The position numbers were made by a program, and so were the translations under genes. 64,000 nt of DNA from Verrucomicrobiaceae bacterium. Lineage in GTDB: Bacteria > Verrucomicrobiota > Verrucomicrobiia > Verrucomicrobiales > Akkermansiaceae. The first letter of the stretch is position 1, and each line of letters opens with the position of its first letter. This document shows positions 1-64,000 of this stretch, piece after piece. The notes beneath the pieces are model-generated. The model was not told the origin of the DNA and made no database searches. It worked only from the letters and a program-made list of their open reading frames with translations. The stretch lies in the NCBI GenBank assembly GCA_027491155.1, contig JAIXWR010000009.1:1-64000 (forward strand). Reading direction: 5' to 3'.

Positions 1-98
1 CACCAGCCACCAGCCACCAGCCACCAGCCACCAGCCACCAGCCACCAGCCACCAGCCACCAGCCACCAGCCACCAGCCACCAGCCACCAGCCACCACC
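1..98. repeat. Perfect heptanucleotide tandem repeat (CACCAGC)x13
   Basis: Thirteen perfect copies of the 7-bp unit CACCAGC fill positions 1-91, followed by a degenerate copy. The array touches the left edge and may continue beyond it. It is open in the frame of the following ligase gene and would encode a PATSHQP heptapeptide repeat, either an N-terminal tail or a linker before the WGR domain. It belongs to the same class of 7-bp repeats seen near 13.3, 13.7, 57.6 and 59.1 kb. Confidence 0.95.
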
Positions 99-1157
99 GC
101 CTCGCTCCACTACCGCGAGGGCAACTCCGACAAGGTCTACCAGGCCGCCATCGAGCCGAAGGACGACGGCTTCATCGTCACCTACGCCTACGGTCGTCGC
201 GGCAACACCCTGACCACCGGCACCAAGACCGACGTCCCGATCCCGCTAGCCACCGCCACCCGGCTCTTCGACAAGCTGGTCGCCGCCAAGCTCGCCAAGG
301 GCTACACCCCGGCGGAGGACGGCACGCCCTATCGGCAGATCGGCGACGAAGGCCGCGACACCGGCATTCGCTGCCAGCTCCTCAACCCGGTCGAGGAAAG
401 CGAGCTGGCCCGCCTGCTCACCGACAACCGCCACTGCCTCCAGCAGAAGCACGACGGCCGCCGGCTGCTGGTCCGCAAGCAGTGTGACGAGATCACCGGC
501 ATCAACCGCCGGGGCCTCGTTGTCGCCTTGCCCGACCCGATCCACCACGCCGTCGCCGAACTGCCCTACGACGCCCTCATCGACGGCGAGGCGGTAGGCG
601 ACACGCTCCACGCCTTCGACCTGCTCGAAGTGAAGGGCAACGACCGCCGCGCTCGCCGCTACCTCGACCGATTCGCCGGCCTGATCTCGCTCATCCCTCC
701 CGGGCAGCCCGCCCTGCGCTGGATCAGCACCGCGATCAGCCCCGACGACAAGGTCGGCACCTACGAGGAACTCAAGCTGGAGGGAGTCGAAGGCATCGTC
801 TTCAAGGACGTCGACGCGCCCTTCACCCCGGGTCGGCCCAACTCCGGCGGCCCCCAGTTGAAGTTCAAGTTCGTCGAGAGCGCCTCGTTCGTCGTGCTCG
901 CCCGCAACCCGCAGCGCAGCGTCACCCTCAGCCTCTACCCGGCCGGCGGCGACACCCCGGTTCCCGCCGGCAACGTCACCATCCTGCCGAACCACGAGGT
1001 CCCTGCACCCGGAGACGTGGTCGATGCGAAATACCTGCACGCCTTCCGCGAGAGCGGAGCGGTCTACCAACCCGTCTACCTCGGCAAGCGCGACGACATC
1101 CCCGCCACCGAGTGCGGCGTCGAGCAGCTCAAATACAAACCCGAACCCGCCTCCTGA
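3..1157 (+). CDS. WGR-domain ATP-dependent DNA ligase-like protein (5' partial)
   Basis: The frame is open from the left edge to the TGA at 1155-1157, so the true start lies outside the window; the first in-window ATG (528) falls inside the catalytic domain and cannot be the start. After the repeat-encoded segment comes a WGR-like module (SLHYREGNSDKVYQ to GRRGN, about 99-240). A nucleotidyltransferase core follows: motif I KHDGR with the adenylated lysine near 447, LIDGEA (motif III-like), EGIVFKD (motif IV) and KFKF (motif V). The C-terminal part resembles an OB fold. WGR-ligase fusions are usually accessory, and the two small genes downstream look like part of the same block. Strand-joining or nick-sealing activity is inferred from motifs; substrate is unknown. 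Confidence 0.8.
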   Translation, partial: PATSHQPPATSHQPPATSHQPPATSHQPPATTASLHYREGNSDKVYQAAIEPKDDGFIVTYAYGRRGNTLTTGTKTDVPIPLATATRLFDKLVAAKLAKGYTPAEDGTPYRQIGDEGRDTGIRCQLLNPVEESELARLLTDNRHCLQQKHDGRRLLVRKQCDEITGINRRGLVVALPDPIHHAVAELPYDALIDGEAVGDTLHAFDLLEVKGNDRRARRYLDRFAGLISLIPPGQPALRWISTAISPDDKVGTYEELKLEGVEGIVFKDVDAPFTPGRPNSGGPQLKFKFVESASFVVLARNPQRSVTLSLYPAGGDTPVPAGNVTILPNHEVPAPGDVVDAKYLHAFRESGAVYQPVYLGKRDDIPATECGVEQLKYKPEPAS

Positions 1158-1268
1158 TCTCCAGCCACAACGCACAGCCATAGCACCAAAGCCGGAACAG
1201 GCCCCCGCCCGAACTCACCTGCGGCGGGGGCCTTTCCGCATCCACCCGTCACTATCCTCCGTCAAACC

Positions 1269-1496
1269 ATGAGAATCCTCAGCGCCACCATCACCCCAAT
1301 GCCGCGGCCCATGCCGCTGGGCATGTTCGATCCCATGCCCGAGGTCGTCGCCACCTTCGAGGACTGCTCCACCCGAACCCTGTTCTCGCTCTACCCCGAC
1401 GAGGTCTCGTTCCAGGCGTCCGAGTTCACCGGGCTCACCGAAGAGGAAGCCCACGACCTCCACCAACGAAAGGACAGGGCCTACTTCCGGTCATGA
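1269..1496 (+). CDS. Small conserved-looking hypothetical protein
   Basis: A 75-residue acidic protein begins about 110 bp after the ligase, in the same direction. It contains three closely spaced MP dipeptides near the N-terminus, then VVATFEDCSTRTLFSLYPDEVSF and a short acidic helix. No signal peptide or membrane segment is visible and I recognise no domain. Its stop TGA overlaps an ATG (ATGA at 1493-1496), which suggests translational coupling with whatever follows. Codon use resembles the ligase, supporting a real gene in the same accessory unit. Function unknown. Confidence 0.55.
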   Translation: MRILSATITPMPRPMPLGMFDPMPEVVATFEDCSTRTLFSLYPDEVSFQASEFTGLTEEEAHDLHQRKDRAYFRS

Positions 1497-1535
1497 AGCA
1501 ACCCGCCTCCAACCATCCACCAAAACCACCACCCC

Positions 1536-2030
1536 ATTAACCCCGCCCAACTCGCCCGCGAAGACCCGGCCCGCCTGGTCCGGCTCTTCAAGGACGCCGA
1601 ACGCAGATCCCCCCGGAATCCCGGTGACCTGCTCCCCATCGCCTGCCAGCTCCTCTATCTGGCCACCAACGGCCACGTCGTGTCCCGCGGTTGCACGCGC
1701 ATCACCTTCGAGTTCGAGGGCTATCGCACGCACGCCGTCGTCACCCTGATCGCCGTCACCGACACGAAAGGGGAGTTCATCCTCGCCCTCGACCTGCTCC
1801 AGAAGTGGAAGCCCGACGGCGAAAACCGCCTCGGCGACCTCCTCGATAAAGCCGCCGAAGCCTACCTCAACCGCTACCTCCCCGAGTGGCGCGAGAACGA
1901 AGGTGCCGACGGCCACCTGACCATCTACGTCAGCCAAGCCCCCGATGGAAACCTCGTCCTCGATCCCCGCGGCCATGCCACGGTGCGGACGATGACCGAA
2001 ACCCCAACCCCGCTCACCGCACGGACCTGA
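1536..2030 (+). CDS. Hypothetical protein with unclear start (possible frameshift)
   Basis: The frame ending at 2030 reads as convincing protein well upstream of its first ATG-like codon: AQLAREDPARLVRLFKDAER, then an amphipathic stretch ending CQLLYLATNGHVV. The ATG at 1493, coupled to the previous stop, opens a different frame that ends after 15 codons at a TAA near 1538. Either a rare start (ATT 1536 or ATC 1515) is used, or a single-base insertion in the C-rich tract around 1525-1535 has broken a gene that began at 1493. The body carries HLTIYVSQAPDGNLVLDPRG near the end. No family recognised; probably an accessory gene of the ligase block, possibly already inactive. Confidence 0.5.
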   Translation: MNPAQLAREDPARLVRLFKDAERRSPRNPGDLLPIACQLLYLATNGHVVSRGCTRITFEFEGYRTHAVVTLIAVTDTKGEFILALDLLQKWKPDGENRLGDLLDKAAEAYLNRYLPEWRENEGADGHLTIYVSQAPDGNLVLDPRGHATVRTMTETPTPLTART

Positions 2031-2483
2031 ACGACGCCTTCGAAGACCTCGCCGTCCTCGGCGCGATCACTGTTGCACAGAAAGTTCGCGCGCCGAATGA
2101 ATGTTCCCGGAGGGCATCCGCTGGGGATCCCTCCGTGGCCGAAGGCTCTCATTTTTAGCTGACATTTGGGATCCGTGGTCAAGGTAGGAACTCGGGTTTC
2201 CCCGAGCCACCCGCACAGACCCAGGCGGGCGGCACCTCCGTTCTGGGCTCTAACCTTGAGAAATGGTGTTTATCGAAACGATGTTCGGGGTGGCTCCAGA
2301 GGCCACGCTCACTCAGCCAGAAACAGGCGTAGGGACAGTTGTTTGCCGCGAGGCGATTGCACGGAGCAAAGGCTGTCTCAACTTTCACGGAAGGGAACCC
2401 ATAGGCAACGCCAAGTCATTCGGCTGACTTCCGATTGGCAGCGGATGGAATCAAGCCGTCCGCCCACCCTGAAATCATGCTGG
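2031..2483. other. Gene-poor junction, probable accessory-element boundary
   Basis: No convincing gene. A short coding-like stretch (DLNDAFEDLAVLGAIT) runs to about 2078 and then stops abruptly, as if a gene had been cut by a deletion or insertion. The remaining 400 bp has low coding quality in all frames, and the short open frames on both strands look like noise. This is plausibly the right boundary of the accessory ligase block. Confidence 0.4.
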
Positions 2484-3227
2484 CTACAGGGGCATGCGCC
2501 CTAAGAAACGCTTCCCAATCTGAGAAAGATCCAGACCTTCGGGCTTTATCAAATCTTCTACGATCGTAATCTGCGGTTCAACGGCTCTCCGCGGTTTCCA
2601 TTGGAGCAGTTCGCCCTCTCCCCGGTGCCCCCCTACCAGCCAGGTTATACCGTCGGCAAGGCTTGGCACCGGAGCAACTTCACGTCCTTCCTCTACTCCC
2701 GGCCAGAAACCGCCCGTGGCCATCATCAACTCCCGCACCAGCAAGCGTTCACGAACTGTGGATGGTGGTCGGATCGCGTTCACCAGAACATGCCTCAGGG
2801 AAATTCGCAGGGCCTCTTGCCAGGCCACCGGGAGGATCCCGAACTCAAGATCTTCCAGCCGGGGAAAATAGAGGACATCGGGCTTCCATTCGACAAACCA
2901 CAACTCCAAACCGGCTGCATCCAGGGAGGATTCCGGCCGGTCGGAGATCCGGCAGCATTGCACCGAACCGTGAAGCTCGCGGATCATGCTCCCCGATGGA
3001 AGCCATTCGGAGATCCCAACCCAGCGGTCGCAACCACCGCGGAGATCCTTCTGCGTCGTAGCAACGGCAATTCTTACCGGAGCCCTCGGGTCGACGCTCA
3101 TGGCAGGAACCGACCACCCAGGGCCGGCACACCTGTTGAAGCTCCCCGATGCAACCGGAAATGGAGAGGGAGGATCGGGAATCCGACCACTCCCGGCGCC
3201 TTCGGAAACCATCAAAGTCACGGTCAT
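2484..3227 (-). CDS. Hypothetical protein downstream of MBG-domain exported protein
   Basis: A 247-residue protein of no recognised family. I chose the ATG at 3225-3227 because AGGAAGAG lies about 8 bp upstream and the start then sits 15 bp after the neighbouring stop at 3242; a longer frame from 3302 would overlap that gene, and an internal ATG at 3101 is a second option. Visible features are a proline/glycine-rich N-terminal 40 residues, then a mixed alpha/beta-looking region containing KPDVLYFPRLEDLEFG and TVRERLLVRELMMATGGF. No clear membrane helix is seen after the first residues. It probably forms a two-gene unit with the exported protein upstream. Confidence 0.5.
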   Translation of the reverse strand: MTVTLMVSEGAGSGRIPDPPSPFPVASGSFNRCAGPGWSVPAMSVDPRAPVRIAVATTQKDLRGGCDRWVGISEWLPSGSMIRELHGSVQCCRISDRPESSLDAAGLELWFVEWKPDVLYFPRLEDLEFGILPVAWQEALRISLRHVLVNAIRPPSTVRERLLVRELMMATGGFWPGVEEGREVAPVPSLADGITWLVGGHRGEGELLQWKPRRAVEPQITIVEDLIKPEGLDLSQIGKRFLGRMPL

Positions 3228-3241
3228 CAAGAACACTCTTC

Positions 3242-4852
3242 CTATTTCAGACTTCCCCCCGACCATCCCTCCCTTCGCACCGCCCGCAACCGGAAGAAGC
3301 AAGAGCCACCAGTGCCAGATTCCGACGAGAATCGCACACCTTCTGTCTCTCCATCGATCTCAACGCTATCCGGCTCCACATCGCTCCAGACGCGGAGGTC
3401 GGCAGAACGCTCGACCAGCAGGTCGGCGCTGGGTAGCCACTTCTGGCGCACCACGACCTGAGTTGACCGGCTCTCGACCAACCCTCTCAAAGGGTGCGGA
3501 GTGAACAATCCAGGATCTGAACCCAATGCATATTCCACCAGATTTGGCAGACCGTCGGCATCCGGATCCTGATCTTCATCCCGGAGATCGGCAGCCATTT
3601 GCTTCGAATCGATCCAGTCCTGATAGGTGGGGCCGGTTACCGTCAGATCGGCCTCGGCTTCACCGGAGTAGTTCGGATTGTCGACCACCGCCCGAACCCG
3701 GTGAATTCCAACCCGATTGGGAATCTCCACCACGCCATTGTAGGTAATCCGGACCGGCAGACCGGGAGGATCCGTTGCAACCGATGCTCCGGGATAATCA
3801 CTTCCCTTCGAGATGACCGCCTCGCTGAGGATGACTTTCGCGGGGGAAGGGTCGATCCGGGCAAAGGCCTCGCCCGTCACGATCAGATTCTGCCGGGTAA
3901 TCAGGTGATAGGAGCCCGCATCAACGGGAACTCCGGCCGTAAAAGCCACGGGCTCGGTTCCCTGCCGCAATACGGTTCGGATCATCGGGGATCCAATCGG
4001 TCCCCAGTTGGCAGCAGGATAGTACCACTGAGGATGCTTGACCCATAGCACCGCATCCCGGTCCGCATCCACGCCGACTGATGGCAACCGATCGGACAGG
4101 GCGAAATTCAGGCCGTTGTAGGGACCTGCCACCCCGGTCGGCGCGAAGCCCGTACGTTCGGTATTGTAGGAAACAAGAACGGCATATTCTTCGGGCAAGG
4201 TCACCGGCTCGGAGAACGGTATCGTCGCCTTGAACGCGAAGCCGCTGTATGGATAGGGCTTGCCGTTCGACAGCGTTTCAGGCCGCCACGGGACGTGAAC
4301 CCAAGCCGTGCTTGATCCGAGCGGACTGAAAGCGACGGCATCAGCTGCACCTCGATTCACGCCTAGCAAGCTGACGGTCACCGGGTGGGTGTAGCCCTTG
4401 TTGTCGGCGGAAGCCAAGGCAGGCCAGTCCTTTGCACGAGCCCATGTGACCAGTATCACCTCGATTCGGTCCACGACATATCCTTCTCGCCGCGGAGAAA
4501 TGACCACATCCCCCAAACCCGCCGTCTGCTGGGCTGATGCAGAGAGACTGACATACGAGAGCGCAAGCGATTCCGGAATCCGATCGAAGGACAACTCGGT
4601 TCCGCTTGAGATGATTGGACGATAACCAAGGCCATCCATCGTATAGCCGGGACCTGCGATCCATGGCCTCCCGGCTTCGGAGAAACTTCGGCTCAGCTCC
4701 ACGAATTGGGGCGATTGCGCCTCTGCCATCAATGGCATCTGCGGTAACAGGCCCAACAGGAACTTGAGGCCACACGCTCGCCAACCGCCGGAGATGCGCG
4801 CCCGCCGTGGTCGCTGCCGGCCAGCATCACCTCCCCTTCGGTCGCATTTCAT
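3242..4852 (-). CDS. Exported MBG-domain protein with calcium-type repeat
   Basis: About 536 residues. The start is placed at ATG 4850-4852 (ATG 4859-4861 is an alternative); the longer open frame upstream runs over a terminator and is unlikely. A basic N-region is followed by a hydrophobic stretch (LKFLLGLLPQMPLMAEA) that reads as a long signal peptide. The central region is beta-rich. Around residues 380-460 there is an MBG-like module (VATDPPGLPVRITYNG, ending VVDNPNYSGEAEA). A DEDQDPDADGLPNLVEYALG repeat follows, of the thrombospondin type 3-like kind common in verrucomicrobial surface proteins. The C-terminus (FFRLRA) is typical of these proteins and no PEP-CTERM is present. Likely a secreted or surface adhesin-like protein. 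Confidence 0.75.
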   Translation of the reverse strand: MKCDRRGGDAGRQRPRRARISGGWRACGLKFLLGLLPQMPLMAEAQSPQFVELSRSFSEAGRPWIAGPGYTMDGLGYRPIISSGTELSFDRIPESLALSYVSLSASAQQTAGLGDVVISPRREGYVVDRIEVILVTWARAKDWPALASADNKGYTHPVTVSLLGVNRGAADAVAFSPLGSSTAWVHVPWRPETLSNGKPYPYSGFAFKATIPFSEPVTLPEEYAVLVSYNTERTGFAPTGVAGPYNGLNFALSDRLPSVGVDADRDAVLWVKHPQWYYPAANWGPIGSPMIRTVLRQGTEPVAFTAGVPVDAGSYHLITRQNLIVTGEAFARIDPSPAKVILSEAVISKGSDYPGASVATDPPGLPVRITYNGVVEIPNRVGIHRVRAVVDNPNYSGEAEADLTVTGPTYQDWIDSKQMAADLRDEDQDPDADGLPNLVEYALGSDPGLFTPHPLRGLVESRSTQVVVRQKWLPSADLLVERSADLRVWSDVEPDSVEIDGETEGVRFSSESGTGGSCFFRLRAVRREGWSGGSLK

Positions 4853-4878
4853 ACCTTCCATCTTGCATTGACCCCAAC

Positions 4879-4912
4879 CGAAAAACGGCGACCTCCCTGA
4901 AGGAAGGCCGCC
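4879..4912 (-). terminator. Rho-independent terminator of the PEP-CTERM gene
   Basis: On the minus strand an imperfect hairpin (GGCGGCCTTCC / GGGAGGTCGCC) is followed by TTTTT. It lies 35 bp after the stop of the PEP-CTERM gene at 4947 and before the start of the MBG gene, so the MBG gene probably has its own promoter. Confidence 0.8.
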
Positions 4913-4946
4913 ATTGAACTGGAAAACTCCCGTGATGGAGCGCCGA

Positions 4947-5801
4947 TCACATGTCAACTCGCCGTCTCCTCCGGAGAAACCCGAGAGAGGACAAAAGGCA
5001 AAGCACCAGGCCAGAGGGCTCGGGAACCGCCACCACCACGTTGTTGAGCGCGATGAAGTTGGAACCCAATCCATCCAGCTCGGTCCCCGCTTCTTGCCAA
5101 CCAACCGTCAGCCGGTCGATCTGTGCGCCTGCAATACCGGTCAGAGTTCCGGAGGTATTCTGGACGTTTGTTCCCGAAAAGATCGAAAGATCGAAATCAA
5201 CATTACCTGCCGTCGAGGAGGGAGACGTTACCAACGAAATCGAATATACGCCTCCCAAGGTCGGATCCCCCTCGAAAACAGCGCCGAAAGCAGGTCTCGC
5301 GACACCACCGGATGAAATCAGAACGTTCCAAGTCGCGGTCGTCGCGCTCGGATCAGTGCTCTGCGAGTTCGGGCTGAATACAAGATTGATCAACTCATCG
5401 CCGGAGCTACCGAAAAATCCGATCGAGAACTCGTTGCGGTCCTTATCCCCTGGAAACGAATCCGGGTAGGCGGTGATGCTGTCCTGAATCGTAAAATCGA
5501 GGGAAAGTGTCGAATAGTTGATGCCCAGCGAGGTCAACTGCCGGGAAACACTGATGCCGGCCGAAGCGGCGGCTGGTTCCGAATCATAGTATCCACCGAT
5601 CGCCAGTGCGCTGCTGCTGCCGATCTGATGAACGAAGGCCCTCGGATAGACTTCACCGTCGCTGAAGTTAGGCTCGGACTGCACCCACCCATCGAGCCCG
5701 TCGATCGGCGACTGGCTCGGAGCCGACCCAAGATTCATTGTGTAAACAGCGGCGTTTCCCACAGAAAGGGATGCCACGAGGAACATCGCGGTGAGTTTCA
5801 T
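4947..5801 (-). CDS. PEP-CTERM sorting domain protein
   Basis: 284 residues. An N-terminal signal peptide (MKLTAMFLVASLSVGNA) is followed by a Ser/Thr/Gly-rich beta-type body resembling a lectin-like or cohesin-like fold. The C-terminus has the full sorting signal: VPEPSG, a hydrophobic segment (LVLCLLSSLGFL) and RRRRR. Such proteins are exported, recognised by an exosortase and displayed on or released from the surface in step with exopolysaccharide. No exosortase is encoded in this window. Its own terminator follows at 4879-4912. Upstream, 25 bp away, is a small exported peptide gene whose promoter region carries the TGCAA-N3-TTGCA palindrome, so the two may be co-transcribed. Confidence 0.92.
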   Translation of the reverse strand: MKLTAMFLVASLSVGNAAVYTMNLGSAPSQSPIDGLDGWVQSEPNFSDGEVYPRAFVHQIGSSSALAIGGYYDSEPAAASAGISVSRQLTSLGINYSTLSLDFTIQDSITAYPDSFPGDKDRNEFSIGFFGSSGDELINLVFSPNSQSTDPSATTATWNVLISSGGVARPAFGAVFEGDPTLGGVYSISLVTSPSSTAGNVDFDLSIFSGTNVQNTSGTLTGIAGAQIDRLTVGWQEAGTELDGLGSNFIALNNVVVAVPEPSGLVLCLLSSLGFLRRRRRVDM

Positions 5802-5826
5802 AGAACCGATTCGGTAGATCCTTCGA

Positions 5827-5976
5827 TCAAAGGGGGCTGATGACGGGACGGTCCACAGTGGTGGTCACCACGGCCGGCGGCGGCGTCGATGAAGGAGGCC
5901 TGCGGGCCCCCTGAGCCGATGGGAAGAGCAGACCCGCCAGAACCAGCAAGCCGCTGAAGAAGTATTTCTTGTTCAT
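5827..5976 (-). CDS. Small exported peptide (49 aa)
   Basis: A 49-codon frame from ATG 5974-5976 to TGA 5827-5829 encodes a basic start (MNKKYFF), a hydrophobic core (SGLLVLAGLLFPS), an AQGA cleavage-like site and a short proline/threonine-rich tail ending in PVISPL. It looks like a signal peptide plus a mature peptide of about 25 residues. It sits between the PEP-CTERM gene and the palindrome at 6036-6048, 60 bp from the palindrome, which is the same spacing seen before the export operon. The shape and context support expression. Function unknown; a small matrix or signalling peptide is possible. Confidence 0.6.
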   Translation of the reverse strand: MNKKYFFSGLLVLAGLLFPSAQGARRPPSSTPPPAVVTTTVDRPVISPL

Positions 5977-6035
5977 CTCGCCGGAAGAATGTTCCAAAGC
6001 AGCCGGCCGATCAACAAACTCCAGCGATCGGTAAA

Positions 6036-6048
6036 TGCAAATTTTGCA
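6036..6048. promoter_or_regulatory. Palindromic operator candidate TGCAA-ATT-TTGCA
   Basis: Perfect 13-bp palindrome with half-sites TGCAA and TTGCA. It lies 60 bp upstream of the small peptide gene (start 5976) in the short gap after the ligase-like gene. The same motif recurs at 32448, 37471, 38356, 42333 and 52193, each in an intergenic region. On the gene's strand the sequence upstream also forms a GG-N10-GC pattern that could be a sigma-54-like -24/-12 element, but this is not shared by all copies. Confidence 0.7.
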
Positions 6049-6080
6049 TCTTTATGGCCTCTCTAGTGCTCAAAGTCGGA

Positions 6081-8099
6081 TCATCGATCTCCACCCGCAA
6101 GCTTTGAATCAAGACATTCGAGGGCTGCCGTGCCATCCTTCGACCGATTGATCGCGGCTCTGATTTCCACTTCCTGCCGTGCCAGGGCGGCTTGGGGAAG
6201 CTGTTGGCATAACTCCTTCAGAAGCTCTCCATCCTGCCCCGCCAGAACAAGACAACCCTTCTCGAGGAAGGGCCTGCCAACCGCCGACCTCACCACATCC
6301 GCAAAGACCCGGCGAAGCTTATCCGAAGCTCCGGGCTTTCCTTCATGCCGTGCTTTCGCCCGCTCGAGCGCATGGCCCCACAAGCGCAGGGTTTCCTCTT
6401 CGCGAATGTTCTTCCAAGCCTCCGCCTGAACCAAAGGCAGGCGTAGCCAAGTGGGCGCGAGCAACCGTTGCCGGTGGAAGTCGGCCGCGGCCTGCTCGTC
6501 CCTGTCGTCGAAGTGCAAGGCGAGGATCCCATGGAGGCCGTGCAGTCGCTGGTCCAGGGGCTGAATTTCGAGAGCCTGCTCCAGTTCCCTCATGGCGATC
6601 TCCAGCGGATCGCCGGAGGGCTCTCCGTGCAACGAGGCATCCGGAGGTGCTTGTCCCACTCCCCGCTTGAACAGCTGGAGCGCCTTATCGAGGCGTTCCT
6701 CAGCCTGTCCGGACGGACTCAACGGGCGTCCCGTCCACTCGCCGTGCAAGATGACGACTCCGAAGGCGAACACCACGACGCCGGAGGCACGCCAACCGCG
6801 GCTCCACCAGACCCCGTGATTCCGTCCCATGAATCCAAAAGGGCCGCTCAGGGCGAAGAGCAGGGCTGACAACCAAAGAAGGCCTTCCCGGTGCAGCGGG
6901 ACGTCCACCACCGCATGAATCAGTGGCACGGCCCCGGCCACCACGCAGCCGCAGCGCAAAGCGCGATCGGGGCCGCGCCGGGCCGCCCGGACTCCTGCGG
7001 CGATAACGACCAGCCCAAGACCCATCAGCGAAAGCACCGCCGGGATCCCGGCCTCCGAGGCCATCCAAAGCCAACTGCTCTCCGGATGAAGATGACGACC
7101 ATCCCCCACGTCGGCAGCCAGCATCCGATACTGTGGAAATACGTCGACGAACTGTCCGCCTCCCCAGCCCGTCAATGGCTGGGCCCGGATCATTGCAAGT
7201 GAGTCGGTGAAGATCTCGAGGCGGTGGTCCAGCCGAGCTTCGCCCGATTCGGGCTCAGCCGTCAGATCCGCCAGCTTGTGCTCCAGCCGCTGCTTCACCG
7301 CGGTATCGGGAACCAGCACCACCACCATTGCCCCGACCATGATCAACGCGAAGGCTTTTCGAGCATGGCCACCTAGATAACGAGCGCCCGACAGGAACCA
7401 CACGGCGAGTATTCCTCCACTCAGCAAAACCACTCCTGCCCGACTGACGCTGGCGAAGATCAAGGCATGCGTCAACCCTATTACGGCGACCGCTGAAAAG
7501 ACAATCAAGCCGCCGGACTTCTTACGGACGCCCTGCAGCAGCATTCCAGTGGCCAGGATCGCTCCCATCGCCAGCAAGGTCGCGCCGTGATTTCGGTTCG
7601 GAAAGAACCCGAAGTTCTGAGCCCCCGGGCTTTCTTCCTTCGTCGCCCAGCGGATCCAGGCAAACGCCAGATACATGAGGATTGCTGACAATAATCCAAC
7701 CGAAAAGGAAACCCGCCTCTCACCGGGATCCGGGAGACTCAGGATGCGAAGAAAGACCAGCCCGGAGAGGAACCAAGTGATCCAGACGTGCAAGGAAACA
7801 GACGCCTGAGGGGTGATCCTGCCGGATGAAGGGATTCCCGCCTGCTCGAGCAATGTCCGCCACTCCTGCTGAACTCCAACCCCGGCCGGCAGGAAGCAAA
7901 GAAGCGAAGAGAACAGCCAGAGGAGGGCCAAGCTCAGGACCGGTCCCGGCAAACGCCGAACGTCGCTCCACGCTACCATCCACAGCCCGCCCAGCGCCAG
8001 ACTGAGACCAAGCGCCCAATCTCTTGGACCTGCTGCCGCCAGCCACAAGACCAGCAGCACTCCCGCCAGTCCCTGATATGCCCGTTGTCCGGAAATCAT
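6081..8099 (-). CDS. Wzy_C family O-antigen ligase/polymerase-like membrane protein
   Basis: 672 residues. About ten to twelve hydrophobic segments occupy residues 1-430. The Wzy_C region shows NFGFFPNRNHGATLLAMG, a Ser-Arg motif (SVSRAGVVLL), then LTGWGGGQF and the periplasmic-loop HPESSWLWMASEAGIPA, typical of the O-antigen ligase superfamily. The last 200 residues are soluble and helical, resembling TPR-like repeats. A likely role is polymerising or ligating exopolysaccharide repeat units in the inner membrane. A protein of the same architecture is encoded at 39974-42214, also next to a PEP-CTERM gene. It is preceded by the response regulator gene 39 bp upstream on the same strand, suggesting one transcript. 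Confidence 0.8.
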   Translation of the reverse strand: MISGQRAYQGLAGVLLVLWLAAAGPRDWALGLSLALGGLWMVAWSDVRRLPGPVLSLALLWLFSSLLCFLPAGVGVQQEWRTLLEQAGIPSSGRITPQASVSLHVWITWFLSGLVFLRILSLPDPGERRVSFSVGLLSAILMYLAFAWIRWATKEESPGAQNFGFFPNRNHGATLLAMGAILATGMLLQGVRKKSGGLIVFSAVAVIGLTHALIFASVSRAGVVLLSGGILAVWFLSGARYLGGHARKAFALIMVGAMVVVLVPDTAVKQRLEHKLADLTAEPESGEARLDHRLEIFTDSLAMIRAQPLTGWGGGQFVDVFPQYRMLAADVGDGRHLHPESSWLWMASEAGIPAVLSLMGLGLVVIAAGVRAARRGPDRALRCGCVVAGAVPLIHAVVDVPLHREGLLWLSALLFALSGPFGFMGRNHGVWWSRGWRASGVVVFAFGVVILHGEWTGRPLSPSGQAEERLDKALQLFKRGVGQAPPDASLHGEPSGDPLEIAMRELEQALEIQPLDQRLHGLHGILALHFDDRDEQAAADFHRQRLLAPTWLRLPLVQAEAWKNIREEETLRLWGHALERAKARHEGKPGASDKLRRVFADVVRSAVGRPFLEKGCLVLAGQDGELLKELCQQLPQAALARQEVEIRAAINRSKDGTAALECLDSKLAGGDR

Positions 8100-8138
8100 T
8101 ACTCGGGCTTGCCAATCTATCCGCCCCGTCGCCAGTCC

Positions 8139-9575
8139 TCAGAGCTTTCCCTTCAACCCATGGCGGTCGAGCAGGTTGTAGACCGTGCGCAGGCTGACTC
8201 CCAGTTTCGCGGCCACACTTCGCCTGTTACCGCCGCTCGCTTTCAATGCCTCCACCAATGCCGCTCGCTCGAGATCATCAAGCTTCCGGGGCGCACGCTG
8301 GATCTTCTCCGCCCGGAAATCCGCCCGCCATTTTTCCAGCCCCATCGCCAGCGCCGCTTCGCCGATGTTCCCCTCCCTGGTGGTCCGCTCCAGTGCCTCC
8401 TGAATCACCGCGCGGAGCTCTGGAATGTTGCCGGGCCAGTCGTGATCCCTGAGCCATCGGCAAGCCGCTCGATCAAGGCCCGGCCGCCGCCACCCCTGTC
8501 GTACGCAGATCTCCGTGATCAACTGCTCCGCAAAGGGGATCAGATCTTCCATGCGCACCCGCAGGGGTGGCAGGGTGATCCTCAGCGTCGCGAGTTGATA
8601 GAACAGGTTGACAAAGGCCCCCTCCAGCAAGACCGATTCATCCAGCGACTGGTTCGCAATTGCCAAAACCCGGCAGCGGCCGGTGCCCTCTTCCAGCGCC
8701 CGGCATAGCCGCTCCTGGCAGGACAAAGGTAGCCTCTCCACCTCACGAAGCAGAAGCGTCGAGGGTCGCGTCTGGCGGAAAAGACCGCGAGTTTCCGCCT
8801 TGATCTCCTGAAGCCCCAAGGTGATGACGTCACCGCCGTAGATGGCGAGATTGAAAGCCTTTTCCTCCACTTGTCCCGCGTTGATTTCCACCAGCTCACC
8901 CTCGCCTCCATGAATGCGACGGTGAATTCCGTGGGCTAGCGTCTGTTTGCCCGTTCCCGGCTCGCCTTCGATCAAAACCGGCACCGTGGTGCTGAGCGCA
9001 TGCCGGATCATTTCATTCACCCCTGCCATTGTCTTCGACTTCCAGGGGAAGCCCAAGACATGCGCCATCGCGTGGCGACCGTTCAACGCTCCGTTCCGCG
9101 GTAATGCTCCATCCTGCCGCGCTTTTGCAACGATCATCTTCGCCGCGGTGAAAAACGCGGTCGGCTCGATGGGCTTGACGGCATACTCCGCCGCCCCGCT
9201 TCGCAGTGCCATGACCGCATCCCTGGCTTTGTCCCGGACGGTCAGCACCATGCATGGCACATCAGGGTAGCGCTGCTTTATCTCCTGCAACAATGAAAGC
9301 CCGTCACAGTCAGGCAGGCCGAGATCCAACACCACGAGATCCCACGGGAAAGTCCCGCGGGTCTGGCTGATTCGCTGGCGCAGTTCCCTCCCGTTGCCCA
9401 TCACCTCGGGTTGAAATCCGAACTTGCGGGCCAATTCCGCCAACAACATCGAGGAAGCCTCGTCATCTTCCACGATTCCCAGCCGCACAGGCACGGCGTC
9501 GCGCGGTTGCGACAGCTCATTCGGGTGATCCTGCCATGGATTGCGAACAGGCGGATGCATGATTTGATGATTCAT
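8139..9575 (-). CDS. NtrC-like response regulator with degenerate AAA+ domain
   Basis: About 478 residues from ATG 9573-9575 (an upstream extension to 9653 is unlikely coding). The receiver domain (residues 32-150) has acidic VEDD, phosphoacceptor Asp near residue 84 in VVLDLGLPD, and Lys in YAVKP. The AAA+-like domain keeps a Walker A (GEPGTGKQT) and the WPGN motif before the C-terminus, but lacks the GAFTGA loop (GGDVITLGLQ in its place) and Walker B has Arg instead of Asp (LLLREVERL). A Fis-type HTH closes the protein (GNRRSVAAKLGVSLRTVYNL). It resembles PEP-CTERM-associated PrsR regulators in architecture but should not activate sigma-54 conventionally. No partner kinase is adjacent. The regulator in the NO operon has an almost identical recognition helix. 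Confidence 0.85.
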   Translation of the reverse strand: MNHQIMHPPVRNPWQDHPNELSQPRDAVPVRLGIVEDDEASSMLLAELARKFGFQPEVMGNGRELRQRISQTRGTFPWDLVVLDLGLPDCDGLSLLQEIKQRYPDVPCMVLTVRDKARDAVMALRSGAAEYAVKPIEPTAFFTAAKMIVAKARQDGALPRNGALNGRHAMAHVLGFPWKSKTMAGVNEMIRHALSTTVPVLIEGEPGTGKQTLAHGIHRRIHGGEGELVEINAGQVEEKAFNLAIYGGDVITLGLQEIKAETRGLFRQTRPSTLLLREVERLPLSCQERLCRALEEGTGRCRVLAIANQSLDESVLLEGAFVNLFYQLATLRITLPPLRVRMEDLIPFAEQLITEICVRQGWRRPGLDRAACRWLRDHDWPGNIPELRAVIQEALERTTREGNIGEAALAMGLEKWRADFRAEKIQRAPRKLDDLERAALVEALKASGGNRRSVAAKLGVSLRTVYNLLDRHGLKGKL

Positions 9576-9675
9576 TGGAAAAGTAACACGCGGAATGACC
9601 GGCACCCGTGGGATGCGAACGCCTTCGGGTTGCACAGGCCGAACGCCGGCCACCTTCGATGTCCTTGCCGCACCC

Positions 9676-11583
9676 TCATGCGACGTCGCACTGGAACTGC
9701 CCGGAGCTCGGATCTTCAGAAGGGCCCTGCAAACCGCAGCTCCATCGGTGAAGGATCAGATTCGAATCCGCCAGGGCGGATTGCAGTCGTCCTAGGCGCA
9801 CGTCATCCAGTCTGCCAATCGCCAGAATGATCCCGTCCAAGCGCAGTTCACGACCCAGGCGCGGCAGATCCTCCAAGCTCCCCATCACCTCGAATCCGCG
9901 GATCAAACGCGCCCGCAGTTCCTTTTTGTCGTCGAGGAATCCCAACACCTGGAATTGTTCGAAGTGATCCGGCGGGATGCTCGCCAGGTAATCCAGATAA
10001 AGATTCCCCAAATCGCCCGCCCCGTACACCACGACCCGCTTCACCGACCTCGGCACCCGGTGCTTCTGGCGGTGGATGCTGTCGACCGCCAGCTCGCGCA
10101 GGACCTCCGGCAAGGACCGAGGCAGAAGCACCATCACCGTCGAAAAGAAGCCGGCCATCAGGCAGACCCGCTGCATCCGCCAGGTGAGATCACCGGCACT
10201 GACGTCGATCAGCGTTCCCGCCGCCGCCGCCGCCAACATCAGGCCGCCCGCCACCAGCATGAACTCGCGCAGCCGTGCCCGATTCCAGACCCGCCGGTAG
10301 ATCTTCAAGCCCAGGAGCATCGCCAGCCCCGTCCCGGTGAATACCAGCGTCAGGGTCCAAGGCTGGGAAAGCAAGAAGCTACGGTGGCCGAAATTGGAGT
10401 CCACGATCAGCGCCGCGGCACAACCCAGCACCAGGCCCCCGGCGTCATGGAGGAAGTAGATCAACCGCCGCCGCCACTCGTTCGTCCGGCGCTTGACCGC
10501 CAGATGAATCAGATTCCCGCTCTGAATGAACTCGACGCTGGCCAGATGCCGCAGGCCGAGGAGAGCGATCACGAAGGCCGAAAGCGCCGCCAACAAAACC
10601 CCCGTGCTCCCCATCAGCGTCGGCAACAGCGCAATCACCGAAACCAGAATCGCCAGGCCGTGCAGCACCCGCGTCGCCTTGCGCTGGCTCCATCCCCTCG
10701 CCAGCAGGCGATGGTGAAGGTGATCCTTGTCCGGGGCGAAAATCCCGACCGCCCCGTTTCCACCCCATTGGCTGAGGACGCTCCGCACGGAGCGCCGCCA
10801 GATCGCCAGCACCACGTCGATCAAAGGCACCCCGGCCACCGCCACCGGAAGCAGGACCGAGCCCAGCAGCGTCTTCCTGCCCACCACATCGCTCGCCATC
10901 GAGGCGAGGAAAAGCCCGAGAACCATCGAACCCGTGTCCCCCAGGAAAATCCGCGCGGGGTTCCGGTTGTAGACCAGGAACCCGCCGATGCTCGCCACCA
11001 TCAGGCCCAGACCCAGCGCGTGGCCCCAGTGACCCTGGGACACCTCCAGCGCCACCATGCAGGTCAAACTGATCGCCGCCAGCCCGCCACACAGCCCGTC
11101 CAGCCCGTCGATCAGGTTGAAGGCATTGATCAGCAGGACGATCCAGACGATCCAGCACCCGAGGTCGACGAACCATGGGACCTCGAGCCCGAACAGGTTG
11201 CCCGACCCGCCCGGCTTCAACCACCAGTAAACCGCCGCCGCCGCCATCTGGCAGGCCAGCTTGACCAGAGCCGGCACCCCCCGCCGGTCGTCCACCACCC
11301 CGACCAGCACCAGGATCACCGAGGAAAGGCAGAAAGCCACCGTTCCCGGCAGCCCGCCACCCGCCCCGCCCACTCCGGACCAGGCGCTCACTAGCATCGC
11401 CAGCAGGAAAGTCACCCACACCGCCAGCCCGCCCGCCCGGGGAATCGCCGTCTGGTGCACCCGCCGGGCATCCGGCTGATCCATCAGGCCGAGCTTCGGC
11501 CCCAGCCAGATCATCAGGCGCGTGGCCCCCAGCGAGACGACGAACGTCCCGGCCAGCATCAACAGTGGTTCCATCAAGATCAT
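9676..11583 (-). CDS. WecA/MraY-type glycosyl-1-phosphate transferase fused to a CoA-binding-like domain
   Basis: Start at ATG 11581-11583 (11572-11574 also possible), giving about 635 residues. Residues 1-330 form a multi-span WecA/MraY/TagO domain with MDQPDARRVH near the N-terminus, VVDDRRGVPALVK, LINAFNLIDGLDGLCGG (catalytic Asp region), ARIFLGDTGSM and KDHLHHRL, all family hallmarks. This enzyme puts the first sugar phosphate on undecaprenyl phosphate. After a hydrophilic linker come further membrane helices, then a Rossmann-type domain with VVVYGAGDLGNLYLDYL, as at the N-terminal part of WbpM/CapD-type sugar epimerases but without the dehydratase domain. A single-chain fusion of these two parts is unusual. 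It sits at the end of the glycosyltransferase run and likely initiates the polymer. Confidence 0.85.
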   Translation of the reverse strand: MILMEPLLMLAGTFVVSLGATRLMIWLGPKLGLMDQPDARRVHQTAIPRAGGLAVWVTFLLAMLVSAWSGVGGAGGGLPGTVAFCLSSVILVLVGVVDDRRGVPALVKLACQMAAAAVYWWLKPGGSGNLFGLEVPWFVDLGCWIVWIVLLINAFNLIDGLDGLCGGLAAISLTCMVALEVSQGHWGHALGLGLMVASIGGFLVYNRNPARIFLGDTGSMVLGLFLASMASDVVGRKTLLGSVLLPVAVAGVPLIDVVLAIWRRSVRSVLSQWGGNGAVGIFAPDKDHLHHRLLARGWSQRKATRVLHGLAILVSVIALLPTLMGSTGVLLAALSAFVIALLGLRHLASVEFIQSGNLIHLAVKRRTNEWRRRLIYFLHDAGGLVLGCAAALIVDSNFGHRSFLLSQPWTLTLVFTGTGLAMLLGLKIYRRVWNRARLREFMLVAGGLMLAAAAAGTLIDVSAGDLTWRMQRVCLMAGFFSTVMVLLPRSLPEVLRELAVDSIHRQKHRVPRSVKRVVVYGAGDLGNLYLDYLASIPPDHFEQFQVLGFLDDKKELRARLIRGFEVMGSLEDLPRLGRELRLDGIILAIGRLDDVRLGRLQSALADSNLILHRWSCGLQGPSEDPSSGQFQCDVA

Positions 11584-11620
11584 CGATTTCTCCGGGTTTT
11601 CCCCTCGTCCGGCCGTGACT

Positions 11621-12064
11621 TCACGGCCTGCGGTAAGGCCAGGCACCTCCGGCCGCCACCAGGCCCGCCCTCAGCGGTGCCTGCCGCACCCCCTCCGCCA
11701 CTTCCTCCCGTGACCCCCAGGCGGCGATCTCGCTGATGCTCCAGTCCCGTTGCCAACGGATCCCCGCGCAATCGCTCAACCAATACCGCAACTCCGCCAT
11801 CTGGCTCCGCGGCTCCTCGCCGGGGTGAAACTCAATCAGCGCGAACAAACAATCCGGCAACGCCACCAAGGCATGCACCGTGAGCTCTTCCGCCGCCTCG
11901 CGCCGGGCGAATCCATCGTCGATCAAACGCCAGATCTCTTCCTCCGCGAGCTGGTTCGCCCCGGCCGGATACGTCGCCATTCGCAGCTCCCACATCCCCG
12001 CCTTGGCCATGGGTACGCCCGCCCCGCTGCCGGCGGACTCCCCGGATAACCGGGGAATGCTCAT
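11621..12064 (-). CDS. Degenerate REP-associated (Y1) transposase-like protein, probably domesticated
   Basis: 147 residues; internal ATGs near 11995 and 11980 are alternative starts. The layout parallels REP-associated tyrosine transposases: an N-terminal helical region, a strand where the HUH motif should be (ALVALPDCLFALIEF in place of the usual MPNHVHLL pattern), and a C-terminal WQRDWSIS followed by an APLRAGLV segment and a WPYRRP end, which matches the family's WQRxFxD, NPVRAGLV and WPWSS ends. Both histidines and the catalytic Tyr region appear lost, so it should not cut DNA. It lies between a glycosyltransferase and the WecA fusion gene, 38 bp from the latter. Relation is inferred by eye and could be coincidental. 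Confidence 0.45.
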   Translation of the reverse strand: MSIPRLSGESAGSGAGVPMAKAGMWELRMATYPAGANQLAEEEIWRLIDDGFARREAAEELTVHALVALPDCLFALIEFHPGEEPRSQMAELRYWLSDCAGIRWQRDWSISEIAAWGSREEVAEGVRQAPLRAGLVAAGGAWPYRRP

Positions 12065-12133
12065 GGCAGCTTTGATGGAACCAAAGGATGGCGGGAGAAG
12101 CCCGCTTCACCCCGGGGAACCACCGCCTTCCAG

Positions 12134-13531
12134 TCAACTTGCAAGGATCGCGGCGCAGCGGCGGGCATTCTCGCCGCGGCTGAAATGCAGCCGGGCATGA
12201 TCCCGGGCCGCCGCCCCCCGCTTCGCCCGCTGCTCGGGATCCGCCGCTTCGTTCAGGGCCGCCAGCATCGCCGCCACGTCGCCGGGAGCCACCACCCAGC
12301 CCCCTCCGCTTTCCGCCACCCATCGCGCCATGCTGGACTCGGCCGCCCCGACCACCAGCAGCGGCCGCCCCGCGGCGAAGACCCCCTGGGTCTTGCTCGG
12401 CAGCATGGTGCCCGTCCAGGAACTCTCCAGCGACGCCAGATGCACATCCGCACTCCGCAGATGGGCCGCCAGCTCTTGCGCCGGCGCGTAATCATGAAGC
12501 TCGACCGGCAGCCCGGGATTCGCGCGGATGAACGCCTCGATCTCCCCCCGCCTTTTTCCACGACCGTGGAAGACGAAGCGGTAGCGCGGCCGACGGTCCC
12601 CACCCGCTTGCGCAGGACTCAGGAGCCCCCGCGCGGCCTCCAGAATCTCATCAAATCGGTGTCCCAGCCCCATATTCCCCGAATACATCACCACCACCTC
12701 ATCCAGCGCCCAGCCGCGTCGGTTCCTGAGTTCGCGCGCCGCCTGTGTCACGGCGGTCCCGTCCTCCCCGCCCGCTGGCGTGCTGGATTGCTCCGCAGTT
12801 GCTGAGTCCGTGGTCGCCCAAAGCGGCACCCAGTCCACCCCGGCCTGCGTGCCGGTGCCTTGCCGGGTGCTGCCCGCCAGCGCCTCCACCCGGCTGGCCA
12901 TGTCCGGTCCCAGCGTCAGCAGTGCCGCGCGCCGCTTCCCGCCCATGCCCCAGCGACCCAAGGCCGCCAGCAGCCGGTGCGCCCCGCCGCCGTGCGCGAG
13001 CATCCCGTGGGCCACCATCACATCCGGATACAAATCCATCACCCAGTGCGCGTGGTCCGCCCCCCGCAGCTTCGACATCCCCCGCGCCAGCACCGACAGA
13101 TAGGGCGGGGTGGTCAAGGCCACCACCCGGTCAAACCGGTTCCGCGGCAAAGCCAGCCACGCCGCCACCCCGAGATAGAACCCCGCGTAATCCAGCAACT
13201 TCCCCACATGGTTCCCTCGCCCGAACGATGTCGACCCGATCCGCAGCACGCGGACCGGGGATGGTGGATGGTGGATGGTGGATGGTGGATGGCCACTCGC
13301 AGCAAGCCCCTCCCGATCTTCGGTCTCCGGCTTTCGACTTCCGAGCTCCGACCTTCGACCTTCGACCTTCGACTTCCCGACCTTCGACCCTCCTCCCGCA
13401 TAGCCACCTGCCGAGCAAAGCACCGTCATCTGATGTCCCGCCTCCACCAGCTCCTCAGCCACCGCCTCCAGCATCACCCCCGTCGGCGCCGCATCCGGCG
13501 GATAGTACTGATTGATCAAGACCAGGTGCAT
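12134..13531 (-). CDS. Glycosyltransferase family 4 with repeat-encoded insertion
   Basis: Start at ATG 13529-13531 (MHLVLINQYYPPD), about 465 residues. The N-terminal Rossmann domain begins with INQYYPPDAAPTG and continues through VDFYG-like elements to HWVMDLYPDV; the C-terminal domain has VVMYSGNMGLGH, FHGRGKRR, a CHDY-like strand and PSKTQGVFAAGRPLLVVG, the nucleotide-sugar binding region of GT-B enzymes similar to WcaI. Between TVLCSAGGYAGG and PVRVLRIGSTSFG about 45 residues rich in Lys/Arg/Ser/Pro are encoded by heptanucleotide repeats (13257-13395); this is a foreign in-frame insertion in a surface loop. The frame is intact, so the enzyme may still work. Donor and acceptor are unknown. 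Confidence 0.85.
   Translation of the reverse strand: MHLVLINQYYPPDAAPTGVMLEAVAEELVEAGHQMTVLCSAGGYAGGGSKVGKSKVEGRRSELGSRKPETEDREGLAASGHPPSTIHHPPSPVRVLRIGSTSFGRGNHVGKLLDYAGFYLGVAAWLALPRNRFDRVVALTTPPYLSVLARGMSKLRGADHAHWVMDLYPDVMVAHGMLAHGGGAHRLLAALGRWGMGGKRRAALLTLGPDMASRVEALAGSTRQGTGTQAGVDWVPLWATTDSATAEQSSTPAGGEDGTAVTQAARELRNRRGWALDEVVVMYSGNMGLGHRFDEILEAARGLLSPAQAGGDRRPRYRFVFHGRGKRRGEIEAFIRANPGLPVELHDYAPAQELAAHLRSADVHLASLESSWTGTMLPSKTQGVFAAGRPLLVVGAAESSMARWVAESGGGWVVAPGDVAAMLAALNEAADPEQRAKRGAAARDHARLHFSRGENARRCAAILAS
13257..13395. repeat. Heptanucleotide repeats inside the glycosyltransferase gene
   Basis: Two blocks of 7-bp repeats lie within the reading frame. About 13262-13295 carries four to five copies of GATGGTG, and 13318-13395 carries about ten degenerate copies of CGACCTT (variants CGACTTC, CGAGCTC, CGGCTTT). 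They are separated by a short unique segment. The units resemble, in period and mode of degeneration, the repeats at 1-98, 13598-13712, 57602-57706 and 59069-59104. Confidence 0.85.
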
Positions 13532-13597
13532 CGCAAAAAAACCAAAACCCGAGGCAAAGCCTCCCACATCCCCCCCAGCCGCCCCAACCTCATCCTC

Positions 13598-13712
13598 TTC
13601 AAAATCACCAATCGACCATCAAAAATCGTCAATCACCGCCCCCCTTGGCGCTCTTGGCGTCTTGGCGGTTCAACTTCTTCCTCTTTTCTGCCCACTGCCC
13701 ACTGCCCACTGC
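13598..13712. repeat. Mixed short tandem repeats between glycan genes
   Basis: Three repeat blocks follow each other: degenerate AATCACC-type heptamers (about 13600-13637), three CTTGGCG units at 8-9 bp spacing (about 13647-13671), and three perfect CCCACTG units (13687-13709). The last block provides the final codons of the acetyltransferase gene, replacing its natural C-terminus with SEQWAVGSGQ-type residues. Confidence 0.8.
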
Positions 13713-14200
13713 TCACTCGGCACTTTCATCCACACCTCATACGCCCGCACCATCGTCCCCGGCGGCACCACCGCCCCCGGGCCGACGAAGGCGCAGGCGG
13801 CGATCCAACTGCCCTCGCCGATCTCGATCGGCCGGGTGATCAGGTCGAAGCTCTCCTTCCTGAAATCATGATTGCCCGTGCACAGGAAGGCGCGCTGCGA
13901 AAGGCACACGTTCGACCCGATCTTCACCTGGTCCAGACTCAGGATCAGCACCTCGTCGCCGATCCACACCTGATCGCCGATCTCCACCCGCCACGGCATC
14001 GTGATGTTCACCCGCGAGCGGATCACCACACCTTGTCCGACCCTTGCCCCGAAGAAGCGCAAAGCCGCCACCTTCAGCGCCGACGGCACCGGAAACCAGG
14101 GTGCGAACAGCAGCGAGCGGCAAAGCCACCACAGAGCTTCCTTCCACCGCGGCACCCCGCGCACGAAGCTGGAGTTGTCGAATTTCGAGAGATTGAGCAT
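13670..14200 (-). CDS. WcaF-like hexapeptide-repeat acetyltransferase
   Basis: Start ATG 14198-14200 (MLNLSKFDNSSF), 176 residues. The early KFDNSSFVRG and a WWL.RSLLF segment followed by PSALKVAALRFFGARVG match the N-terminus of colanic-acid acetyltransferases of the WcaF group. Left-handed beta-helix repeats follow (VVIRSRVNITMPW, VWIGDEV, VKIGSNVCLSQRAFLCTGNHD, IEIGEGSWIAACAFVGPGAVV), with the catalytic His in GNHD. It would O-acetylate a sugar of the repeat unit in the cytoplasm. The last 12 residues are encoded by a CCCACTG repeat and are not part of the fold. It lies between two GT4 genes in the leftward glycan cluster. Confidence 0.88.
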   Translation of the reverse strand: MLNLSKFDNSSFVRGVPRWKEALWWLCRSLLFAPWFPVPSALKVAALRFFGARVGQGVVIRSRVNITMPWRVEIGDQVWIGDEVLILSLDQVKIGSNVCLSQRAFLCTGNHDFRKESFDLITRPIEIGEGSWIAACAFVGPGAVVPPGTMVRAYEVWMKVPSEQWAVGSGQKRGRS

Positions 14201-14237
14201 CGCTTGAAGACAGGGACCGATGGGAAGGCCCGCAATG

Positions 14238-15308
14238 TCACCGCACACACCCCGGCCGCGGCCCGCGTCCCAGCACCCATTCATAGCAGGCGATCATCTC
14301 CCCTGCGATCCTGTCCCACGCAAAGCGCTCCGCCACCACCGCCCTTCCTCGTCCCCCCATCGCGGTCAGCACTTCCGGGCTTCTGCGTGTCGCATCGTCC
14401 AACGCGGCGGCAATGCCATCCACACTCACCGGTATCCACCACCCGCAGGATTCCTCTTCCAGCAACTTCCACGGTGCGCCGTGGGTCGTGATCACCGGCA
14501 GCCCGTGCGACAGGGCCTCACCGACGACCATCCCAAAATTCTCGGTGTGGCTGGGAAGAACAAAGAGGTCTGCTTCTTGGTAAGCCTTATCCAAAGCTTC
14601 GCCACTCAAGGCACCGGTGAATTCAATCTCAGCCCCAAGCTGCGCTTGAGCCACCATCGCCTCAAGCTCTCCTCGGTGCCCGGCCTCGTCCGGCCCCACG
14701 ATCTTTAGTTTCCAACCCACCGGGCGGACCCTTGCCCAGGCCTGCAGCAACAACGTCAAGCCCTTGACGGGATAGAGTCTCCCCACGAAGAGCGCGACGC
14801 GCCGTTCAAAGAGCGAGGGTGCCTCGGGCATGAACTTTCTTACCGGATGCGTCTCCGCGCTCCTCCTGGTCATGTCAATACCCCAAGGAATCATGACCAT
14901 AGCCTTCTTTAAGCCAAGCTTCCGCAGGTTGGCTGCCTCACGTTCCGAGGTGGCATGCAAGGCCGAAACCATGTTCAGAAGTCTCTTCTGGTAGAGGATC
15001 CAAGCCACCTTCTTCTTCCGCCCCTTGTGCGCCAACGCCCAAGGTTCCAGCATACCATGCAAAGTCACCACACAGGGAACTCCACGCCGCCGCCAAGCCT
15101 GCAAACGAATAGCCAGTCTCGGCGACCAGATCCCATGAAAATGCACCACCTCCGGCAGATCGGACGCAGCCGGCAAAATCGAGGCGTGTTGCGAAGAGCG
15201 GCTCACCGACACCCCTTGCCTTGCAAGACTCGTGACTAACCCACGGGTCGCGGCTTCAACCCCCCCGGCACGCTGAGGGTCAGACAATTCTTCAAAACTT
15301 ACATTCAT
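14238..15308 (-). CDS. Glycosyltransferase family 4
   Basis: 356 residues with a GT-B layout. The N-domain contains GGVEAATRGLVTSLARQG and VVHFHGIWSPRL; the C-domain contains VALFVGRLYPVKGLTLLLQAW, LKIVGPDEAGH and DLFVLPSHTENFGMVVGEAL with the E-x7-E-type motif that binds the nucleotide sugar. Start ATG 15306-15308 overlaps the upstream stop (ATGA), showing translational coupling with the preceding GT4 gene. It is predicted to be cytoplasmic or membrane-associated and to add one sugar to the undecaprenyl-linked repeat unit. Specificity cannot be read from the sequence. Confidence 0.9.
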   Translation of the reverse strand: MNVSFEELSDPQRAGGVEAATRGLVTSLARQGVSVSRSSQHASILPAASDLPEVVHFHGIWSPRLAIRLQAWRRRGVPCVVTLHGMLEPWALAHKGRKKKVAWILYQKRLLNMVSALHATSEREAANLRKLGLKKAMVMIPWGIDMTRRSAETHPVRKFMPEAPSLFERRVALFVGRLYPVKGLTLLLQAWARVRPVGWKLKIVGPDEAGHRGELEAMVAQAQLGAEIEFTGALSGEALDKAYQEADLFVLPSHTENFGMVVGEALSHGLPVITTHGAPWKLLEEESCGWWIPVSVDGIAAALDDATRRSPEVLTAMGGRGRAVVAERFAWDRIAGEMIACYEWVLGRGPRPGCVR

Positions 15309-16306
15309 CAGGTGCCGAGAACCTCACAATAAAGTGCCGCGTATTGGGCAGCGACTGACTTCGTAGAGTAAGCCTTCACGTTCTGAAAACCTTTCCCCAC
15401 CAATTCCTCCCGCAATGACGCGTCGCTCAAAATCCGCAGCAAACCGCAGCGAATCGATTCCACATCGAAGGGATCGACCTGCAGCGCACCTCCTCCCGCC
15501 ACTTTGTTCATAGGCGGAATGTTCGATGTCAGCACGGGTCTTCCGATTGCCTGCGCTTCGAGAATCGGCATCCCGAAGCCTTCGTAGGTGGAGACAAAAC
15601 ACACCAGATCGCACGATTGATAGAGCGCCACAACCTCCGGCCTGGAAAGACCGTGGTGGATCTCATGCTCCACACCCTGTCGCGCCAGTTGCAGCTGCTG
15701 TGTAGCCGACGGCTTGCCGAGCATACAAAGGCACACATCGAGACCGGAGCAGGCCTCCGCCACTCGTCTGAGATTTTTATTGTCCGTCGTGCCAACCAAC
15801 AGGATCCGCGGCGTGGCAACAGGCCATGGCCGCGGCTCGGCTACAAACTCCGTAGAGACGCAGTTCGGAATTACACGCACCTTGGCCGGATTCACCCGGC
15901 AGAGTTGCAATAATCGGCTCTTGGTGAACTCGGAAATCACCGTCACCCGGTTTGCCCGCAGGCATGGCAAATACAACCACCACCACCAGAAAAACAGCCG
16001 CTTGAGCCCGCGTGACTCCTCCACGAAGCGCAAATCATGGATCGTCAGGACCACGGAACGGCGCCACATGCCGAGAACCGCGTAATGGATGTCGCCCGTT
16101 TGGTGAATCACGTCACAATCCCTCAGAGACGCCGCCCAAAGCAGGTTGGCGGCTAACGATCCCGGATTCGCACGACCGCGCGGAGCCGTTGCCACCGTGC
16201 TTCTCACCCAAGCGGGAAACGCCTGCGCGATGGACGCGAAGAGTTCTTCGATGCTCCAGAACCTGCCCGGGCAACGGTTGGCCATTAACACGCGCAGAGT
16301 TTTCAC
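15308..16306 (-). CDS. Glycosyltransferase family 4
   Basis: 332 residues. Landmarks are DVIHQTGDIHYA and VVLTIHDLRFVEE in the N-domain, a central VTVISEFTKSRLLQL, then ILLVGTTDNKNLRRVAEA and DLVCFVSTYEGFGMPILEAQAIGRPVL, the acceptor/donor region of mannosyl- or rhamnosyl-type GT4 enzymes. The gene overlaps its upstream neighbour (Wzy-like) by 4 bp and its downstream neighbour by a shared ATGA, so it is part of a tightly coupled operon. There is no membrane segment apart from a short Trp-rich hydrophobic patch (RLFFWWWWLYLP) that may contact the inner membrane. Confidence 0.9.
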   Translation of the reverse strand: MKTLRVLMANRCPGRFWSIEELFASIAQAFPAWVRSTVATAPRGRANPGSLAANLLWAASLRDCDVIHQTGDIHYAVLGMWRRSVVLTIHDLRFVEESRGLKRLFFWWWWLYLPCLRANRVTVISEFTKSRLLQLCRVNPAKVRVIPNCVSTEFVAEPRPWPVATPRILLVGTTDNKNLRRVAEACSGLDVCLCMLGKPSATQQLQLARQGVEHEIHHGLSRPEVVALYQSCDLVCFVSTYEGFGMPILEAQAIGRPVLTSNIPPMNKVAGGGALQVDPFDVESIRCGLLRILSDASLREELVGKGFQNVKAYSTKSVAAQYAALYCEVLGT

Positions 16307-17772
16307 GATGCCCTGCTGCTCGCAATTGCCCTCACCGGACGTTGCAGCCGGCGCTTCTTGGATCGGCCAGCCGACTCACTTATCCAATATCTCATCAGGA
16401 CGATTAAAATAAGAGTGAACACCCCCGGACCTACAATTTCGGTGTGAATCCAACCGTCAACTCGGGCACCTCCTCTGATCCAGATCAGCGCGATCGGCAG
16501 GACCCAGAGATTCCCGATCGCCTGTTCCTTGCTAATAAAAAGCGTAATTTTTCCGAAAATCCAGCCAATCGCGCACGAACAAAGAACCACGGCAAGCCAC
16601 CCGCCGTTCCAATAGGCTTCGGCGAAAAAGCCAATGCCGAACGAGGCTGTGTTCCTGCCGGTGAGCCGTCGATAAAACTCGTATCCCGACTCGATGGATG
16701 GCTTGTCCGGCCAAAGGATCCGGGGAATGGGAGCGATCAGAGCCATCATCAGACTGTCTCCGGGAGTACCATTCTCGTAGTCCTGCATAGCGAACTGCTG
16801 GGCGTTGGCATAGTTGAGGCGTGTCCACCAAGCCTGGTCTTCCTCATCCAACGGGTTTGCCTTCTCGGCATCAAAAAAGGAGTGAGCCAACTCCATCCGA
16901 CCTAAGATGGAATTGTGGTCCATCACGTTTTGCCGAGCGAAGGACACGAATGAATGGGAAACCATGTAAGCGATTGTCAGAAACACGGGTATCCACTGCA
17001 GTGCCTGCCGCTGCGGGCGGTAGAGCAGGTATCCTAAAATGCAGGGAATCACCGCCAGCAGGATGGCTAGTTTGGAAAACGCGAGGACGCCGCCTATGAC
17101 ATCCATAACAAGCATGGCACCCCACAGGAACCGCCATCCCCCTCCCTTGCGTAGCGCCATGGCAGTGAGAAGCACCAGTCCAGCGCTGGTTAGATTGGCG
17201 AACCATCTCAGGAATCCGGGCAACGTGAATGGCAGGAGATCGTAATCCGAAACAATGGTGATCAAGCGGAAGGGCAGTCCAACAAGGTAGAAGATCAAGA
17301 CCGCCGACGCTAGGGCGTCATCGCCGGCCGGTTTTAATCTACCTCTTGGCACCTCGCGCATTTGCCACAACCAGACTCCGAAAACCAAGACCACGCCCAG
17401 AGCGTTCAGCAGCGTGACAGACCAGAGTTCGTCGAGATCCACTGGCCACACGGCATTGCAGTATGTTTTCGCCATTTCATTGCCGAAGAAATAGATCAGC
17501 GGCCCGAACCCGAAGTAAACTCCGGATGCCAGCAGGAACCATGGCATCGGCGAGAACATCAGAAGCGGACTTTGCCGGGTCAACTGGTAGGCGGACACGC
17601 TGCAAAACAGGGTGAATGCCACCAAAAAGCTGGCGCAAGCCGCTTCCTGAGCGGGGAACTTGGAATATAAAGCGAGCCCAAGGTAAGTGCCGAGACTCGC
17701 GAGCGCACACGCCGCCACCCACGGGGTTTTAAGATAACGGAGGGCGGAATGCATGGATTTCCCAGTTGTCAT
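16303..17772 (-). CDS. Wzy-like oligosaccharide repeat-unit polymerase
   Basis: 489 residues with about eleven to twelve hydrophobic segments and a large hydrophilic loop around residues 300-390 (SFVSFARQNVMDHN to RILWPDKPSIESGYEF), the usual shape of O-antigen or capsule polymerases. The W/PxxPxxILWPDKP-type loop motif is seen in the EpsK/Wzy group. It would join undecaprenyl-linked repeats on the periplasmic side after flipping by the Wzx-like protein encoded at 28775-30331. It overlaps neighbours on both sides by 4 bp, within the leftward operon. Assignment rests on topology and context because Wzy proteins have poor sequence conservation. Confidence 0.75.
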   Translation of the reverse strand: MTTGKSMHSALRYLKTPWVAACALASLGTYLGLALYSKFPAQEAACASFLVAFTLFCSVSAYQLTRQSPLLMFSPMPWFLLASGVYFGFGPLIYFFGNEMAKTYCNAVWPVDLDELWSVTLLNALGVVLVFGVWLWQMREVPRGRLKPAGDDALASAVLIFYLVGLPFRLITIVSDYDLLPFTLPGFLRWFANLTSAGLVLLTAMALRKGGGWRFLWGAMLVMDVIGGVLAFSKLAILLAVIPCILGYLLYRPQRQALQWIPVFLTIAYMVSHSFVSFARQNVMDHNSILGRMELAHSFFDAEKANPLDEEDQAWWTRLNYANAQQFAMQDYENGTPGDSLMMALIAPIPRILWPDKPSIESGYEFYRRLTGRNTASFGIGFFAEAYWNGGWLAVVLCSCAIGWIFGKITLFISKEQAIGNLWVLPIALIWIRGGARVDGWIHTEIVGPGVFTLILIVLMRYWISESAGRSKKRRLQRPVRAIASSRAS

Positions 17773-18806
17773 CGTGCGGGAGGCATTAGGATTTCGCGAA
17801 GCATGGCCTTCATCCGGTCATGATTGCTGTAACCGGCGGACAAGCATCGCTGCCGACCCGCCGCGGCGATCCGCATCCGTGCTTCGGGATGATCCAGATA
17901 GTAGCGGCACTTTTCAATCAATTCCTCATTCGAGCTGAAAAACACCGCTTCTTTTCCTTCCTCAAACAGCGCCAGATGCTCAGCCGTTCTCTCCGCGGCC
18001 ATGAAGGCGCCACAGGCGGGAATCTCGATACTGCGGGTCGTCTGGAGATCCCGGTTGATTTTGCGGAGGAAACAAAGATTGATATTAAAGGCGCACATTC
18101 CTTTCGCATACTCATCACCCAGCAGATAACGGTTCTCCAGCATCAGTCCCGGCGGTCGGGCAGTCATGTTCTCCCAGCCGGAGCCCCACACCCTTACCGC
18201 AAATCCTGATTCCACGAGTGCGAGTATGGAATCAGCGCGCTCTTTCTCCCAAGCCCCGATAAAGCCGATGGAGCCACCGTATTTTTCCTTCTCGCCGGGC
18301 GCCAGCGCTACCGGCCGGTGAGTATCCGGGTCATAACTGTTCCCGACGAAAACAACCTTCGGACAACCCAGTGAGGCGAGCTCTTCCACGCCATACGATT
18401 TGGTGGTAAAAAACAAATCATAGCATGGGAGATGATCGAGAAAATACCGGCTTTGGTTGTGCTTCTGGTTCATGTCATCGGGCGAGTAGCCGATGATCTT
18501 GCAATCCGGCTGCAGCTTCCTTGCTTGCCGGAGCGTTTGCGGCCGGATGATGAGGCCTTTGTCGATCCAGAGCAGGTCGTATGTGGCGTTCTTCATGGCC
18601 TGCAGCACGCGGGCGTTGGCCTTCGCGTGATCAAGCGGCAAACCCAGTTTCCGCGCGCCCCTCGATGCGAGGGTGAGTTGCCTTGCCAGCGGCAGACCGT
18701 CGAACAGGTCAAGCTTCGTCACATCATGTCCCAACTGCTCGATGGCATGGCAACGGTGCAGGCAGGTGCCCCACCAAATCAGATCACCAACATAAAGAAC
18801 TCGCAT
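17769..18806 (-). CDS. CgeB-like glycosyltransferase
   Basis: 345 residues. The N-terminus MRVLYVGDLIWWGTCLHRCH, then KIIGYSPDDMNQKHNQSRYF, YDLFFTTKSYGVEEL and a C-terminal domain with IGFIGAWEKERADSI and TTRSIEIPACGAFMAAER fit the CgeB/DUF3880-type GT-B family (glycosyl transferases family 1). The EIPA(C)G motif and the following E are typical donor-site residues. It overlaps the Wzy-like gene by 4 bp. Likely one of the repeat-unit glycosyltransferases, with unknown sugar. Confidence 0.82.
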   Translation of the reverse strand: MRVLYVGDLIWWGTCLHRCHAIEQLGHDVTKLDLFDGLPLARQLTLASRGARKLGLPLDHAKANARVLQAMKNATYDLLWIDKGLIIRPQTLRQARKLQPDCKIIGYSPDDMNQKHNQSRYFLDHLPCYDLFFTTKSYGVEELASLGCPKVVFVGNSYDPDTHRPVALAPGEKEKYGGSIGFIGAWEKERADSILALVESGFAVRVWGSGWENMTARPPGLMLENRYLLGDEYAKGMCAFNINLCFLRKINRDLQTTRSIEIPACGAFMAAERTAEHLALFEEGKEAVFFSSNEELIEKCRYYLDHPEARMRIAAAGRQRCLSAGYSNHDRMKAMLREILMPPAR

Positions 18807-18833
18807 GGCAGTCGGGCGGTGCGGAGAAACCCG

Positions 18834-19562
18834 TCACGGTTTGCGTGCGGAGATGATGAAGACCCTGGTGAAGATTCCGCTTCCCGGAGCGCCGGTTTCC
18901 GCGCGGTTCCACAGAGTCAGCAACGCCCGGATGGCGGACCAGAGCACCCAACGGAAGGAGGAAATCATGCTGTAGCCGAAAGGAACAGGTCCCAACTCCC
19001 GTGGCTCGGTTTGAACGAAGCCGCAAAGTTTGAGCAACCTCGACAAGCAGTCCGACGTGATCGACAACTCATGGGTGAAGTCGGCGTAGCGCAGGGCGGA
19101 GCCCCAGGGACTTTCCGCGTTGGGGGTTTGCAGCACCAGACGCCCGCCGGGCCTCAGGGCGTTGAGGCAGAGGTCGAGGAATTCAAACAATTCGTCCTTG
19201 GTCAGATGCTCGATGATGTCCAGGCCGGTGATGAGGTTGAAGCGCCCCGGATGCGCCCGGAGGAAGTCAAACACGGATTGTTCCGCCACGCCGGGCACGA
19301 CTTGCCGCGACAGCAGCACCTGGGATGCGCTGAAATCCACACCGTGCAGGTTCGTGTAGCCCGCTTCCTTGAAATGAAACAACAGCGCGCCTCCGCCACA
19401 GGCGAGGTCCGCGATGGCGGCATCCTTCGCTTCAGGAAGCCATTGACGCAGGTAGTGCCGGTAAGACCGCCCCCATTTGCGCGCGGCTGCAGGATCGAAT
19501 TCCGTGCCCGCATCCTGCATGGTTGACGCATAACCATCATAGATTCTTGTTCGATAGCTCAC
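18834..19562 (-). CDS. Class I SAM-dependent methyltransferase
   Basis: 242 residues. Motif I is AAIADLACGGGALLFHF (GxGxG variant), followed by LHGVDFSASQVLLSRQ (motif II region), NLITGLDIIEHL (post-I/II Asp) and LNALRPGGRLVLQTPN (motif III/IV), the pattern of UbiE/COQ5-like or sugar O-methyltransferases. It lies between a GT2 and the CgeB-like gene, 27 bp from the latter, and probably methylates a sugar of the polymer. The C-terminal 40 residues are hydrophobic enough to suggest loose membrane contact. Confidence 0.88.
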   Translation of the reverse strand: MSYRTRIYDGYASTMQDAGTEFDPAAARKWGRSYRHYLRQWLPEAKDAAIADLACGGGALLFHFKEAGYTNLHGVDFSASQVLLSRQVVPGVAEQSVFDFLRAHPGRFNLITGLDIIEHLTKDELFEFLDLCLNALRPGGRLVLQTPNAESPWGSALRYADFTHELSITSDCLSRLLKLCGFVQTEPRELGPVPFGYSMISSFRWVLWSAIRALLTLWNRAETGAPGSGIFTRVFIISARKP

Positions 19563-19583
19563 GACTTTGAATGGCAGCTTGGC

Positions 19584-20501
19584 TTAACGCCGGAAAAGTA
19601 TGTTTGTAAATGAGGAGATCTTGGGAAAGCGCAGCATCCGAGCCAAACCGCCGGATCGATAGCGCATGCCTGGAACAAACAAGAGCGCGCCACATGCGAC
19701 ACGGAATTGGGAAATTTCATTCACTTTCAGCACTTCGCGCCATGCTTGAAACCCCTCTCTCAACATTTCGTTCAGATCCGATGACAATTGTCCCGTATGC
19801 TGCCGATAGCGGGAAGTGATTTCAGGAATCCACTTGCAGCGTCCCGCCACAGAAAGTCTGAGGAACCAATCTCGATCTCCCGCATAGCGATAGGCACTGT
19901 TGAACTCACCGGCTTTTTGATGCAGTTCCTTGCGCCAGAAAGTCGCGCATTGCACCGGCGTTCCACGGCCATAGATCATCAGGTGACTCAAGTTCTTCGT
20001 TCCGGTCCGGCTCATTCCCTGAAACACACCGCCCTCATCGACAAATTCGGACTCGCCGAAAACAAGGTCGCAGCGGTTATCCCTCAGATAGCGGTTCGCG
20101 GCGAAAAAGGCGGACGGCAGGTAAGTGTCGCTTGCCGGTAACCACGCCCGGATTTCTCCGGTGGCGCGAACGAATCCCTTGTTGATGGCATCCGCGTAGC
20201 CCTTGTCTTTTTCACTGACCCATAAGGTAAGCCACCTTTCATATTTCTTGATGATGTCGGTTGCCCCATCGGTGCTGCCGCCATCCATGATGATGTATTC
20301 GATATCCGGGTAGCCTTGCAGCAGAACCGAGCGGATGGTCTCTTCCAGATAGCGGATGCTGTTGTAGGAAGGAGTGACAATGGTGATGCGGAGATGCGGC
20401 CCGCCTGATGATTTATGGGTTGCGGAGGTCTCCTCTGTCCATGGCCATCCGGACTTGCCGGGAGGCGGTGGTGGCAATTCGCTCAGGGTGGGACAACGCA
20501 T
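19584..20501 (-). CDS. Glycosyltransferase family 2
   Basis: 305 residues, GT-A fold. After a Pro-rich N-terminal 40 residues come ITIVTPSYNSIRYLEETIRS, YIIMDGGSTDG (nucleotide-binding DGxS), KDKGYADAINKG and WLPASDTYLP (the DxD-like metal site is SD here), then YRYAGDRDWFLRLS, where ED is replaced by GDRD. A WcaA/WcaE-like family member with a slightly altered metal motif. It lies 3 bp from the GT4 gene upstream (20505), within the same operon. Confidence 0.88.
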   Translation of the reverse strand: MRCPTLSELPPPPPGKSGWPWTEETSATHKSSGGPHLRITIVTPSYNSIRYLEETIRSVLLQGYPDIEYIIMDGGSTDGATDIIKKYERWLTLWVSEKDKGYADAINKGFVRATGEIRAWLPASDTYLPSAFFAANRYLRDNRCDLVFGESEFVDEGGVFQGMSRTGTKNLSHLMIYGRGTPVQCATFWRKELHQKAGEFNSAYRYAGDRDWFLRLSVAGRCKWIPEITSRYRQHTGQLSSDLNEMLREGFQAWREVLKVNEISQFRVACGALLFVPGMRYRSGGLARMLRFPKISSFTNILFRR

Positions 20502-20504
20502 GGG

Positions 20505-21830
20505 TTATTGCTGGTTTGCTGATTGGAGAGCCATGATTGACTCATAGAAGTTGAAGTAATTTCCGGCCATCACGGGAAGACCGAATTCGGCATGAGCTCG
20601 TTTGCTTGCCCACTGGCCCATGGTCTCCCTCAATTCCGGGTCATCCAAGAGCGCTCCAATCCTTTTTGCCATGAGTTTGGCGTCGCCGACCGGCACGAGA
20701 AATCCGCTTTGCCCCTCGGCGATCTGGTCGGGAATGCCGCCCACGTCACTCGCCACGACAGGCAGGCCGCAGGCCATGGCCTCGGTGATGGTCAGGCCCC
20801 ACGCTTCGGCCTTCGCACCGTGGACGTAGAGATCGGCCGCCTGATAATACTTCGCCAGCAGAGCGCGATCGCTGGAATGGGGAATGAAGCGCAGTTCGTT
20901 GCCGCCGATTTTTTCCGGAGGACCATCGTCCCCAACCGCAAGAAACAGCAGACCCTGCCGCCCTGAGGAACTTCCCAGAGTCTCAAAGGCGCGCCGCATG
21001 GTTCGGTAGTCCTTCCAAATATTGTCGCGGATGCCTGCGGCGGCGAACAGCAGAATGGTGGCGTCTGGCGGCAGTCCCATTTCAACCCGCGCTTGGGCGC
21101 GGTCTCCGGGCTTGAATACCGAGAGATCAATGCCGTGGTGAATCACCCGTGAGGAGGCAATGGCCGGCGCCAGCATGGATTCATGGGCTTTCCTCATCAG
21201 CCAGCGGGCGGGCGCGACCACATGCAGGCGGCTCCTGGCGTAAAGGGCCTGCTTCCGCCGCCAGTTGGAAGCGGTGGCATCGCGCGGAATGGCTGGATAG
21301 ATGCTGAGATCCGGGCAGTGGCCGCAACCGGTGCGCCAGCGTTCGCAGTCGAAACCGTGGGAACAATGCCCGCTCATCAGCCAGGCATCATGCAAGGTCG
21401 CCACCGTGGGGATCTGCTGACTCAGCCAGGGGAGCGCCCGCAGGTCGAAGTAGTTGCCGTGCAGATTGTGCAGGTGCAGCAGATCCGGCTTGGAGGAAAG
21501 CCGCTCGAACAATTTCCAAATGCCGGGGAAGTCAAAATCCTCGTGCCCCCACAAAACCCGCGCGGTGTCCCATGGCCTGCCGATCAAACGGGCCAGGCGC
21601 TGACTCCCATTTTTCTTCTCAAGCGTTCGCAAACAGAACCGGGCCCAGCCATGCCGGTTCCCATCGTTTTCAATGATACTGACGAAATCCCGTTGGCTCT
21701 TCTTCGCTCGGACCGCCAACGTCGCCTTGTGGCCGGCGGCATTGCTTGCCTGGACCAGATTGAAGGCCAGCTGCGCGGCTCCACCACCTTGATCCATCGT
21801 GTTGATGTGAAGAATTGAAAGAGGCTTCAT
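20505..21830 (-). CDS. Glycosyltransferase family 4
   Basis: 441 residues. ILHINTMDQGGGAAQLAFNL, DLLHLHNLHGNYFDLRAL, TVATLHDAWLMSGHC and a Cys-rich GFDCERWRTGCGHCPDL segment form the N-domain, a layout seen in WcaC/colanic-type GT4 enzymes. The C-domain has LLFAAAGIRDNIWKDYRTM, ADLYVHGAKAEAWGLTITEA and CGLPVVASDVGGIPDQI. The CxC-type cluster (four Cys within about 15 residues) may bind zinc. The start overlaps the stop of the acyltransferase gene by 4 bp. Confidence 0.9.
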   Translation of the reverse strand: MKPLSILHINTMDQGGGAAQLAFNLVQASNAAGHKATLAVRAKKSQRDFVSIIENDGNRHGWARFCLRTLEKKNGSQRLARLIGRPWDTARVLWGHEDFDFPGIWKLFERLSSKPDLLHLHNLHGNYFDLRALPWLSQQIPTVATLHDAWLMSGHCSHGFDCERWRTGCGHCPDLSIYPAIPRDATASNWRRKQALYARSRLHVVAPARWLMRKAHESMLAPAIASSRVIHHGIDLSVFKPGDRAQARVEMGLPPDATILLFAAAGIRDNIWKDYRTMRRAFETLGSSSGRQGLLFLAVGDDGPPEKIGGNELRFIPHSSDRALLAKYYQAADLYVHGAKAEAWGLTITEAMACGLPVVASDVGGIPDQIAEGQSGFLVPVGDAKLMAKRIGALLDDPELRETMGQWASKRAHAEFGLPVMAGNYFNFYESIMALQSANQQ

Positions 21831-23770
21831 TTCTTGATGCCTGTAAAAATGGGTTCAAACAATGGTCTCAATAACAACGCCCCCGCCACGGTGAGATGAT
21901 TATCGTCACAATACAGGGCTTTGTCGTCTTTCACCACCCGGCACAGACCGCCAGATGCCAGCAAGTCCGTCGGATCAAAAATGGCAACGCAGGGAAACCG
22001 GGTGGAGATCTCCTCAAAAATTGCGCTTTGCCGCTGGAACTCCTGAAGATTTCCCTTGATCGGCAATCCAAGATCACCGGTGTTTTGACCACGCCAAACT
22101 GTAGAAGCCAGAGCATCCGGCACATCCCAAGGCTGCTTTGGAACTTGTCTCATGATCCAGATTTTCGCGCCAGTGGCTCTCAGAACATCAAGTGTATCGG
22201 AAAGGCCGCGTGAAAGAGATCTTGGTTCTCCATTTCCGTCCATATACACTCCCCAATTAGCAACAATGATCACATTTCTCACACGCTGGTTGCGAATGAA
22301 ATCCACCACCGCTTTGTTGTAGTGGATGCCTTTGTCCTGAAGGTCGGATTTTGGACTTTTATAGCCCACCAATGGAGCGGTTGCCGAATGCGTTGCCGCG
22401 ACTCCGCGAACGGAATATTCCTGGCACAATCTATCAAGAACCGGCATTACCGCCATGGCATGGCTGTCTCCCCATACCATGGCCTCAACCGGTTTTTGCT
22501 TATCCCCTACTCCCAATTCAATGAACTCCCCAGCCAAGGCTTGCTCCATGCTCAAGTCATGATCGAATACGCAGCGCCTTTCTCCATTCACATGCCGCAG
22601 CGCTTCCGCGGGAAGCCGTGACGGCGCTCCTTGCGACTTGAAAATTGCCAACCCCGCCAACAAGCAAGCCATCGTAGTGACGCCGCCAAAAGCGAAGATC
22701 CGTGACCTCGTCATGAGGATTACACGCTGACGAAACGGGATTTCCACAAACTTCCAGGAAATGACGGCCAAAATCAGGCTCGCCAGCAAAAGCAGCAATC
22801 GCTGGCTTTGTGATAGAGGATCAATCGCCCAATATTGGGCAAAAACCAGCACCGGCCAATGCCAGAGGTAGAGGGAGTAGGATATCAGTCCGATAAAGAC
22901 GACGGGACGCAGCGCGAGAAGTCTTCCCACGGAGGTCAATGCATGACCGTTGGTCCAGATGACCAAGGCGGCCCCGACACAGGGCAGGATGGCGGCGACT
23001 CCTGGAAACCGTGTTTCGCGATCATAGAGAAACACGGCGCACAGGATCGCGAGCAGCCCCCCCCAGCTCAGCGACTCCGTCAACCACCGCGCCGGGCTGC
23101 GCTGTTGAACGGAAATGGCGGCAAGAAACGAACCAATCAGAAGTTCCCAGGCACGGGTCGGGAGCAAATAAAAGTTGGCCGAGGGATGCCGGTAGCTGCA
23201 GTAAACACTCAGGGCGAAAGAGAAGCCAGCGAGCAGCAGGATTGCCGGAACAATGGAATGGCGGGCAAGGCGCTTGAGGGCGAGCAATACGAATGGGAAA
23301 AGCAGGTAAAATTGTTCCTCCACCGCGAGTGACCATGTGTGAAGCAGCGGCTTCACCTCGGCGTCAGGTGTGAAATATCCGACACCAATCCACGACTTGA
23401 TCCAGAAATAGATGTTGGAGACCAGCAATGTCTGGGCGACCGCGCTTTCCCCAAGTTCCTTGAAACCCTGTGGTAATAACAGAAACCAACCGGCGGCCAA
23501 ACTGGCGAAAACCACCACGGCGAGTGCGGGCATGATTCGCCTGATCCGCCGCTCCCAGAACCCGACGATGCTGAACTTTCCGGCATCAAGATCCCTGAGG
23601 ATCAGCCCCGTGATGAGGAAGCCGGAGATGACGAAGAAAACATCCACTCCGACATAGCCCCCGGTGAACCCGAGATCCGCGTGGAAGAAGAGGACAGGCA
23701 GAACCGCGACGGCCCTGAGGCCATCGACATCAGCCCGGTATTTGATGGCATTGCTGTTCGGAAAATTCAT
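21827..23770 (-). CDS. OafA/YrhL-type acyltransferase with C-terminal SGNH domain
   Basis: 647 residues. The N-terminal acyltransferase-3 domain (residues 10-350, about ten TM helices) contains YRADVDGLRAVAVLPVL, FHADLGFTGGYVGVDVFFVISGFLIT and FWERRIRRIMPAL, with the characteristic R/K-x10-H type catalytic region and HTWSLAVEEQFYLLFP. The C-terminal SGNH hydrolase-like domain has VWGDSHAMA (catalytic Ser) and CDDNHLTVAGA (Asp/His). Such two-domain proteins O-acetylate cell-surface glycans on the periplasmic side. It overlaps the next gene by 4 bp. Confidence 0.92.
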   Translation of the reverse strand: MNFPNSNAIKYRADVDGLRAVAVLPVLFFHADLGFTGGYVGVDVFFVISGFLITGLILRDLDAGKFSIVGFWERRIRRIMPALAVVVFASLAAGWFLLLPQGFKELGESAVAQTLLVSNIYFWIKSWIGVGYFTPDAEVKPLLHTWSLAVEEQFYLLFPFVLLALKRLARHSIVPAILLLAGFSFALSVYCSYRHPSANFYLLPTRAWELLIGSFLAAISVQQRSPARWLTESLSWGGLLAILCAVFLYDRETRFPGVAAILPCVGAALVIWTNGHALTSVGRLLALRPVVFIGLISYSLYLWHWPVLVFAQYWAIDPLSQSQRLLLLLASLILAVISWKFVEIPFRQRVILMTRSRIFAFGGVTTMACLLAGLAIFKSQGAPSRLPAEALRHVNGERRCVFDHDLSMEQALAGEFIELGVGDKQKPVEAMVWGDSHAMAVMPVLDRLCQEYSVRGVAATHSATAPLVGYKSPKSDLQDKGIHYNKAVVDFIRNQRVRNVIIVANWGVYMDGNGEPRSLSRGLSDTLDVLRATGAKIWIMRQVPKQPWDVPDALASTVWRGQNTGDLGLPIKGNLQEFQRQSAIFEEISTRFPCVAIFDPTDLLASGGLCRVVKDDKALYCDDNHLTVAGALLLRPLFEPIFTGIKK

Positions 23771-23792
23771 ATTGCTTCAAATTCCGTCGTCA

Positions 23793-25601
23793 TCAATCCC
23801 GCCACCTTGTCGATATGGGAAGCTCCCTGCCCGCGATCTCCTCAGCATCAACCCGCATCAGGATCTCCGAATCCGTCTCGGTAACGACCTCGAACTTCAA
23901 TTCCTCGAACACCTGCCGGAGGGGCTGGTTTCTCCCGGTCGCCTTCATGATGGCATGGGCTTTTTTGCCGCGAGACTCTTCCCGATTCAGATACCAATGG
24001 AAGAACGCGTTTTCGATCTTTTTTCTCGCCACCCGGCAGGACATGACAAAATCCGTCACCGTAACCGCATCACTCGCGTGGTGAACAGACACGAATCCCA
24101 CGATCCCATAATCACCATAACGATCCTGAACATCCAGGACATAGCTGTCATATTGAGCATCCCTCAAGAGCGCATCGAATTCATCCGGGGTGTAGCGCTT
24201 TCCAGAGAGGTGGAATTGATTGCTTCGATGCAGCAATTCAAGACATCGATCTTTCTGATCCTGACTTTTGAGGCTTCCGATGTTCAGCTCGATGGAGCAG
24301 TCCCTGAGAAAGTCGTCAAGGTCTCCCTCCCATTTCTGAAGAACGGATTTCCTGCTGATGTCCTCCATGTATTTGAGGCGTCGCGAGCTTGTGTCCACTG
24401 TCACCGGGACATCAAATTCCGGCATCTCAAGCAGGGAGGAAAGGAATTCGGGATCATAAACCCTCACCTGTGGTAGGGCCGCGGACACCTCGCCCCGCTC
24501 GAACCGCGAGTCATCAATGAGCGCGAAGGTGTTGACATTGATATTCAGTTCCTCGGCGATTCGCCGGAGATTCGCGCTCTTCGGGTTCCAGTTGATGGCT
24601 GGGTAGAGGAAGATATAAGCCAAGCCCAGTTCGGTGATTTTTTCCCACGCGATCTGGTGCTCGTTCTTGCTGGCGATGGTCTGCAGGATGCCGCGCTCGT
24701 CGAGGCGGCGGATCAAATCGACCGCTTCGGGAACCACCTTCACGCCGTCCTTGCCATCGTCGCCGATCACGCCATCCCAGAACGTGTTGTCCAAATCCCA
24801 TGCCACGCATTTCACTTTCTCCGCCGGCCCTTCCTGCCGCACCGTCTTTTCCCCGGTAAAGACCACGAAATCCAACCACGTGAAAATGAACCTGGCCTCG
24901 CGGTCGGCATCCACCCACAAGCGGATGTATTGGTTTTTCGCGGGGTCCGCCTTGATCTCGGCGGCGGGGAGCAGGAACTCGTTCCACCCTTGCGTCACGT
25001 TGATGCTGCGCCGGCATACCGGAACGTCCTGGATAAACTCCAATTGCAGGTTGAAGGAGGAGGGCGCGGGGGAAAAGAAGCGGATATAGAAAGCGTCCGC
25101 CGGTGCTTCTTTCCCAAGCAAGCCGCTCGCCGTTTTCAGCGCGCGCTTTCTCCACACGAGGGACCAATGATGAACACGCCGGTACCAAATCGTGTCTTTC
25201 GGCGCCAGCTTGAGCGCGAACAACCGAAGCGCGTCGTAAGCTCGCGCGCATCGGTCAATCCAGCGTGCCGCGGAGATGGAGTGGAGTCGCGGCTGCCGGG
25301 GCCACAAGGCTTCCAGTTTTCCCCAACGCTTGAAATGGACATCCGCGCCGTAGCCGAACAATCCGGAGAACCCGGGGTTGGGGAAAAGACCGTAGCTGAA
25401 CCTGCGGCAATGGCCATCCCCCCGGTCGGCATACAATCCGCAGGACGTGTAACAAGCTGGCGCGGAGCATTCGACACAATGCTCTTCCCAGTCCAGCATC
25501 GAGGAGAGGGTGACTTCCCTCTCTCCAACATCCTCGCCAACCTCGCCCGGGAGGGCGTGCTCTTTCCAGATTCGGCGGTTCTTCCAGATGATTTGATACA
25601 T
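23793..25601 (-). CDS. FkbH-like HAD-IIIC protein with cysteine-rich N-terminus
   Basis: Start ATG 25599-25601 (MYQIIWKNRRIWKEH), 602 residues; the open frame upstream overlaps the PIG-L gene in another frame and is rejected. The N-terminus has an LDWEEHCVECSAPACYTSC cluster plus another Cys (GDGHC), resembling an Fe-S or zinc site, then a sugar-binding-like region of about 200 residues. The central HAD domain carries WDLDNTFWDG (DxDxT), a TIASKNEH motif and IDDSRFERGEV. The C-terminal 200 residues are the GNAT-like half of FkbH proteins (RSNQFHLSGKRYTPDEF, SCRVARKKIENAFF). FkbH-like enzymes load activated acyl groups onto carriers; here it may supply an acyl decoration with the neighbouring acyltransferase. 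Exact substrate unknown. Confidence 0.85.
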   Translation of the reverse strand: MYQIIWKNRRIWKEHALPGEVGEDVGEREVTLSSMLDWEEHCVECSAPACYTSCGLYADRGDGHCRRFSYGLFPNPGFSGLFGYGADVHFKRWGKLEALWPRQPRLHSISAARWIDRCARAYDALRLFALKLAPKDTIWYRRVHHWSLVWRKRALKTASGLLGKEAPADAFYIRFFSPAPSSFNLQLEFIQDVPVCRRSINVTQGWNEFLLPAAEIKADPAKNQYIRLWVDADREARFIFTWLDFVVFTGEKTVRQEGPAEKVKCVAWDLDNTFWDGVIGDDGKDGVKVVPEAVDLIRRLDERGILQTIASKNEHQIAWEKITELGLAYIFLYPAINWNPKSANLRRIAEELNINVNTFALIDDSRFERGEVSAALPQVRVYDPEFLSSLLEMPEFDVPVTVDTSSRRLKYMEDISRKSVLQKWEGDLDDFLRDCSIELNIGSLKSQDQKDRCLELLHRSNQFHLSGKRYTPDEFDALLRDAQYDSYVLDVQDRYGDYGIVGFVSVHHASDAVTVTDFVMSCRVARKKIENAFFHWYLNREESRGKKAHAIMKATGRNQPLRQVFEELKFEVVTETDSEILMRVDAEEIAGRELPISTRWRD

Positions 25602-25663
25602 GATGCGGGCCCGGCGGCGGGAGGAGGGGATCCGGGGTTTCCCGGCCGCCGGCTTTGCGTCTG

Positions 25664-26524
25664 TTAGAGCACTTCGTCCACCAGCTCCCGGTAATCTTCG
25701 GCAGGAAGCGCCACAAAAGCCTCCGCCGCTTTGCGACCGTGTTTCTGGATCAGTTGATAGCCGCGCACCCATGCCAATCCTCGCGCGAAGGTCATGTAGT
25801 CGACCTCTCCTATCTGGGTTGCGTAGTTCTCGATGAGGGCGATTTTCGCGTCCAACTGGTCGGTGATGTCTAAATAGGCGTTCGGATCGAGCACGGCCCA
25901 GATTTCGTATCCAAGCACGAGCGGATTCCGGTTCGCGCAGGCGCGCGCGAAGAGCCGGTTGACGGAACGATGATCCGGATGGTTGTCCAGAAACCAAGGT
26001 AGGAGAACCACATCGGGATTGATCTCGTCCAGCAGCTTGCGGAGTTTCGCAACCGAGTCGTCGTCAATCACGATTCCCCGGTCCGGAAGATCGAGAAAGG
26101 AGAGCGACCTGGCCCGCAACGCATCCGCGGTCTTCCTGAGCTCGTTCTTTCTTTCCTCGACCAGGGCGGCGCGGGCCTCTTGCGGGGTTTGCCCCTCCCG
26201 CTGGACGGCTCCATAGGCGGCTCCATCCGTAACGAGGACGATATGAATGTCGGCCACATCGCGGTGTGCCCAGAGCAGACCGCCCGCACCGATGGCCTCG
26301 TCGTCGGAATGCGGGGAGATGGCGAGAATCCTCTTTCCGACGGGAAAAGAAAGCTCGCGGGGTTCCCACGCGTTCAGGAAAAGTTTCCGCCAGATGCGGT
26401 AGTCCACTCCCTTCCCGCCCCCGAGAGCGGGCCGGATATAACCGATGAAGCGCGAATACGAAATCAGACCCAGGAGCCAGCGCCGCGGGTGGAACTTGTA
26501 TCGCTTGAAAATGGCGCGGATCAT
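25664..26524 (-). CDS. PIG-L/LmbE family deacetylase
   Basis: 286 residues. After a basic, partly hydrophobic N-terminus, residues 70-80 carry ILAISPHSDDEAIGAGGLL (the PHxDDE zinc motif) and a second zinc/His site is LLPWFLDNHPDHRSVNRL (HPDH). This family removes N-acetyl groups from GlcNAc-containing or related small molecules. Its place between FkbH-like and pyruvyltransferase genes suggests that an amino sugar is N-deacetylated and later re-acylated in the repeat unit or its precursor. The catalytic residues visible are intact. No signal peptide, so probably cytoplasmic. Confidence 0.92.
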   Translation of the reverse strand: MIRAIFKRYKFHPRRWLLGLISYSRFIGYIRPALGGGKGVDYRIWRKLFLNAWEPRELSFPVGKRILAISPHSDDEAIGAGGLLWAHRDVADIHIVLVTDGAAYGAVQREGQTPQEARAALVEERKNELRKTADALRARSLSFLDLPDRGIVIDDDSVAKLRKLLDEINPDVVLLPWFLDNHPDHRSVNRLFARACANRNPLVLGYEIWAVLDPNAYLDITDQLDAKIALIENYATQIGEVDYMTFARGLAWVRGYQLIQKHGRKAAEAFVALPAEDYRELVDEVL

Positions 26525-26567
26525 GAATTCTGATTTCTGGTGTTCCCTGCCGGTTTGGCGGCACTCG

Positions 26568-27449
26568 TCACGCCTTCATCCGCCGCAGGAGGTCGTCACG
26601 CACCGCAGTGCTGATGAAGGGACAGGCATTGACCAACGGGCGCAATTCGATCTTCGGCTTGTAGGAACGGAACTGCCGGGTCAACTCCGCCAGCCGGGTA
26701 TGGGCATCCGGGATCACCGGTTTTGGGGATTCCCTGCCCACGGATTCATAGTAGTCCCGGAATTTAAAATTCCCGCCATGGAGGATGTTAGACAATTTCA
26801 CCCACATATTGGGAACGCCGTAAGCATCCGCGCAGATGAGACCGTGCAGTGAACTGGAGAGAACCAATTCGCAGGATTTCACCTCGCGGACAAATTTCTC
26901 GATGCCGCCCTCCACATCGATGATGCGGACGGACGGATCCCGGGGCAAGTTCCTGATCCACTCGGTATTCTTGTCATCGAAATGTGGGATCACGCCGACC
27001 TCGTATTTTTTTTCGACCACGGGATCGAAGAAGTAGGGGAAGAGAAGAGCCGGATCTCCATACACCTCGGGACAATCGATGCCCATGGCCCGGAGTTTAG
27101 CTCTCGTCTGGGGCCCGCGCACGGCGTGAACGGCCGCCGGAGCCTCGTCGAGTTTTCCATCCGGCCAGATGAAACCACTCCCCCAGACATGTGCGCGGGC
27201 GTTGGCATTCTCCAGAATGCTTCCGATGGCAAGGAAACGCTTTTGGTGTTTCCATAGCATCTTCTTGACCGGCTTGCCGGCCAGTTTGGCACAAAGGATC
27301 GGACTGAGGGCGTCTCCCCAGTTGGGCGTGTCGCAGTAGTAAAGGGGAAGATACCCACGATATACCGTCTCAAATGCCAGCCGCCTCAGTGGATCAATCA
27401 GCTTTTCCTTGGCCAGCTTCCACGCAGGCATTTGATTCAAAGAATTCAT
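26568..27449 (-). CDS. Polysaccharide pyruvyl transferase family protein
   Basis: Start ATG 27447-27449 (MNSLNQMPAWKL), 293 residues. NWGDALSPILCAKLAGK matches the N-terminal N-x-GD signature; AHVWGSGFIWPDG, VHAVRGPQTRAKLRAMG, VYGDPALLFPYFF and SSSLHGLICADAYGVPN (SSxLHGLI) are the conserved core of the family (ketal pyruvyltransferases such as CsaB and ExoV). It would add pyruvate ketals, making the polymer acidic. The longer open frame to 27632 overlaps the PP-loop gene and is not used. A short gap (17 bp) separates it from that gene. Confidence 0.9.
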   Translation of the reverse strand: MNSLNQMPAWKLAKEKLIDPLRRLAFETVYRGYLPLYYCDTPNWGDALSPILCAKLAGKPVKKMLWKHQKRFLAIGSILENANARAHVWGSGFIWPDGKLDEAPAAVHAVRGPQTRAKLRAMGIDCPEVYGDPALLFPYFFDPVVEKKYEVGVIPHFDDKNTEWIRNLPRDPSVRIIDVEGGIEKFVREVKSCELVLSSSLHGLICADAYGVPNMWVKLSNILHGGNFKFRDYYESVGRESPKPVIPDAHTRLAELTRQFRSYKPKIELRPLVNACPFISTAVRDDLLRRMKA

Positions 27450-27466
27450 GAAATCCGAAGCCTGTT

Positions 27467-28729
27467 TCAGCGGAGGTGAAGTTTTCGGGCGACTTTGCCA
27501 AGGGCAGTACTGGCCGATGGAGCGAGTTCTTTGATTCTTCTTTTGATCTGAGCCCGGCACTTGCCCATGAGGCTTCTTATATGGCGGACAGTTTCCTTGC
27601 GGGCCTGCTTGCGGCGGAGACGTCTTGCCCATGGTTCATTGCAGATTTCCCGGCCCAGTTCCAGGATCTCGTATTCAAATCCGCCCTTGGGAGCGCGCAG
27701 GACTTCCATCTTGATGTAACGCCGTCTCACCTCTGCGAAGCGCTTGAGGTCGAAAACCTCCGAGTAATGTCCGGCCAATCCAAACAAATCCAGAGTCAGC
27801 AAAGTGCGGCAGCACTTGATGCAAGTGGAACAATTTTTCCCCTCTGAGGATTCGGCAATGCACACATTGAGAAACCGTCGGGACATTTCATAGCCAGCGA
27901 CCAGTTTGGTCTTCTCGACGCGGGACAACTGCCCGCCGGTCGAAATACATTCCAGAGTCTCCGTAGAGAGCATGTGGAAAGCAAGCGGGTCAAAGCGTCC
28001 GACAATGTCCGTCTTGCTCACCCCGCAATCCTCGTTTTTGTAAGAGGAGGCATAAAAATACTTTCTGAAATGGTTTTGCAGCACCAGCGGGACCGAGGCA
28101 TTCAGGGTGATGTAGGTTTTCACAAAGTCAGTCGGGACGATTTCGTGGATGTTGCTATCAACGGGAACGAACGGAACGCCCACAAGCACGGGATATTCCC
28201 TGAGCGTTTCGTAACGCTGGCGGAACATCGTGCGGGCCGCCTGATAGTCCTTATCCCCATGCGAGCCGACGTTGTGAAACAGGAAGTGGCTCATCCGGTA
28301 ATTGGGCGACTGTTCGTTTACAAAATGATCCACAATGGCGGCGAACGAGTCGATTCCTCCCGAGAAGCCGCCAGCCACGGCCGTGGCTGGAGTTGTGGTT
28401 TCAATCAATGACGAGGGGAGGATCCGGATGACGTGGAGATTTTGGAACGCCTTCGCCATCATCGGAATGAAGAACAGCGTCAAATTATGCCACAGCTTTG
28501 AAGACATCGGAGCGTGCGTGACGATATCCTTCCGCATTTGCATGGCTTGCAGGATGAAACCCACTACGAATCCATCGGCCCGGTCCTTACTGAACCAGTG
28601 GGCGTATTCCTTGGGGACCTCATACCACATGTCCACGTATCTGCCATCGAACTCCAGAACCGAAACAAGCCGAGCCAATGTGTCCCGTTCGTGAAGAACC
28701 GGATGTTGGAAAGTGATGGTTGATGACAT
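27467..28729 (-). CDS. PP-loop ATP-pyrophosphatase domain protein of unknown substrate
   Basis: 420 residues. The N-terminal 120 residues have no recognised motif. At about residue 120 there is a clear PP-loop, GGFSGGIDSFAAIVDH (SGGxDS), which binds the pyrophosphate of ATP in N-type ATP pyrophosphatases. Further along, ISTGGQLSRVEKTKLV and a cysteine cluster (KNCSTCIKCCRTLLTLD, residues about 318-334) resemble the C-terminal zinc site of QueC-like or ExsB-like enzymes. The last 90 residues are strongly basic. Relatives by motif include sugar amidotransferases (WbpG/PseA group) and QueC; its position in a glycan operon favours modification of a sugar or precursor by adenylation. No closer assignment can be supported. 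Confidence 0.7.
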   Translation of the reverse strand: MSSTITFQHPVLHERDTLARLVSVLEFDGRYVDMWYEVPKEYAHWFSKDRADGFVVGFILQAMQMRKDIVTHAPMSSKLWHNLTLFFIPMMAKAFQNLHVIRILPSSLIETTTPATAVAGGFSGGIDSFAAIVDHFVNEQSPNYRMSHFLFHNVGSHGDKDYQAARTMFRQRYETLREYPVLVGVPFVPVDSNIHEIVPTDFVKTYITLNASVPLVLQNHFRKYFYASSYKNEDCGVSKTDIVGRFDPLAFHMLSTETLECISTGGQLSRVEKTKLVAGYEMSRRFLNVCIAESSEGKNCSTCIKCCRTLLTLDLFGLAGHYSEVFDLKRFAEVRRRYIKMEVLRAPKGGFEYEILELGREICNEPWARRLRRKQARKETVRHIRSLMGKCRAQIKRRIKELAPSASTALGKVARKLHLR

Positions 28730-28774
28730 GACTTATCTTGGATGTGGCGAATTGGTCCGTGATATTCCGGCGGC

Positions 28775-30331
28775 TCACTGCGCCGGCAGCGAGGGTTTCA
28801 CGCCTCCGGTGACCTTCGCGAGAAGCGACAGCACAAGCGCGCGGAATTCCTGCCGTTCCTCCCGTGTCATGCCGACAAGAACAATTCCGACGGCGGTGAC
28901 CAGCCCGGTGGTGACGGAAAGGAACAACAGCCGGCCGGTGGAGGGCGGCAGCAAGTGGACCAGGCCCGCGGCATACAGCGCCCCCGGAATGACGCCGGCG
29001 ATCCCGCGCAGCGCGACTTGTTTCACCCAGGTGGAGTAGGGGAAATCAGCCAGTCCCCGCACCACCCATCCGCGTGAGGCGGAAGCAACGATCATGGTGA
29101 AGAGGGAGGACAAAAGAACGGAGTCCTGATTGCATCCCAGCTTGATCAGGAGATAGGCCAGAGGCAGAGTGGAGAGGTGGATGCTGCAGATGACGGTCTG
29201 ATAGCGGGCCAATTTCCCGAGCGCCAGGACGGTCGTGCCGTAGCCCGATGAAAGCTGGTCGCTGACAAAGATCAGCAGCACGATGCGGCAGAAAACCGCC
29301 GTGTGTTCCGGCGGGTTTTTCAACCAGAGCGACAGGACGGTTTCGATTTCCGCAAAGAGCGGGATGCCCCAGAAGCAGGCGATGCTAAATCCGAATTTGC
29401 TGGAGAGCAGGGAGAGTTCCAGCATGCGTTTGCGGTTGCCGGAGCCCTCCTGCTTGACCATCCGCGGGCTGATGGCCTGCTGCATGACCTGGGTGAGCTG
29501 CGCCATCATCGAACTGACTTGATTGGCGATGCCGAAGGCCGCGTTCACCACCGGGCCGAAAAAGACGTTAAGCATGAAGGCCACGCCCTGAAGGCGGCAG
29601 ACAAAGGAGAGATGCCCGACCAGGGTCCAGCCGGAGAGCCCCAGGAGTTCGGTGAAAATCCTGCGATTCGGGCGATTCCCCCCAAGCAGGCGCGATTCCC
29701 GATAACGAAAGCGGCACAGACCCATCTGGGCCAGCGTCATCGCGACCGCAATCAGGCTGCTGAAGAACACAAACCCAATCAGCCGGTCCCCGGGAATCCA
29801 GGTGAGCATCAACGCCAGCGTGAAAGCGAGGACCGACTGGATGATGCCGAAGAGTGAAGCGACGGCGAGCGCCTCGTGAGCCGTAAGCAGTGCCGAATAC
29901 GGGACGGAAATGACACTGCACGCGGTGCCGATCACGGTGAATTGATAGATCCAGAACGCCGCGTCCTGCCGGGCCGTGGGGATGTTGAGTACATGATCGA
30001 GAAACCAGAGGCCGACGGTTTCTCCCAAGATCACAAGTAAGAGTGCGATGGCCGCGTGCAGCAGCAGGGAGGTTTTGAAAATCCGGTTCAACTGGTCCAT
30101 GTCGCCCCGGCCCAGTTCGTGGGTGAGGTGGCGCTGGGAGCTGGTGGACATGGCCCCGTTGAGGAAGGCCATGAACCCCATGATTCCGGCAATGACGCTG
30201 TAGAGGCCGAAGTCCACCACACCCAAGGCCGCCAGAATGAAGCGGCTGGCAAACAACGATAGAACCGAGCTGACAAGCACCCTGGCATACATCGCCGCGA
30301 TGTTGATGACTACCTTGTGCGAGCTGGTCAA
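28775..30331 (-). CDS. Wzx-like lipid-linked oligosaccharide flippase
   Basis: 518 residues with about fourteen hydrophobic segments, the polysaccharide_synt (MATE/MOP) layout. INIAAMYARVLVSSVLSLF near the N-terminus, RFILAALGVVDFGLYSVIAGI and ISVPYSALLTAHEAL fit flippases of the RfbX/Wzx type; FGIANQVSSMMAQLTQVMQQAISPRMVKQEG in the middle is typical. It would flip undecaprenyl-linked repeat units to the periplasm for Wzy polymerisation. It is the first intact gene of the leftward glycan operon; a tandem repeat and a dead glycosyltransferase lie upstream. Confidence 0.9.
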   Translation of the reverse strand: MTSSHKVVINIAAMYARVLVSSVLSLFASRFILAALGVVDFGLYSVIAGIMGFMAFLNGAMSTSSQRHLTHELGRGDMDQLNRIFKTSLLLHAAIALLLVILGETVGLWFLDHVLNIPTARQDAAFWIYQFTVIGTACSVISVPYSALLTAHEALAVASLFGIIQSVLAFTLALMLTWIPGDRLIGFVFFSSLIAVAMTLAQMGLCRFRYRESRLLGGNRPNRRIFTELLGLSGWTLVGHLSFVCRLQGVAFMLNVFFGPVVNAAFGIANQVSSMMAQLTQVMQQAISPRMVKQEGSGNRKRMLELSLLSSKFGFSIACFWGIPLFAEIETVLSLWLKNPPEHTAVFCRIVLLIFVSDQLSSGYGTTVLALGKLARYQTVICSIHLSTLPLAYLLIKLGCNQDSVLLSSLFTMIVASASRGWVVRGLADFPYSTWVKQVALRGIAGVIPGALYAAGLVHLLPPSTGRLLFLSVTTGLVTAVGIVLVGMTREERQEFRALVLSLLAKVTGGVKPSLPAQ

Positions 30332-30349
30332 GGGGCAGGGGTAAGAACC

Positions 30350-30380
30350 GGAAGGAGAGCGGAAGGAGAGCGGAAGGAGC
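30350..30380. repeat. 11-bp tandem repeat upstream of the flippase gene
   Basis: Just under three copies of GGAAGGAGAGC lie 19-49 bp upstream of the flippase start. On the gene strand this is pyrimidine-rich. It may affect expression or be inert. Confidence 0.8.
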
Positions 30381-30452
30381 CGTTCGTTGGCGGGTGAAGA
30401 CGTCGGGCGATGTGGACTTCCGGCCTAGCACAGGCTCAGCGTTCCAGCGCGT

Positions 30453-30880
30453 TTAGGAACTTGGTCGAAGGCGCTTCACGGCATCGAGAATCCCGGTCAT
30501 GGCGGCCGCCTTCATCCGGAGCAGATTCTGACAGCAGCCAAGGGCTTTCGCGCGCTTCCGCGCGACCGCGTCAGTCGTCAGGGAGGCGACAATCCGGGCG
30601 ACTTCGGCTGGCATGTCATCCCCCGGTTCGGCCCTCCACGAGGCATCCTAGAGGAGGTGCCAGTTGTCACCTAGTTCAGATGCACATAGGAGCAGGCAAC
30701 TTCCCGCGCACACCGCACTGACCGCTTTGGAGGGCACGCAGACGTGATCCCAGACAGGCTCCAGTGAAGCCAGGTGAATGTCGATGAAGCCGAGTTCTTT
30801 GCGATCCACCGCGTTGAGAATAGTCACGTGGTTGAAATCCGCCGCGTATTTGAGAAGTCGTGACGCGTGGATTCCGCTCG
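30453..30880 (-). pseudogene. Decayed C-terminal half of a GT4 glycosyltransferase
   Basis: Translating the minus strand gives KYAADFNHVTILNAV, then GFIDIHLASLEPVWDHVCVP, SKAVSAVCAGSCLLLCAS and GDNWHLL, followed by an in-frame TAG (about 30648) and then WRAEPGDDMPAEVARIVASL to a TAA at 30453. This parallels the C-terminal domain of the GT4 at 12134 (DVHLASLESSW, PSKTQGVFAAG). The N-terminal half is missing and the upstream sequence has no start. A remnant of a larger ancestral glycan cluster. Confidence 0.75.
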
Positions 30881-31096
30881 GGACGGGAGTGTCGGGGCTT
30901 CTAAGGCGCGCGCCTTGACCCTCGTGCTATGGCAGGAGAAATAGCGGTCGAAGAGGGCCGGTCCACCATTCCTGCGTCGATGCCTTCGCCAAGCATTCAC
31001 CCTGCGGCAGGATGCCGCAGCCACCGGGAAAAGATTCACGGTAGAAAGGGCTGAGGAGCACGCGCCAGGCTGAGAAGGGCTCCCACCATCTCCGCC

Positions 31097-31696
31097 TCAG
31101 AACCCGCGCATCCGGTCGGTCGTCTCAAAATGCGAGCGGGAGCGGGTGGCGAAGAGCTGGGTGGCGTAGGCGGTGCCGCCCGGGGTGATGTAGACCCCGA
31201 TGCCGGTGGCGTCCCAATCCTGGCGGAGATTGAAGTCGTGGCCGGGCGAGGCGGCCCAGGCGCGGACGAAGCGGACCGCCATGGCCGGGGAGTCAGGACC
31301 GCCGGCAACGTTTTCGGCCAGCGAGACCATGCCATGCTGCCGCTGGGCCCGGAGCGTCCTTTCCTCGAAGCCGTAGTGGGTGATGATTGTGGAGCCGAGT
31401 TGGAACTTGCCGGGATTGCGGGCCATGAACTCGGAGTGCCGGCGGGCCATCCGGTCGAGGCCGGGGTGCCGCGGCACCGGGCTTTTGCCGATCGAGCGCC
31501 GGTAGCGATCGATCTCGGCCTCCAGCTGGTCGCACCGCGTCTGGAAGTCGCCGCCAGACTGCCCAGCCGGCCCAGCTGATGCGGCCGCTGCGGGGGCTGC
31601 GGCGGGAGCACCACAGGACGAGAGAGAGGCGGCGAGGGCGAGGGCGGAAGCGAAGCGGGCTGAGGCTTTCACGGCGGGCGTGTCCAAGGGGTTCAA
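31097..31696 (-). CDS. CAP/SCP-domain lipoprotein
   Basis: 199 residues. N-terminal signal with lipobox-like LSSC (cleavage before Cys about residue 28), an Ala/Pro-rich linker, then a CAP domain: HPGLDRMARRHSEFMA, THYGFEERTLRAQ, LAENVAGG and VRAWAASPGHDFNLRQDWDATGIGVYI, the conserved His/Glu and GH..NL motifs of bacterial SCP-like proteins. The product is predicted to be anchored to the outer or inner membrane. It overlaps the HTH protein gene by 4 bp (ATGA), so the two are probably co-translated. Role unknown; CAP proteins in bacteria are often secreted with matrix or envelope functions. Confidence 0.85.
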   Translation of the reverse strand: MNPLDTPAVKASARFASALALAASLSSCGAPAAAPAAAASAGPAGQSGGDFQTRCDQLEAEIDRYRRSIGKSPVPRHPGLDRMARRHSEFMARNPGKFQLGSTIITHYGFEERTLRAQRQHGMVSLAENVAGGPDSPAMAVRFVRAWAASPGHDFNLRQDWDATGIGVYITPGGTAYATQLFATRSRSHFETTDRMRGF

Positions 31697-32172
31697 TCCG
31701 CCAGTTCGCTCTTCATGAGCTTTTCCAAGGCGGCGGGATCCCGCTCAAGCTGGCGCACCGCGCCGCGGAGGATCGTGCAAAGGTGCTGCACCGCCTCGGA
31801 AGAAACCGGAGGGAGCGCCTGCTCGTCCTGCGGGTCCTCCGGGAGGCTGAGCGCCGCCCGGCGCTTGCGCTGCTTGTAGTGGATGTTGCCCCGGATGGTT
31901 TCGATGGCGGCTTTCTTCCAGAGGCTGATCAGGGATTGGGGGACTCCATACATCGCGCCGAGTTCGCACTGCGGCACCCGCTCGCGGAGTGCCTCCAGGG
32001 TGACATGAAACTTCAGTTCCTTCGGGTAGCGGATGTGAATCGCGCCCTCCGGCCGGTAGGGCAAGGGAATGCCTTCATCATCGGTCCTTGGCGAATCAAG
32101 CCCTTGGGTGACGTCGTCGGGGTGGATCATGGGGTTTTTTTTGCCGGTTGAGTCAGCAGTATGGCCTGTCAT
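31693..32172 (-). CDS. HTH-domain DNA-binding-like protein
   Basis: 159 residues (ATG at 32130 is an alternative start). The middle (RYPKELKFHVTLEALRERV, then MYGVPQSLISLWKKAAIETI) resembles the helix-turn-helix of transposase-OrfA-type or Xre-like proteins, with a basic tail (KQRKRRAAL). The rest is acidic and helical. Its operon partner is the CAP lipoprotein. Two TGCAA-type palindromes lie about 280-300 bp upstream. A regulator rather than a transposase is suggested by the absence of an OrfB-like partner or inverted repeats. Confidence 0.6.
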   Translation of the reverse strand: MTGHTADSTGKKNPMIHPDDVTQGLDSPRTDDEGIPLPYRPEGAIHIRYPKELKFHVTLEALRERVPQCELGAMYGVPQSLISLWKKAAIETIRGNIHYKQRKRRAALSLPEDPQDEQALPPVSSEAVQHLCTILRGAVRQLERDPAALEKLMKSELAD

Positions 32173-32447
32173 GATGGAGTAGGTCGGTAAGGTCAGGTGA
32201 AAATGGACATCTGTCTAACAGATCAACGGGGCGGATGGTTTCGAATTATTTCTCACCTCCAGCGATCCGGGCAAGCTGCCGCCCCTGGTTGCAGCAGGAC
32301 TGGCCTGGCAACTCCGGCGGATTGAGATAGAGTTGTTGGCAGCAAGGGATCACGAGAGATCGATGCAGCGATCACCATCAACGACTTTTCAATAAACATT
32401 GGATTCAAGAAAAAGAACGGCAGTTATTGAAAATAAGCCCATGGAAA

Positions 32448-32477
32448 TGCAAACATTGCATGACTGCAAATGCTGCA
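32448..32477. promoter_or_regulatory. Tandem palindromic operator candidates TGCAA-ACA-TTGCA and TGCAA-ATG-CTGCA
   Basis: A perfect copy of the 13-bp palindrome at 32448-32460 is followed four bases later by a one-mismatch copy at 32465-32477, together resembling a double operator. They lie in the 32173-32511 gap, upstream of the HTH/CAP pair (leftward) and just after the membrane protein gene. The rest of this gap shows no gene or hairpin that I can support. Confidence 0.65.
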
Positions 32478-32511
32478 CTCCGGGGGCCTGTCCTTAAGTT
32501 GGATCGAGCGC

Positions 32512-32922
32512 TCAACGGGAGCGGGTGGAGCGGACGCGTTCCCTGGTTTCGAGGAGGATCGGCTCCGCGCAGTAGGGGCAGCGGAACCACCCCCTGAACA
32601 GGATGTGGAGGGCAACGCGGAGCCGGTAGCTGCCGAGGATGGTGCGGGCCTTCGCGTTCTTGGAGCATCCTTTGCTGGCCATCACAGGCACGTGGCAGAG
32701 CGGGCAGTGGGTGCTGCGTGCGAGGATCCAGGCCAGGAGCATGAGGACGCCGAGTGCCGCCATGCCGTAGAGAAAGACAAGGATCCGAGCATGGTCCCAG
32801 ACGACGAGGGCCGGGAGCAGAACAAAGAAGACCAAGAGAGGGCCTGCGGTGAATCCGAGGCAAAAGAGGAAGGCTACCGTCTTGAAGCGACGGATCGAGG
32901 AGGCGGTTCGAAATCGATGCAT
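32512..32922 (-). CDS. Small membrane protein with zinc-ribbon-like cysteines
   Basis: 136 residues from ATG 32920-32922 (MHRFRTASSIRRF); a GTG at 33045 inside the kinase gene would add a Pro-rich tail. Two strong TM helices (TVAFLFCLGFTAGPLLVFFV and ILVFLYGMAALGVLMLLAWI) are followed by a cytoplasmic domain with CPLC, a CSKN and then CPYC, which together could hold one zinc. It is the last gene of the export operon, directly after the Wzc-type kinase. Function unknown; an accessory subunit of the export machinery is the simplest guess. Confidence 0.6.
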   Translation of the reverse strand: MHRFRTASSIRRFKTVAFLFCLGFTAGPLLVFFVLLPALVVWDHARILVFLYGMAALGVLMLLAWILARSTHCPLCHVPVMASKGCSKNAKARTILGSYRLRVALHILFRGWFRCPYCAEPILLETRERVRSTRSR

Positions 32923-33016
32923 GGGACTCTTGCGGGACCGGAAACCGAAGGGCGGGCGCGACGCGGGTGGAGCCGGGGCAACTTGTCGCGGTGGCGGGAG
33001 CAACTGGAACTCAGGT

Positions 33017-35236
33017 CTAGCTGTCTTCCTCGCCGTAAACGGCACCTTTGCCGTAGCTGCCGTACTGATATTGATAATCCCCTGCGTAGCGGCTGTAGGG
33101 ACCGTTCCCGTAGTAACTGTAGTAGCGGTAGCCGGGCAGCCTCCTTTTCACGGAATAGCCGTTGAAGACGAGTCCCGCGGGTGGGGATCCGCCGGACTCG
33201 AGAAGTTCGAGTGCCGCCACCACGGCACCGACCGGCGTCCGCTCGGCCCGGACGACCACGCAGCGGTTGTCCGCGAGGGGCGCGATCATCCGGGTATCGG
33301 GAACGGCCAGGACCGGTGCGGTGTCGAGCACCACCACATCGTAGCGCGCCCTGGCTTCGTCGAGGACGGCGGAGAGCACCTTGGCCTGGAGCAATTCCCC
33401 GGGATTGGGCGCCCGGGTGCCGGACAGGATGAGATCGAGACCCTGGATCCCGGCACCGCGATAGACGGCTTCCTCCAGCGCGCAGCGGCCGGCCAGCAAC
33501 TGGGTCGCACCGAAGGCGTGAACGTCCTGCTTCAGTCCGAGGGCTCGGTGCGTCGCCGGCTTGCGCAGGTCGAGATCGATCAACAGCACCGACTTGCCCT
33601 GGGCGGCGGCAGCGAGGGCGAAATTGACGGAGGTCAGGGTCTTGCCCTCACCGGGGATGGCGCTCGTGAAGAGGGTGATCTTGCGCTGGGATTCATCCCC
33701 GAGCAGGGAGACCGAGGCGCGCAGGACCCGGTACATCTCGGCATACTGGCTGGAGGCCAGACCATGCCGGAAGACCAGGTGCCGGTCCCAGCGGGCCTCA
33801 TGTTCAGGGGCCTTGCTTGCGGCGGAGTGATTGCTTCCCTTGGGGTGCTGCCTCCGCTTCCGCTTGGCCACCTCGCGCGCGGCCACGGCGTCGTCGATGA
33901 TCGACACGGCGGCCAGCACCGGCAGTCCGGTCAGGGCTTCCAGCTGGGAGACGCTGCGGAACTTGTTGTCGAGGAAGCCGAGGAGCAGGGCCAACGCGAG
34001 ACCCGCCATGCCACCGCCGGCAAGAGCCGCCGCCATGACTTTCGAAGAGACCGGCGCGACGGGGACCGGGGAGATGCGGGCGGCGTCGGAGATCTCGCAT
34101 TCCGATTCCTGGTTGTCCTTGCTCGCCGCTTGGTTGACATCCGTCTCCTGCAGCTTGGTGAGGATCACATTGAAGACCGACTCCTGGCTGCGGATCTCGC
34201 TTTCGAGGACGGCGGTGCGTGAGACCAGGATCCGGCGGGCGGCGGCGAGCCGCGGCTCTTCGCCGAGGGCCTCCGACTTCTCCCACTCCTCCGCGACGCT
34301 GGTCCAGAATTCGGCATCCGCCCCGGACCCGCGCAGCCGCTCGAGCTCCGCGAGCAGATTGTCACGCAAGCGGTCGTAGGTTTCCCGCGCGCTGATCATT
34401 TTCGGGTGGGCGGGCAGATAGCGTTGGGACAAGGCCGCCATTTCCTCGTCACGCTGCACCAAGGCTGCCTGCAGCTTCAAAGCCTCCTGGTAGCTCCCGA
34501 GGGCCTTTTGGGCGGCCTGGAAGCCGGATCGGGCGCGATCCGACTCGACCTTGAGCGAGGCGATCGTGCCCTCGCGGTCAACGCTGCGCGCGGACGTCGA
34601 ATCCTTCACGTATTGCTCCACGATGAGATCGGCGAGGATCCGGGCCACCTCGGGATCCGGGTGGCTCACCGTGAGATCGAGCAAGCGCGTGCCCCTGCGC
34701 ACGACGATCGAGGTCCAGGAATCGATGGCTCCGGCCAAGACATCCGGCGGCGGGACGGTTGGCGCGGCTGCTGTCTGGGCAAGTGCTTCGCCACCCTGCC
34801 AGTCGCGGAACCACCGGGGGGCCCAATCGACTTTTACTGGCATCAGGCCCGGCTGGCGGGTCAGCTCCCCGCGGGCGGCCACCTTGGCAAGCAAGGTCCG
34901 GCTTTTGAGTTTGCCGACGACCGTGTTGAGAGCCTCGAGCGAGCGCATGTCGAGTTCCTCCGAACCCTGGTTCTCCGTCAGCAAGGTGGCCGTCGCCCGC
35001 TGTTTGACCAGGAGCGTGGCGGTGGCCGAATGGATGACGGTGGCTTTCGAAAGATAGTAGAGCCCGCCGCCGAGACCGAGGATCAGGCCGAGCACGGTCC
35101 AATACCAGCGGCCGATGATGCTCTGGAGGACCCGGCGACCGGATCCGCGGTTTCCCCGCGGGGTATCCGATTCAACCTCGAAGTCATCGATCTCGACCGG
35201 TTCCGAACCTTGATTGCGCTTGGGGTAAGATGGCAT
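33017..35236 (-). CDS. Wzc-type polysaccharide co-polymerase and BY-kinase
   Basis: 739 residues. A TM segment near residues 45-65 (WTVLGLILGLGGGLYYL) is followed by a Wzz-like periplasmic domain with long coiled coil (residues 180-340), a second TM near 410 (AGGGMAGLALALLLGFLDNKF), and a BY-kinase domain: FTSAIPGEGKTLTSVNFALA (Walker A), VLLIDLDLRKP (Walker A'), YDVVVLDTAPVLAVPD (Walker B). The C-terminus is a tyrosine-rich tail (YRYYSYYGNGPYSRYAGDY and more), the autophosphorylation cluster. It controls polymer length and export with the Wza protein. It lies 70 bp after the wza-like gene in the export operon driven from the palindrome at 37471. Confidence 0.93.
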   Translation of the reverse strand: MPSYPKRNQGSEPVEIDDFEVESDTPRGNRGSGRRVLQSIIGRWYWTVLGLILGLGGGLYYLSKATVIHSATATLLVKQRATATLLTENQGSEELDMRSLEALNTVVGKLKSRTLLAKVAARGELTRQPGLMPVKVDWAPRWFRDWQGGEALAQTAAAPTVPPPDVLAGAIDSWTSIVVRRGTRLLDLTVSHPDPEVARILADLIVEQYVKDSTSARSVDREGTIASLKVESDRARSGFQAAQKALGSYQEALKLQAALVQRDEEMAALSQRYLPAHPKMISARETYDRLRDNLLAELERLRGSGADAEFWTSVAEEWEKSEALGEEPRLAAARRILVSRTAVLESEIRSQESVFNVILTKLQETDVNQAASKDNQESECEISDAARISPVPVAPVSSKVMAAALAGGGMAGLALALLLGFLDNKFRSVSQLEALTGLPVLAAVSIIDDAVAAREVAKRKRRQHPKGSNHSAASKAPEHEARWDRHLVFRHGLASSQYAEMYRVLRASVSLLGDESQRKITLFTSAIPGEGKTLTSVNFALAAAAQGKSVLLIDLDLRKPATHRALGLKQDVHAFGATQLLAGRCALEEAVYRGAGIQGLDLILSGTRAPNPGELLQAKVLSAVLDEARARYDVVVLDTAPVLAVPDTRMIAPLADNRCVVVRAERTPVGAVVAALELLESGGSPPAGLVFNGYSVKRRLPGYRYYSYYGNGPYSRYAGDYQYQYGSYGKGAVYGEEDS

Positions 35237-35306
35237 GAATCGCGTGAAAGCAAATTGGGGGGGGGGAGCCGGAATGGTCCGGCGTCGGCAGGGTGGCTGG
35301 AGCCGA

Positions 35307-36176
35307 TTAGAAAATCCGTTCAGGAACCGTCAACACGTCACCCGGTTGGAGGCGGAAGGCCGAGCCACCGCGTTCGCTCAATTCACGGACGTCGATCACC
35401 TGGACCTTGCCCTCCCGGCTGACATTCACCTTCTTCGGATTCGCGAGCTCGTGGAAGCCGCCTGCCTGAGAGATCGCCCTGATGATGTCGAGATTCCCGT
35501 CCAGCGGAAACGGGATCGGCCCGGGACGCATGACCCTGCCCAGGATGGTGACCGACTTGCCCACGTAGGCGCTCTGGCCGACCACCACCCGGTCGCCCGC
35601 GCGCAGTTGGACGGCGCTTCCCTGGCCGGTCAGTTGCCCTTTCGAATGAACCGAGGTGGCCCCGCTGCTGCGGATCACCGAGATCGACCGGCTGTCCGCA
35701 TCCTCGGACAGCCCGCCGGCGAGGGCGACCGCTGAAGCAAGATCGATGGAGCCGGACGCCGGGACGGGGAAGGTGCCCGCGGTCTTCACCGCGCCGAGGA
35801 CCGTGATCCATTGCTCGCCATACGAGGAAACGGTGATAGTGACCCGCGGGTTAACCAGATATTTATCGGCATAGAGTCCGCGGATCCGGGTGGTCGCCGC
35901 GTCCAGATTTAATCCGCCGACGTTCACCGCTCCGATCAGCGGGAACACGGCCTCTCCGGTCTTCAGGATCTTGGTGGTGGTCGAGAGATCATCCTCGCCG
36001 AAGACGGAGAGCTCCAGGACATCGTCCGGCTTCAGGGTGTAGGAGGCGTCGGGAGCGGAAGCAGCAGCCTTGGCGTTGGCTTTACCATCGGCTGGCGCAT
36101 CCGGCACGGCGACGACCTGAGCCGGACCTGAGACGAGCAGCAGCAGGATAAGCCAAAAGCATGAAGAAAGGTTCAT
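35307..36176 (-). CDS. Wza-like polysaccharide export protein
   Basis: 289 residues with a signal peptide (LILLLLVSGPAQVVA) but no lipobox Cys. The poly_export domain starts at YTLKPDDVLELSVFGEDDLS, followed by two SLBB-type modules (VLGAVKTAGTFPVPASGS and ILGRVMRPGPIPFPLDGN with AISQAGGFHELANPKKV). It ends with GDVLTVPERIF. Family members form the periplasmic/outer-membrane channel for capsule or EPS. The upstream gene (outer membrane barrel) is 14 bp away, so it shares that transcript. The lack of a lipobox suggests soluble periplasmic assembly with the barrel protein as the outer-membrane pore. Confidence 0.93.
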   Translation of the reverse strand: MNLSSCFWLILLLLVSGPAQVVAVPDAPADGKANAKAAASAPDASYTLKPDDVLELSVFGEDDLSTTTKILKTGEAVFPLIGAVNVGGLNLDAATTRIRGLYADKYLVNPRVTITVSSYGEQWITVLGAVKTAGTFPVPASGSIDLASAVALAGGLSEDADSRSISVIRSSGATSVHSKGQLTGQGSAVQLRAGDRVVVGQSAYVGKSVTILGRVMRPGPIPFPLDGNLDIIRAISQAGGFHELANPKKVNVSREGKVQVIDVRELSERGGSAFRLQPGDVLTVPERIF

Positions 36177-36190
36177 TCGGGAGCTCGGAT

Positions 36191-37411
36191 TCAGAATCGG
36201 TAAGATAAGGAAAGACCGGACTGGATACCGCTCCAGTCGCGGTTGGCATCGTTTGCGGAATTGTCCTGATGGCGGAGGAAGATCCGTCCGCTCCCGCGAT
36301 TCCCGAACAGGGGCACGCCCACGCCAGCATCGAATGTGAAGTAATCAAGGTCGGACGCGCCGACGCCGCCAGAGCTGGTCGACACCTCGTAGCCGACGCC
36401 GAGGTCGAGTTGCGCGGCGAGGACCTTGCGGGCGACGCCCAATCGCCATTGCGTCGACTCGCGGAAGCCGCCGCCGATACCGGTTTCAGGGACGACGTCG
36501 CGGCTGAGGTCGAAGCGGAAGTTCCAAAGCGCATCGAGCCGGTATTTCAGTCCGACCGCGGCGCTGACGGATTCATCGGAGGCCCCTCCGTCGATTTCGG
36601 AGAAGTCGAGCCCGATGCGGCTGTCCAGGTCGACCTTCCCGCTCAAGCGATAACCGAGCCGGAGCATCGGTCCGACGGTCGAGCGATCGCCCGCATTCTC
36701 CGTGGTCGACCAGGTCGAGCGGATGCCGGGCCCCAACTCGATCAGCGGGGTGGCCTGCCAGAGGGCAGCGAACTGGAATGAAGTCTGCGAGGTGTCGCTA
36801 TCGGGAGCATTGCCGGCTTGCCGGGCCGAGTTCGAATCGGAGGAGGAGAGGGAGGCTTCGAACGACGTCTTGGAGCTCAGTGCGTAGCGTCCCGAGAACC
36901 GGAGGCCGAGCAGGCGTTCCTCGGTCAAGCCTCCCGTGTAGCGGTCGCTGCCCTGGGTGGATCCGTAATCGATGCTGCCATCCAGGGAAAGCGGCCCGCC
37001 CTGGTAACCGAGCTTGGCGCCGCCGCGGTAATCCAAACCGGAATAATCATCGAGGCTGCCGTATTGCTCGTAGTTCAACCCCGCGTTCAGTTGCAGGGAG
37101 AAATCCCGGATCCGGGTTTCCCATGTGGCAGTGGGGGCCAGGGAGAGGAACCAGTCGCCCTCGGCCCGGATCTGCCGGTCGTTGGCCTGATTGACGTTGG
37201 AATCATAGGTCCACGAGGTGATCATGCCGATGTCGAGGTCTCGCAGCAGCCGGCTTGAGTCGCCCGTCATTGCGTCGTCCTCCGCATTTGCGGAGATTTC
37301 CCGCGCCCAGGGTTTGGAGATTCCTGAAAAAACCGACCCCTCAGCCCCAGTCGCCGTGCCATCGAACGGGAGGATCAAAATCGCGAGGTAGCGGATAAGG
37401 GGAGTGCTCAC
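36191..37411 (-). CDS. Outer-membrane beta-barrel protein of the export operon
   Basis: 406 residues. A signal peptide ends near residue 22 (GTATGA). From residue 60 onward many alternating amphipathic strands end in aromatic residues (LQLNAGLNYEQYGS, LSLDGSIDYGSTQGSDRYT, RFSGRYALSSKTSFEASLSS, GLSLSYRF), and the protein finishes with Phe, the outer-membrane barrel sorting signal. It matches the general shape of exosortase-associated EPS outer membrane proteins. First gene of the operon; the palindrome lies 60 bp upstream of its start. Likely the outer-membrane pore or matrix anchor for the polymer. Confidence 0.85.
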   Translation of the reverse strand: MSTPLIRYLAILILPFDGTATGAEGSVFSGISKPWAREISANAEDDAMTGDSSRLLRDLDIGMITSWTYDSNVNQANDRQIRAEGDWFLSLAPTATWETRIRDFSLQLNAGLNYEQYGSLDDYSGLDYRGGAKLGYQGGPLSLDGSIDYGSTQGSDRYTGGLTEERLLGLRFSGRYALSSKTSFEASLSSSDSNSARQAGNAPDSDTSQTSFQFAALWQATPLIELGPGIRSTWSTTENAGDRSTVGPMLRLGYRLSGKVDLDSRIGLDFSEIDGGASDESVSAAVGLKYRLDALWNFRFDLSRDVVPETGIGGGFRESTQWRLGVARKVLAAQLDLGVGYEVSTSSGGVGASDLDYFTFDAGVGVPLFGNRGSGRIFLRHQDNSANDANRDWSGIQSGLSLSYRF

Positions 37412-37470
37412 AGCAGTTGTGATTCTAAGTTTTATTTTATCAATGGCAAGCGGATCCGGCTTATGAAAAG

Positions 37471-37483
37471 TGCAAGTTTTGCA
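37471..37483. promoter_or_regulatory. Palindromic operator candidate TGCAA-GTT-TTGCA
   Basis: Perfect half-sites of the 13-bp palindrome, 60 bp upstream of the first gene of the export operon. On the minus strand a GG-N10-GC pattern overlaps the left half-site, as at 6036. The segment between it and the gene is A/T-rich (a TTTTATTTTATC run), as expected of a promoter. Confidence 0.75.
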
Positions 37484-38355
37484 TCAATCGATCCTGTGGC
37501 CTTTGTCCTGTTATGAAATGAGCAACCCGCGACCCTCCTCTCGGCTGGCCGCGGGTTGCTGGCATGCTCCCTTACAAGCATGTTCTCCCACATTGGCGGA
37601 AGATTTTAGGGAAAGGCGGTCGACACGGGAGCCCGGGGACCAGGCCCCCGGAGCTCCCGCGCCTTTTGGTTCCTACCCTGCGGTCATCGCGCTCCCCCCC
37701 GGGTTTGCGATGGCCGGGATGACCGGGCCGAAGCCCGGGTCCGTCGGACAGGCGCGGCCGGACTACTCCGCCAGGAACTGGAGGGCCATCCAACCGCGTT
37801 TCTGCTGTTCACCCTTGTCGCGGGATACACCCCCCCGGGCAATTCCCACGACAAATCCTGATCGGTTGCATCCCTGGATCCAGCGACATGGACACATGCA
37901 CCAAGGGCCGGAAGGGATTCCGATGGCGAGATCCGCCGATGCAACCTGAAAATGGAATGACTGGCGGAGGGGGCTTCCGGCCCCCCTCCCCAGCCAATGC
38001 ACCCGACGCCGCCTTCTTTCGGAGGCAGCGACACACACACACGAGCCGGAAGCGGAATAAACATCTGGAACCCGCGCTGCGGGATTCCGAAGAAGCAGTT
38101 GCGCCAATCTTGGAATGGCACGCTCGAAGAAAGCCGGGACATGCGCCCCAACGAGAGCGATCTAGCGGCCCGGACAGCCGCCCCCCTGCACTCCGAGGAA
38201 AAGAACGAACCGAAGAAACCAACGGGCGACACCGCCAACACCCACTGATGGGAGCGAGCAGGAAAACCCGGATGGAGACGACGCGGCACGGGCTCGAGCT
38301 AACAGCTTCCCTGGCGGCACGCATCACCCTAAGATAAAAAACAACGCGCGATGGC
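37484..38355. other. Gene-free region with strong inverted repeats between two operator motifs
   Basis: No frame in this 870-bp stretch reads as protein. It contains three long GC-rich inverted repeats: 37521-37560 (perfect 11-bp arms AGCAACCCGCG), 37627-37658 (GGGAGC plus GGGG arms) and 37966-37989 (GGAGGGGGC / GCCCCCCTCC), none followed by a T-run. The region is bounded by TGCAA-N3-TTGCA motifs at 37471 and 38356. It may be a structured RNA or long leader, a decayed gene, or simply a divergent regulatory region. Confidence 0.5.
37521..37560. repeat. Perfect 11-bp inverted repeat
   Basis: Arms AGCAACCCGCG and CGCGGGTTGCT are separated by 18 bases. A very stable hairpin in RNA of either strand. 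No T-run follows, so it is not a classic terminator. Confidence 0.85.
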
Positions 38356-38368
38356 TGCAAGATTTGCA
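38356..38368. promoter_or_regulatory. Palindromic operator candidate TGCAA-GAT-TTGCA
   Basis: Perfect half-sites, 201 bp upstream of the exported coiled-coil protein gene (start 38569). A second, one-mismatch copy lies closer at 38487. The pair may form a distal and proximal operator for the rightward genes or serve a leftward transcript through 37484-38355. Confidence 0.7.
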
Positions 38369-38486
38369 CTGGCCATTTCCTTTCACGGGCAGCTTCTGAC
38401 TACGGCGGATGGCAGCCGGCGCCCTCTGATGCCCCTTTACCAGAGGAGACGATGTGTCGTGAAAGCAAACCCCGGCGATCGACTGG

Positions 38487-38499
38487 TGCAAAGTATGCA
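38487..38499. promoter_or_regulatory. Imperfect operator copy TGCAA-AGT-ATGCA
   Basis: One mismatch in the right half-site. Centred 76 bp upstream of the coiled-coil protein start, the same distance range as the perfect copies before the export and NO operons. The sequence TGGTGC-N5-ATGCA here could also be read as a sigma-54-like element. Confidence 0.5.
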
Positions 38500-38568
38500 C
38501 GCCCCGCGATTTGTTTTGCTCTCTCTGCGCTTCCGCTGCCTGGCGTTCGCGCGAATCCTTTCACCGTC

Positions 38569-38997
38569 ATGAAAACGCCAGCCCTCGTCCTCTCATGCTG
38601 CCTTGCCTCGGCGGCACCACTTTTCGCGCAGCGCACATCCGCGCCGATCTTGCCTCCCGGGCAAGCCGGAAAGGTCACCCGTGCTGACTTCAAGCAGAAG
38701 GAAGAGAAGGAAGCGGAGCGTGAAGAGCGCCTCGAGGAGCTTGAGGAGAAGCTCGAGGATTCCGAAGAGGAGCGGGCTGCGAAAGAGCTGGAGCGCCTGG
38801 CGATCCTTGCCGCGCGAGAAGCTGAGCGGCAAGCCGAGCAAGAGAAGAAAGCACAAGCGCCCGAGGATTTCGTCGGAGACGCCAAGAAAGTCGAGATGAC
38901 CGAAGCACCCAAGGCTGCTTCCGTCAACGAGACCGTCGTGCAGCAGCCCACCGTGGTCGCCGCGGCAACCAAGGTGGTCGCTCGCCGAACCCGCTAA
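38569..38997 (+). CDS. Exported charged coiled-coil protein
   Basis: 142 residues from ATG 38569-38571; an upstream extension to 38452 reads as noise. A signal peptide (MKTPALVLSCCLASAAPLFA) is followed by residues 40-95 made almost entirely of Glu, Lys, Arg, Ala and Leu (EEKEAEREERLEELEEKLED), a single long coiled coil. The tail is Ala/Val-rich and ends ARRTR. It is probably a periplasmic or surface spacer protein. It lies 25 bp before the PEP-CTERM gene in the same direction. No enzymatic motif is visible. Confidence 0.75.
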   Translation: MKTPALVLSCCLASAAPLFAQRTSAPILPPGQAGKVTRADFKQKEEKEAEREERLEELEEKLEDSEEERAAKELERLAILAAREAERQAEQEKKAQAPEDFVGDAKKVEMTEAPKAASVNETVVQQPTVVAAATKVVARRTR

Positions 38998-39022
38998 TGA
39001 TTCCGTCAAAGCAAACCAATCC

Positions 39023-39886
39023 ATGCCTATGAAAAGACTGATCGCCCTCGCCGTGGGAATACTCCCGGCGCACTCCGCTGTTCTCTGGACCGAAAGTTTC
39101 GAGAACTACGACACCGGGCAGAACAACCTTGAAACCCAAAGTGGCGGAGCCTGGCTGACGGATCCGCAGGAAACGGAATCCATCGCCGTCATTGCGAATT
39201 CCGGCCTTCCGTCTTCTTTCGGCAGCAAGTCTCTGGCGGTCGGTGGTGTCCCCACGGGCGGCCTTGAAACGACACTTGGCGTCGCTTATGCGTTGTCCCC
39301 GGAGGAAACCGCTTTCGACCCTGTTCTTTACGATCCAGAGACCGAGTTGAGTTTCTCCGCCGACTTCATCCTCAACACCGGAGCCGGCAGCACGACCTTG
39401 CTGCTCGACGATTTCCGTCTGAGCTTTGCGGATCTTCAGGGCACCGAGCTTGCCACATTGTTGTTCACGCAGGCGCGCAACTCGAATGGTGACGCCCTGC
39501 CCGGTTTTGCCACGGTCATCCGTAGCAACATGAACGGGGTTTACAACACCCAGGCCCTGATCTCTCTCAACGCCGCCTTCACCCTCAATCTGGTCATGAG
39601 TCCCTTGCTCAACAAGTGGAGCGGTAGCATCGGTGTTCCGGGCAGCAGCGGGAGTTTCTCGCTCTTCTCCAATGTCGATCTGACCCAGAACCCAGGGCCT
39701 CCCCTTCCCGAGGCAACTGTGGGATCCTTCGCGATTGATTGGATCAAGGGTGGTACCGAGTGGGGTGATAACTACCTTGTCGCCGACAATTTTGCCCTTC
39801 AGAGTCAGACTCCGATTCCCGAGCCGGGTGCCCCGCTGCTGATAGCGATTTCTGCTGTCGGTTCCCTTCTTCGGCGCCGCCGCTAG
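39023..39886 (+). CDS. PEP-CTERM sorting domain protein
   Basis: 287 residues (ATG 39029 is a close alternative start). Signal peptide (KRLIALAVGILPAHSA), then a beta-rich body starting WTESFENYDTGQ, similar in layout to the PEP-CTERM protein at 4947, with GSKSLAVGG and GTEWGDNYLVADNFALQ shared in type. The C-terminus has IPEPGAPLLIAISAVGSLLRRRR, a complete sorting signal. Likely displayed in the extracellular matrix by an exosortase encoded elsewhere. It follows the coiled-coil protein and precedes a Wzy_C protein, mirroring the order at 4.9-8.1 kb. Confidence 0.92.
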   Translation: MPMKRLIALAVGILPAHSAVLWTESFENYDTGQNNLETQSGGAWLTDPQETESIAVIANSGLPSSFGSKSLAVGGVPTGGLETTLGVAYALSPEETAFDPVLYDPETELSFSADFILNTGAGSTTLLLDDFRLSFADLQGTELATLLFTQARNSNGDALPGFATVIRSNMNGVYNTQALISLNAAFTLNLVMSPLLNKWSGSIGVPGSSGSFSLFSNVDLTQNPGPPLPEATVGSFAIDWIKGGTEWGDNYLVADNFALQSQTPIPEPGAPLLIAISAVGSLLRRRR

Positions 39887-39973
39887 AATCGGCCCGGCCT
39901 GAATCCGGAGGGGAAGCCCTTTCCCTGCCCTTTCATCTCCAGTCCGTTTCCCGGGGTAAGCCCCAGCCTAATC

Positions 39974-42214
39974 GTGGTAAAGCTTCTTTCCAGCGCTGCG
40001 GTGGGGTTGGGGTTTTTTTTGTCTGCTGCGTGCTTCCCACTACTTTGTAGCCTCGGGGGTTCGGTGGAAATCTGGAATTGGGGGCCAGGTTTGATGGGAT
40101 GCGGTGCGGTCGTCGCATCCCTCCTTCTCACCCGGCGTTTGCGCGCGTCGTGTGGGTGGGATTGGCATTTCATCGGGATTACCGGAGTTCTGGCGGTGCT
40201 GGGATGGAAAGCTGCACTTTCCCCGATTGAGTCAGCGGGTGCCCGTGATCTGGTGCTGATCACATTCGCGCTAGCCGGTTACCTGATCGGTCGTGCTCAA
40301 GATGCGAACCATTCACGCGCCCTGTTGTTGGGATTGTTGGTCGTGGTTTCAGGGAATTCGACGGTGGCCATCATCCAATGTTCCGTCCCAGATTGGAATC
40401 CGATCTACCCCGGCAGGGCGGCAGACTTTCCATCGGGCTTTTTTTCCCACTACAATCACGCCGCGAACTTCGGTCTTGGTTCCGCCGGGCTCTTCTTGTC
40501 CGCGATGATCCGCAGCCAGCGCGCTTCGAAGGCTCTTTCCGGATTCGGCTTGGTCGCTTCCCTCCTGATGGTGCTGCTAAGTCTTTCGCGGGGTGGAAAT
40601 CTGGCGCTTGTATGCGTTCTGGTGGCTGCTGTGTTCCTGTTCTCCGCGAAGCTGAGGCGCAGGGGAAGCAATGTTTGGTTGTTGTGGGCGGCGGTCGTGA
40701 CCGCGGGCCTTTTGATCGGGCCCCTCGTGATGCTCGCTGTCAGCCGGGTCGCAGGCTTGCGCAGCAATGTGGTCCAGGAAGGCGGGTTCGCTGACGGTGG
40801 CCGCTTGTCCTTCTACGACGCGGCCTGGAAGCTTTTTCTCCAACGTCCTTTAACTGGAGGAGGCGCGGGAAGTTTTGGCAGTGATGTTTATCAAGTTCTA
40901 CCATCGGATTTCAAATTAGCGGCCGAGCCCGAAATGGTTCATAACGAGATCCTTCAGTTATTGGTAGATTATGGTGCGCCGTGCGCCATCGTTCTTATAT
41001 TTTTAATATTTGTGCCGATAGTCCGGCAGTGTACAAGGTATCAGTTGGGTCGTAGTTCCGGTGGAGGGGTCTGGGAGTCGATCGGGTTGGCGGGAATGTT
41101 GATTCAGTCGAATTTTGACTTTGTTTTTCACGTGGCGCCCTGCACCTTCTTGCTGGCATTGATTCTAGGAAGGATAAGCCGTCCCCGCCGCCTTCGAGCG
41201 GCCGGCGATGAATGGGAACTGGTCCACGGGATTTCCCGGCTGCGAGCTGAGGAGTATTATCAGGAGGCGCGCGCCGCTGAGGCTAGAGCAGAAGGCCGTG
41301 ATGCTTTCATTGCAGCAGTGAAGGGCTATGCGAGCGCCTTCCTCGCCGGCCGCAAAAGGTCGGAGTTCAGGTTGATCGTTCTACTGCTTTCTTCGCAAGA
41401 CGAGATCTGGCATCGCCATGCGAACGAACTCGTGCTACGGGAGAAAATGTCTGATCGAAAGGGCATGGCAGAGGTCATGAGGCGGATCGTGGAGGATTGC
41501 CTGGAACGTGGCGCGGTTCGGTGGGAGCCCGAGAAGAGCCGGGAGTGGCCGGGATCGCCGAATCGGCCCGGCTGGGGCAGAGCGCTGCGACGTCTCGGCG
41601 TTGCGATCATCGCAATTGCACTGATGGCGGCTGGCGCCCGTTTGACGGAATTCTCAGTGGCGTTGTGGAATCCGATCTATCATCCCGAGGGCATGAGCCC
41701 GGCCCGCCGCTTCGAGGCCCTGGTTTTGGTTCAAGAAAAGGCACCGTTCCTGGGGATCGAGCGCAAGGTGCTTGCCGCGTTCATCGAGCGCTTATACGCG
41801 TTCTCCTCCTTGGAGGCGCGGGAATTTTGGGCAACTTCATCCTACAAGCGACTGCTCAGCACGTCAGCCGCTGCCGATCACGATCCAGTGGTGGCATTGC
41901 AGCTCGCAACCGTGGCAGGCTGGGCGTGTGAGCAGAAGGAAGCGCTTTTCCTCTATGATCAGGCCATCTACCGTCAGTCAGTCCACGAACGGATCTTCAT
42001 GGCGCACTTTTTCAAGGGCGAATATTTTCAGGATCTCATGGTGTCATCCGCCGCCGAAGAAGACATGGAGCGATCGCGGAGCTACGCCATGCTGGCGACG
42101 CATGAATTTCAGCGTAGCCTTGAACTGGCACCATTTGGTGGAGTCCACCATCAGCGTCGCCAGGAACTCCTGCTTTCGTGCGAAGAGGTCTTGGCGGTCG
42201 GGAGTCCTCGATAG
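39974..42214 (+). CDS. Wzy_C family ligase/polymerase-like protein (GTG start)
   Basis: 746 residues from GTG 39974-39976. Residues 1-400 have ten or more TM helices with FFSHYNHAANFGLGSAGL and LSLSRGGNLALV, then the Wzy_C loop FLQRPLTGGGAGSFG and EMVHNEILQLLVDYGAP. The C-terminal 300 residues contain another TM near 555 and a helical, TPR-like soluble domain (RFEALVLVQEKAPFLGIERK, EALFLYDQAIYRQS). Same architecture as the protein at 6081-8099. Likely polymerises or transfers EPS units in the inner membrane. It follows the PEP-CTERM gene by 87 bp without a visible terminator. Confidence 0.82.
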   Translation: MVKLLSSAAVGLGFFLSAACFPLLCSLGGSVEIWNWGPGLMGCGAVVASLLLTRRLRASCGWDWHFIGITGVLAVLGWKAALSPIESAGARDLVLITFALAGYLIGRAQDANHSRALLLGLLVVVSGNSTVAIIQCSVPDWNPIYPGRAADFPSGFFSHYNHAANFGLGSAGLFLSAMIRSQRASKALSGFGLVASLLMVLLSLSRGGNLALVCVLVAAVFLFSAKLRRRGSNVWLLWAAVVTAGLLIGPLVMLAVSRVAGLRSNVVQEGGFADGGRLSFYDAAWKLFLQRPLTGGGAGSFGSDVYQVLPSDFKLAAEPEMVHNEILQLLVDYGAPCAIVLIFLIFVPIVRQCTRYQLGRSSGGGVWESIGLAGMLIQSNFDFVFHVAPCTFLLALILGRISRPRRLRAAGDEWELVHGISRLRAEEYYQEARAAEARAEGRDAFIAAVKGYASAFLAGRKRSEFRLIVLLLSSQDEIWHRHANELVLREKMSDRKGMAEVMRRIVEDCLERGAVRWEPEKSREWPGSPNRPGWGRALRRLGVAIIAIALMAAGARLTEFSVALWNPIYHPEGMSPARRFEALVLVQEKAPFLGIERKVLAAFIERLYAFSSLEAREFWATSSYKRLLSTSAAADHDPVVALQLATVAGWACEQKEALFLYDQAIYRQSVHERIFMAHFFKGEYFQDLMVSSAAEEDMERSRSYAMLATHEFQRSLELAPFGGVHHQRRQELLLSCEEVLAVGSPR

Positions 42215-42332
42215 GAATCTCGCTGCTGGCGGCGGGTTGGCTTGGGGATAAAACACTGATTCGGGTCGCGCAGCCGTATGGCCGCCACTGAAGGCAGCGG
42301 CCCGGCGGGTCTCCCTTCTTGGGGTGGTTTAG

Positions 42333-42345
42333 TGCAAATTTTGCA
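42333..42345. promoter_or_regulatory. Palindromic operator candidate TGCAA-ATT-TTGCA before the NO operon
   Basis: Perfect half-sites identical to the 6036 copy, 82 bp upstream of the FIST gene. GG-N10-GC overlaps the left half-site here too. The 42215-42426 gap holds nothing else, so this is the main candidate control site for the seven-gene NO operon. Confidence 0.75.
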
Positions 42346-42426
42346 CACATCGCCCTCCTGATCTGGAATCAACCCACTAGCGATCAAGCTGCAAATCACT
42401 TACACTACCCCTGCACTCCCCCAAAA

Positions 42427-43632
42427 ATGCTCACATTTCACTCTGCCTCAGCCCGTATTGTCGACTCGCGCCGCGCCATTGCCGATTGTCTCGAAGCTGC
42501 GTGCGGCGACCGCTCCGCCGACATCGACCTTCTGATCATCCACGCATCCATGGGTCACGACTTCCATGTTTTGGCCCGAGAAGCAGCGGCATTGGCCCCG
42601 CGGGCCAGGATCGTCGGAGCCTCCTGCTGCGGTGTGGTGGGCTCCGAGGGCGTCAGCGAGTCGCTCAAGGACATCGCGATAATGGCGGTTCAAGGACCTG
42701 AGGTGGCCGTCGCCCACGTTGACGACATCCGCGGAGACAACAGTGCCTCGCGGGCGCGGTCACTGGCGGGCGAGCTCAAAAGCAGTCTACCGCTCGTCAA
42801 CATGGTCTTTTTCATGGCCTCGGGTATCGACATCGACAACGACGCCTGCATCGCCGCGATCGAAGCCGAATTGGGCCCCGAAGTAACGATCTTCGGCGCG
42901 ACCTCCGCCGACAACATGCGCGGCGTCACCAGCTTTCAGATCTTCGGGACCGAAGTCTTCTCCCATTCGGCCTGGCTCGTTGGCTTCGCCGACCCCACAC
43001 TCTCCGTCGAAACCCAGGCAAGCCACGGCTTCATCGCGGTCGGCGAGCCGCTCGTTGTTACCCGGTCCGACGGCAACCGGATCGGGGAGCTTAACGGCCG
43101 CCCAGCCTGGGCCGAATATACCCGGAGGCTCGGCCTCGCAGAGGATGCCATCTGCGCCGAAACAATCCCTATTGGAGCCCTCGCCGAGGAATTGAGCGAC
43201 TCGCTCGCCGACGAATACGGCAACCGCCACATCCTCAGGGTGATCACCCGCCGCGACGATGACGGCACCATTTACTACCCGACTACCGTGGCCGAAGGAT
43301 CCCGCCTCTGGCTGACCTTGCGGGATGAACAGCGGATCTTCGATGACCTTGACCGCATGATGCACTCCTTGTCGGCGCGCATCGGGAGCTCGGAGATCGC
43401 CGCCGTCTTCCATGCCGACTGCCTTGCCCGGGGCCGCCATTTCTTCCATCGCATTCTCAAGGAGGAATTGGTCTCCCGCATGCAACAGCCGCTGGCCCGC
43501 GAGGGACGCATCCCGCCTTGGCTGGGCATGTATGGATTCGGCGAGTTCGCACGTCTCGGCGGTCGCAACACCTTTCACAACTACACCACCGCCATCTATA
43601 CGCTGTGCCGGCGCCAGCCGGCCATGGCTTGA
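42427..43632 (+). CDS. FIST-domain sensor protein (NosP-like)
   Basis: 401 residues from ATG 42427-42429; the frame upstream to 42319 spans the operator and is not used. FIST_N: LLIIHASMGHDFHVLAREA, ARIVGASCCGVVGSEGV, VVFFMASGIDIDND-like and FGATSADNM. FIST_C: AAVFHADCLARGRHFF, PWLGMYGFGEFARLGGRNTFHNYTT with the family His near residue 384. FIST proteins encoded beside hybrid histidine kinases are known as NosP, haem-binding NO sensors that inhibit their kinase. The next gene, 11 bp downstream, is such a kinase. Haem binding cannot be read from the sequence and FIST proteins also sense amino acids or other ligands. Confidence 0.88.
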   Translation: MLTFHSASARIVDSRRAIADCLEAACGDRSADIDLLIIHASMGHDFHVLAREAAALAPRARIVGASCCGVVGSEGVSESLKDIAIMAVQGPEVAVAHVDDIRGDNSASRARSLAGELKSSLPLVNMVFFMASGIDIDNDACIAAIEAELGPEVTIFGATSADNMRGVTSFQIFGTEVFSHSAWLVGFADPTLSVETQASHGFIAVGEPLVVTRSDGNRIGELNGRPAWAEYTRRLGLAEDAICAETIPIGALAEELSDSLADEYGNRHILRVITRRDDDGTIYYPTTVAEGSRLWLTLRDEQRIFDDLDRMMHSLSARIGSSEIAAVFHADCLARGRHFFHRILKEELVSRMQQPLAREGRIPPWLGMYGFGEFARLGGRNTFHNYTTAIYTLCRRQPAMA

Positions 43633-43643
43633 GCTGACCGGAC

Positions 43644-45818
43644 ATGGAAACGGGAGACCCTATGGCGGATCAGGAGCTCGCACGACTGTGCAAGGAGAAC
43701 GCCTTCCTTTCGCAGCGTCTTTCCCGCTTGTCGCACCTCCAGGCGGAGCTGGCCGAGGCCCGCCACCAGATCGACCAGATCACCCGCCGCTTCCGCCGCA
43801 TGCAGGACTTCATGCGCCACGCCGTGCGGACCGAATCACGGAGCGAACTCGCCGCCCTGACCTGCGAGGCCGTGGTCGACATCCTCGACTGCGAGCTCGG
43901 CCTCCTCTGGTGCCTGCGCTGCGCGCAGGGCCGGAACAGCCTCTACATCTCACCCGGGCCGCCACTTCTCCCGGCCACCATCGACGATCTCGCCGCCTGG
44001 GCCGAAGCATGGACCGAAGGCCGCGACCACCCGCTCCCCGTATCGCTGGATTTCCACGACCACCTCATCGCGCCCGTCCTTGATGACGAAGGCAACCCCA
44101 CCGGCATCCTCATCGCCGCCAACACCACCGCCAAGGCCGGCATCCACGGCCCCTTCGACGAGGCGGCCATGCGTTCCTTCGCCGCCTTCGCGGGGCAGGT
44201 CGGCGCGATCATGGAAAGCCGCCGCCGCCGCGAGATGATCAACGCGCAGATCGAAGCCATCCGCCTCTCCGAAGAGCGCCTCTCCCTAGCCCTTCAAGGT
44301 AGCAATGTCGGCCTTTGGGACTGGGACTTCCGGTCGAACCGGGTGTTTTATTCGGAGCAGTGGAAGAAACAGCTCGGATACTCCGGAGACGAGATCTCGG
44401 ACGCGCTTTCCGAATGGTCGGACCGCCTCCACCCCGACGACCGTGCCGCAGCCTTGTCCCAGGGTTTCGATTTCTTCCGATCCGGAACCCGCACCTACTC
44501 CGGAGTCTTCCGTCTCCGCCACCGCGACGGCAACTGGCGCTGGATCGCGGCCACGGGATTTGTCGTTCGCGGTGCCGACGACAAGCCGCGCCGCGCCGTG
44601 GGCACCCACATCGACATCACCGCTTACAAGGAACTCGAGGAACGGCTGCGCTCCGCCAAGGAACAGGCCGAGCGCGCCAACCGGGCCAAAAGCGGCTTCC
44701 TCGCGAAGATCAGCCACGAGATCCGGACGCCGCTCAACGGCATGATCGGCAGTTTCCAGCTCCTCAGCGGTAGCCGAATTGACGACGAACAACGCAAGAT
44801 GGTGGAACTCGGCGAAACCTCGGGCCGCTGGATCATGGATATCATCGGGGAGAGCCTCGATCTCGCCCGCATCGAGGCCGGAAAACTTGTTCTCGCCTCC
44901 GAACCTTTCGACATTAGTGTCATCCTCGCCGAGGTGATTGAGATCAAGCGCGCCAAAGCCGCCGCAAAAGGCGTCCGGATCCGCTGCGTGGTCCCCCCGG
45001 GGCTGCCGGCCAGCGTCCTCGGCGATTCCGGGCGCTTCCGCCAGATTGTCACAAACCTCGTCGGCAATGCTATCAAGTTCACCGAGCGCGGCACCATCAC
45101 GGTGGGTCTACGCCGCGCCCGTCCGACCGACGACACCGCAGTCCCGCGGATCGAACTCATCGTTGCCGACACCGGGATCGGCATCCCCGAAGAGCTCGCC
45201 GAAGCGGTGTTCCAACCCTTCCTGCAGATCCAGCCGAACGACGGCAGCTTCAGCGAAGGTATCGGACTCGGCCTCTCGATCACCCGCGAGCTCGTATCGC
45301 TGATGCGGGGCAGCCTCGGCGTCACCCGCCGCCGCCGCGGCTCCCGCTTCGTCGTAACCCTCCCCCTCCAAGATGCCCCCGCGCACTCGGCGGCACCGCC
45401 ATCCGTCGCGCCGCCGCGCACCCGCTTCGAAGGATCGGTGCTCCTCGTCGAAGACGACCCGATCTCCCGCAAAGTCGGGACCCTGATGATCCAGCGCCGT
45501 GGCCTGCGCGTGGACACCGCGGCCGACGGCGGCGAAGGACTGCGCCTCCTGCTCGCCGGACACTACGACCTCGCCTTCGTCGATTGCTGGATGCCGGTGC
45601 TCGACGGACTCGCCATGACCCGCGGATTCCGCGAACAGGCCCACCCCGCCCGCCGCGGGATGCCGATCATCGCGCTCAGCGCGAACACCCAGCCCTCCGA
45701 CATCGCCGCCAGCCGCGCGGCCGGCATGGACCACTACCTGACAAAGCCTCTGATGGACGAAGCCCTGCTCGACTGCTTGAATCGTTTCGCTCCAGCCTCC
45801 GAGCGCCCGCCGCCCTGA
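43644..45818 (+). CDS. GAF-PAS hybrid histidine kinase (NahK-like partner of the FIST protein)
   Basis: 724 residues (ATG 43662 alternative). A coiled N-terminus is followed by a GAF-like domain (residues 60-195), a PAS domain (residues 210-330, GLWDWDFRSNRVFYSEQW to HRDGNWRWIAATGF), HisKA with phospho-His near residue 358 (KISHEIRTPLNG), HATPase with NLVGNAIKF, ADTGIGIP and GIGLGLSI, and a receiver with Asp near residue 647 (LAFVDCWMPVLDG). No TM helix, so cytoplasmic. Placed directly after the FIST gene, like NosP-NahK pairs. The receiver is expected to pass phosphate through the HPt protein encoded two genes later. Confidence 0.92.
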   Translation: METGDPMADQELARLCKENAFLSQRLSRLSHLQAELAEARHQIDQITRRFRRMQDFMRHAVRTESRSELAALTCEAVVDILDCELGLLWCLRCAQGRNSLYISPGPPLLPATIDDLAAWAEAWTEGRDHPLPVSLDFHDHLIAPVLDDEGNPTGILIAANTTAKAGIHGPFDEAAMRSFAAFAGQVGAIMESRRRREMINAQIEAIRLSEERLSLALQGSNVGLWDWDFRSNRVFYSEQWKKQLGYSGDEISDALSEWSDRLHPDDRAAALSQGFDFFRSGTRTYSGVFRLRHRDGNWRWIAATGFVVRGADDKPRRAVGTHIDITAYKELEERLRSAKEQAERANRAKSGFLAKISHEIRTPLNGMIGSFQLLSGSRIDDEQRKMVELGETSGRWIMDIIGESLDLARIEAGKLVLASEPFDISVILAEVIEIKRAKAAAKGVRIRCVVPPGLPASVLGDSGRFRQIVTNLVGNAIKFTERGTITVGLRRARPTDDTAVPRIELIVADTGIGIPEELAEAVFQPFLQIQPNDGSFSEGIGLGLSITRELVSLMRGSLGVTRRRRGSRFVVTLPLQDAPAHSAAPPSVAPPRTRFEGSVLLVEDDPISRKVGTLMIQRRGLRVDTAADGGEGLRLLLAGHYDLAFVDCWMPVLDGLAMTRGFREQAHPARRGMPIIALSANTQPSDIAASRAAGMDHYLTKPLMDEALLDCLNRFAPASERPPP

Positions 45819-45896
45819 GCTTCCGCCACCCGCTTTCCCGCTGTCACCCACGCCGACCCCACCCTTCCCCCTGCTGCAACACCCACCGCCAGGGAA

Positions 45897-47243
45897 ATGA
45901 CCCAAAGCACCCGCAAGCCCCGCCTTCTCATCGTTGAGGACGATCCCGTCACCGCAGAACTGATTTCCCACGCAGCTCTAAAGAACGGCTACGTTCCGAT
46001 CATTCGTGCGACGGCCGAAGCCACCCGCGCCACGAACCTCGGAGAGGTATCCGCGGCACTCCTCGATCTCCAACTGCCGGACGGCGACGGCTTCGACATC
46101 CTCAGCTTCGCCCGCCGGCACCACCCGGAGCTGCCCTGCTTCGTTCTCACCGCCCGCGACTGCGCGGAGTCCGCCGTTTCCGCCCTCAAGGCGGGTGCGC
46201 TCGACTATTTCACCAAGCCCTTCGAGCCGGCTCGGATCTTCGCCTCGCTGCGCGGGGTGCTCGGCTCCGCTCCCGGCAAACCCAGCGCTTCGGAACCACC
46301 GGTCACCGGAGACTGGAAAAGCCTGGCGATGGTCGGCCTCGAGCGCGCCGCCGCAGCAGCAGCCAACAATCACTCCCCCATTCTGTTGGTCGGGGAACCC
46401 GGCTGCGGCAAACGCGCGCTTGCCGCCTCCATCCACGGCCGGAGCCGCCGCGCCGGCCATCCCTTCGCCTCGGTCGACAGCCGCTCCCTCGATCCCGTCG
46501 CGCTCGAGCAGGAGCTGTTCGGCGGGGAAATCCGGCAGCCTTCCGGTCGCAGCGTCCGCAAGCGGGGCAAGATCGAAATGACCCACGGCGGAACCCTCTT
46601 CATCCAGAACATCGAGCGCCTTCCCCCGTCGCTCCAGAGCCGTCTCCTCGACGCCCTCGAAATGCGGGTGGAAGCTGGCCTCGCTCCCTGGTCGGACTTC
46701 CGTCTGATCGCCTCCGCCGAAGAAGCGCTCGAGCCCCGCGTCGCAGCCGGCACCTTCCGCCGCGATCTGTTCTTCCGCCTTGCCATCACCATCCTCCACG
46801 TCCCCCGCCTGCGAGACATCCCGGAAGACCTTCCCGCCTGGTGCGACCGGCTCTTGACCGAGATCTGCCTGGAGCGCCGCTGCCGGCGTCCCCTTCTCAC
46901 CCGCGGGGCCAAGGAAGCACTCCTCGACCATCCTTGGCCCGGCAACCTCGACGAACTTCGCCAGGTGCTGGATCACGCGGTTTCCAAAGCCGGCAGCGGC
47001 ATCATCGGCATCGAGGAATTGCCATCCGGAGTTCCTTCCCCATCCCCGTCTTCCGGGGCCGACCAACTGATCGGCTTCGCCCGGATGGACGACCTCGAAC
47101 GGGCGGCACTGGTCGCGGCACTGGAGGCCAGCAACGGCAACCGCCGCCGCGCCGCCAAGCGCCTCGGCGTCAGCATCCGCACCATCTACAACATGATCGA
47201 CCGCCACGACCTGCGCACCTCCGCAAAACCCTCCGACGCGTAA
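45897..47243 (+). CDS. NtrC-like response regulator without GAFTGA
   Basis: 448 residues. Receiver with VEDDP, phosphoacceptor Asp near residue 57 (LLDLQLPDGDG) and Lys in YFTKPF. The AAA+-like part has Walker A GEPGCGKRA and the ELFGGE start of the sigma-54 interaction segment, but IRQPSGRSV replaces GAFTGA, and Walker B is FIQNIERL instead of FLDEI. The arginine-finger region FRRDLFFRL is kept. The C-terminal Fis-type HTH is GNRRRAAKRLGVSIRTIYNM, nearly the same as in the regulator at 8139-9575. Best read as a phosphorylation-controlled DNA-binding protein that does not work through ATP-driven sigma-54 activation. Output regulator of the NO operon; its TAA overlaps the next ATG. Confidence 0.88.
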   Translation: MTQSTRKPRLLIVEDDPVTAELISHAALKNGYVPIIRATAEATRATNLGEVSAALLDLQLPDGDGFDILSFARRHHPELPCFVLTARDCAESAVSALKAGALDYFTKPFEPARIFASLRGVLGSAPGKPSASEPPVTGDWKSLAMVGLERAAAAAANNHSPILLVGEPGCGKRALAASIHGRSRRAGHPFASVDSRSLDPVALEQELFGGEIRQPSGRSVRKRGKIEMTHGGTLFIQNIERLPPSLQSRLLDALEMRVEAGLAPWSDFRLIASAEEALEPRVAAGTFRRDLFFRLAITILHVPRLRDIPEDLPAWCDRLLTEICLERRCRRPLLTRGAKEALLDHPWPGNLDELRQVLDHAVSKAGSGIIGIEELPSGVPSPSPSSGADQLIGFARMDDLERAALVAALEASNGNRRRAAKRLGVSIRTIYNMIDRHDLRTSAKPSDA

Positions 47244-47575
47244 TGATTCCCGACATCGACCCGCATCGCCTTCACCAACTCGGAGCACCGGAAGACCCCG
47301 GCGTGGTCGCGATCCTCCAGTGGTTCGTCGACACCCTGGAGGGTCGAGTCGCGGAGATCGCCACCGCAGCAACTGATTCCCCCGAGGCGCTCGCCCGACT
47401 GCTTCACCAGCTCGCCGGCTCTTCCGCCAATTGCGGGTTCGCGGCGGTGGCGGACTTCAGCCGCCGAGGCGAGGCCGATCCCGGTTCTTTCGAATCCGAC
47501 GCTCTTGCCGCTCTCGCCGAGCGCGCCATCTCCGCTTGGAGCCAACTTTGCGCCGAACCGCCAAACCGTCATTGA
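47243..47575 (+). CDS. HPt phosphotransfer protein
   Basis: 110 residues. Starts at ATG 47243-47245, overlapping the regulator stop (TAATG). The helical core carries ALARLLHQLAGSSANCGFAA, the HPt signature HxLxGSS with phospho-His near residue 55, followed by AVADFSRRGE and C-terminal helices. It could shuttle phosphate from the two hybrid kinases in the operon (43644 and 49203) to the response regulator encoded just upstream, completing both phosphorelays. Its stop TGA overlaps the TTG start of the NO synthase gene (TTGA), a second coupling point. Confidence 0.85.
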   Translation: MIPDIDPHRLHQLGAPEDPGVVAILQWFVDTLEGRVAEIATAATDSPEALARLLHQLAGSSANCGFAAVADFSRRGEADPGSFESDALAALAERAISAWSQLCAEPPNRH

Positions 47576-48570
47576 AAACCGCAGGCTTCCAGCCCCCCGC
47601 CGCAACCCGGCCTTCCAGCACGGAGCTCGCCGATCTCGCGCGGCTCGCCTGGCGCAACCACGCCCGCTGCATCGGCCGGCTGTTCTGGCAAAGCCTCGAA
47701 CTCCTCGACGCCCGCGCCGCCTCCTCGTCGCACGATGTGTTCGACGCATGCGTCCACCACCTCCGACACGCCACCAACGGCGGCCGCATCCGCTCCGCCA
47801 TCACGGTATTTGCCCCAGCCGTGGACGAAGACGACCGCGGCATCCGTATTTGGAACCGCCAGCTCGTCCGCTACGCCGGCTACCGCTCCCACAACGGCGA
47901 AATCCTCGGCGATCCCGCTCAGGTCGACTTCACCCGCGCCGCGATCGAACTCGGATGGCGCCCCCCGGCGGAGCGCGGGAGCTTCGACATCCTGCCGCTG
48001 GTGATCGGGATGCCCGGTCAAGCCCCGCGCATCTTCGAACTGCCCCACGACGCCGTCCTGGAGGTTCCGATCGTCCATCCGGAGTTCCCGTGGTTCGCCT
48101 CCCTCGGCCTCAAATGGCACGTCCTGCCCGTCGTCTCCGACATGGCCTTGGTCGGCGGCGGATTGCGCTACACCGCCGCTCCTTTCAGCGGCTTCTACAT
48201 GGGCACCGAGATCGCGTCCCGCAACCTTGGCGACACGGATCGCTATAACCGGCTTCCGACCATCGCCGACCGCATGGGCCTCGACCGCCGCTCCCGATCC
48301 ACTCTCTGGAAAGACCGCGCGCTGGTGGAGCTAAATACCGCCGTCCTGCATTCGTTCGATCTCGCCGGCGTGACCATCGTCGACCACCACACCGCCTCCC
48401 GACAGTTCATGCAACATGTCCGCAACGAGGAGTCTTGCGGTCGTGAAGTTCCCGGCGACTGGTCGTGGCTGGTGCCGCCCATGGCAAGCTCCGCCTGTCC
48501 GGTCTTCCACCGCTACTACGCCGACTCGCGCCCGGAACCCGCATTCGTCGCCCAACCATCCGCTTGGTAG
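47572..48570 (+). CDS. nos: Bacterial nitric oxide synthase oxygenase
   Basis: 332 residues from TTG 47572-47574, coupled to the HPt stop; a longer frame to 47431 overlaps the HPt gene and is unlikely. Haem-ligand Cys33 lies in AWRNHARCIGRLFW. VWELP/ELPHDAVLEVPIVHPEF, LGLKWHVLPVVSDM, then APFSGFYMGTEIASRNLGD with substrate-binding Glu213, LWKDRALVELNTAVLHSF, VDHHTASRQFMQH and PGDWSWLVPP are all NOS hallmarks. There is no reductase domain, so electrons must come from a separate flavodoxin or reductase. The N-terminus is about 40 residues shorter than Bacillus NOS, and Trp is Phe in the usual GWYMGTEI. It makes NO and citrulline from arginine, inside an operon that also encodes NO sensors. Confidence 0.95.
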   Translation: MKTAGFQPPAATRPSSTELADLARLAWRNHARCIGRLFWQSLELLDARAASSSHDVFDACVHHLRHATNGGRIRSAITVFAPAVDEDDRGIRIWNRQLVRYAGYRSHNGEILGDPAQVDFTRAAIELGWRPPAERGSFDILPLVIGMPGQAPRIFELPHDAVLEVPIVHPEFPWFASLGLKWHVLPVVSDMALVGGGLRYTAAPFSGFYMGTEIASRNLGDTDRYNRLPTIADRMGLDRRSRSTLWKDRALVELNTAVLHSFDLAGVTIVDHHTASRQFMQHVRNEESCGREVPGDWSWLVPPMASSACPVFHRYYADSRPEPAFVAQPSAW

Positions 48571-48651
48571 CGGCGGAAGGACCTCACTCCTGCCCTTAGA
48601 TTGATGATACCTGGGATTGACGCCCAACAAACCGTAATCAGACTCCCGCCG

Positions 48652-49206
48652 ATGTATGGAATGGTGAATCAGGCAATGCACCAGATGGTTTCCGAGGTTC
48701 ATGGCGAGGATGCGTGGAACCGGATTCGCCTGGGTGCCGGCTGCGAAGTCGAGCGCTTCCTCCGGATGGACTCCTATCCGGATGAAATGACCTACCGCCT
48801 GATTGAGGCGGCGGTCGAGGAGCTCAAGATCCCGGCGGCCCAGTTGCTGCAGGCCTTCGGCGAATATTGGGTCGGGTTCGCCCATGCCGCCGGCTACGCC
48901 GACTTCTTCCGCGCTTGCGATTCCTATGCCGCCTTCATCCGCCAGTTGGATGCGATGCACGCACGCCTGGAGCTCGCCTTCCCCGATTTCAAGCCCCCGC
49001 AGTTCGCGTGCAACATCGAGTCACCCGACCAAATCGAAGTGGTCTACCGGTCCCACCGGGTGGGGCTGGCACCCTTTGTGCACGGTCTGCTGACCGGGTT
49101 GGGGGAACCCTTCGGCGTCACCGCCACTGTGGTGCACCTCGCCAGCCAGCCACCGGAATCCGGCGGGGCAACGGAACGTTTTCTCGTCACGCTCGCGTCC
49201 CAATGA
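48652..49206 (+). CDS. H-NOX haem NO-binding sensor
   Basis: 184 residues from ATG 48652-48654 (MYGMVNQAMHQMV), the usual H-NOX start; an open frame from 48601 adds 17 residues. FGEYWVGFAHAAGYADFF, then RQLDAMHARLELAFPDF with proximal haem ligand near His103, and YRSHR (residues 132-136), the YxSxR motif that holds the haem propionates, are all present. Distal residues are hydrophobic in the first 80 positions, favouring NO over O2 binding, though this is an inference. The stop overlaps the ATG of the next kinase (ATGA). Confidence 0.95.
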   Translation: MYGMVNQAMHQMVSEVHGEDAWNRIRLGAGCEVERFLRMDSYPDEMTYRLIEAAVEELKIPAAQLLQAFGEYWVGFAHAAGYADFFRACDSYAAFIRQLDAMHARLELAFPDFKPPQFACNIESPDQIEVVYRSHRVGLAPFVHGLLTGLGEPFGVTATVVHLASQPPESGGATERFLVTLASQ

Positions 49207-50903
49207 TCGATGCCGAGAGTTTGGCGCGGCATTTCCCGGTTCACGCTATCATCGGCCCCGGGATGGAGCTGCTGCAGATCGGCTCCGCGCTGCAGCGGCT
49301 GTCGGGCACCACGGGTTCAGCCTCGACCCGCTTCGGCCAGCTGTTCGACTTGGAGCGTCCGGAGCTTGAACTTCCGGATGTGGACACGCTGCGGGCCCTG
49401 GGCTCCCGGCTTTGCCTGCTGCGTTTCAAGCCGAACGGGATGAATATCCGGGCCGAGTTCATTTCCGCGGCCGGCGGCGGTGCGGTGATGCTTGGCAGCG
49501 CGGGAATCTCGAGCACCGGCGAGCTGGCGGATCTGGGGCTGACGCTCAACGATTTCACCGCTCACGATCCGACCACCGATTTCCTCATGGCCGTGACCAC
49601 CCACCGCGCGACGCTCGACGACCTCAGGCGGCTGACGGATGTCCTGGAACGCCAGAAACAGGACCTCCAGCGGAGCAACGAGTTGTTGGCCGAAGCCACG
49701 GCCGAGGCCCGTCGTGCGTCGGAGGTGAAATCGCGCTTCCTGTCCCAGATGAGCCACGAACTCCGCACGCCCCTTCATGCGATCTCCGGTTTCTCCAAGC
49801 TGCTTCTCGACAAGGCGAACCCGGAAGACTGCGAGGAGTTCATCGAGGCGATCCACGCATCGGCGGAGATGCTGGTCTCACTAGTGGGGCATGGGCTGGA
49901 TTTGGCGAAGATCGAGGCCGGTCGGCTGGAGATCACGCCGGCCGCCTTCGACCCAAGAGCACTGTTCGGTCGGATCATGAGACCCCAGCGGGAGCAGGCA
50001 CGGATGAAGGGGCTGTCCCTCGATTGGCGGCTTGAGCTGCCTTGCGATGCATGGCTTGAAGGGGACGCGCTGCGCATCGGGCAAATCGTGATGAATCTCG
50101 TCGGGAACGCGGTCAAGTTCACCGAGTGCGGGGGGATCGATCTCACCGCCGCCTGGCGCGACGGACGGCTTCTGGTGGAAGTGAAGGATACCGGCCCAGG
50201 CATCGCCGAGTCCGATCTGGCCGTAATTTTCCAGCCCTTCATCCAGGTCGTAAAGACGAATGCCCGGCCGGAAGGAACCGGACTGGGACTGACCATATCC
50301 CGGGAACTCGCGGCACTGATGGGCGGCTCGCTGACAGCTTGGAGTGACGGTCGATCGGGCTGCCTGTTCCGTCTGGAGCTGCCCGCTCCGCTCACCGCGC
50401 AGCCGCTTCACGAATCCGACGCGCCCCTTGCCACGCCGGCACCGCGTGCGGTGCTGGTTGTCGACGACAATGATCTCAACCGGCTCCTTGGTCGGAAACT
50501 GCTCGAGCGCGACGGCCACTCGGTGGAGGTGGCCCACGATGGCGTGGAAGCACTCGCGATTATTGCCCGGCGCGCTCCGGATATCGTGCTGATGGATCTT
50601 CAAATGCCAGGATTAGACGGCTTGGAGACGATGCGTGAGATACGCCGCCGGGGTTTCGAAATGCCGGTGATCGCCCTGACGGCGAGTGCTGTTAACGGCG
50701 AAAGGGAGCGTTGCATCGCAGCCGGCATGAATGGCTATCTGACAAAGCCGCTTAATCTAACAACCTTGCGGGCGACGCTGAACACCTTGACTGCCCCGAA
50801 TGGCACGGGATTAAGGCAGATTTCGTTGGCGGATTCCTTGGGAAATCAACCCTCCCAGCTGTGCAGCCCGCCACGAGATCTTCCGCGCTGCAATGCTTGC
50901 TAG
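49203..50903 (+). CDS. HNOBA-domain hybrid histidine kinase
   Basis: 566 residues from ATG 49203-49205, overlapping the H-NOX stop. Residues 1-150 match the H-NOX-associated (HNOBA) domain (ARHFPVHAIIGPGMELLQIG, SRLCLLRFKPNGM, FLMAVTTHRATLDDL), followed by a coiled linker, HisKA with His near residue 185 (QMSHELRTPLHAI), HATPase (NLVGNAVKF, DTGPGIAESD, GTGLGLTIS) and a receiver with Asp near residue 465 (VLMDLQMPGLDG). It is the cognate kinase of the H-NOX protein and has its own receiver, so it needs an HPt relay, provided at 47243. Its TAG stop coincides with the edge of an IS element but is also formed by the uninterrupted sequence, so the protein is intact. Confidence 0.93.
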   Translation: MIDAESLARHFPVHAIIGPGMELLQIGSALQRLSGTTGSASTRFGQLFDLERPELELPDVDTLRALGSRLCLLRFKPNGMNIRAEFISAAGGGAVMLGSAGISSTGELADLGLTLNDFTAHDPTTDFLMAVTTHRATLDDLRRLTDVLERQKQDLQRSNELLAEATAEARRASEVKSRFLSQMSHELRTPLHAISGFSKLLLDKANPEDCEEFIEAIHASAEMLVSLVGHGLDLAKIEAGRLEITPAAFDPRALFGRIMRPQREQARMKGLSLDWRLELPCDAWLEGDALRIGQIVMNLVGNAVKFTECGGIDLTAAWRDGRLLVEVKDTGPGIAESDLAVIFQPFIQVVKTNARPEGTGLGLTISRELAALMGGSLTAWSDGRSGCLFRLELPAPLTAQPLHESDAPLATPAPRAVLVVDDNDLNRLLGRKLLERDGHSVEVAHDGVEALAIIARRAPDIVLMDLQMPGLDGLETMREIRRRGFEMPVIALTASAVNGERERCIAAGMNGYLTKPLNLTTLRATLNTLTAPNGTGLRQISLADSLGNQPSQLCSPPRDLPRCNAC

Positions 50904-51753
50904 AAGTGGTTTCAAAAGTGTCGCACGAGGATCATCAGGCAGGCGATTTTGAAAAAGCCCGAGTAGAGGGTGAGAATCCGCTCGTGTCTGACGAGCAACC
51001 TGCGCCAGTTGCCGAGCCACGCGAAGAGCCGCTCGATCTCCCAGCGTTTGCGGTAGCGCCTCAATTTGCGGCCGTCCTGTCGGGAAGGACGCTTGCGGTT
51101 GCTTCGGTGCGGACAGATCAACTCGCCGTCGAGAATCTCGAGCAGGGTTCTCAGCGAATCGGCATCATACGCCTTGTCGGCGATCAGGCGCTGCGGCCAG
51201 CGGCCGAGTCGCTCGCGTGCGTCGATGATGGCCCTCGGGGCGAGCTTCACTTCCGCGGGCGACGCGCTCTCCAGGGTGACTCCCACAGGAAGACCCTGGC
51301 CGTCCGCCACCACCATCCACTTCGTTCCCTTGCCGCGTTTGGTCTTTCCGACGCAGATCCCCCTTTTTTCGCCGGAGCGAAGCTGCCGTCGATGAAGCAT
51401 TCCTCCCAGTCGAGGGTCTGTTGCTCGTCAAGCATGTGGATGAAGGCCCGCCACACGTTGTCCCAAACCTCCCCTTCCTCCCAATCGCGCAACCGGCGCT
51501 AGCAGGTTGAAGCGCTCGGAAGCGGCCTGGGGATGTCCCGCCACCTGGCCCCGGTCTTGAGGATCCACAGGATTCCCTCCAGCACGTCCCGGTCGGCGCA
51601 GCGCGGCCGTCCGAATGCGTTGGGTGCCGGAAGCAGCGGCCTGATTCGCTCCCACACCCCGTCGGTCATGAACTCGTAGGTCACGCCGACTCCACATAAT
51701 CAAAAAAGCTCCCAGTAGAATTTCAAAATCTCAGACTTTTGAAACCGGCTCTA
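50901..51753. mobile_element. IS5-family insertion sequence (IS427-like)
   Basis: 853 bp bounded by 19-bp imperfect inverted repeats: TAGAAGTGGTTTCAAAAGT at 50901-50919 and the complement of TAGAGCCGGTTTCAAAAGT at 51735-51753. CTAG occurs at both ends, as expected of a short target duplication. It carries one transposase gene on the minus strand with a slippery A6G site and an in-frame TAG. It is inserted in the 3' end of the MarR gene. Confidence 0.9.
50912..51684 (-). pseudogene. IS5-family transposase, nonsense-mutated
   Basis: The N-terminal part starts near 51684 (YEFMTDGVWERIRPLLP, then LWILKTGARWRDIP). An in-frame TAG at 51499-51501 replaces a Trp (ASTC-stop-RRLRDWEE). The frame then continues through DWEECFIDGSFAPAKKG (first catalytic Asp) to a slippery AAAAAAG at 51363-51369. 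A -1 shift there, normal for this group, leads to GICVGKTKRGKGTKWMVV, IADKAYDAD (second Asp) and YRKRWEIERLFAWLGNWRRL (Glu). Thus the catalytic triad is present but the TAG should abolish activity unless suppressed. Confidence 0.88.
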
Positions 51754-52135
51754 GGGATTCAGCGATCCAATTGACAAATCTGGCACCTTCAGGAGTGAGT
51801 GCCAAATAAATCGACCGGCGGTCTTGGCGCTTTACGACTCGAACAGCCAGCCCCTTTTCTTCGAGTTGATCCGCAATGCCGGTGATCCCTGCGCTTGAAA
51901 GGCCCACAACACCGGCCAGCTCGCTGAGCCGTTTTAGATCTTTACCCACGTTCCGGAGGTGAATCAGGATATGCAGTGCCCTGAGTGTGATTCCGCGGCG
52001 GTCGAGACATCCGAGAAGCTGGTCGAGAGAATTGAAAGTGCCCGCCCCGAACGGCGACTTGGAGGAGCCCGCCACATCCAATTCCAGCCCCGGCGACAAA
52101 TGCTGATAAAGCTTCGTAAACTCCATATGCCTCAT
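51731..52135 (-). CDS. MarR-family transcriptional regulator, 3' end replaced by an IS element
   Basis: About 134 residues from ATG 52133-52135 (52126 and 52186 are alternatives; the last would put the operator against the start). Winged-helix features: LRALHILIHLRNVGKDLKRL, VVGLSSAGITGIADQLEEKG (recognition helix) and VVKRQDRRSIYLALTPEGARF (wing). MarR regulators of this type occur with EPS clusters. The last residues EPVSKV come from the IS inverted repeat. Without the IS the frame would continue LASIAARKISWRAAQ to a TAA at 50811, 31 residues longer. A perfect TGCAA-N3-TTGCA palindrome lies 58 bp upstream. Dimerisation by the lost C-terminal helix may be affected. Confidence 0.85.
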   Translation of the reverse strand: MRHMEFTKLYQHLSPGLELDVAGSSKSPFGAGTFNSLDQLLGCLDRRGITLRALHILIHLRNVGKDLKRLSELAGVVGLSSAGITGIADQLEEKGLAVRVVKRQDRRSIYLALTPEGARFVNWIAESLEPVSKV

Positions 52136-52192
52136 TATTCCGAGGAATCGAAAGATCGGCAACAGCTTAAAGTTCGAAGTCCGCAAGAGCAG

Positions 52193-52205
52193 TGCAAAGA
52201 TTGCA
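52193..52205. promoter_or_regulatory. Palindromic operator candidate TGCAA-AGA-TTGCA
   Basis: Perfect half-sites, 58 bp upstream of the preferred MarR start at 52135. A further TTGCAGCAATTGCA-like sequence follows directly. This suggests that the MarR gene belongs to the same regulon or regulates itself. Confidence 0.7.
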
Positions 52206-52252
52206 GCAATTGCATTACTATCATCAAACCCAGTGGCTTGATTCTTAAATAG

Positions 52253-52420
52253 CTACGCGCATCTTGCCGCCGCTTTCACCGCCCTCCGTGCGCGGTGGAT
52301 CATCCCGAGGATCTCGCTGCCCTTCGCCTTCCAGACGTATCTCGTGAATTGGCGTCGCGCTCGGCAAGGTAGTTCTCGATGGCCTCTTCAAGGAAGGTAA
52401 ATCAAGTAAACCGTAAGCGG
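52253..52420 (-). pseudogene. C-terminal remnant of an IS630-type transposase
   Basis: On the minus strand SLEEAIENYLAERDANS continues, after a frameshift, as FTRYVWKAKGSEILGMIHRA and RRAVKAAARCA to a stop at 52253-52255. This is the characteristic end of IS630-family transposases (F.W.KA..IL.KI.RAR..). The rest was removed, probably by the ISAs1 insertion or a deletion ending near 52440. Confidence 0.75.
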
Positions 52421-52443
52421 TGAACAGAACCCCTCTATCCTAC

Positions 52444-53653
52444 CAGGGCAACCGCACTTAGGACAGCCCGAGGAATGCGGCGAGGCGTTTGGGGTTGAGC
52501 GCGGCGGCCAGGCGCTTGGAGCGCACCGACTTGCCGGAAAGCTCGGGACTTGTCTGGAGCAGGTTGTGGGTCAACCGGCGCAACAGCGACATGTTCTTGG
52601 ACGCGTGCCCGCTGCGGATCCGCGACTGATCCTCCGCGAACACCACGTCCATCACCCAATGGCAGCGGTTCTCGATGCCCCAGTGCCCGCGCACCAGCCC
52701 GAGCAGCCGCGCCGCGTCGGGAGGCAGGCTGCTCAGCCAGTAGCGCCGCGCCGTCACGGGCTCTTCTCCCGGCAGATGGCGCACGCTCTCCACGCAGATC
52801 ACGCTGCGCAGCCCCAGCCATTTTCGGCGTTCCTTCGGATCGATCCAATCCAGGTGGTCGGTCTCCTCATGGCAGGACACCACGCCGCCACCCGCGGCGA
52901 TCCAATCCAGCGCCTTGCCGTCGGCGAAAAGGGCCACCGATCCTTCGTGCAGCTTGCCCTGGTTGCCTTTCAGCGCCAGCAGCCAGTCCGCCCCGGCATG
53001 GGCGATGGCCACCGCCGTCTTGTGTTGGCAGCCCATCGCGTCGAGGCTCACCACGCAGCCTTTCACGTCGAGCTGGCGCAGCAGCTTGGGCACCGCGGTG
53101 ATCTCGTTGCTCTTCTCGCCCACGGCGAGCTGGCCGAGGGTGATGCCGCGGCTGCCGGCCCACGCGCTGATGACGTGCAGCGCTTTCTTGCCGCCCTTGC
53201 TGCCGCTGCGGCGCAGGGTCTTGCCGTCGATGGCGATGAGTTCGCCTGCCAGCGCCGGGCAGCGGCTGGCGACCATCGCGGTGAAGCAGTCCATGAAGGC
53301 CTGCGGATCGATGGCGGCGAAGACCCGGGCATAAGTGTCGGCCGAAGGCAGGCCGTTGGGCAGTTCGAGGTGCTCGCGCAGCCAGTCCTTGCGCTCGCGG
53401 CTGAAGACCGCGATGTCCTCGAAGCCATCCATGCCGCTGATGGTCGCGGCCAGGGCGATGAAAAGGATCTCGCCGAAGTAATGCCGCGTGGCGGGACTCT
53501 GGCGGGGATCGGGGAGTTGACGGAAGGAGTCCAAGCAGTCGGGGAAACCTCCACGATAGCGGTTGCGGTTCTCAGGCCAAGCCATTCAGCCCGCGTACGA
53601 CACCCCCTCCAGAAATTACAGCGTTTGTTTGAATCCTATGTGCGGTTGCCCTG
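52444..53653. mobile_element. ISAs1-family insertion sequence
   Basis: 1.21 kb bounded by perfect 14-bp inverted repeats, CAGGGCAACCGCAC at 52444-52457 and its complement at 53640-53653. It contains a single intact transposase gene on the minus strand. No target duplication is obvious by eye. It lies beside an IS630 remnant, marking this as an insertion hot spot near the tRNA gene. Confidence 0.88.
52458..53585 (-). CDS. ISAs1-family transposase
   Basis: 375 residues, full length. DDE_Tnp_1-associated N-terminus (CLDSFRQLPDPRQSPATRHYF), then IAIDGKTLRRS (first Asp), VSLDAMGCQHKTAVAI (second Asp), and RGHWGIENRCHWVMDVVFAEDQ (Glu region), as in H-repeat/ISAs1 enzymes. The frame is intact with catalytic residues present, so the element may be active. 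Codon use is GC-rich like the host. Confidence 0.95.
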   Translation of the reverse strand: MAWPENRNRYRGGFPDCLDSFRQLPDPRQSPATRHYFGEILFIALAATISGMDGFEDIAVFSRERKDWLREHLELPNGLPSADTYARVFAAIDPQAFMDCFTAMVASRCPALAGELIAIDGKTLRRSGSKGGKKALHVISAWAGSRGITLGQLAVGEKSNEITAVPKLLRQLDVKGCVVSLDAMGCQHKTAVAIAHAGADWLLALKGNQGKLHEGSVALFADGKALDWIAAGGGVVSCHEETDHLDWIDPKERRKWLGLRSVICVESVRHLPGEEPVTARRYWLSSLPPDAARLLGLVRGHWGIENRCHWVMDVVFAEDQSRIRSGHASKNMSLLRRLTHNLLQTSPELSGKSVRSKRLAAALNPKRLAAFLGLS

Positions 53654-53793
53654 AAACTGACTAGTCCAAATCGGGAATTGTGGCCGAGCTCCCCTCGAAG
53701 GAAATCAATTCCATCACGCCCGGCCCATCCGGGAGCGTCAACACCGGCGGCAGCCCTCGATTCGGGGACATCCGGGCAGCGCACCCTTCCCGC

Positions 53794-54276
53794 TCACTCC
53801 GCTGCGGACTGCAGGCCGTCCGCCATCATCACCAGTGCGTCGAGCACTCCACCCAGGTAGGCGATCTTCAATTCCGCGCTGTCGAGTGCGTTGACCGCTT
53901 CCCGGTGCTGGTCTGCCAGCAGGCGCGCATGGTCGGCGTCCTTCAGATCCAGCTCCTCCACCGTCAACAGCCAGGAGGGCGCCGGGAACAGCTCCTGGTC
54001 GATCAAGCTGAAAGCCAGGCGGAAGATTTCCTCCAGCGAGCGCGTCAACGGCTCTCCCGGCAGCTTGGGCACCTCCCGCAAGCCCAGCCGGCGCAACGAG
54101 GCGTTGAGCAGGTAGAACCCGCGAATCCCCTTCATCGGGATGATGACCCCCTTGTTCACGAAATCATGGAAGGTGCTACGTGGCAGCGGCGGCTCGAAGT
54201 AACGGCTGATCGTCTCGCGACGAACGGCATACTCCGGGAAACCAGTTGGCGGAGACTTGGAAGACGGCGAGCCCAT
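53794..54276 (-). CDS. Hypothetical protein of the accessory zone
   Basis: 160 residues. The N-terminal half (AVRRETISRYFEPPLPRSTF, then HDFVNKGVIIPMKGIRGFYLL) resembles a phage- or plasmid-type helix-turn-helix with a following strand. The C-terminal half is acidic and helical (AFSLIDQELFPAPSWLLTVE, then DAELKIAYLGGVLDAL-type sequence). No catalytic motif. It lies between ISAs1 and tRNA-Ala, where integrated elements often sit, although no integrase is left in the window. Possibly a remnant regulator of such an element. Confidence 0.55.
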   Translation of the reverse strand: MGSPSSKSPPTGFPEYAVRRETISRYFEPPLPRSTFHDFVNKGVIIPMKGIRGFYLLNASLRRLGLREVPKLPGEPLTRSLEEIFRLAFSLIDQELFPAPSWLLTVEELDLKDADHARLLADQHREAVNALDSAELKIAYLGGVLDALVMMADGLQSAAE

Positions 54277-54501
54277 GGCGGCAGTATGATCACGGCCCCG
54301 CCCGCTGGCACGGAGATTGTGCCGCCGCAGGGTCTGACGGCCGCCCTCATTTGCTCCTCAAACCACCGCAGTAACAGCAGCCTGGAGATACTTAAGCTCT
54401 CTTAAATAGTTGCCAGAGCAGTTGCCAAAAATGCACCGTTTCCCCGGATTTCGTCGGATTTCCCCGTTCACCCGTGGAGTCGCCCGTTTGCCCCAGAAAT
54501 G

Positions 54502-54526
54502 AAAAAAGCCCCTAGAGCGGGGCTTA
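54502..54526 (-). terminator. Rho-independent terminator after tRNA-Ala
   Basis: On the minus strand AAGCCCC-GCTCTA-GGGGCTT is followed by TTTT. It lies 20 bp past the 3' end of the tRNA gene. Confidence 0.9.
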
Positions 54527-54547
54527 TTCCAGAGCTTTCCGGGGAGT

Positions 54548-54619
54548 GGAGCATAGGAGATTCGAACTCCTGACCTCTTCATTGCGAACGAAGCGCTCTA
54601 CCAACTGAGCTAATGCCCC
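54548..54619 (-). tRNA. tRNA-Ala (anticodon CGC)
   Basis: 72 nt. Acceptor stem GGGGCAT/ATGCTCC contains the G3-U70 wobble pair that marks alanine tRNAs. D-arm GCTC-AGTTGGTA-GAGC, anticodon stem CTTCG/TGAAG with loop TTCGCAA (anticodon CGC, codon GCG), and T-arm AGGAG-TTCGAAT-CTCCT all fold. The CCA end is not encoded. The mobile zone to its left makes it a candidate integration site. Confidence 0.95.
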
Positions 54620-54780
54620 TTTCCCTCCGGACGGCCCACGGGTTGCCAGTTCCGGCGGGCGGAATCAAGGGCAAATCCGGGGAACGCGCGGCAGCTTGGC
54701 GGCCCACGACCGCAGGAACAAATTTGCATTGTGAACAATCAAGCTTTGCCAAGCGCCTCGGGATTTCCCTAGTTTTCCCC

Positions 54781-55317
54781 ATGCGACCGCGTTGGCTCTC
54801 CGTCCCCGCCGCTTTCCTCTCCGTGGCCCTCACCGCGTGTGTGAACAGCGGAGGATTCCGATCGACCTCCAACAACCCCACCGGCACCGGGCCCTTCGAC
54901 AGCCGCGGGAACTACGTGGAGGCCTGGGCGGACAATCCTTCGAAATGGCGCCAGGGCTCGAACCAGGTGGTCGAAGCCGTGCCGGACCGTCCCGCCGCGC
55001 AGGTGCCCGTCAGCCCGACGGCCGTGGCTTCCAACACCACTTCCCGCCCGGCCACGACATCCACCACGGTCATTCACAAGAAGCCGGCGACCCGGCCCAC
55101 CCCTTCCGTCGCCAGCAACACGGTCAAGCCGAAGACCACCGCCAAGAAGCCCGTGGTCAAGGCCAAGCCGAAGACCACCCGCCACACGGTGCGTTCGGGC
55201 GACAACCTCTACAACATCGCCAAGCGCTACGGCACGACCGTCGGTGCCATCCAGAAGGCGAACGGTCTCAAGGGCTCGGTGATCCACCCCGGCAAGTCGC
55301 TGGTGATCCCGCGCTGA
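54781..55317 (+). CDS. LysM-domain lipoprotein
   Basis: 178 residues from ATG 54781-54783. Lipoprotein signal with lipobox LTAC (Cys20). A low-complexity Thr/Ser/Pro/Lys linker follows (residues 85-135, PKTTAKKPVVKAKPKTTRH), then one C-terminal LysM domain (HTVRSGDNLYNIAKRYGTTVGAIQKAN to GKSLVIPR). It is expected to sit in a membrane with the LysM binding peptidoglycan. It converges with the VWA gene, with a bidirectional hairpin between them. Confidence 0.92.
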   Translation: MRPRWLSVPAAFLSVALTACVNSGGFRSTSNNPTGTGPFDSRGNYVEAWADNPSKWRQGSNQVVEAVPDRPAAQVPVSPTAVASNTTSRPATTSTTVIHKKPATRPTPSVASNTVKPKTTAKKPVVKAKPKTTRHTVRSGDNLYNIAKRYGTTVGAIQKANGLKGSVIHPGKSLVIPR

Positions 55318-55343
55318 GCCGCTTTCCCCGTCTCCGCGCTTTC

Positions 55344-55379
55344 CAAGGAGTGACCGGATGCCCGTCCGCTCACTCCTTG
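55344..55379. terminator. Bidirectional terminator-like hairpin
   Basis: Perfect arms CAAGGAGTGA (55344-55353) and TCACTCCTTG (55370-55379) with an inner CGGA/TCCG stem. It separates the convergent LysM and VWA genes and overlaps the stop codon of the VWA gene. No long T-run, so termination is probable but not certain. Confidence 0.7.
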
Positions 55380-56443
55380 TCGTCCCACTCCATCGTGGTG
55401 TAGCGCTCGGCCGCGGTGCCGGACATCAGCTTGCCCTTGTAAACCAGCGAGAACTTGCCGCCCGTTTCCTGGGAAATGTCGAGCATGTAGCGGGCCGGCG
55501 TGCCCGGCAGCTCGAAGGCGATCGTATCCACCGGGATGCCGGTCGGATTGATGGCCTCCAGCTCGTCCATCACGGTGTCGTAATCCCGCGGCTCGCCGTC
55601 GGAAAGCAGGTAGATGATGTCCGGCGGCGGCGACATCGCGAAGGCCATCTTCAAGGGCGGATACCAGGCGGTGTTCCCCTGCGGCGGCATGGCGACGATC
55701 TCCTTTTCGAAGTTCGCCTTGATGTTGGCCGATGCGGGATACCAGGGAGCCATCGGCGTCTGGTTCAGGCCGTTCCAGCCCTTGTTGGCGTATTCCGGCC
55801 CCTCGGTCTGGTTGGTCCAGGCGTTGTGGGAGAAGTAGATGACGTTGAAGTTCATCTTTTCATCGAGCGCCTTGACGGAGCGGGTGAGCTCCTTCTTCAA
55901 CGCGTCGATCCGGGTCCCGCCACCGTCGACGTCCGACTCCATCGAAAGCGAGAAGTCCACCAGATACACCACCCGCTTGCCCTTGCGCGGCGTCCCGAAG
56001 AACGAAGAGCCTCCGCCCCCGTCGCCATCGCCGTCGCCCGCGCCGAAGCCCGCGTTGAAATCGTCGTCGATCCCGAACGGCACCGGCTCGGCGGTCGCGT
56101 CCGGCATCGGCACCGTGACCGGCGCCTCGGAGGTGGTGGCAATCACCCGGGCCATCGAGGAACTCGAGCTCGCCGGCTTCGGCTTCATGCCCTTGGCCAG
56201 ATCGGGCCGGTCGACCGGCTTTTCCTCGATCTTCGGCGGCGCCTGGTAGGTGACGATCACCGGGCTCTCCTTCAAGGTCGGCAGGATCGCGATGAGCCAG
56301 AGGATCACGCAGAGCATCACCAGCACGATCAAGGCGACCGCCGCCGACTGGATCATGTCGCGCTTGCGCTGTTCGCGGAGAATGGACTCCGCACGCAAGG
56401 TGATGTCCTTGGAAGGTGCTTTCGTGGTGTGGAACGTCTGCAT
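55370..56443 (-). CDS. Membrane-anchored von Willebrand factor A domain protein
   Basis: Start ATG 56441-56443 (MQTFHTTKAPSKDI), 357 residues. One TM helix (QSAAVALIVLVMLCVILWLI, residues 32-51), then a Pro/Ser linker, a Gly/Asp-rich run (FGAGDGDGDGGGG) and a VWA domain: VVYLVDFSLSMESD (MIDAS DxSxS), FNVIYFSHNAW, GNTAWYPPLKMAF and DIIYLLSDGEP. The layout matches verrucomicrobial and planctomycete TadG/BatA-like proteins. An extracytoplasmic protein-interaction or assembly role is likely. It lies downstream of recF on the same strand, about 90 bp away. Confidence 0.88.
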   Translation of the reverse strand: MQTFHTTKAPSKDITLRAESILREQRKRDMIQSAAVALIVLVMLCVILWLIAILPTLKESPVIVTYQAPPKIEEKPVDRPDLAKGMKPKPASSSSSMARVIATTSEAPVTVPMPDATAEPVPFGIDDDFNAGFGAGDGDGDGGGGSSFFGTPRKGKRVVYLVDFSLSMESDVDGGGTRIDALKKELTRSVKALDEKMNFNVIYFSHNAWTNQTEGPEYANKGWNGLNQTPMAPWYPASANIKANFEKEIVAMPPQGNTAWYPPLKMAFAMSPPPDIIYLLSDGEPRDYDTVMDELEAINPTGIPVDTIAFELPGTPARYMLDISQETGGKFSLVYKGKLMSGTAAERYTTMEWDDKE

Positions 56444-56532
56444 GGGTTCTCGAAGCCGGATCGAGGCTTTACCGATGGCATCACAGCCGGCGGAAGAGGG
56501 CCAGCGGAAAGGCGCGGCCGGGGTGATTCCCT

Positions 56533-57600
56533 TCAGTCCGCGGCAGGCAGGATGCGCCCGGCACTCACCGCGAGACGCACCAGCCCCTCCAAGCCCTGCG
56601 ACCCGTCGAGCCAGCCAAGGTGGGTGGTGGTGATCCATTTCTGCGCTTCACCCGGCAAGGCACGCAGGACGGCGTTCCTCCGGCCGGGGTCGAGCTCGCC
56701 GAAAACGTCGTCGATCAGATAGACCGGCAGGCTTCCCCGGACCGCCGAAAGCACCTCGCCCTGCGCCAGCTTCAAAGCCAGCGCCACCGTCCGCTGCTGG
56801 CCCTCGCTGGCGTATTCCCCGGCGGCGAGCCCCTGGATCGTCAGCAGGAGGTCGTCGCGATGCGGCCCCACCAGGCTCTGCCGCTGCCGCCGTTCGCGCT
56901 CCCGGGCCTGCTCCAGCGCGGCCCGCAGATCGACCCCGCCGGCCGGCCGGTATTCCAGGCCCAGCACCTCGTCCCGCCCGCTCACCTCCCGCTGGGCCGC
57001 CAGCGCCCGCGGGGAAAGCAGCGCCACCAGCCGCGCCCGCGCCGCCGTGAGCTCGTCGCCGGCAAGGATCATCACCTCTTCATAAGACCGGATCTCGTCT
57101 TCCCGCGGCCGGGGATCTTTCAAGAGCAGGTTCTTCGCCTTCAGCGCCCGGCGGTAGCGGGCCAGCGCGGTGCGATAGCCCGGTTCGACCTGCGAACCGA
57201 CGAAATCCAAATACCGCCGCCTCGCGTCGGCCGCCCCCCGGACCAGCTCCAGGTCCTCGTTGCCCATCCACACGATCAGCCCGCCATCGGCCAGGTAGCT
57301 GCCCGGCCCCTCGCGCGGCTCGCCTTCCACCGCCAACTCCAGCGCGCGCTGAAAACGCACCCGGCGCTCAGTCCCCCATGCCTCGCCCGCGATCCCGAAG
57401 CCGCCCGGGCCGTCCTTTCGGACCATCGACGGCAGCTTCCGGGTCCGCGGCGACTGCAAGCGCACCAGCAGGCACACCGCCTCGAGGATCGAAGTCTTCC
57501 CCTGCGCGTTGTCCCCCGTGAAGACCCCGCCCGCTGCCGGAACTTCCAGCGACAGGCTGGAGAAGCAGCGGAAATCAACGGCGCGCAACGTGCGGATCAC
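56533..57600 (-). CDS. recF: DNA replication/repair protein RecF
   Basis: 355 residues from GTG 57598-57600 (VIRTLRAVDFRCF); a TTG at 57621 would start inside a heptamer repeat. Walker A is GDNAQGKTSILEAV, with RYLDFVGSQ, LVGPHRDDLLLTI, EYASEGQQRTVALAL (signature) and VYLIDDVFGELDPGR (Walker B, D-loop), and H in TTTHLGW. RecF loads RecA on gapped DNA with RecO and RecR. The neighbours are not dnaA/dnaN, so it is outside the classical replication operon here. Confidence 0.93.
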   Translation of the reverse strand: MIRTLRAVDFRCFSSLSLEVPAAGGVFTGDNAQGKTSILEAVCLLVRLQSPRTRKLPSMVRKDGPGGFGIAGEAWGTERRVRFQRALELAVEGEPREGPGSYLADGGLIVWMGNEDLELVRGAADARRRYLDFVGSQVEPGYRTALARYRRALKAKNLLLKDPRPREDEIRSYEEVMILAGDELTAARARLVALLSPRALAAQREVSGRDEVLGLEYRPAGGVDLRAALEQARERERRQRQSLVGPHRDDLLLTIQGLAAGEYASEGQQRTVALALKLAQGEVLSAVRGSLPVYLIDDVFGELDPGRRNAVLRALPGEAQKWITTTHLGWLDGSQGLEGLVRLAVSAGRILPAAD

Positions 57601-57601
57601 G

Positions 57602-57706
57602 GGACAAGACTCCAGAGGCAAGAGACCCGAGACAAGAGAGGAACAAAGAATCGTCCGACACTTTGGCTTCCAGCTCGCGGCTCGCGTCTCCCCGCTCCCG
57701 TCTCTG
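57602..57706. repeat. Degenerate heptanucleotide repeats between recF and hisS
   Basis: 57602-57644 reads as degenerate 7-bp units of the GACAAGA type (GGCAAGA, GACCCGA, GACAAGA). After a short spacer 57672-57706 continues in 7-bp units of the GCTCGCG/TCTCCCC/GCTCCCG type. Same class as the other heptamer repeats. Confidence 0.65.
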
Positions 57707-57764
57707 GCATCCCATTCTCCGCCCTTGAAATGCCGGATTCGCCATGCATCCTCCCCGCCCGCTC

Positions 57765-59060
57765 ATGGCAGGTCCTCGTTTCCAAGCACTTCCCGGCTTC
57801 CGCGACTTTCTCCCGAAAGACACTGCGGCCCGGAATTATTTGTTCGAGACCTGGCGCTCCGTCGCCCGCCGCTACGGATTCGTGGAGTATGAGACACCGC
57901 TGCTGGAGGACACCGCGCTTTACCTGAAAAAGGCCGGCGGCGAGCTGAATTCCCAGCTCTTTCGCTTCGAGGACCAGGGCGGCCGCGACGTGACGCTCCG
58001 CCCGGAGGTCACCGCCTCGCTCGCCCGACTCGTCGCCCAGCACCAGCGCGATTTCCCGAAGCCGCTCAAGTGGTTCGAGATCGGCCAGTGCTTCCGCTAC
58101 GAAAAGCCGCAGAAAGGCCGCGGCCGGGAGTTCTTCCAGTTCAACGTCGACATCCTCGGCGAGGCCGGCCCGCAGGCCGATGCCGAGCTGATCGCGCTGG
58201 CGATCGACACCATGCTCGCCTTCGGCTTCCAAGCCGGCGACTTCGTCGTCCGCGTCTCCGACCGCCAGGCCTGGATCGACTTCGCGGAACGCCGCGGCGT
58301 GCCGGAAGGCAGCGTGCCGGATTTCCTGCAGGTCATCGACAAGCTCGAACGCGAGAAGCCGGAGGTCACCGCCCAGAAGCTCGCGGCGCTGGGACTCACC
58401 ACCGAGGAAGTAACCGCCTTCATCGCCAATCCCGAGAACGCCTCCGCCGCCTTTGACGTGATCCGCGCCGAACTCGGTGCGCGCGGCCTCGGGGATTACC
58501 TCTCGCTCGATCTCTCCATCGTACGAGGCCTGGCGTACTACACCGGCGTCGTGTTCGAGGTCTTCGACTCGAAGAAGAGCATGCGCGCCGTCGCCGGCGG
58601 CGGCCGCTACGACACCCTGGTCGGCGTGATTTCCGACGGCAACGTCGAGATGCCCGCGACCGGCTTCGCGATGGGCGACTACGTCATCCGCAATCTCATC
58701 GAGGAAACCCCGCACGCCGAGCTCAACATGGCCGCCTGGCTCCAGCGCAATGCCGCGGCTTGCGACATTTACCTGGTCCTCGCCGACGACAGCAAGCGCC
58801 CGGAGGCCCTCGAAATCCTCGGCGATCTTCGCAACGCCGGCATTTCCTGCGACCTCCCCTTCACCGCCGCGAAGGTCAACAAGCAGTTCCAAAGCGCCGA
58901 GCGCAGCGGAGCGCGCTTCGCCCTCGTCATCGGCAGCGAGTTCCCCGAACTCAAGCTCAAGGCCCTCTCCTCCCGCAGCGAGGAACCCTGCCACGTCCTC
59001 AACCTCGCCGACTGGCTCACCGACCGCCTCAAGCAACCCGACGGGCCTTTGCTCGCCTAA
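57765..59060 (+). CDS. hisS: Histidyl-tRNA synthetase
   Basis: 431 residues from ATG 57765-57767. Class II signatures: FQALPGFRDFLPKD, motif 1 region, DVTLRPEVTASLAR, motif 2 KWFEIGQCFRYEKPQKGRGREFFQF, HisA-type SLDLSIVRGLAYYTGVVFE, motif 3 AVAGGGRYDTL and GFAMGDYVIRN, then an alpha/beta anticodon-binding domain (IYLVLADDSKRPEALEIL). Complete. It charges tRNA-His. It lies upstream of aspS in the same direction, as in many bacteria, with a heptamer repeat in the gap. Confidence 0.97.
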   Translation: MAGPRFQALPGFRDFLPKDTAARNYLFETWRSVARRYGFVEYETPLLEDTALYLKKAGGELNSQLFRFEDQGGRDVTLRPEVTASLARLVAQHQRDFPKPLKWFEIGQCFRYEKPQKGRGREFFQFNVDILGEAGPQADAELIALAIDTMLAFGFQAGDFVVRVSDRQAWIDFAERRGVPEGSVPDFLQVIDKLEREKPEVTAQKLAALGLTTEEVTAFIANPENASAAFDVIRAELGARGLGDYLSLDLSIVRGLAYYTGVVFEVFDSKKSMRAVAGGGRYDTLVGVISDGNVEMPATGFAMGDYVIRNLIEETPHAELNMAAWLQRNAAACDIYLVLADDSKRPEALEILGDLRNAGISCDLPFTAAKVNKQFQSAERSGARFALVIGSEFPELKLKALSSRSEEPCHVLNLADWLTDRLKQPDGPLLA

Positions 59061-59068
59061 GCTTCCAT

Positions 59069-59104
59069 CTTTGGCACTTGGCACTTCTTACTTGGAACTT
59101 TCCC
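59069..59104. repeat. Heptanucleotide repeat between hisS and aspS
   Basis: About five 7-bp units of the CTTGGCA type (TTTGGCA, CTTGGCA, CTTCTTA, CTTGGAA), ending 4 bp before the aspS start codon. It occupies the place where a Shine-Dalgarno sequence would be. Confidence 0.75.
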
Positions 59105-59107
59105 ACC

Positions 59108-60889
<1,782 letters not shown>

Positions 60890-60915
60890 GCTCACCATTC
60901 CCACGGCGTTGCCCT

Positions 60916-61929
60916 TCATTCGTAAAACCTCACATCCTGGGTCGGAGTTTCCGCGCAGTATTGACGGATTTGTTCCAGGATTCTCCTGAGGTCTTCCTGG
61001 TCGTCACCCCTTCCTGCCTCGAGCCAGTAGACACGGTTTTCGAGTCGGAACCCTTCGTCCACCGCTGCGCCTTTGCGACGCTTTGCTGACCTGATTTCCC
61101 CGAAAAGCTCACTCAGCCGCAACTCTGCTTGTCGGGGAGATTCGCAAGTCTCTTCCCAAAGCCTTGCGGAAGCCTCTATAGCCACCGAATCCGGTCCGGG
61201 CTTCGTCCAGAAGAGGTGCTGGCAGCGGCCATACACCTTCCCAACGGCAGCAGCCGGAGCATACCGCAAACGGTTCAAATTGAAAGCGTCGTGACCGGCG
61301 ATTCCAAACTCGGTGAGAATCTGCTTTCTAAGCGGCAAGCGGGTGCCGACGAGCGCAAAGGGAATCTTTTGGTGATCTCTCCAGATGTCCTCCAATCGAA
61401 GCTCCGCTTCATGGTTGAGCTCGCAAATGAGTTCCTTGTCCTTCGAGTAGATCAGGACTTCCCCACAGCCAAGACAGACCAGAAGCCATGTAGCCACTCC
61501 TCCGGATTCCAGCTTCACCGCGAAATCGGCGTGGTAGCCCCCGCATAACTTGGGCCCTTGATATGCGCGAAACGATTCATCCGCGGAAAGAACCTCGACA
61601 AAGGCTGACTTCACGACATCGGACGGAGTCTCCGGCTGACGTTGGAACCGGTAGCCCTTGATGGATCGATTGGGTTGCGACCAAAGCTCACGGACGAACT
61701 CATCCTTCTCGAAGTAGGGGTGAGGCAAACCGACATACAGTTCCGCGAGCACCGCGCCAGACTGCGGCAGCAACTCGTCCAACTGCTTGAAGTCGGAATT
61801 CAGACGGGGTTTATGTGCATTGCCAGCGAACCGCATCATGGCGAGCATCCGACCGTCCCACGCCAGCAGCGCGAGGATCAGCAGAAGCAACCCGCAAACC
61901 CTCTTCAGCCAGCGTCCCCATCTTTTCAC
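60916..61929 (-). CDS. Hypothetical protein with one N-terminal membrane helix
   Basis: 337 residues. Positively charged start and a TM helix (VCGLLLLILALLAWDGRMLA, residues 11-30), then a soluble domain. Visible pieces are YHADFAVKLESGGVATWLLVCLGCGEVLIY, with a CLGCG motif, and a long helical, charged C-terminal half (LRLSELFGEIRSAKRRKG, DLRRILEQIRQYCAE). No family recognised. It is convergent with aspS. Probably membrane-anchored with the domain outside or inside undetermined. Confidence 0.7.
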   Translation of the reverse strand: MKRWGRWLKRVCGLLLLILALLAWDGRMLAMMRFAGNAHKPRLNSDFKQLDELLPQSGAVLAELYVGLPHPYFEKDEFVRELWSQPNRSIKGYRFQRQPETPSDVVKSAFVEVLSADESFRAYQGPKLCGGYHADFAVKLESGGVATWLLVCLGCGEVLIYSKDKELICELNHEAELRLEDIWRDHQKIPFALVGTRLPLRKQILTEFGIAGHDAFNLNRLRYAPAAAVGKVYGRCQHLFWTKPGPDSVAIEASARLWEETCESPRQAELRLSELFGEIRSAKRRKGAAVDEGFRLENRVYWLEAGRGDDQEDLRRILEQIRQYCAETPTQDVRFYE

Positions 61930-62088
61930 GATAGGAAGATGTCGAACTGCTGCCGCTTTGTCAGCAATCCTTTCCCAGCCGGATGACTCTCCGCTGTCGG
62001 CCCTGTGAGGACTCCAGCCCGATGCCGCAACGAGCTTGATTTGAACCGACCCACCGACTGCAAAACCGCCGGAGGAAGCAGCCAGCCT

Positions 62089-62496
62089 CTACCCGAGCCA
62101 GTTCTCCACCCGGAGCCCCGGCACGCGGGAGAACTCCGTGAAATTGGCGGTCACCAGCGTCAGGTCCAGCGCCCGCGCGTGGGCGGCGATCAGCAAGTCG
62201 TTCGGCCCGATGGGATCGCCGGCCGCTTCAAGGGAGTGGCGGATGGCGGCATAGTGAAGATCGGCCGGCGCCTCGAACGGAAGTACCGCGATGCTGTCCA
62301 GAATGGCTTCGACGCGCTCGGTGAGTTTGGCGGAATCCCGCTTCCGCGCGCCGAAGCGCAGCTCCGCGGCGACGACGATGCTGAGGCACACGGTTTCTTC
62401 ACCAAACCGGGCGATGCGGTCGTGGACGACGCCAGTCGGATTCCGGATCAGGTCCGACACGATGTTCGTATCCAGGAGGTAGCGGAACGCGGCCAT
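62089..62496 (-). CDS. vapC: VapC-type PIN-domain toxin
   Basis: 135 residues from ATG 62494-62496 (MAAFRYLLDTNIVSDL). PIN-domain acidic residues are visible: YLLDTNIVSDLIRN (first Asp), VVAAELRFGARK (Glu), and IGPNDLLIAAHARALDLTLVTANFTEFSRV (central Asp and N/D). Likely a Mg-dependent RNase that cleaves tRNA or rRNA. It follows the antitoxin gene by 7 bp, the usual toxin-after-antitoxin order. An upstream extension to 62592 overlaps vapB and is rejected. Confidence 0.92.
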   Translation of the reverse strand: MAAFRYLLDTNIVSDLIRNPTGVVHDRIARFGEETVCLSIVVAAELRFGARKRDSAKLTERVEAILDSIAVLPFEAPADLHYAAIRHSLEAAGDPIGPNDLLIAAHARALDLTLVTANFTEFSRVPGLRVENWLG

Positions 62497-62503
62497 GGGG
62501 AAA

Positions 62504-62779
62504 TCACAGCCGGATGTCGTCCAAGGGAAGTGTGTCCCCGTCGATGTCGGGAAACTCTTCATCCAGCGGATCGAATCCGGCCAGCACCGCAAGCAGCCCT
62601 TTCTTCTCCTCCACCGGCTCGATGATCAAGCGGTCACCCTCGCGATGCAACAGCACCTCGTTTCCGGGCAGCTCGAAGGCCTTGGGAATGCGCAGTGCCT
62701 GATTGCGACCGTTGCGGAACAGCGCCGCCCGGCGGGTCTCCTGTGACGCATCATCGACTTTCGGCATAGGCTGAAGCAT
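62504..62779 (-). CDS. vapB: VapB-type AbrB-fold antitoxin
   Basis: 91 residues (ATG 62767 is an equally good start). SpoVT/AbrB-type N-terminal fold: AALFRNGRNQALRIPKAFEL, then GNEVLLHREGDRLIIEPVE. The C-terminal acidic tail (DPLDEEFPDIDGDTLPLDD) would bind and inhibit the toxin. Together with VapC it forms a type II toxin-antitoxin pair that probably represses its own promoter. Confidence 0.9.
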   Translation of the reverse strand: MLQPMPKVDDASQETRRAALFRNGRNQALRIPKAFELPGNEVLLHREGDRLIIEPVEEKKGLLAVLAGFDPLDEEFPDIDGDTLPLDDIRL

Positions 62780-62899
62780 AGGCCATCAAGTTGCCGAGTC
62801 AAGAAAGCAGACCCAGGTCAGTAGTATCCGGCCCGCCCCCGCAACCTTGACCCTCATCCGGTGGTTCTTCTTCGCGTCCCAACCCCGCCCCTTGAACCC

Positions 62900-63727
62900 A
62901 TGATCCGACTTCTGCTTCTCCTGCTGCTTTCCCCGCTGGCTACCGCATTCGCCGACACGCCCGAGTTCAAGGACACTCGGGAAGAAGTCTATAAAACCGT
63001 CGGCGACACCAAGCTGAAGCTCCACATCTTCGGCGAGTCCGATGTCGCGAAACCGAAGCCGGCCATCGTTTTCTTCTTCGGCGGCGGCTGGACTTCGGGA
63101 ACCCCCGCTCAGTTTGAAAAGCAGGCCCGGCACTTCGCGGGGCGCGGCATGATCGCCATCACCGCCGACTACCGGGTGAAGTCCCGGCAGAATGCAAAAC
63201 CCGTCGATTGCGTGAGCGACGCCAAGTCGGCGGTGGCGTGGATCCGCGCGAATGCCGAACGCCTGGGCATCGATCCGCAGAAGATCGCGGCCGCCGGCGG
63301 CTCCGCGGGCGGCCACATCGCCGCCTGCACCGGCACCGTGAGCGGCTTCGGCAGCGACGAGCGCCCGAACGCGATGATCCTCTTCAACCCGGCCTGCACA
63401 CTGGCGGCCATAGACGGTTGGGAGCCCAAGGGCTTCGGGGCGCGGGTCGCAGAGGAACGCCTGGGAACGGATCCCGTCGCGATTTCCCCGAGCCATCACA
63501 TCGGCCCGCACACGCCGCCGACGCTGATCCTCCACGGCAAAAATGACACCACGGTCCCCTATGCCTCGGTCGAGGCCTTCGAGAAGCAGATGAAGAAGGC
63601 AGACCGTCCCTGCAAGCTGGTCGGCTACGAGGGCGAGGGCCACGGATTCTTCAACCGCGGCAAAGCCTTCGACGCCACCCTGGCCGAGGCCGACCGCTTT
63701 CTCGTCGGACTCGGGTGGATCCAGTAA
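62900..63727 (+). CDS. Secreted alpha/beta hydrolase (esterase-like)
   Basis: 275 residues from ATG 62900-62902. Signal peptide (IRLLLLLLLSPLATAFA). The fold has IVFFFGGGWTSGTPAQF (HGGG-like oxyanion region with F instead of H), AAAGGSAGGHIAACTGT (nucleophile GxSxGG, Ser in GGSAGG), a catalytic Asp region in LILHGKNDTTVPY and the His in GEGHGFF. This is the dienelactone/acetylxylan esterase-like group often expanded in Verrucomicrobiota for polysaccharide breakdown. Predicted periplasmic or outer. Confidence 0.9.
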   Translation: MIRLLLLLLLSPLATAFADTPEFKDTREEVYKTVGDTKLKLHIFGESDVAKPKPAIVFFFGGGWTSGTPAQFEKQARHFAGRGMIAITADYRVKSRQNAKPVDCVSDAKSAVAWIRANAERLGIDPQKIAAAGGSAGGHIAACTGTVSGFGSDERPNAMILFNPACTLAAIDGWEPKGFGARVAEERLGTDPVAISPSHHIGPHTPPTLILHGKNDTTVPYASVEAFEKQMKKADRPCKLVGYEGEGHGFFNRGKAFDATLAEADRFLVGLGWIQ

Positions 63728-63732
63728 GAGCC

Positions 63733-64000
63733 ATGTCCCTTCCTCCCGAATTCCTTTCGACCGTGTTCCTTCCTGTCGAAGCGGCGGATTCCCTGCCTGC
63801 CTCCTTCGCCATCATCACGGCATCGAATCCGGAAGGCGTGACGGCGGACCAAGTCCTTAATGAGATCGCCGACGAAGTGCTCCGCCGCGAGCTTGAAGAG
63901 CTCGGGCTCTCCCCGATCCGCGCCACCGGCTGCTCGCCCGATCTTTCACACCGGGAGCCCGGCTGGGCGGTCCCGGTATCCAAGGTGGAAGCGGTCGCCC
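63733..64000 (+). CDS. DUF3293-like protein (3' partial)
   Basis: An open frame starts at ATG 63733 and runs off the right edge. The visible 89 residues begin MSLPPEFLSTVFLPVEAADS, continue with FAIITASNPEGV, then an acidic helix (EIADEVLRRELEELG) and IRATGCSPDLSHREPGWAVP, a pattern like the small DUF3293 family. Six base pairs after the hydrolase stop, so probably in the same transcript. Function unknown. Confidence 0.6.
   Translation, partial: MSLPPEFLSTVFLPVEAADSLPASFAIITASNPEGVTADQVLNEIADEVLRRELEELGLSPIRATGCSPDLSHREPGWAVPVSKVEAVA

Follow-up and report, generated by a model that had tools for sequence, protein, structure and literature searches.

Tandem heptamer arrays lie in frame within a loop of a WcaI-like glycosyltransferase and recur in other genes of a Verrucomicrobiales genome

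How do tandem repeats of a kind that mostly lies between genes come to sit inside an enzyme gene, and what becomes of the protein? The question is raised by a glycosyltransferase gene in a window of 64,000 nucleotides (bases 1-64000 of contig C31, from a genome of 46 contigs and 5.73 Mb), the features of which are collected in Table 1. The gene gives a Pfam match to Glyco_trans_1_4 and scores 109 bits against NCBIfam WcaI (NF007640), and we call it WcaI-like because this score lies below the cut-off of 276. An AlphaFold model (pLDDT 85.7) finds its best PDB matches in MshA, WaaG and BshA, and the product is on these grounds predicted to be a GT-B glycosyltransferase. The gene adjoins an acetyltransferase reading frame and sits in an apparent polysaccharide cluster.

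Table 1. Coordinates of repeat arrays and genes discussed in the text (window numbering unless a locus is named)
Feature	Position	Strand	Basis
WcaI-like GT4 glycosyltransferase gene, bearer of the arrays	12134..13531	-	ORF, Pfam, NCBIfam, AlphaFold model, PDB matches
Loop-1 insert, protein residues ~46-91	13257..13395	-	predicted low-confidence loop, strands 34-39 and 93-97
Array GGATGGT x4.9	13259..13292	+	TRF, 100% matches; period-7 score 27
Spacer separating the two arrays	13293..13313	.	sequence
Array TTCGACC, low end drifted	13314..13389	+	TRF 13333-13389; run 13314-13373, score 25.5
WcaF-like acetyltransferase ORF, adjoins the glycosyltransferase gene	13670..14284	-	NF007797, 200 bits, passes cut-off of 192
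Array CTGCCCA x4.3, 3' end of the WcaF-like ORF	13688..13717	+	TRF, period-7 scan
Array CACCAGC x13.7, start of contig C31	1..96	+	TRF; word recurs at end of contig C15
Contig ends on 7-bp arrays	window 1-96; starts of L105, L123, L129; ends of L148, L157		

Two heptamer arrays lie within the gene. The first, of 34 bp, reads CCATCCA on the coding strand and encodes HPPSTIHHPPS; the second, with 8.0 copies and 78% matches (TRF) beyond its drifted portion, reads GGTCGAA and encodes KSKVEGRRSELGSRKPETEDR. Along the coding strand the GGTCGAA array comes before the CCATCCA array, and the reading frame stays open across both, as the first-pass annotation had reported. The best period-7 score of the gene is 30.5, compared to a maximum of 14 and a mean of 6.0 in 2000 codon shuffles; these shuffles, together with a Markov resample of the genome, rule out a chance origin of the arrays, and the shuffles also rule out protein-level selection as the source of the 7-bp period. 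In the AlphaFold model, residues 45-87, 223-228 and 243-246 fall below a pLDDT of 50 and are located in what we term loops 1 and 2, with residues 45-87 linking the two predicted strands between which the insert had earlier been placed. The description of the insert as about 45 basic residues was overstated, since residues 46-91 comprise four lysines, four arginines and three histidines against five glutamates and one aspartate. Since 7 equals 1 modulo 3, translation of a perfect heptamer array passes through all three frames successively, and a word without stops is consequently open in every frame. Both words of the gene are stop-free in all frames of both strands, a property that is permissive rather than remarkable because 72% of random 7-mers of the same G+C content share it.

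The neighboring DNA is repetitive as well. The CTGCCCA array encodes the last residues of the WcaF-like reading frame if that frame is read through to its stop, and the gap between the two genes (13600-13670) holds further repetitive words adjoining this array (CTTGGCGCT x2.8, AATC-type).

Orthologues differ in whether they carry such arrays. Our alignment comprises 35 genes, out of 44 loci with a relative; left out were L009 (which equals the window), L055, L060, L061 and L066 (contig end), as well as five loci presumed from BLAST values to be duplicates (L039=G010, L040=G006, L045=G001, L052=G015 and L059=G012), and loci L025-L038 and L067-L102 lie outside it. We find 26 period-7 arrays with a score of at least 12 in 10 of the 35 genes, against a mean total of 0.1 in codon shuffles (20 per gene). 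Periods 14 and 21, both multiples of 7, yield 15 and 7 arrays, respectively, and no other period between 4 and 20 yields more than one. All 26 arrays lie in loop 1, 2 or 3, at positions equivalent to residues 45-93, 225-266 or 302-314 of the window protein; a sub-threshold run in L019 (9.5) falls outside these loops. The sister gene L010 and 24 others of the 35 lack an array at this threshold, and the loop of the window protein represents a net gain of 30 residues over L010. A single conserved insertion shared by all orthologues, the outcome that the first-pass annotation took as marking an ordinary loop, is thus not what the family presents. Its proposal that intergenic-type heptamers can occupy genes without destroying them is borne out by the array-free orthologues and by close relatives that vary both in the presence of arrays and in their words.

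The words themselves differ from lineage to lineage. L011 carries CCACTGA, GGGCAGA, CCATGCC and CTGCTCC, L041 CAAGACG and GGATTGC, L051 GGTCGAA among others, L054 GGATCGA and GATCCGC, and L057 CATCCGC and others; the peptides they encode vary likewise, even among arrays that share a loop. The gene of Luteolibacter marinus NBU1238 holds four arrays. CCACTGA contains a TGA, which drifted units keep out of frame. In a tree built without the loop columns, the window gene and array-free L010 are grouped with a support of 100/100, and array presence changes at least eight times in loop 1, at least six times in loop 2 and at least four times in loop 3, with labels that count two weak arrays, in L044 (8) and L049 (9.5). 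Shared descent of a GGTCGAA loop (window, L044, L051 and L090) could account for part of this recurrence. Some loop words match words found elsewhere in the genomes: the GGATGGT family occurs at ~30 other places in the genome (E up to 1), CCACTGA is present at a contig end of Luteolibacter marinus, and GGTCGAA recurs in L051. In L054, L041 and L057, the loop words differ from the arrays nearby. Relative to L010, the gene has a dN of 0.22 and a dS of 0.79, values that point to constraint on the gene as a whole and not specifically since the insertion.

Individual orthologues show further rearrangement around these loops. In L051, a 265-bp GGTCGAA/GGTCGGA run (1999-2263) directly follows the gene, loop 1 of which holds the GGTCGAA word and also a 12-bp repeat. 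Loops 1 and 2 of L054 (4978-6675) and L056 (5001-6707) are 93.5% and 98.4% identical, compared to 79-87% for core pieces, which reflects recombined loops or another cause; an apparent C-terminal identity of 0.28 in this comparison is a misalignment, with BLAST giving 79%. The L061 orthologue (2148-2899) is out of frame and misses precisely the stretch that separates loops 1 and 2 (residues 44-257), through either repeat-mediated loss or assembly collapse. L055 has a frame break near its C-terminus and no arrays. In L090 (31-420), a GGTCGAA array lies in loop 1 and homology stops right after it, past residue 70; an open frame on the other strand follows, perhaps an inserted element. Finally, L058 holds a non-heptameric element of ~122 bp in three in-frame copies, one per loop (2812-2933, 3757-3878 and 4034-4183), with 78-81% identity to the third copy, and L056 has the same element in loop 3.

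The arrays of the window belong to a genome-wide population. A scan of 1,118,245 bases, 86.5% of which are called coding, recovers 22 period-7 arrays (score of at least 12), compared to none in a second-order Markov resample. Periods of 6, 9, 12, 15, 18 and 21 are as frequent, with 21 to 32 arrays (control, 1 to 2), because of codon structure; once multiples of 3 are set aside, only 7 (22 arrays) and 14 (23 arrays) stand out, against 0 to 10 for the others. Lowering the threshold to 11 over 1,518,245 bases gives 36 arrays. Six of these are counted as in-frame genic arrays, a small share beside the coding fraction of 86.5%: the glycosyltransferase and PurL have two each, and an Snf2 helicase and a carboxynorspermidine decarboxylase one each. 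An automatic coding test had flagged five; one, at L109 13128, was rejected as a gene on the opposite strand likely ends there, and the two window arrays, which the test missed, were added. An array at L152 9826, within a called gene, was left out as at threshold level (score 11), those at L299 19093 (83.5) and L286 2125 (12.5) stand outside the in-gene count, and those that gene calls place inside genes at L104 and L129 are read as intergenic, a later start being likelier. Most of the remaining arrays are intergenic or at contig ends, and the population as a whole, widely scattered and largely outside genes, has the makeup of the dispersed heptameric tandem repeats of bacteria. Six of 71 contig ends have a 7-bp array within 120 bp and form three pairs with one word per pair, and five further ends carry arrays of 6, 8 or 10 bp; long arrays seem to be points at which the assembly breaks. 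The resemblance to the tandem heptamer repeats of cyanobacteria, known as STRR, that had been drawn for these arrays does not extend to the host, which is not a cyanobacterium: its nearest genomes are Verrucomicrobiales and include Haloferula sp. BvORR071 and (Neo)luteolibacter marinus (NCBI: Verrucomicrobiaceae, Verrucomicrobiales), and the record titles of several other related genomes say Akkermansiaceae.

Elsewhere in the same genome, arrays in frame are found in PurL (scores 24 and 14), carboxynorspermidine decarboxylase (21.5), LigA (17.5) and the Snf2 helicase. The helicase has arrays at residues 241-257 in 6 of 30 loci of the genus, its own included, with at least three word types (AATC-type in L251, L252 and L268, others in L253, L257 and L267, the last GCGGATG); L254, L255, L256, L258, L259 and L260 have a shorter, array-free loop of 13 residues there, and residues 430-442 of L267 hold another array. 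Helicase loop lengths vary by 2-3 residues and not by whole units. The decarboxylase has 48 residues at a loop where structure 9eaf has 9. Its gene is present in 18 of 18 genus genomes, and among 17 relatives the matched span falls short by 10-20 residues in 11 and by 2-7 in the other 6, so that the array makes up only part of the loop. At a site with 3 residues in 4glx, LigA has 244, mostly a Kinase-PolyVal domain with the array at the insert end; matches to it are continuous in 5 of the 18 genomes, split around the insert in 11 and without verdict in 2. This insert (L174:270-3032, equal to G000:C5:25984-28746), which adds ~244 residues and contains the Kinase-PolyVal domain (PF18762), lies within the adenylation domain. 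LigA and loci L178 and L182 were found by similarity search and are outside the 6 of 36. The array of the AAA protein L178 is weak (8.5) and not counted as firm, nor are those of the UvrA-like L182 (13, 10, 9.5 and 9.5), which aligns with solved UvrA without extra length; in its reading frame (1-2265), heptamer-type peptides replace native sequence rather than lengthen it.

We favor, at a probability of roughly two-thirds, the reading that a heptamer process operates across the genome and leaves lasting arrays in genes only at loops that can accommodate them in frame. The insert would then be a permissive, disordered surface loop that two genomic heptamer arrays came to occupy specifically in this lineage. 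The position of the arrays, their frame, their recurrence in three loops of the glycosyltransferase and in other genes, their lineage-specific words and their absence from L010 are all observed. The 7-bp process would make and alter tandem arrays throughout the genome, mostly between genes, and may spread them by replication slippage and exchange between arrays; selection would then purge genic arrays unless the loop is tolerant, the length keeps the frame and the frame read contains no stop. In-gene arrays would on this account be nearly neutral, which we infer.

Arrays also come in neighboring pairs, and these raise an alternative in which a mobile hairpin element, composed of a G-rich array, a spacer and a C-rich array and akin to MITEs or to Rickettsia palindromic elements (RPE), inserts whole, between genes and at times within them without breaking the frame, and is edited by slippage afterwards. 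Among 37 neighboring pairs, 18 run from G-rich to C-rich and none the reverse, while of the rest 7 and 5 combine two arrays of like kind and 7 have one neutral arm; the survey covered 2.13 Mb of partly overlapping sequence with identical pairs removed, and the 18 are less than independent, given related loci (L054 and L056) and a common word family. The window arrays share the G-rich-first order, several pairs span the gap from a stop to the next start, a whole pair is in frame at the PurL-PurQ junction, and five intergenic pairs fold better than shuffles (z of -4.0 to -8.8). Four in-gene pairs fold less well, with a z of -1.0 to -2.0 for three from relatives and of +0.65, no better than shuffles, for that of the window. 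A likeness between GGTCGAA and GGTGGAT agrees at 5 of 7 positions, too little to count. Neither a target duplication nor a terminal motif has been established for the pairs, and many in-gene arrays are single. Set against the traits of MITEs and REPINs, inverted array pairs are seen in part, and Y1 transposase genes, present in 18 of 18 genus genomes, have no visible link to arrays. We consider a hairpin element of this kind unlikely.

Two further explanations attribute a role to the insert itself. One, raised by the first-pass annotation as a slip-strand switch, holds that a change of one unit shifts the frame and turns an exopolysaccharide enzyme on or off; the array is a perfect 34 bp with a unit not divisible by three, the gene is in an apparent polysaccharide cluster, and heptamer phase variation is known from the promoters of Haemophilus HMW adhesins (PMC8262952, PMC2424069). 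In the alignment, however, each of the 10 genes with arrays keeps an uninterrupted reading frame, in a sample chosen by long open frames in which broken genes would tend to be missed, and none of the 35, at one genome per species, is off frame by a unit change; in-frame arrays are also found in the housekeeping genes purL and ligA, where switching off would be harmful. The switch is thus unsupported and, in our judgment, highly improbable. The other would make the insert a selected functional segment of the protein, with the DNA repeats as a by-product. Long loops are kept in several lineages, and the high loop identity of L054 and L056 would fit such a role; on the other side, the peptides are variable even within one loop, word families recur between genes, the sister L010 manages without the insert, and codon shuffles that keep the amino-acid content lose the period. 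This, too, we regard as very unlikely.

Several known systems resemble the arrays in part. Rickettsia palindromic elements are reported to be dispersed and to lie in frame in unrelated genes, metabolic ones included (PMC10969869), as do the repeats here (glycosyltransferase, Snf2, PurL, decarboxylase and LigA); an RPE, however, is an element of ~150 bp with a conserved peptide, in contrast to the short tandem heptamers here, whose words are diverse and whose peptides are not conserved. Geobacter metallireducens has four heptamer repeats in 49 copies, within and between genes, with the single consensus GGACCGG and a proposed regulatory RNA (PMC2700814), unlike the many words, in-frame loops and turnover between orthologues described here. 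The TAACTGA arrays of Beggiatoaceae are reported as intergenic with some in ORFs, and then mostly at the protein periphery (PMC4679880); this single word has stops in all frames of one strand, whereas our arrays occupy mid-enzyme loops. A stem of heptamers (TDNGATT or NNTGAGT) in the P6b region of the Nostoc trnL intron repeatedly changes class at one site (PMC4476775), much as words change at one site here, although that stem is intron RNA structure and these arrays are protein-coding. Nostoc heptamers and the Xanthomonas GGGAATC repeat are described as dispersed, mostly intergenic, tandem and under-represented on the coding strand of ORFs (PMC4692102); the arrays here differ from these cyanobacterial and Xanthomonas repeats in phylum and in words. 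Within the open-licence literature, by title or start of abstract, we found no paper that treats heptamer arrays in Verrucomicrobia or describes how they repeatedly enter the loops of orthologues.

Many bacteria have an excess of heptamer arrays, yet explanations for them are few. Here, their conversion into protein can be watched, with the same loops holding different words in sister lineages and array-free relatives at hand for comparison. Where the 7-bp period comes from, how words change and how far enzymes tolerate new loops thereby become testable questions. The arrays also call for caution, since assemblies seem to be interrupted where they lie and a loop insert in one of these genomes is not necessarily functional. 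More speculatively, and with the odds leaning against it, the arrays might be self-renewing elements of fixed polarity (G-rich 5', C-rich 3', on either strand) that repeatedly settle in frame in the same permissive loops of unrelated enzymes, exchange their words over evolution, and would so provide a standing source of new disordered segments, housekeeping enzymes included.
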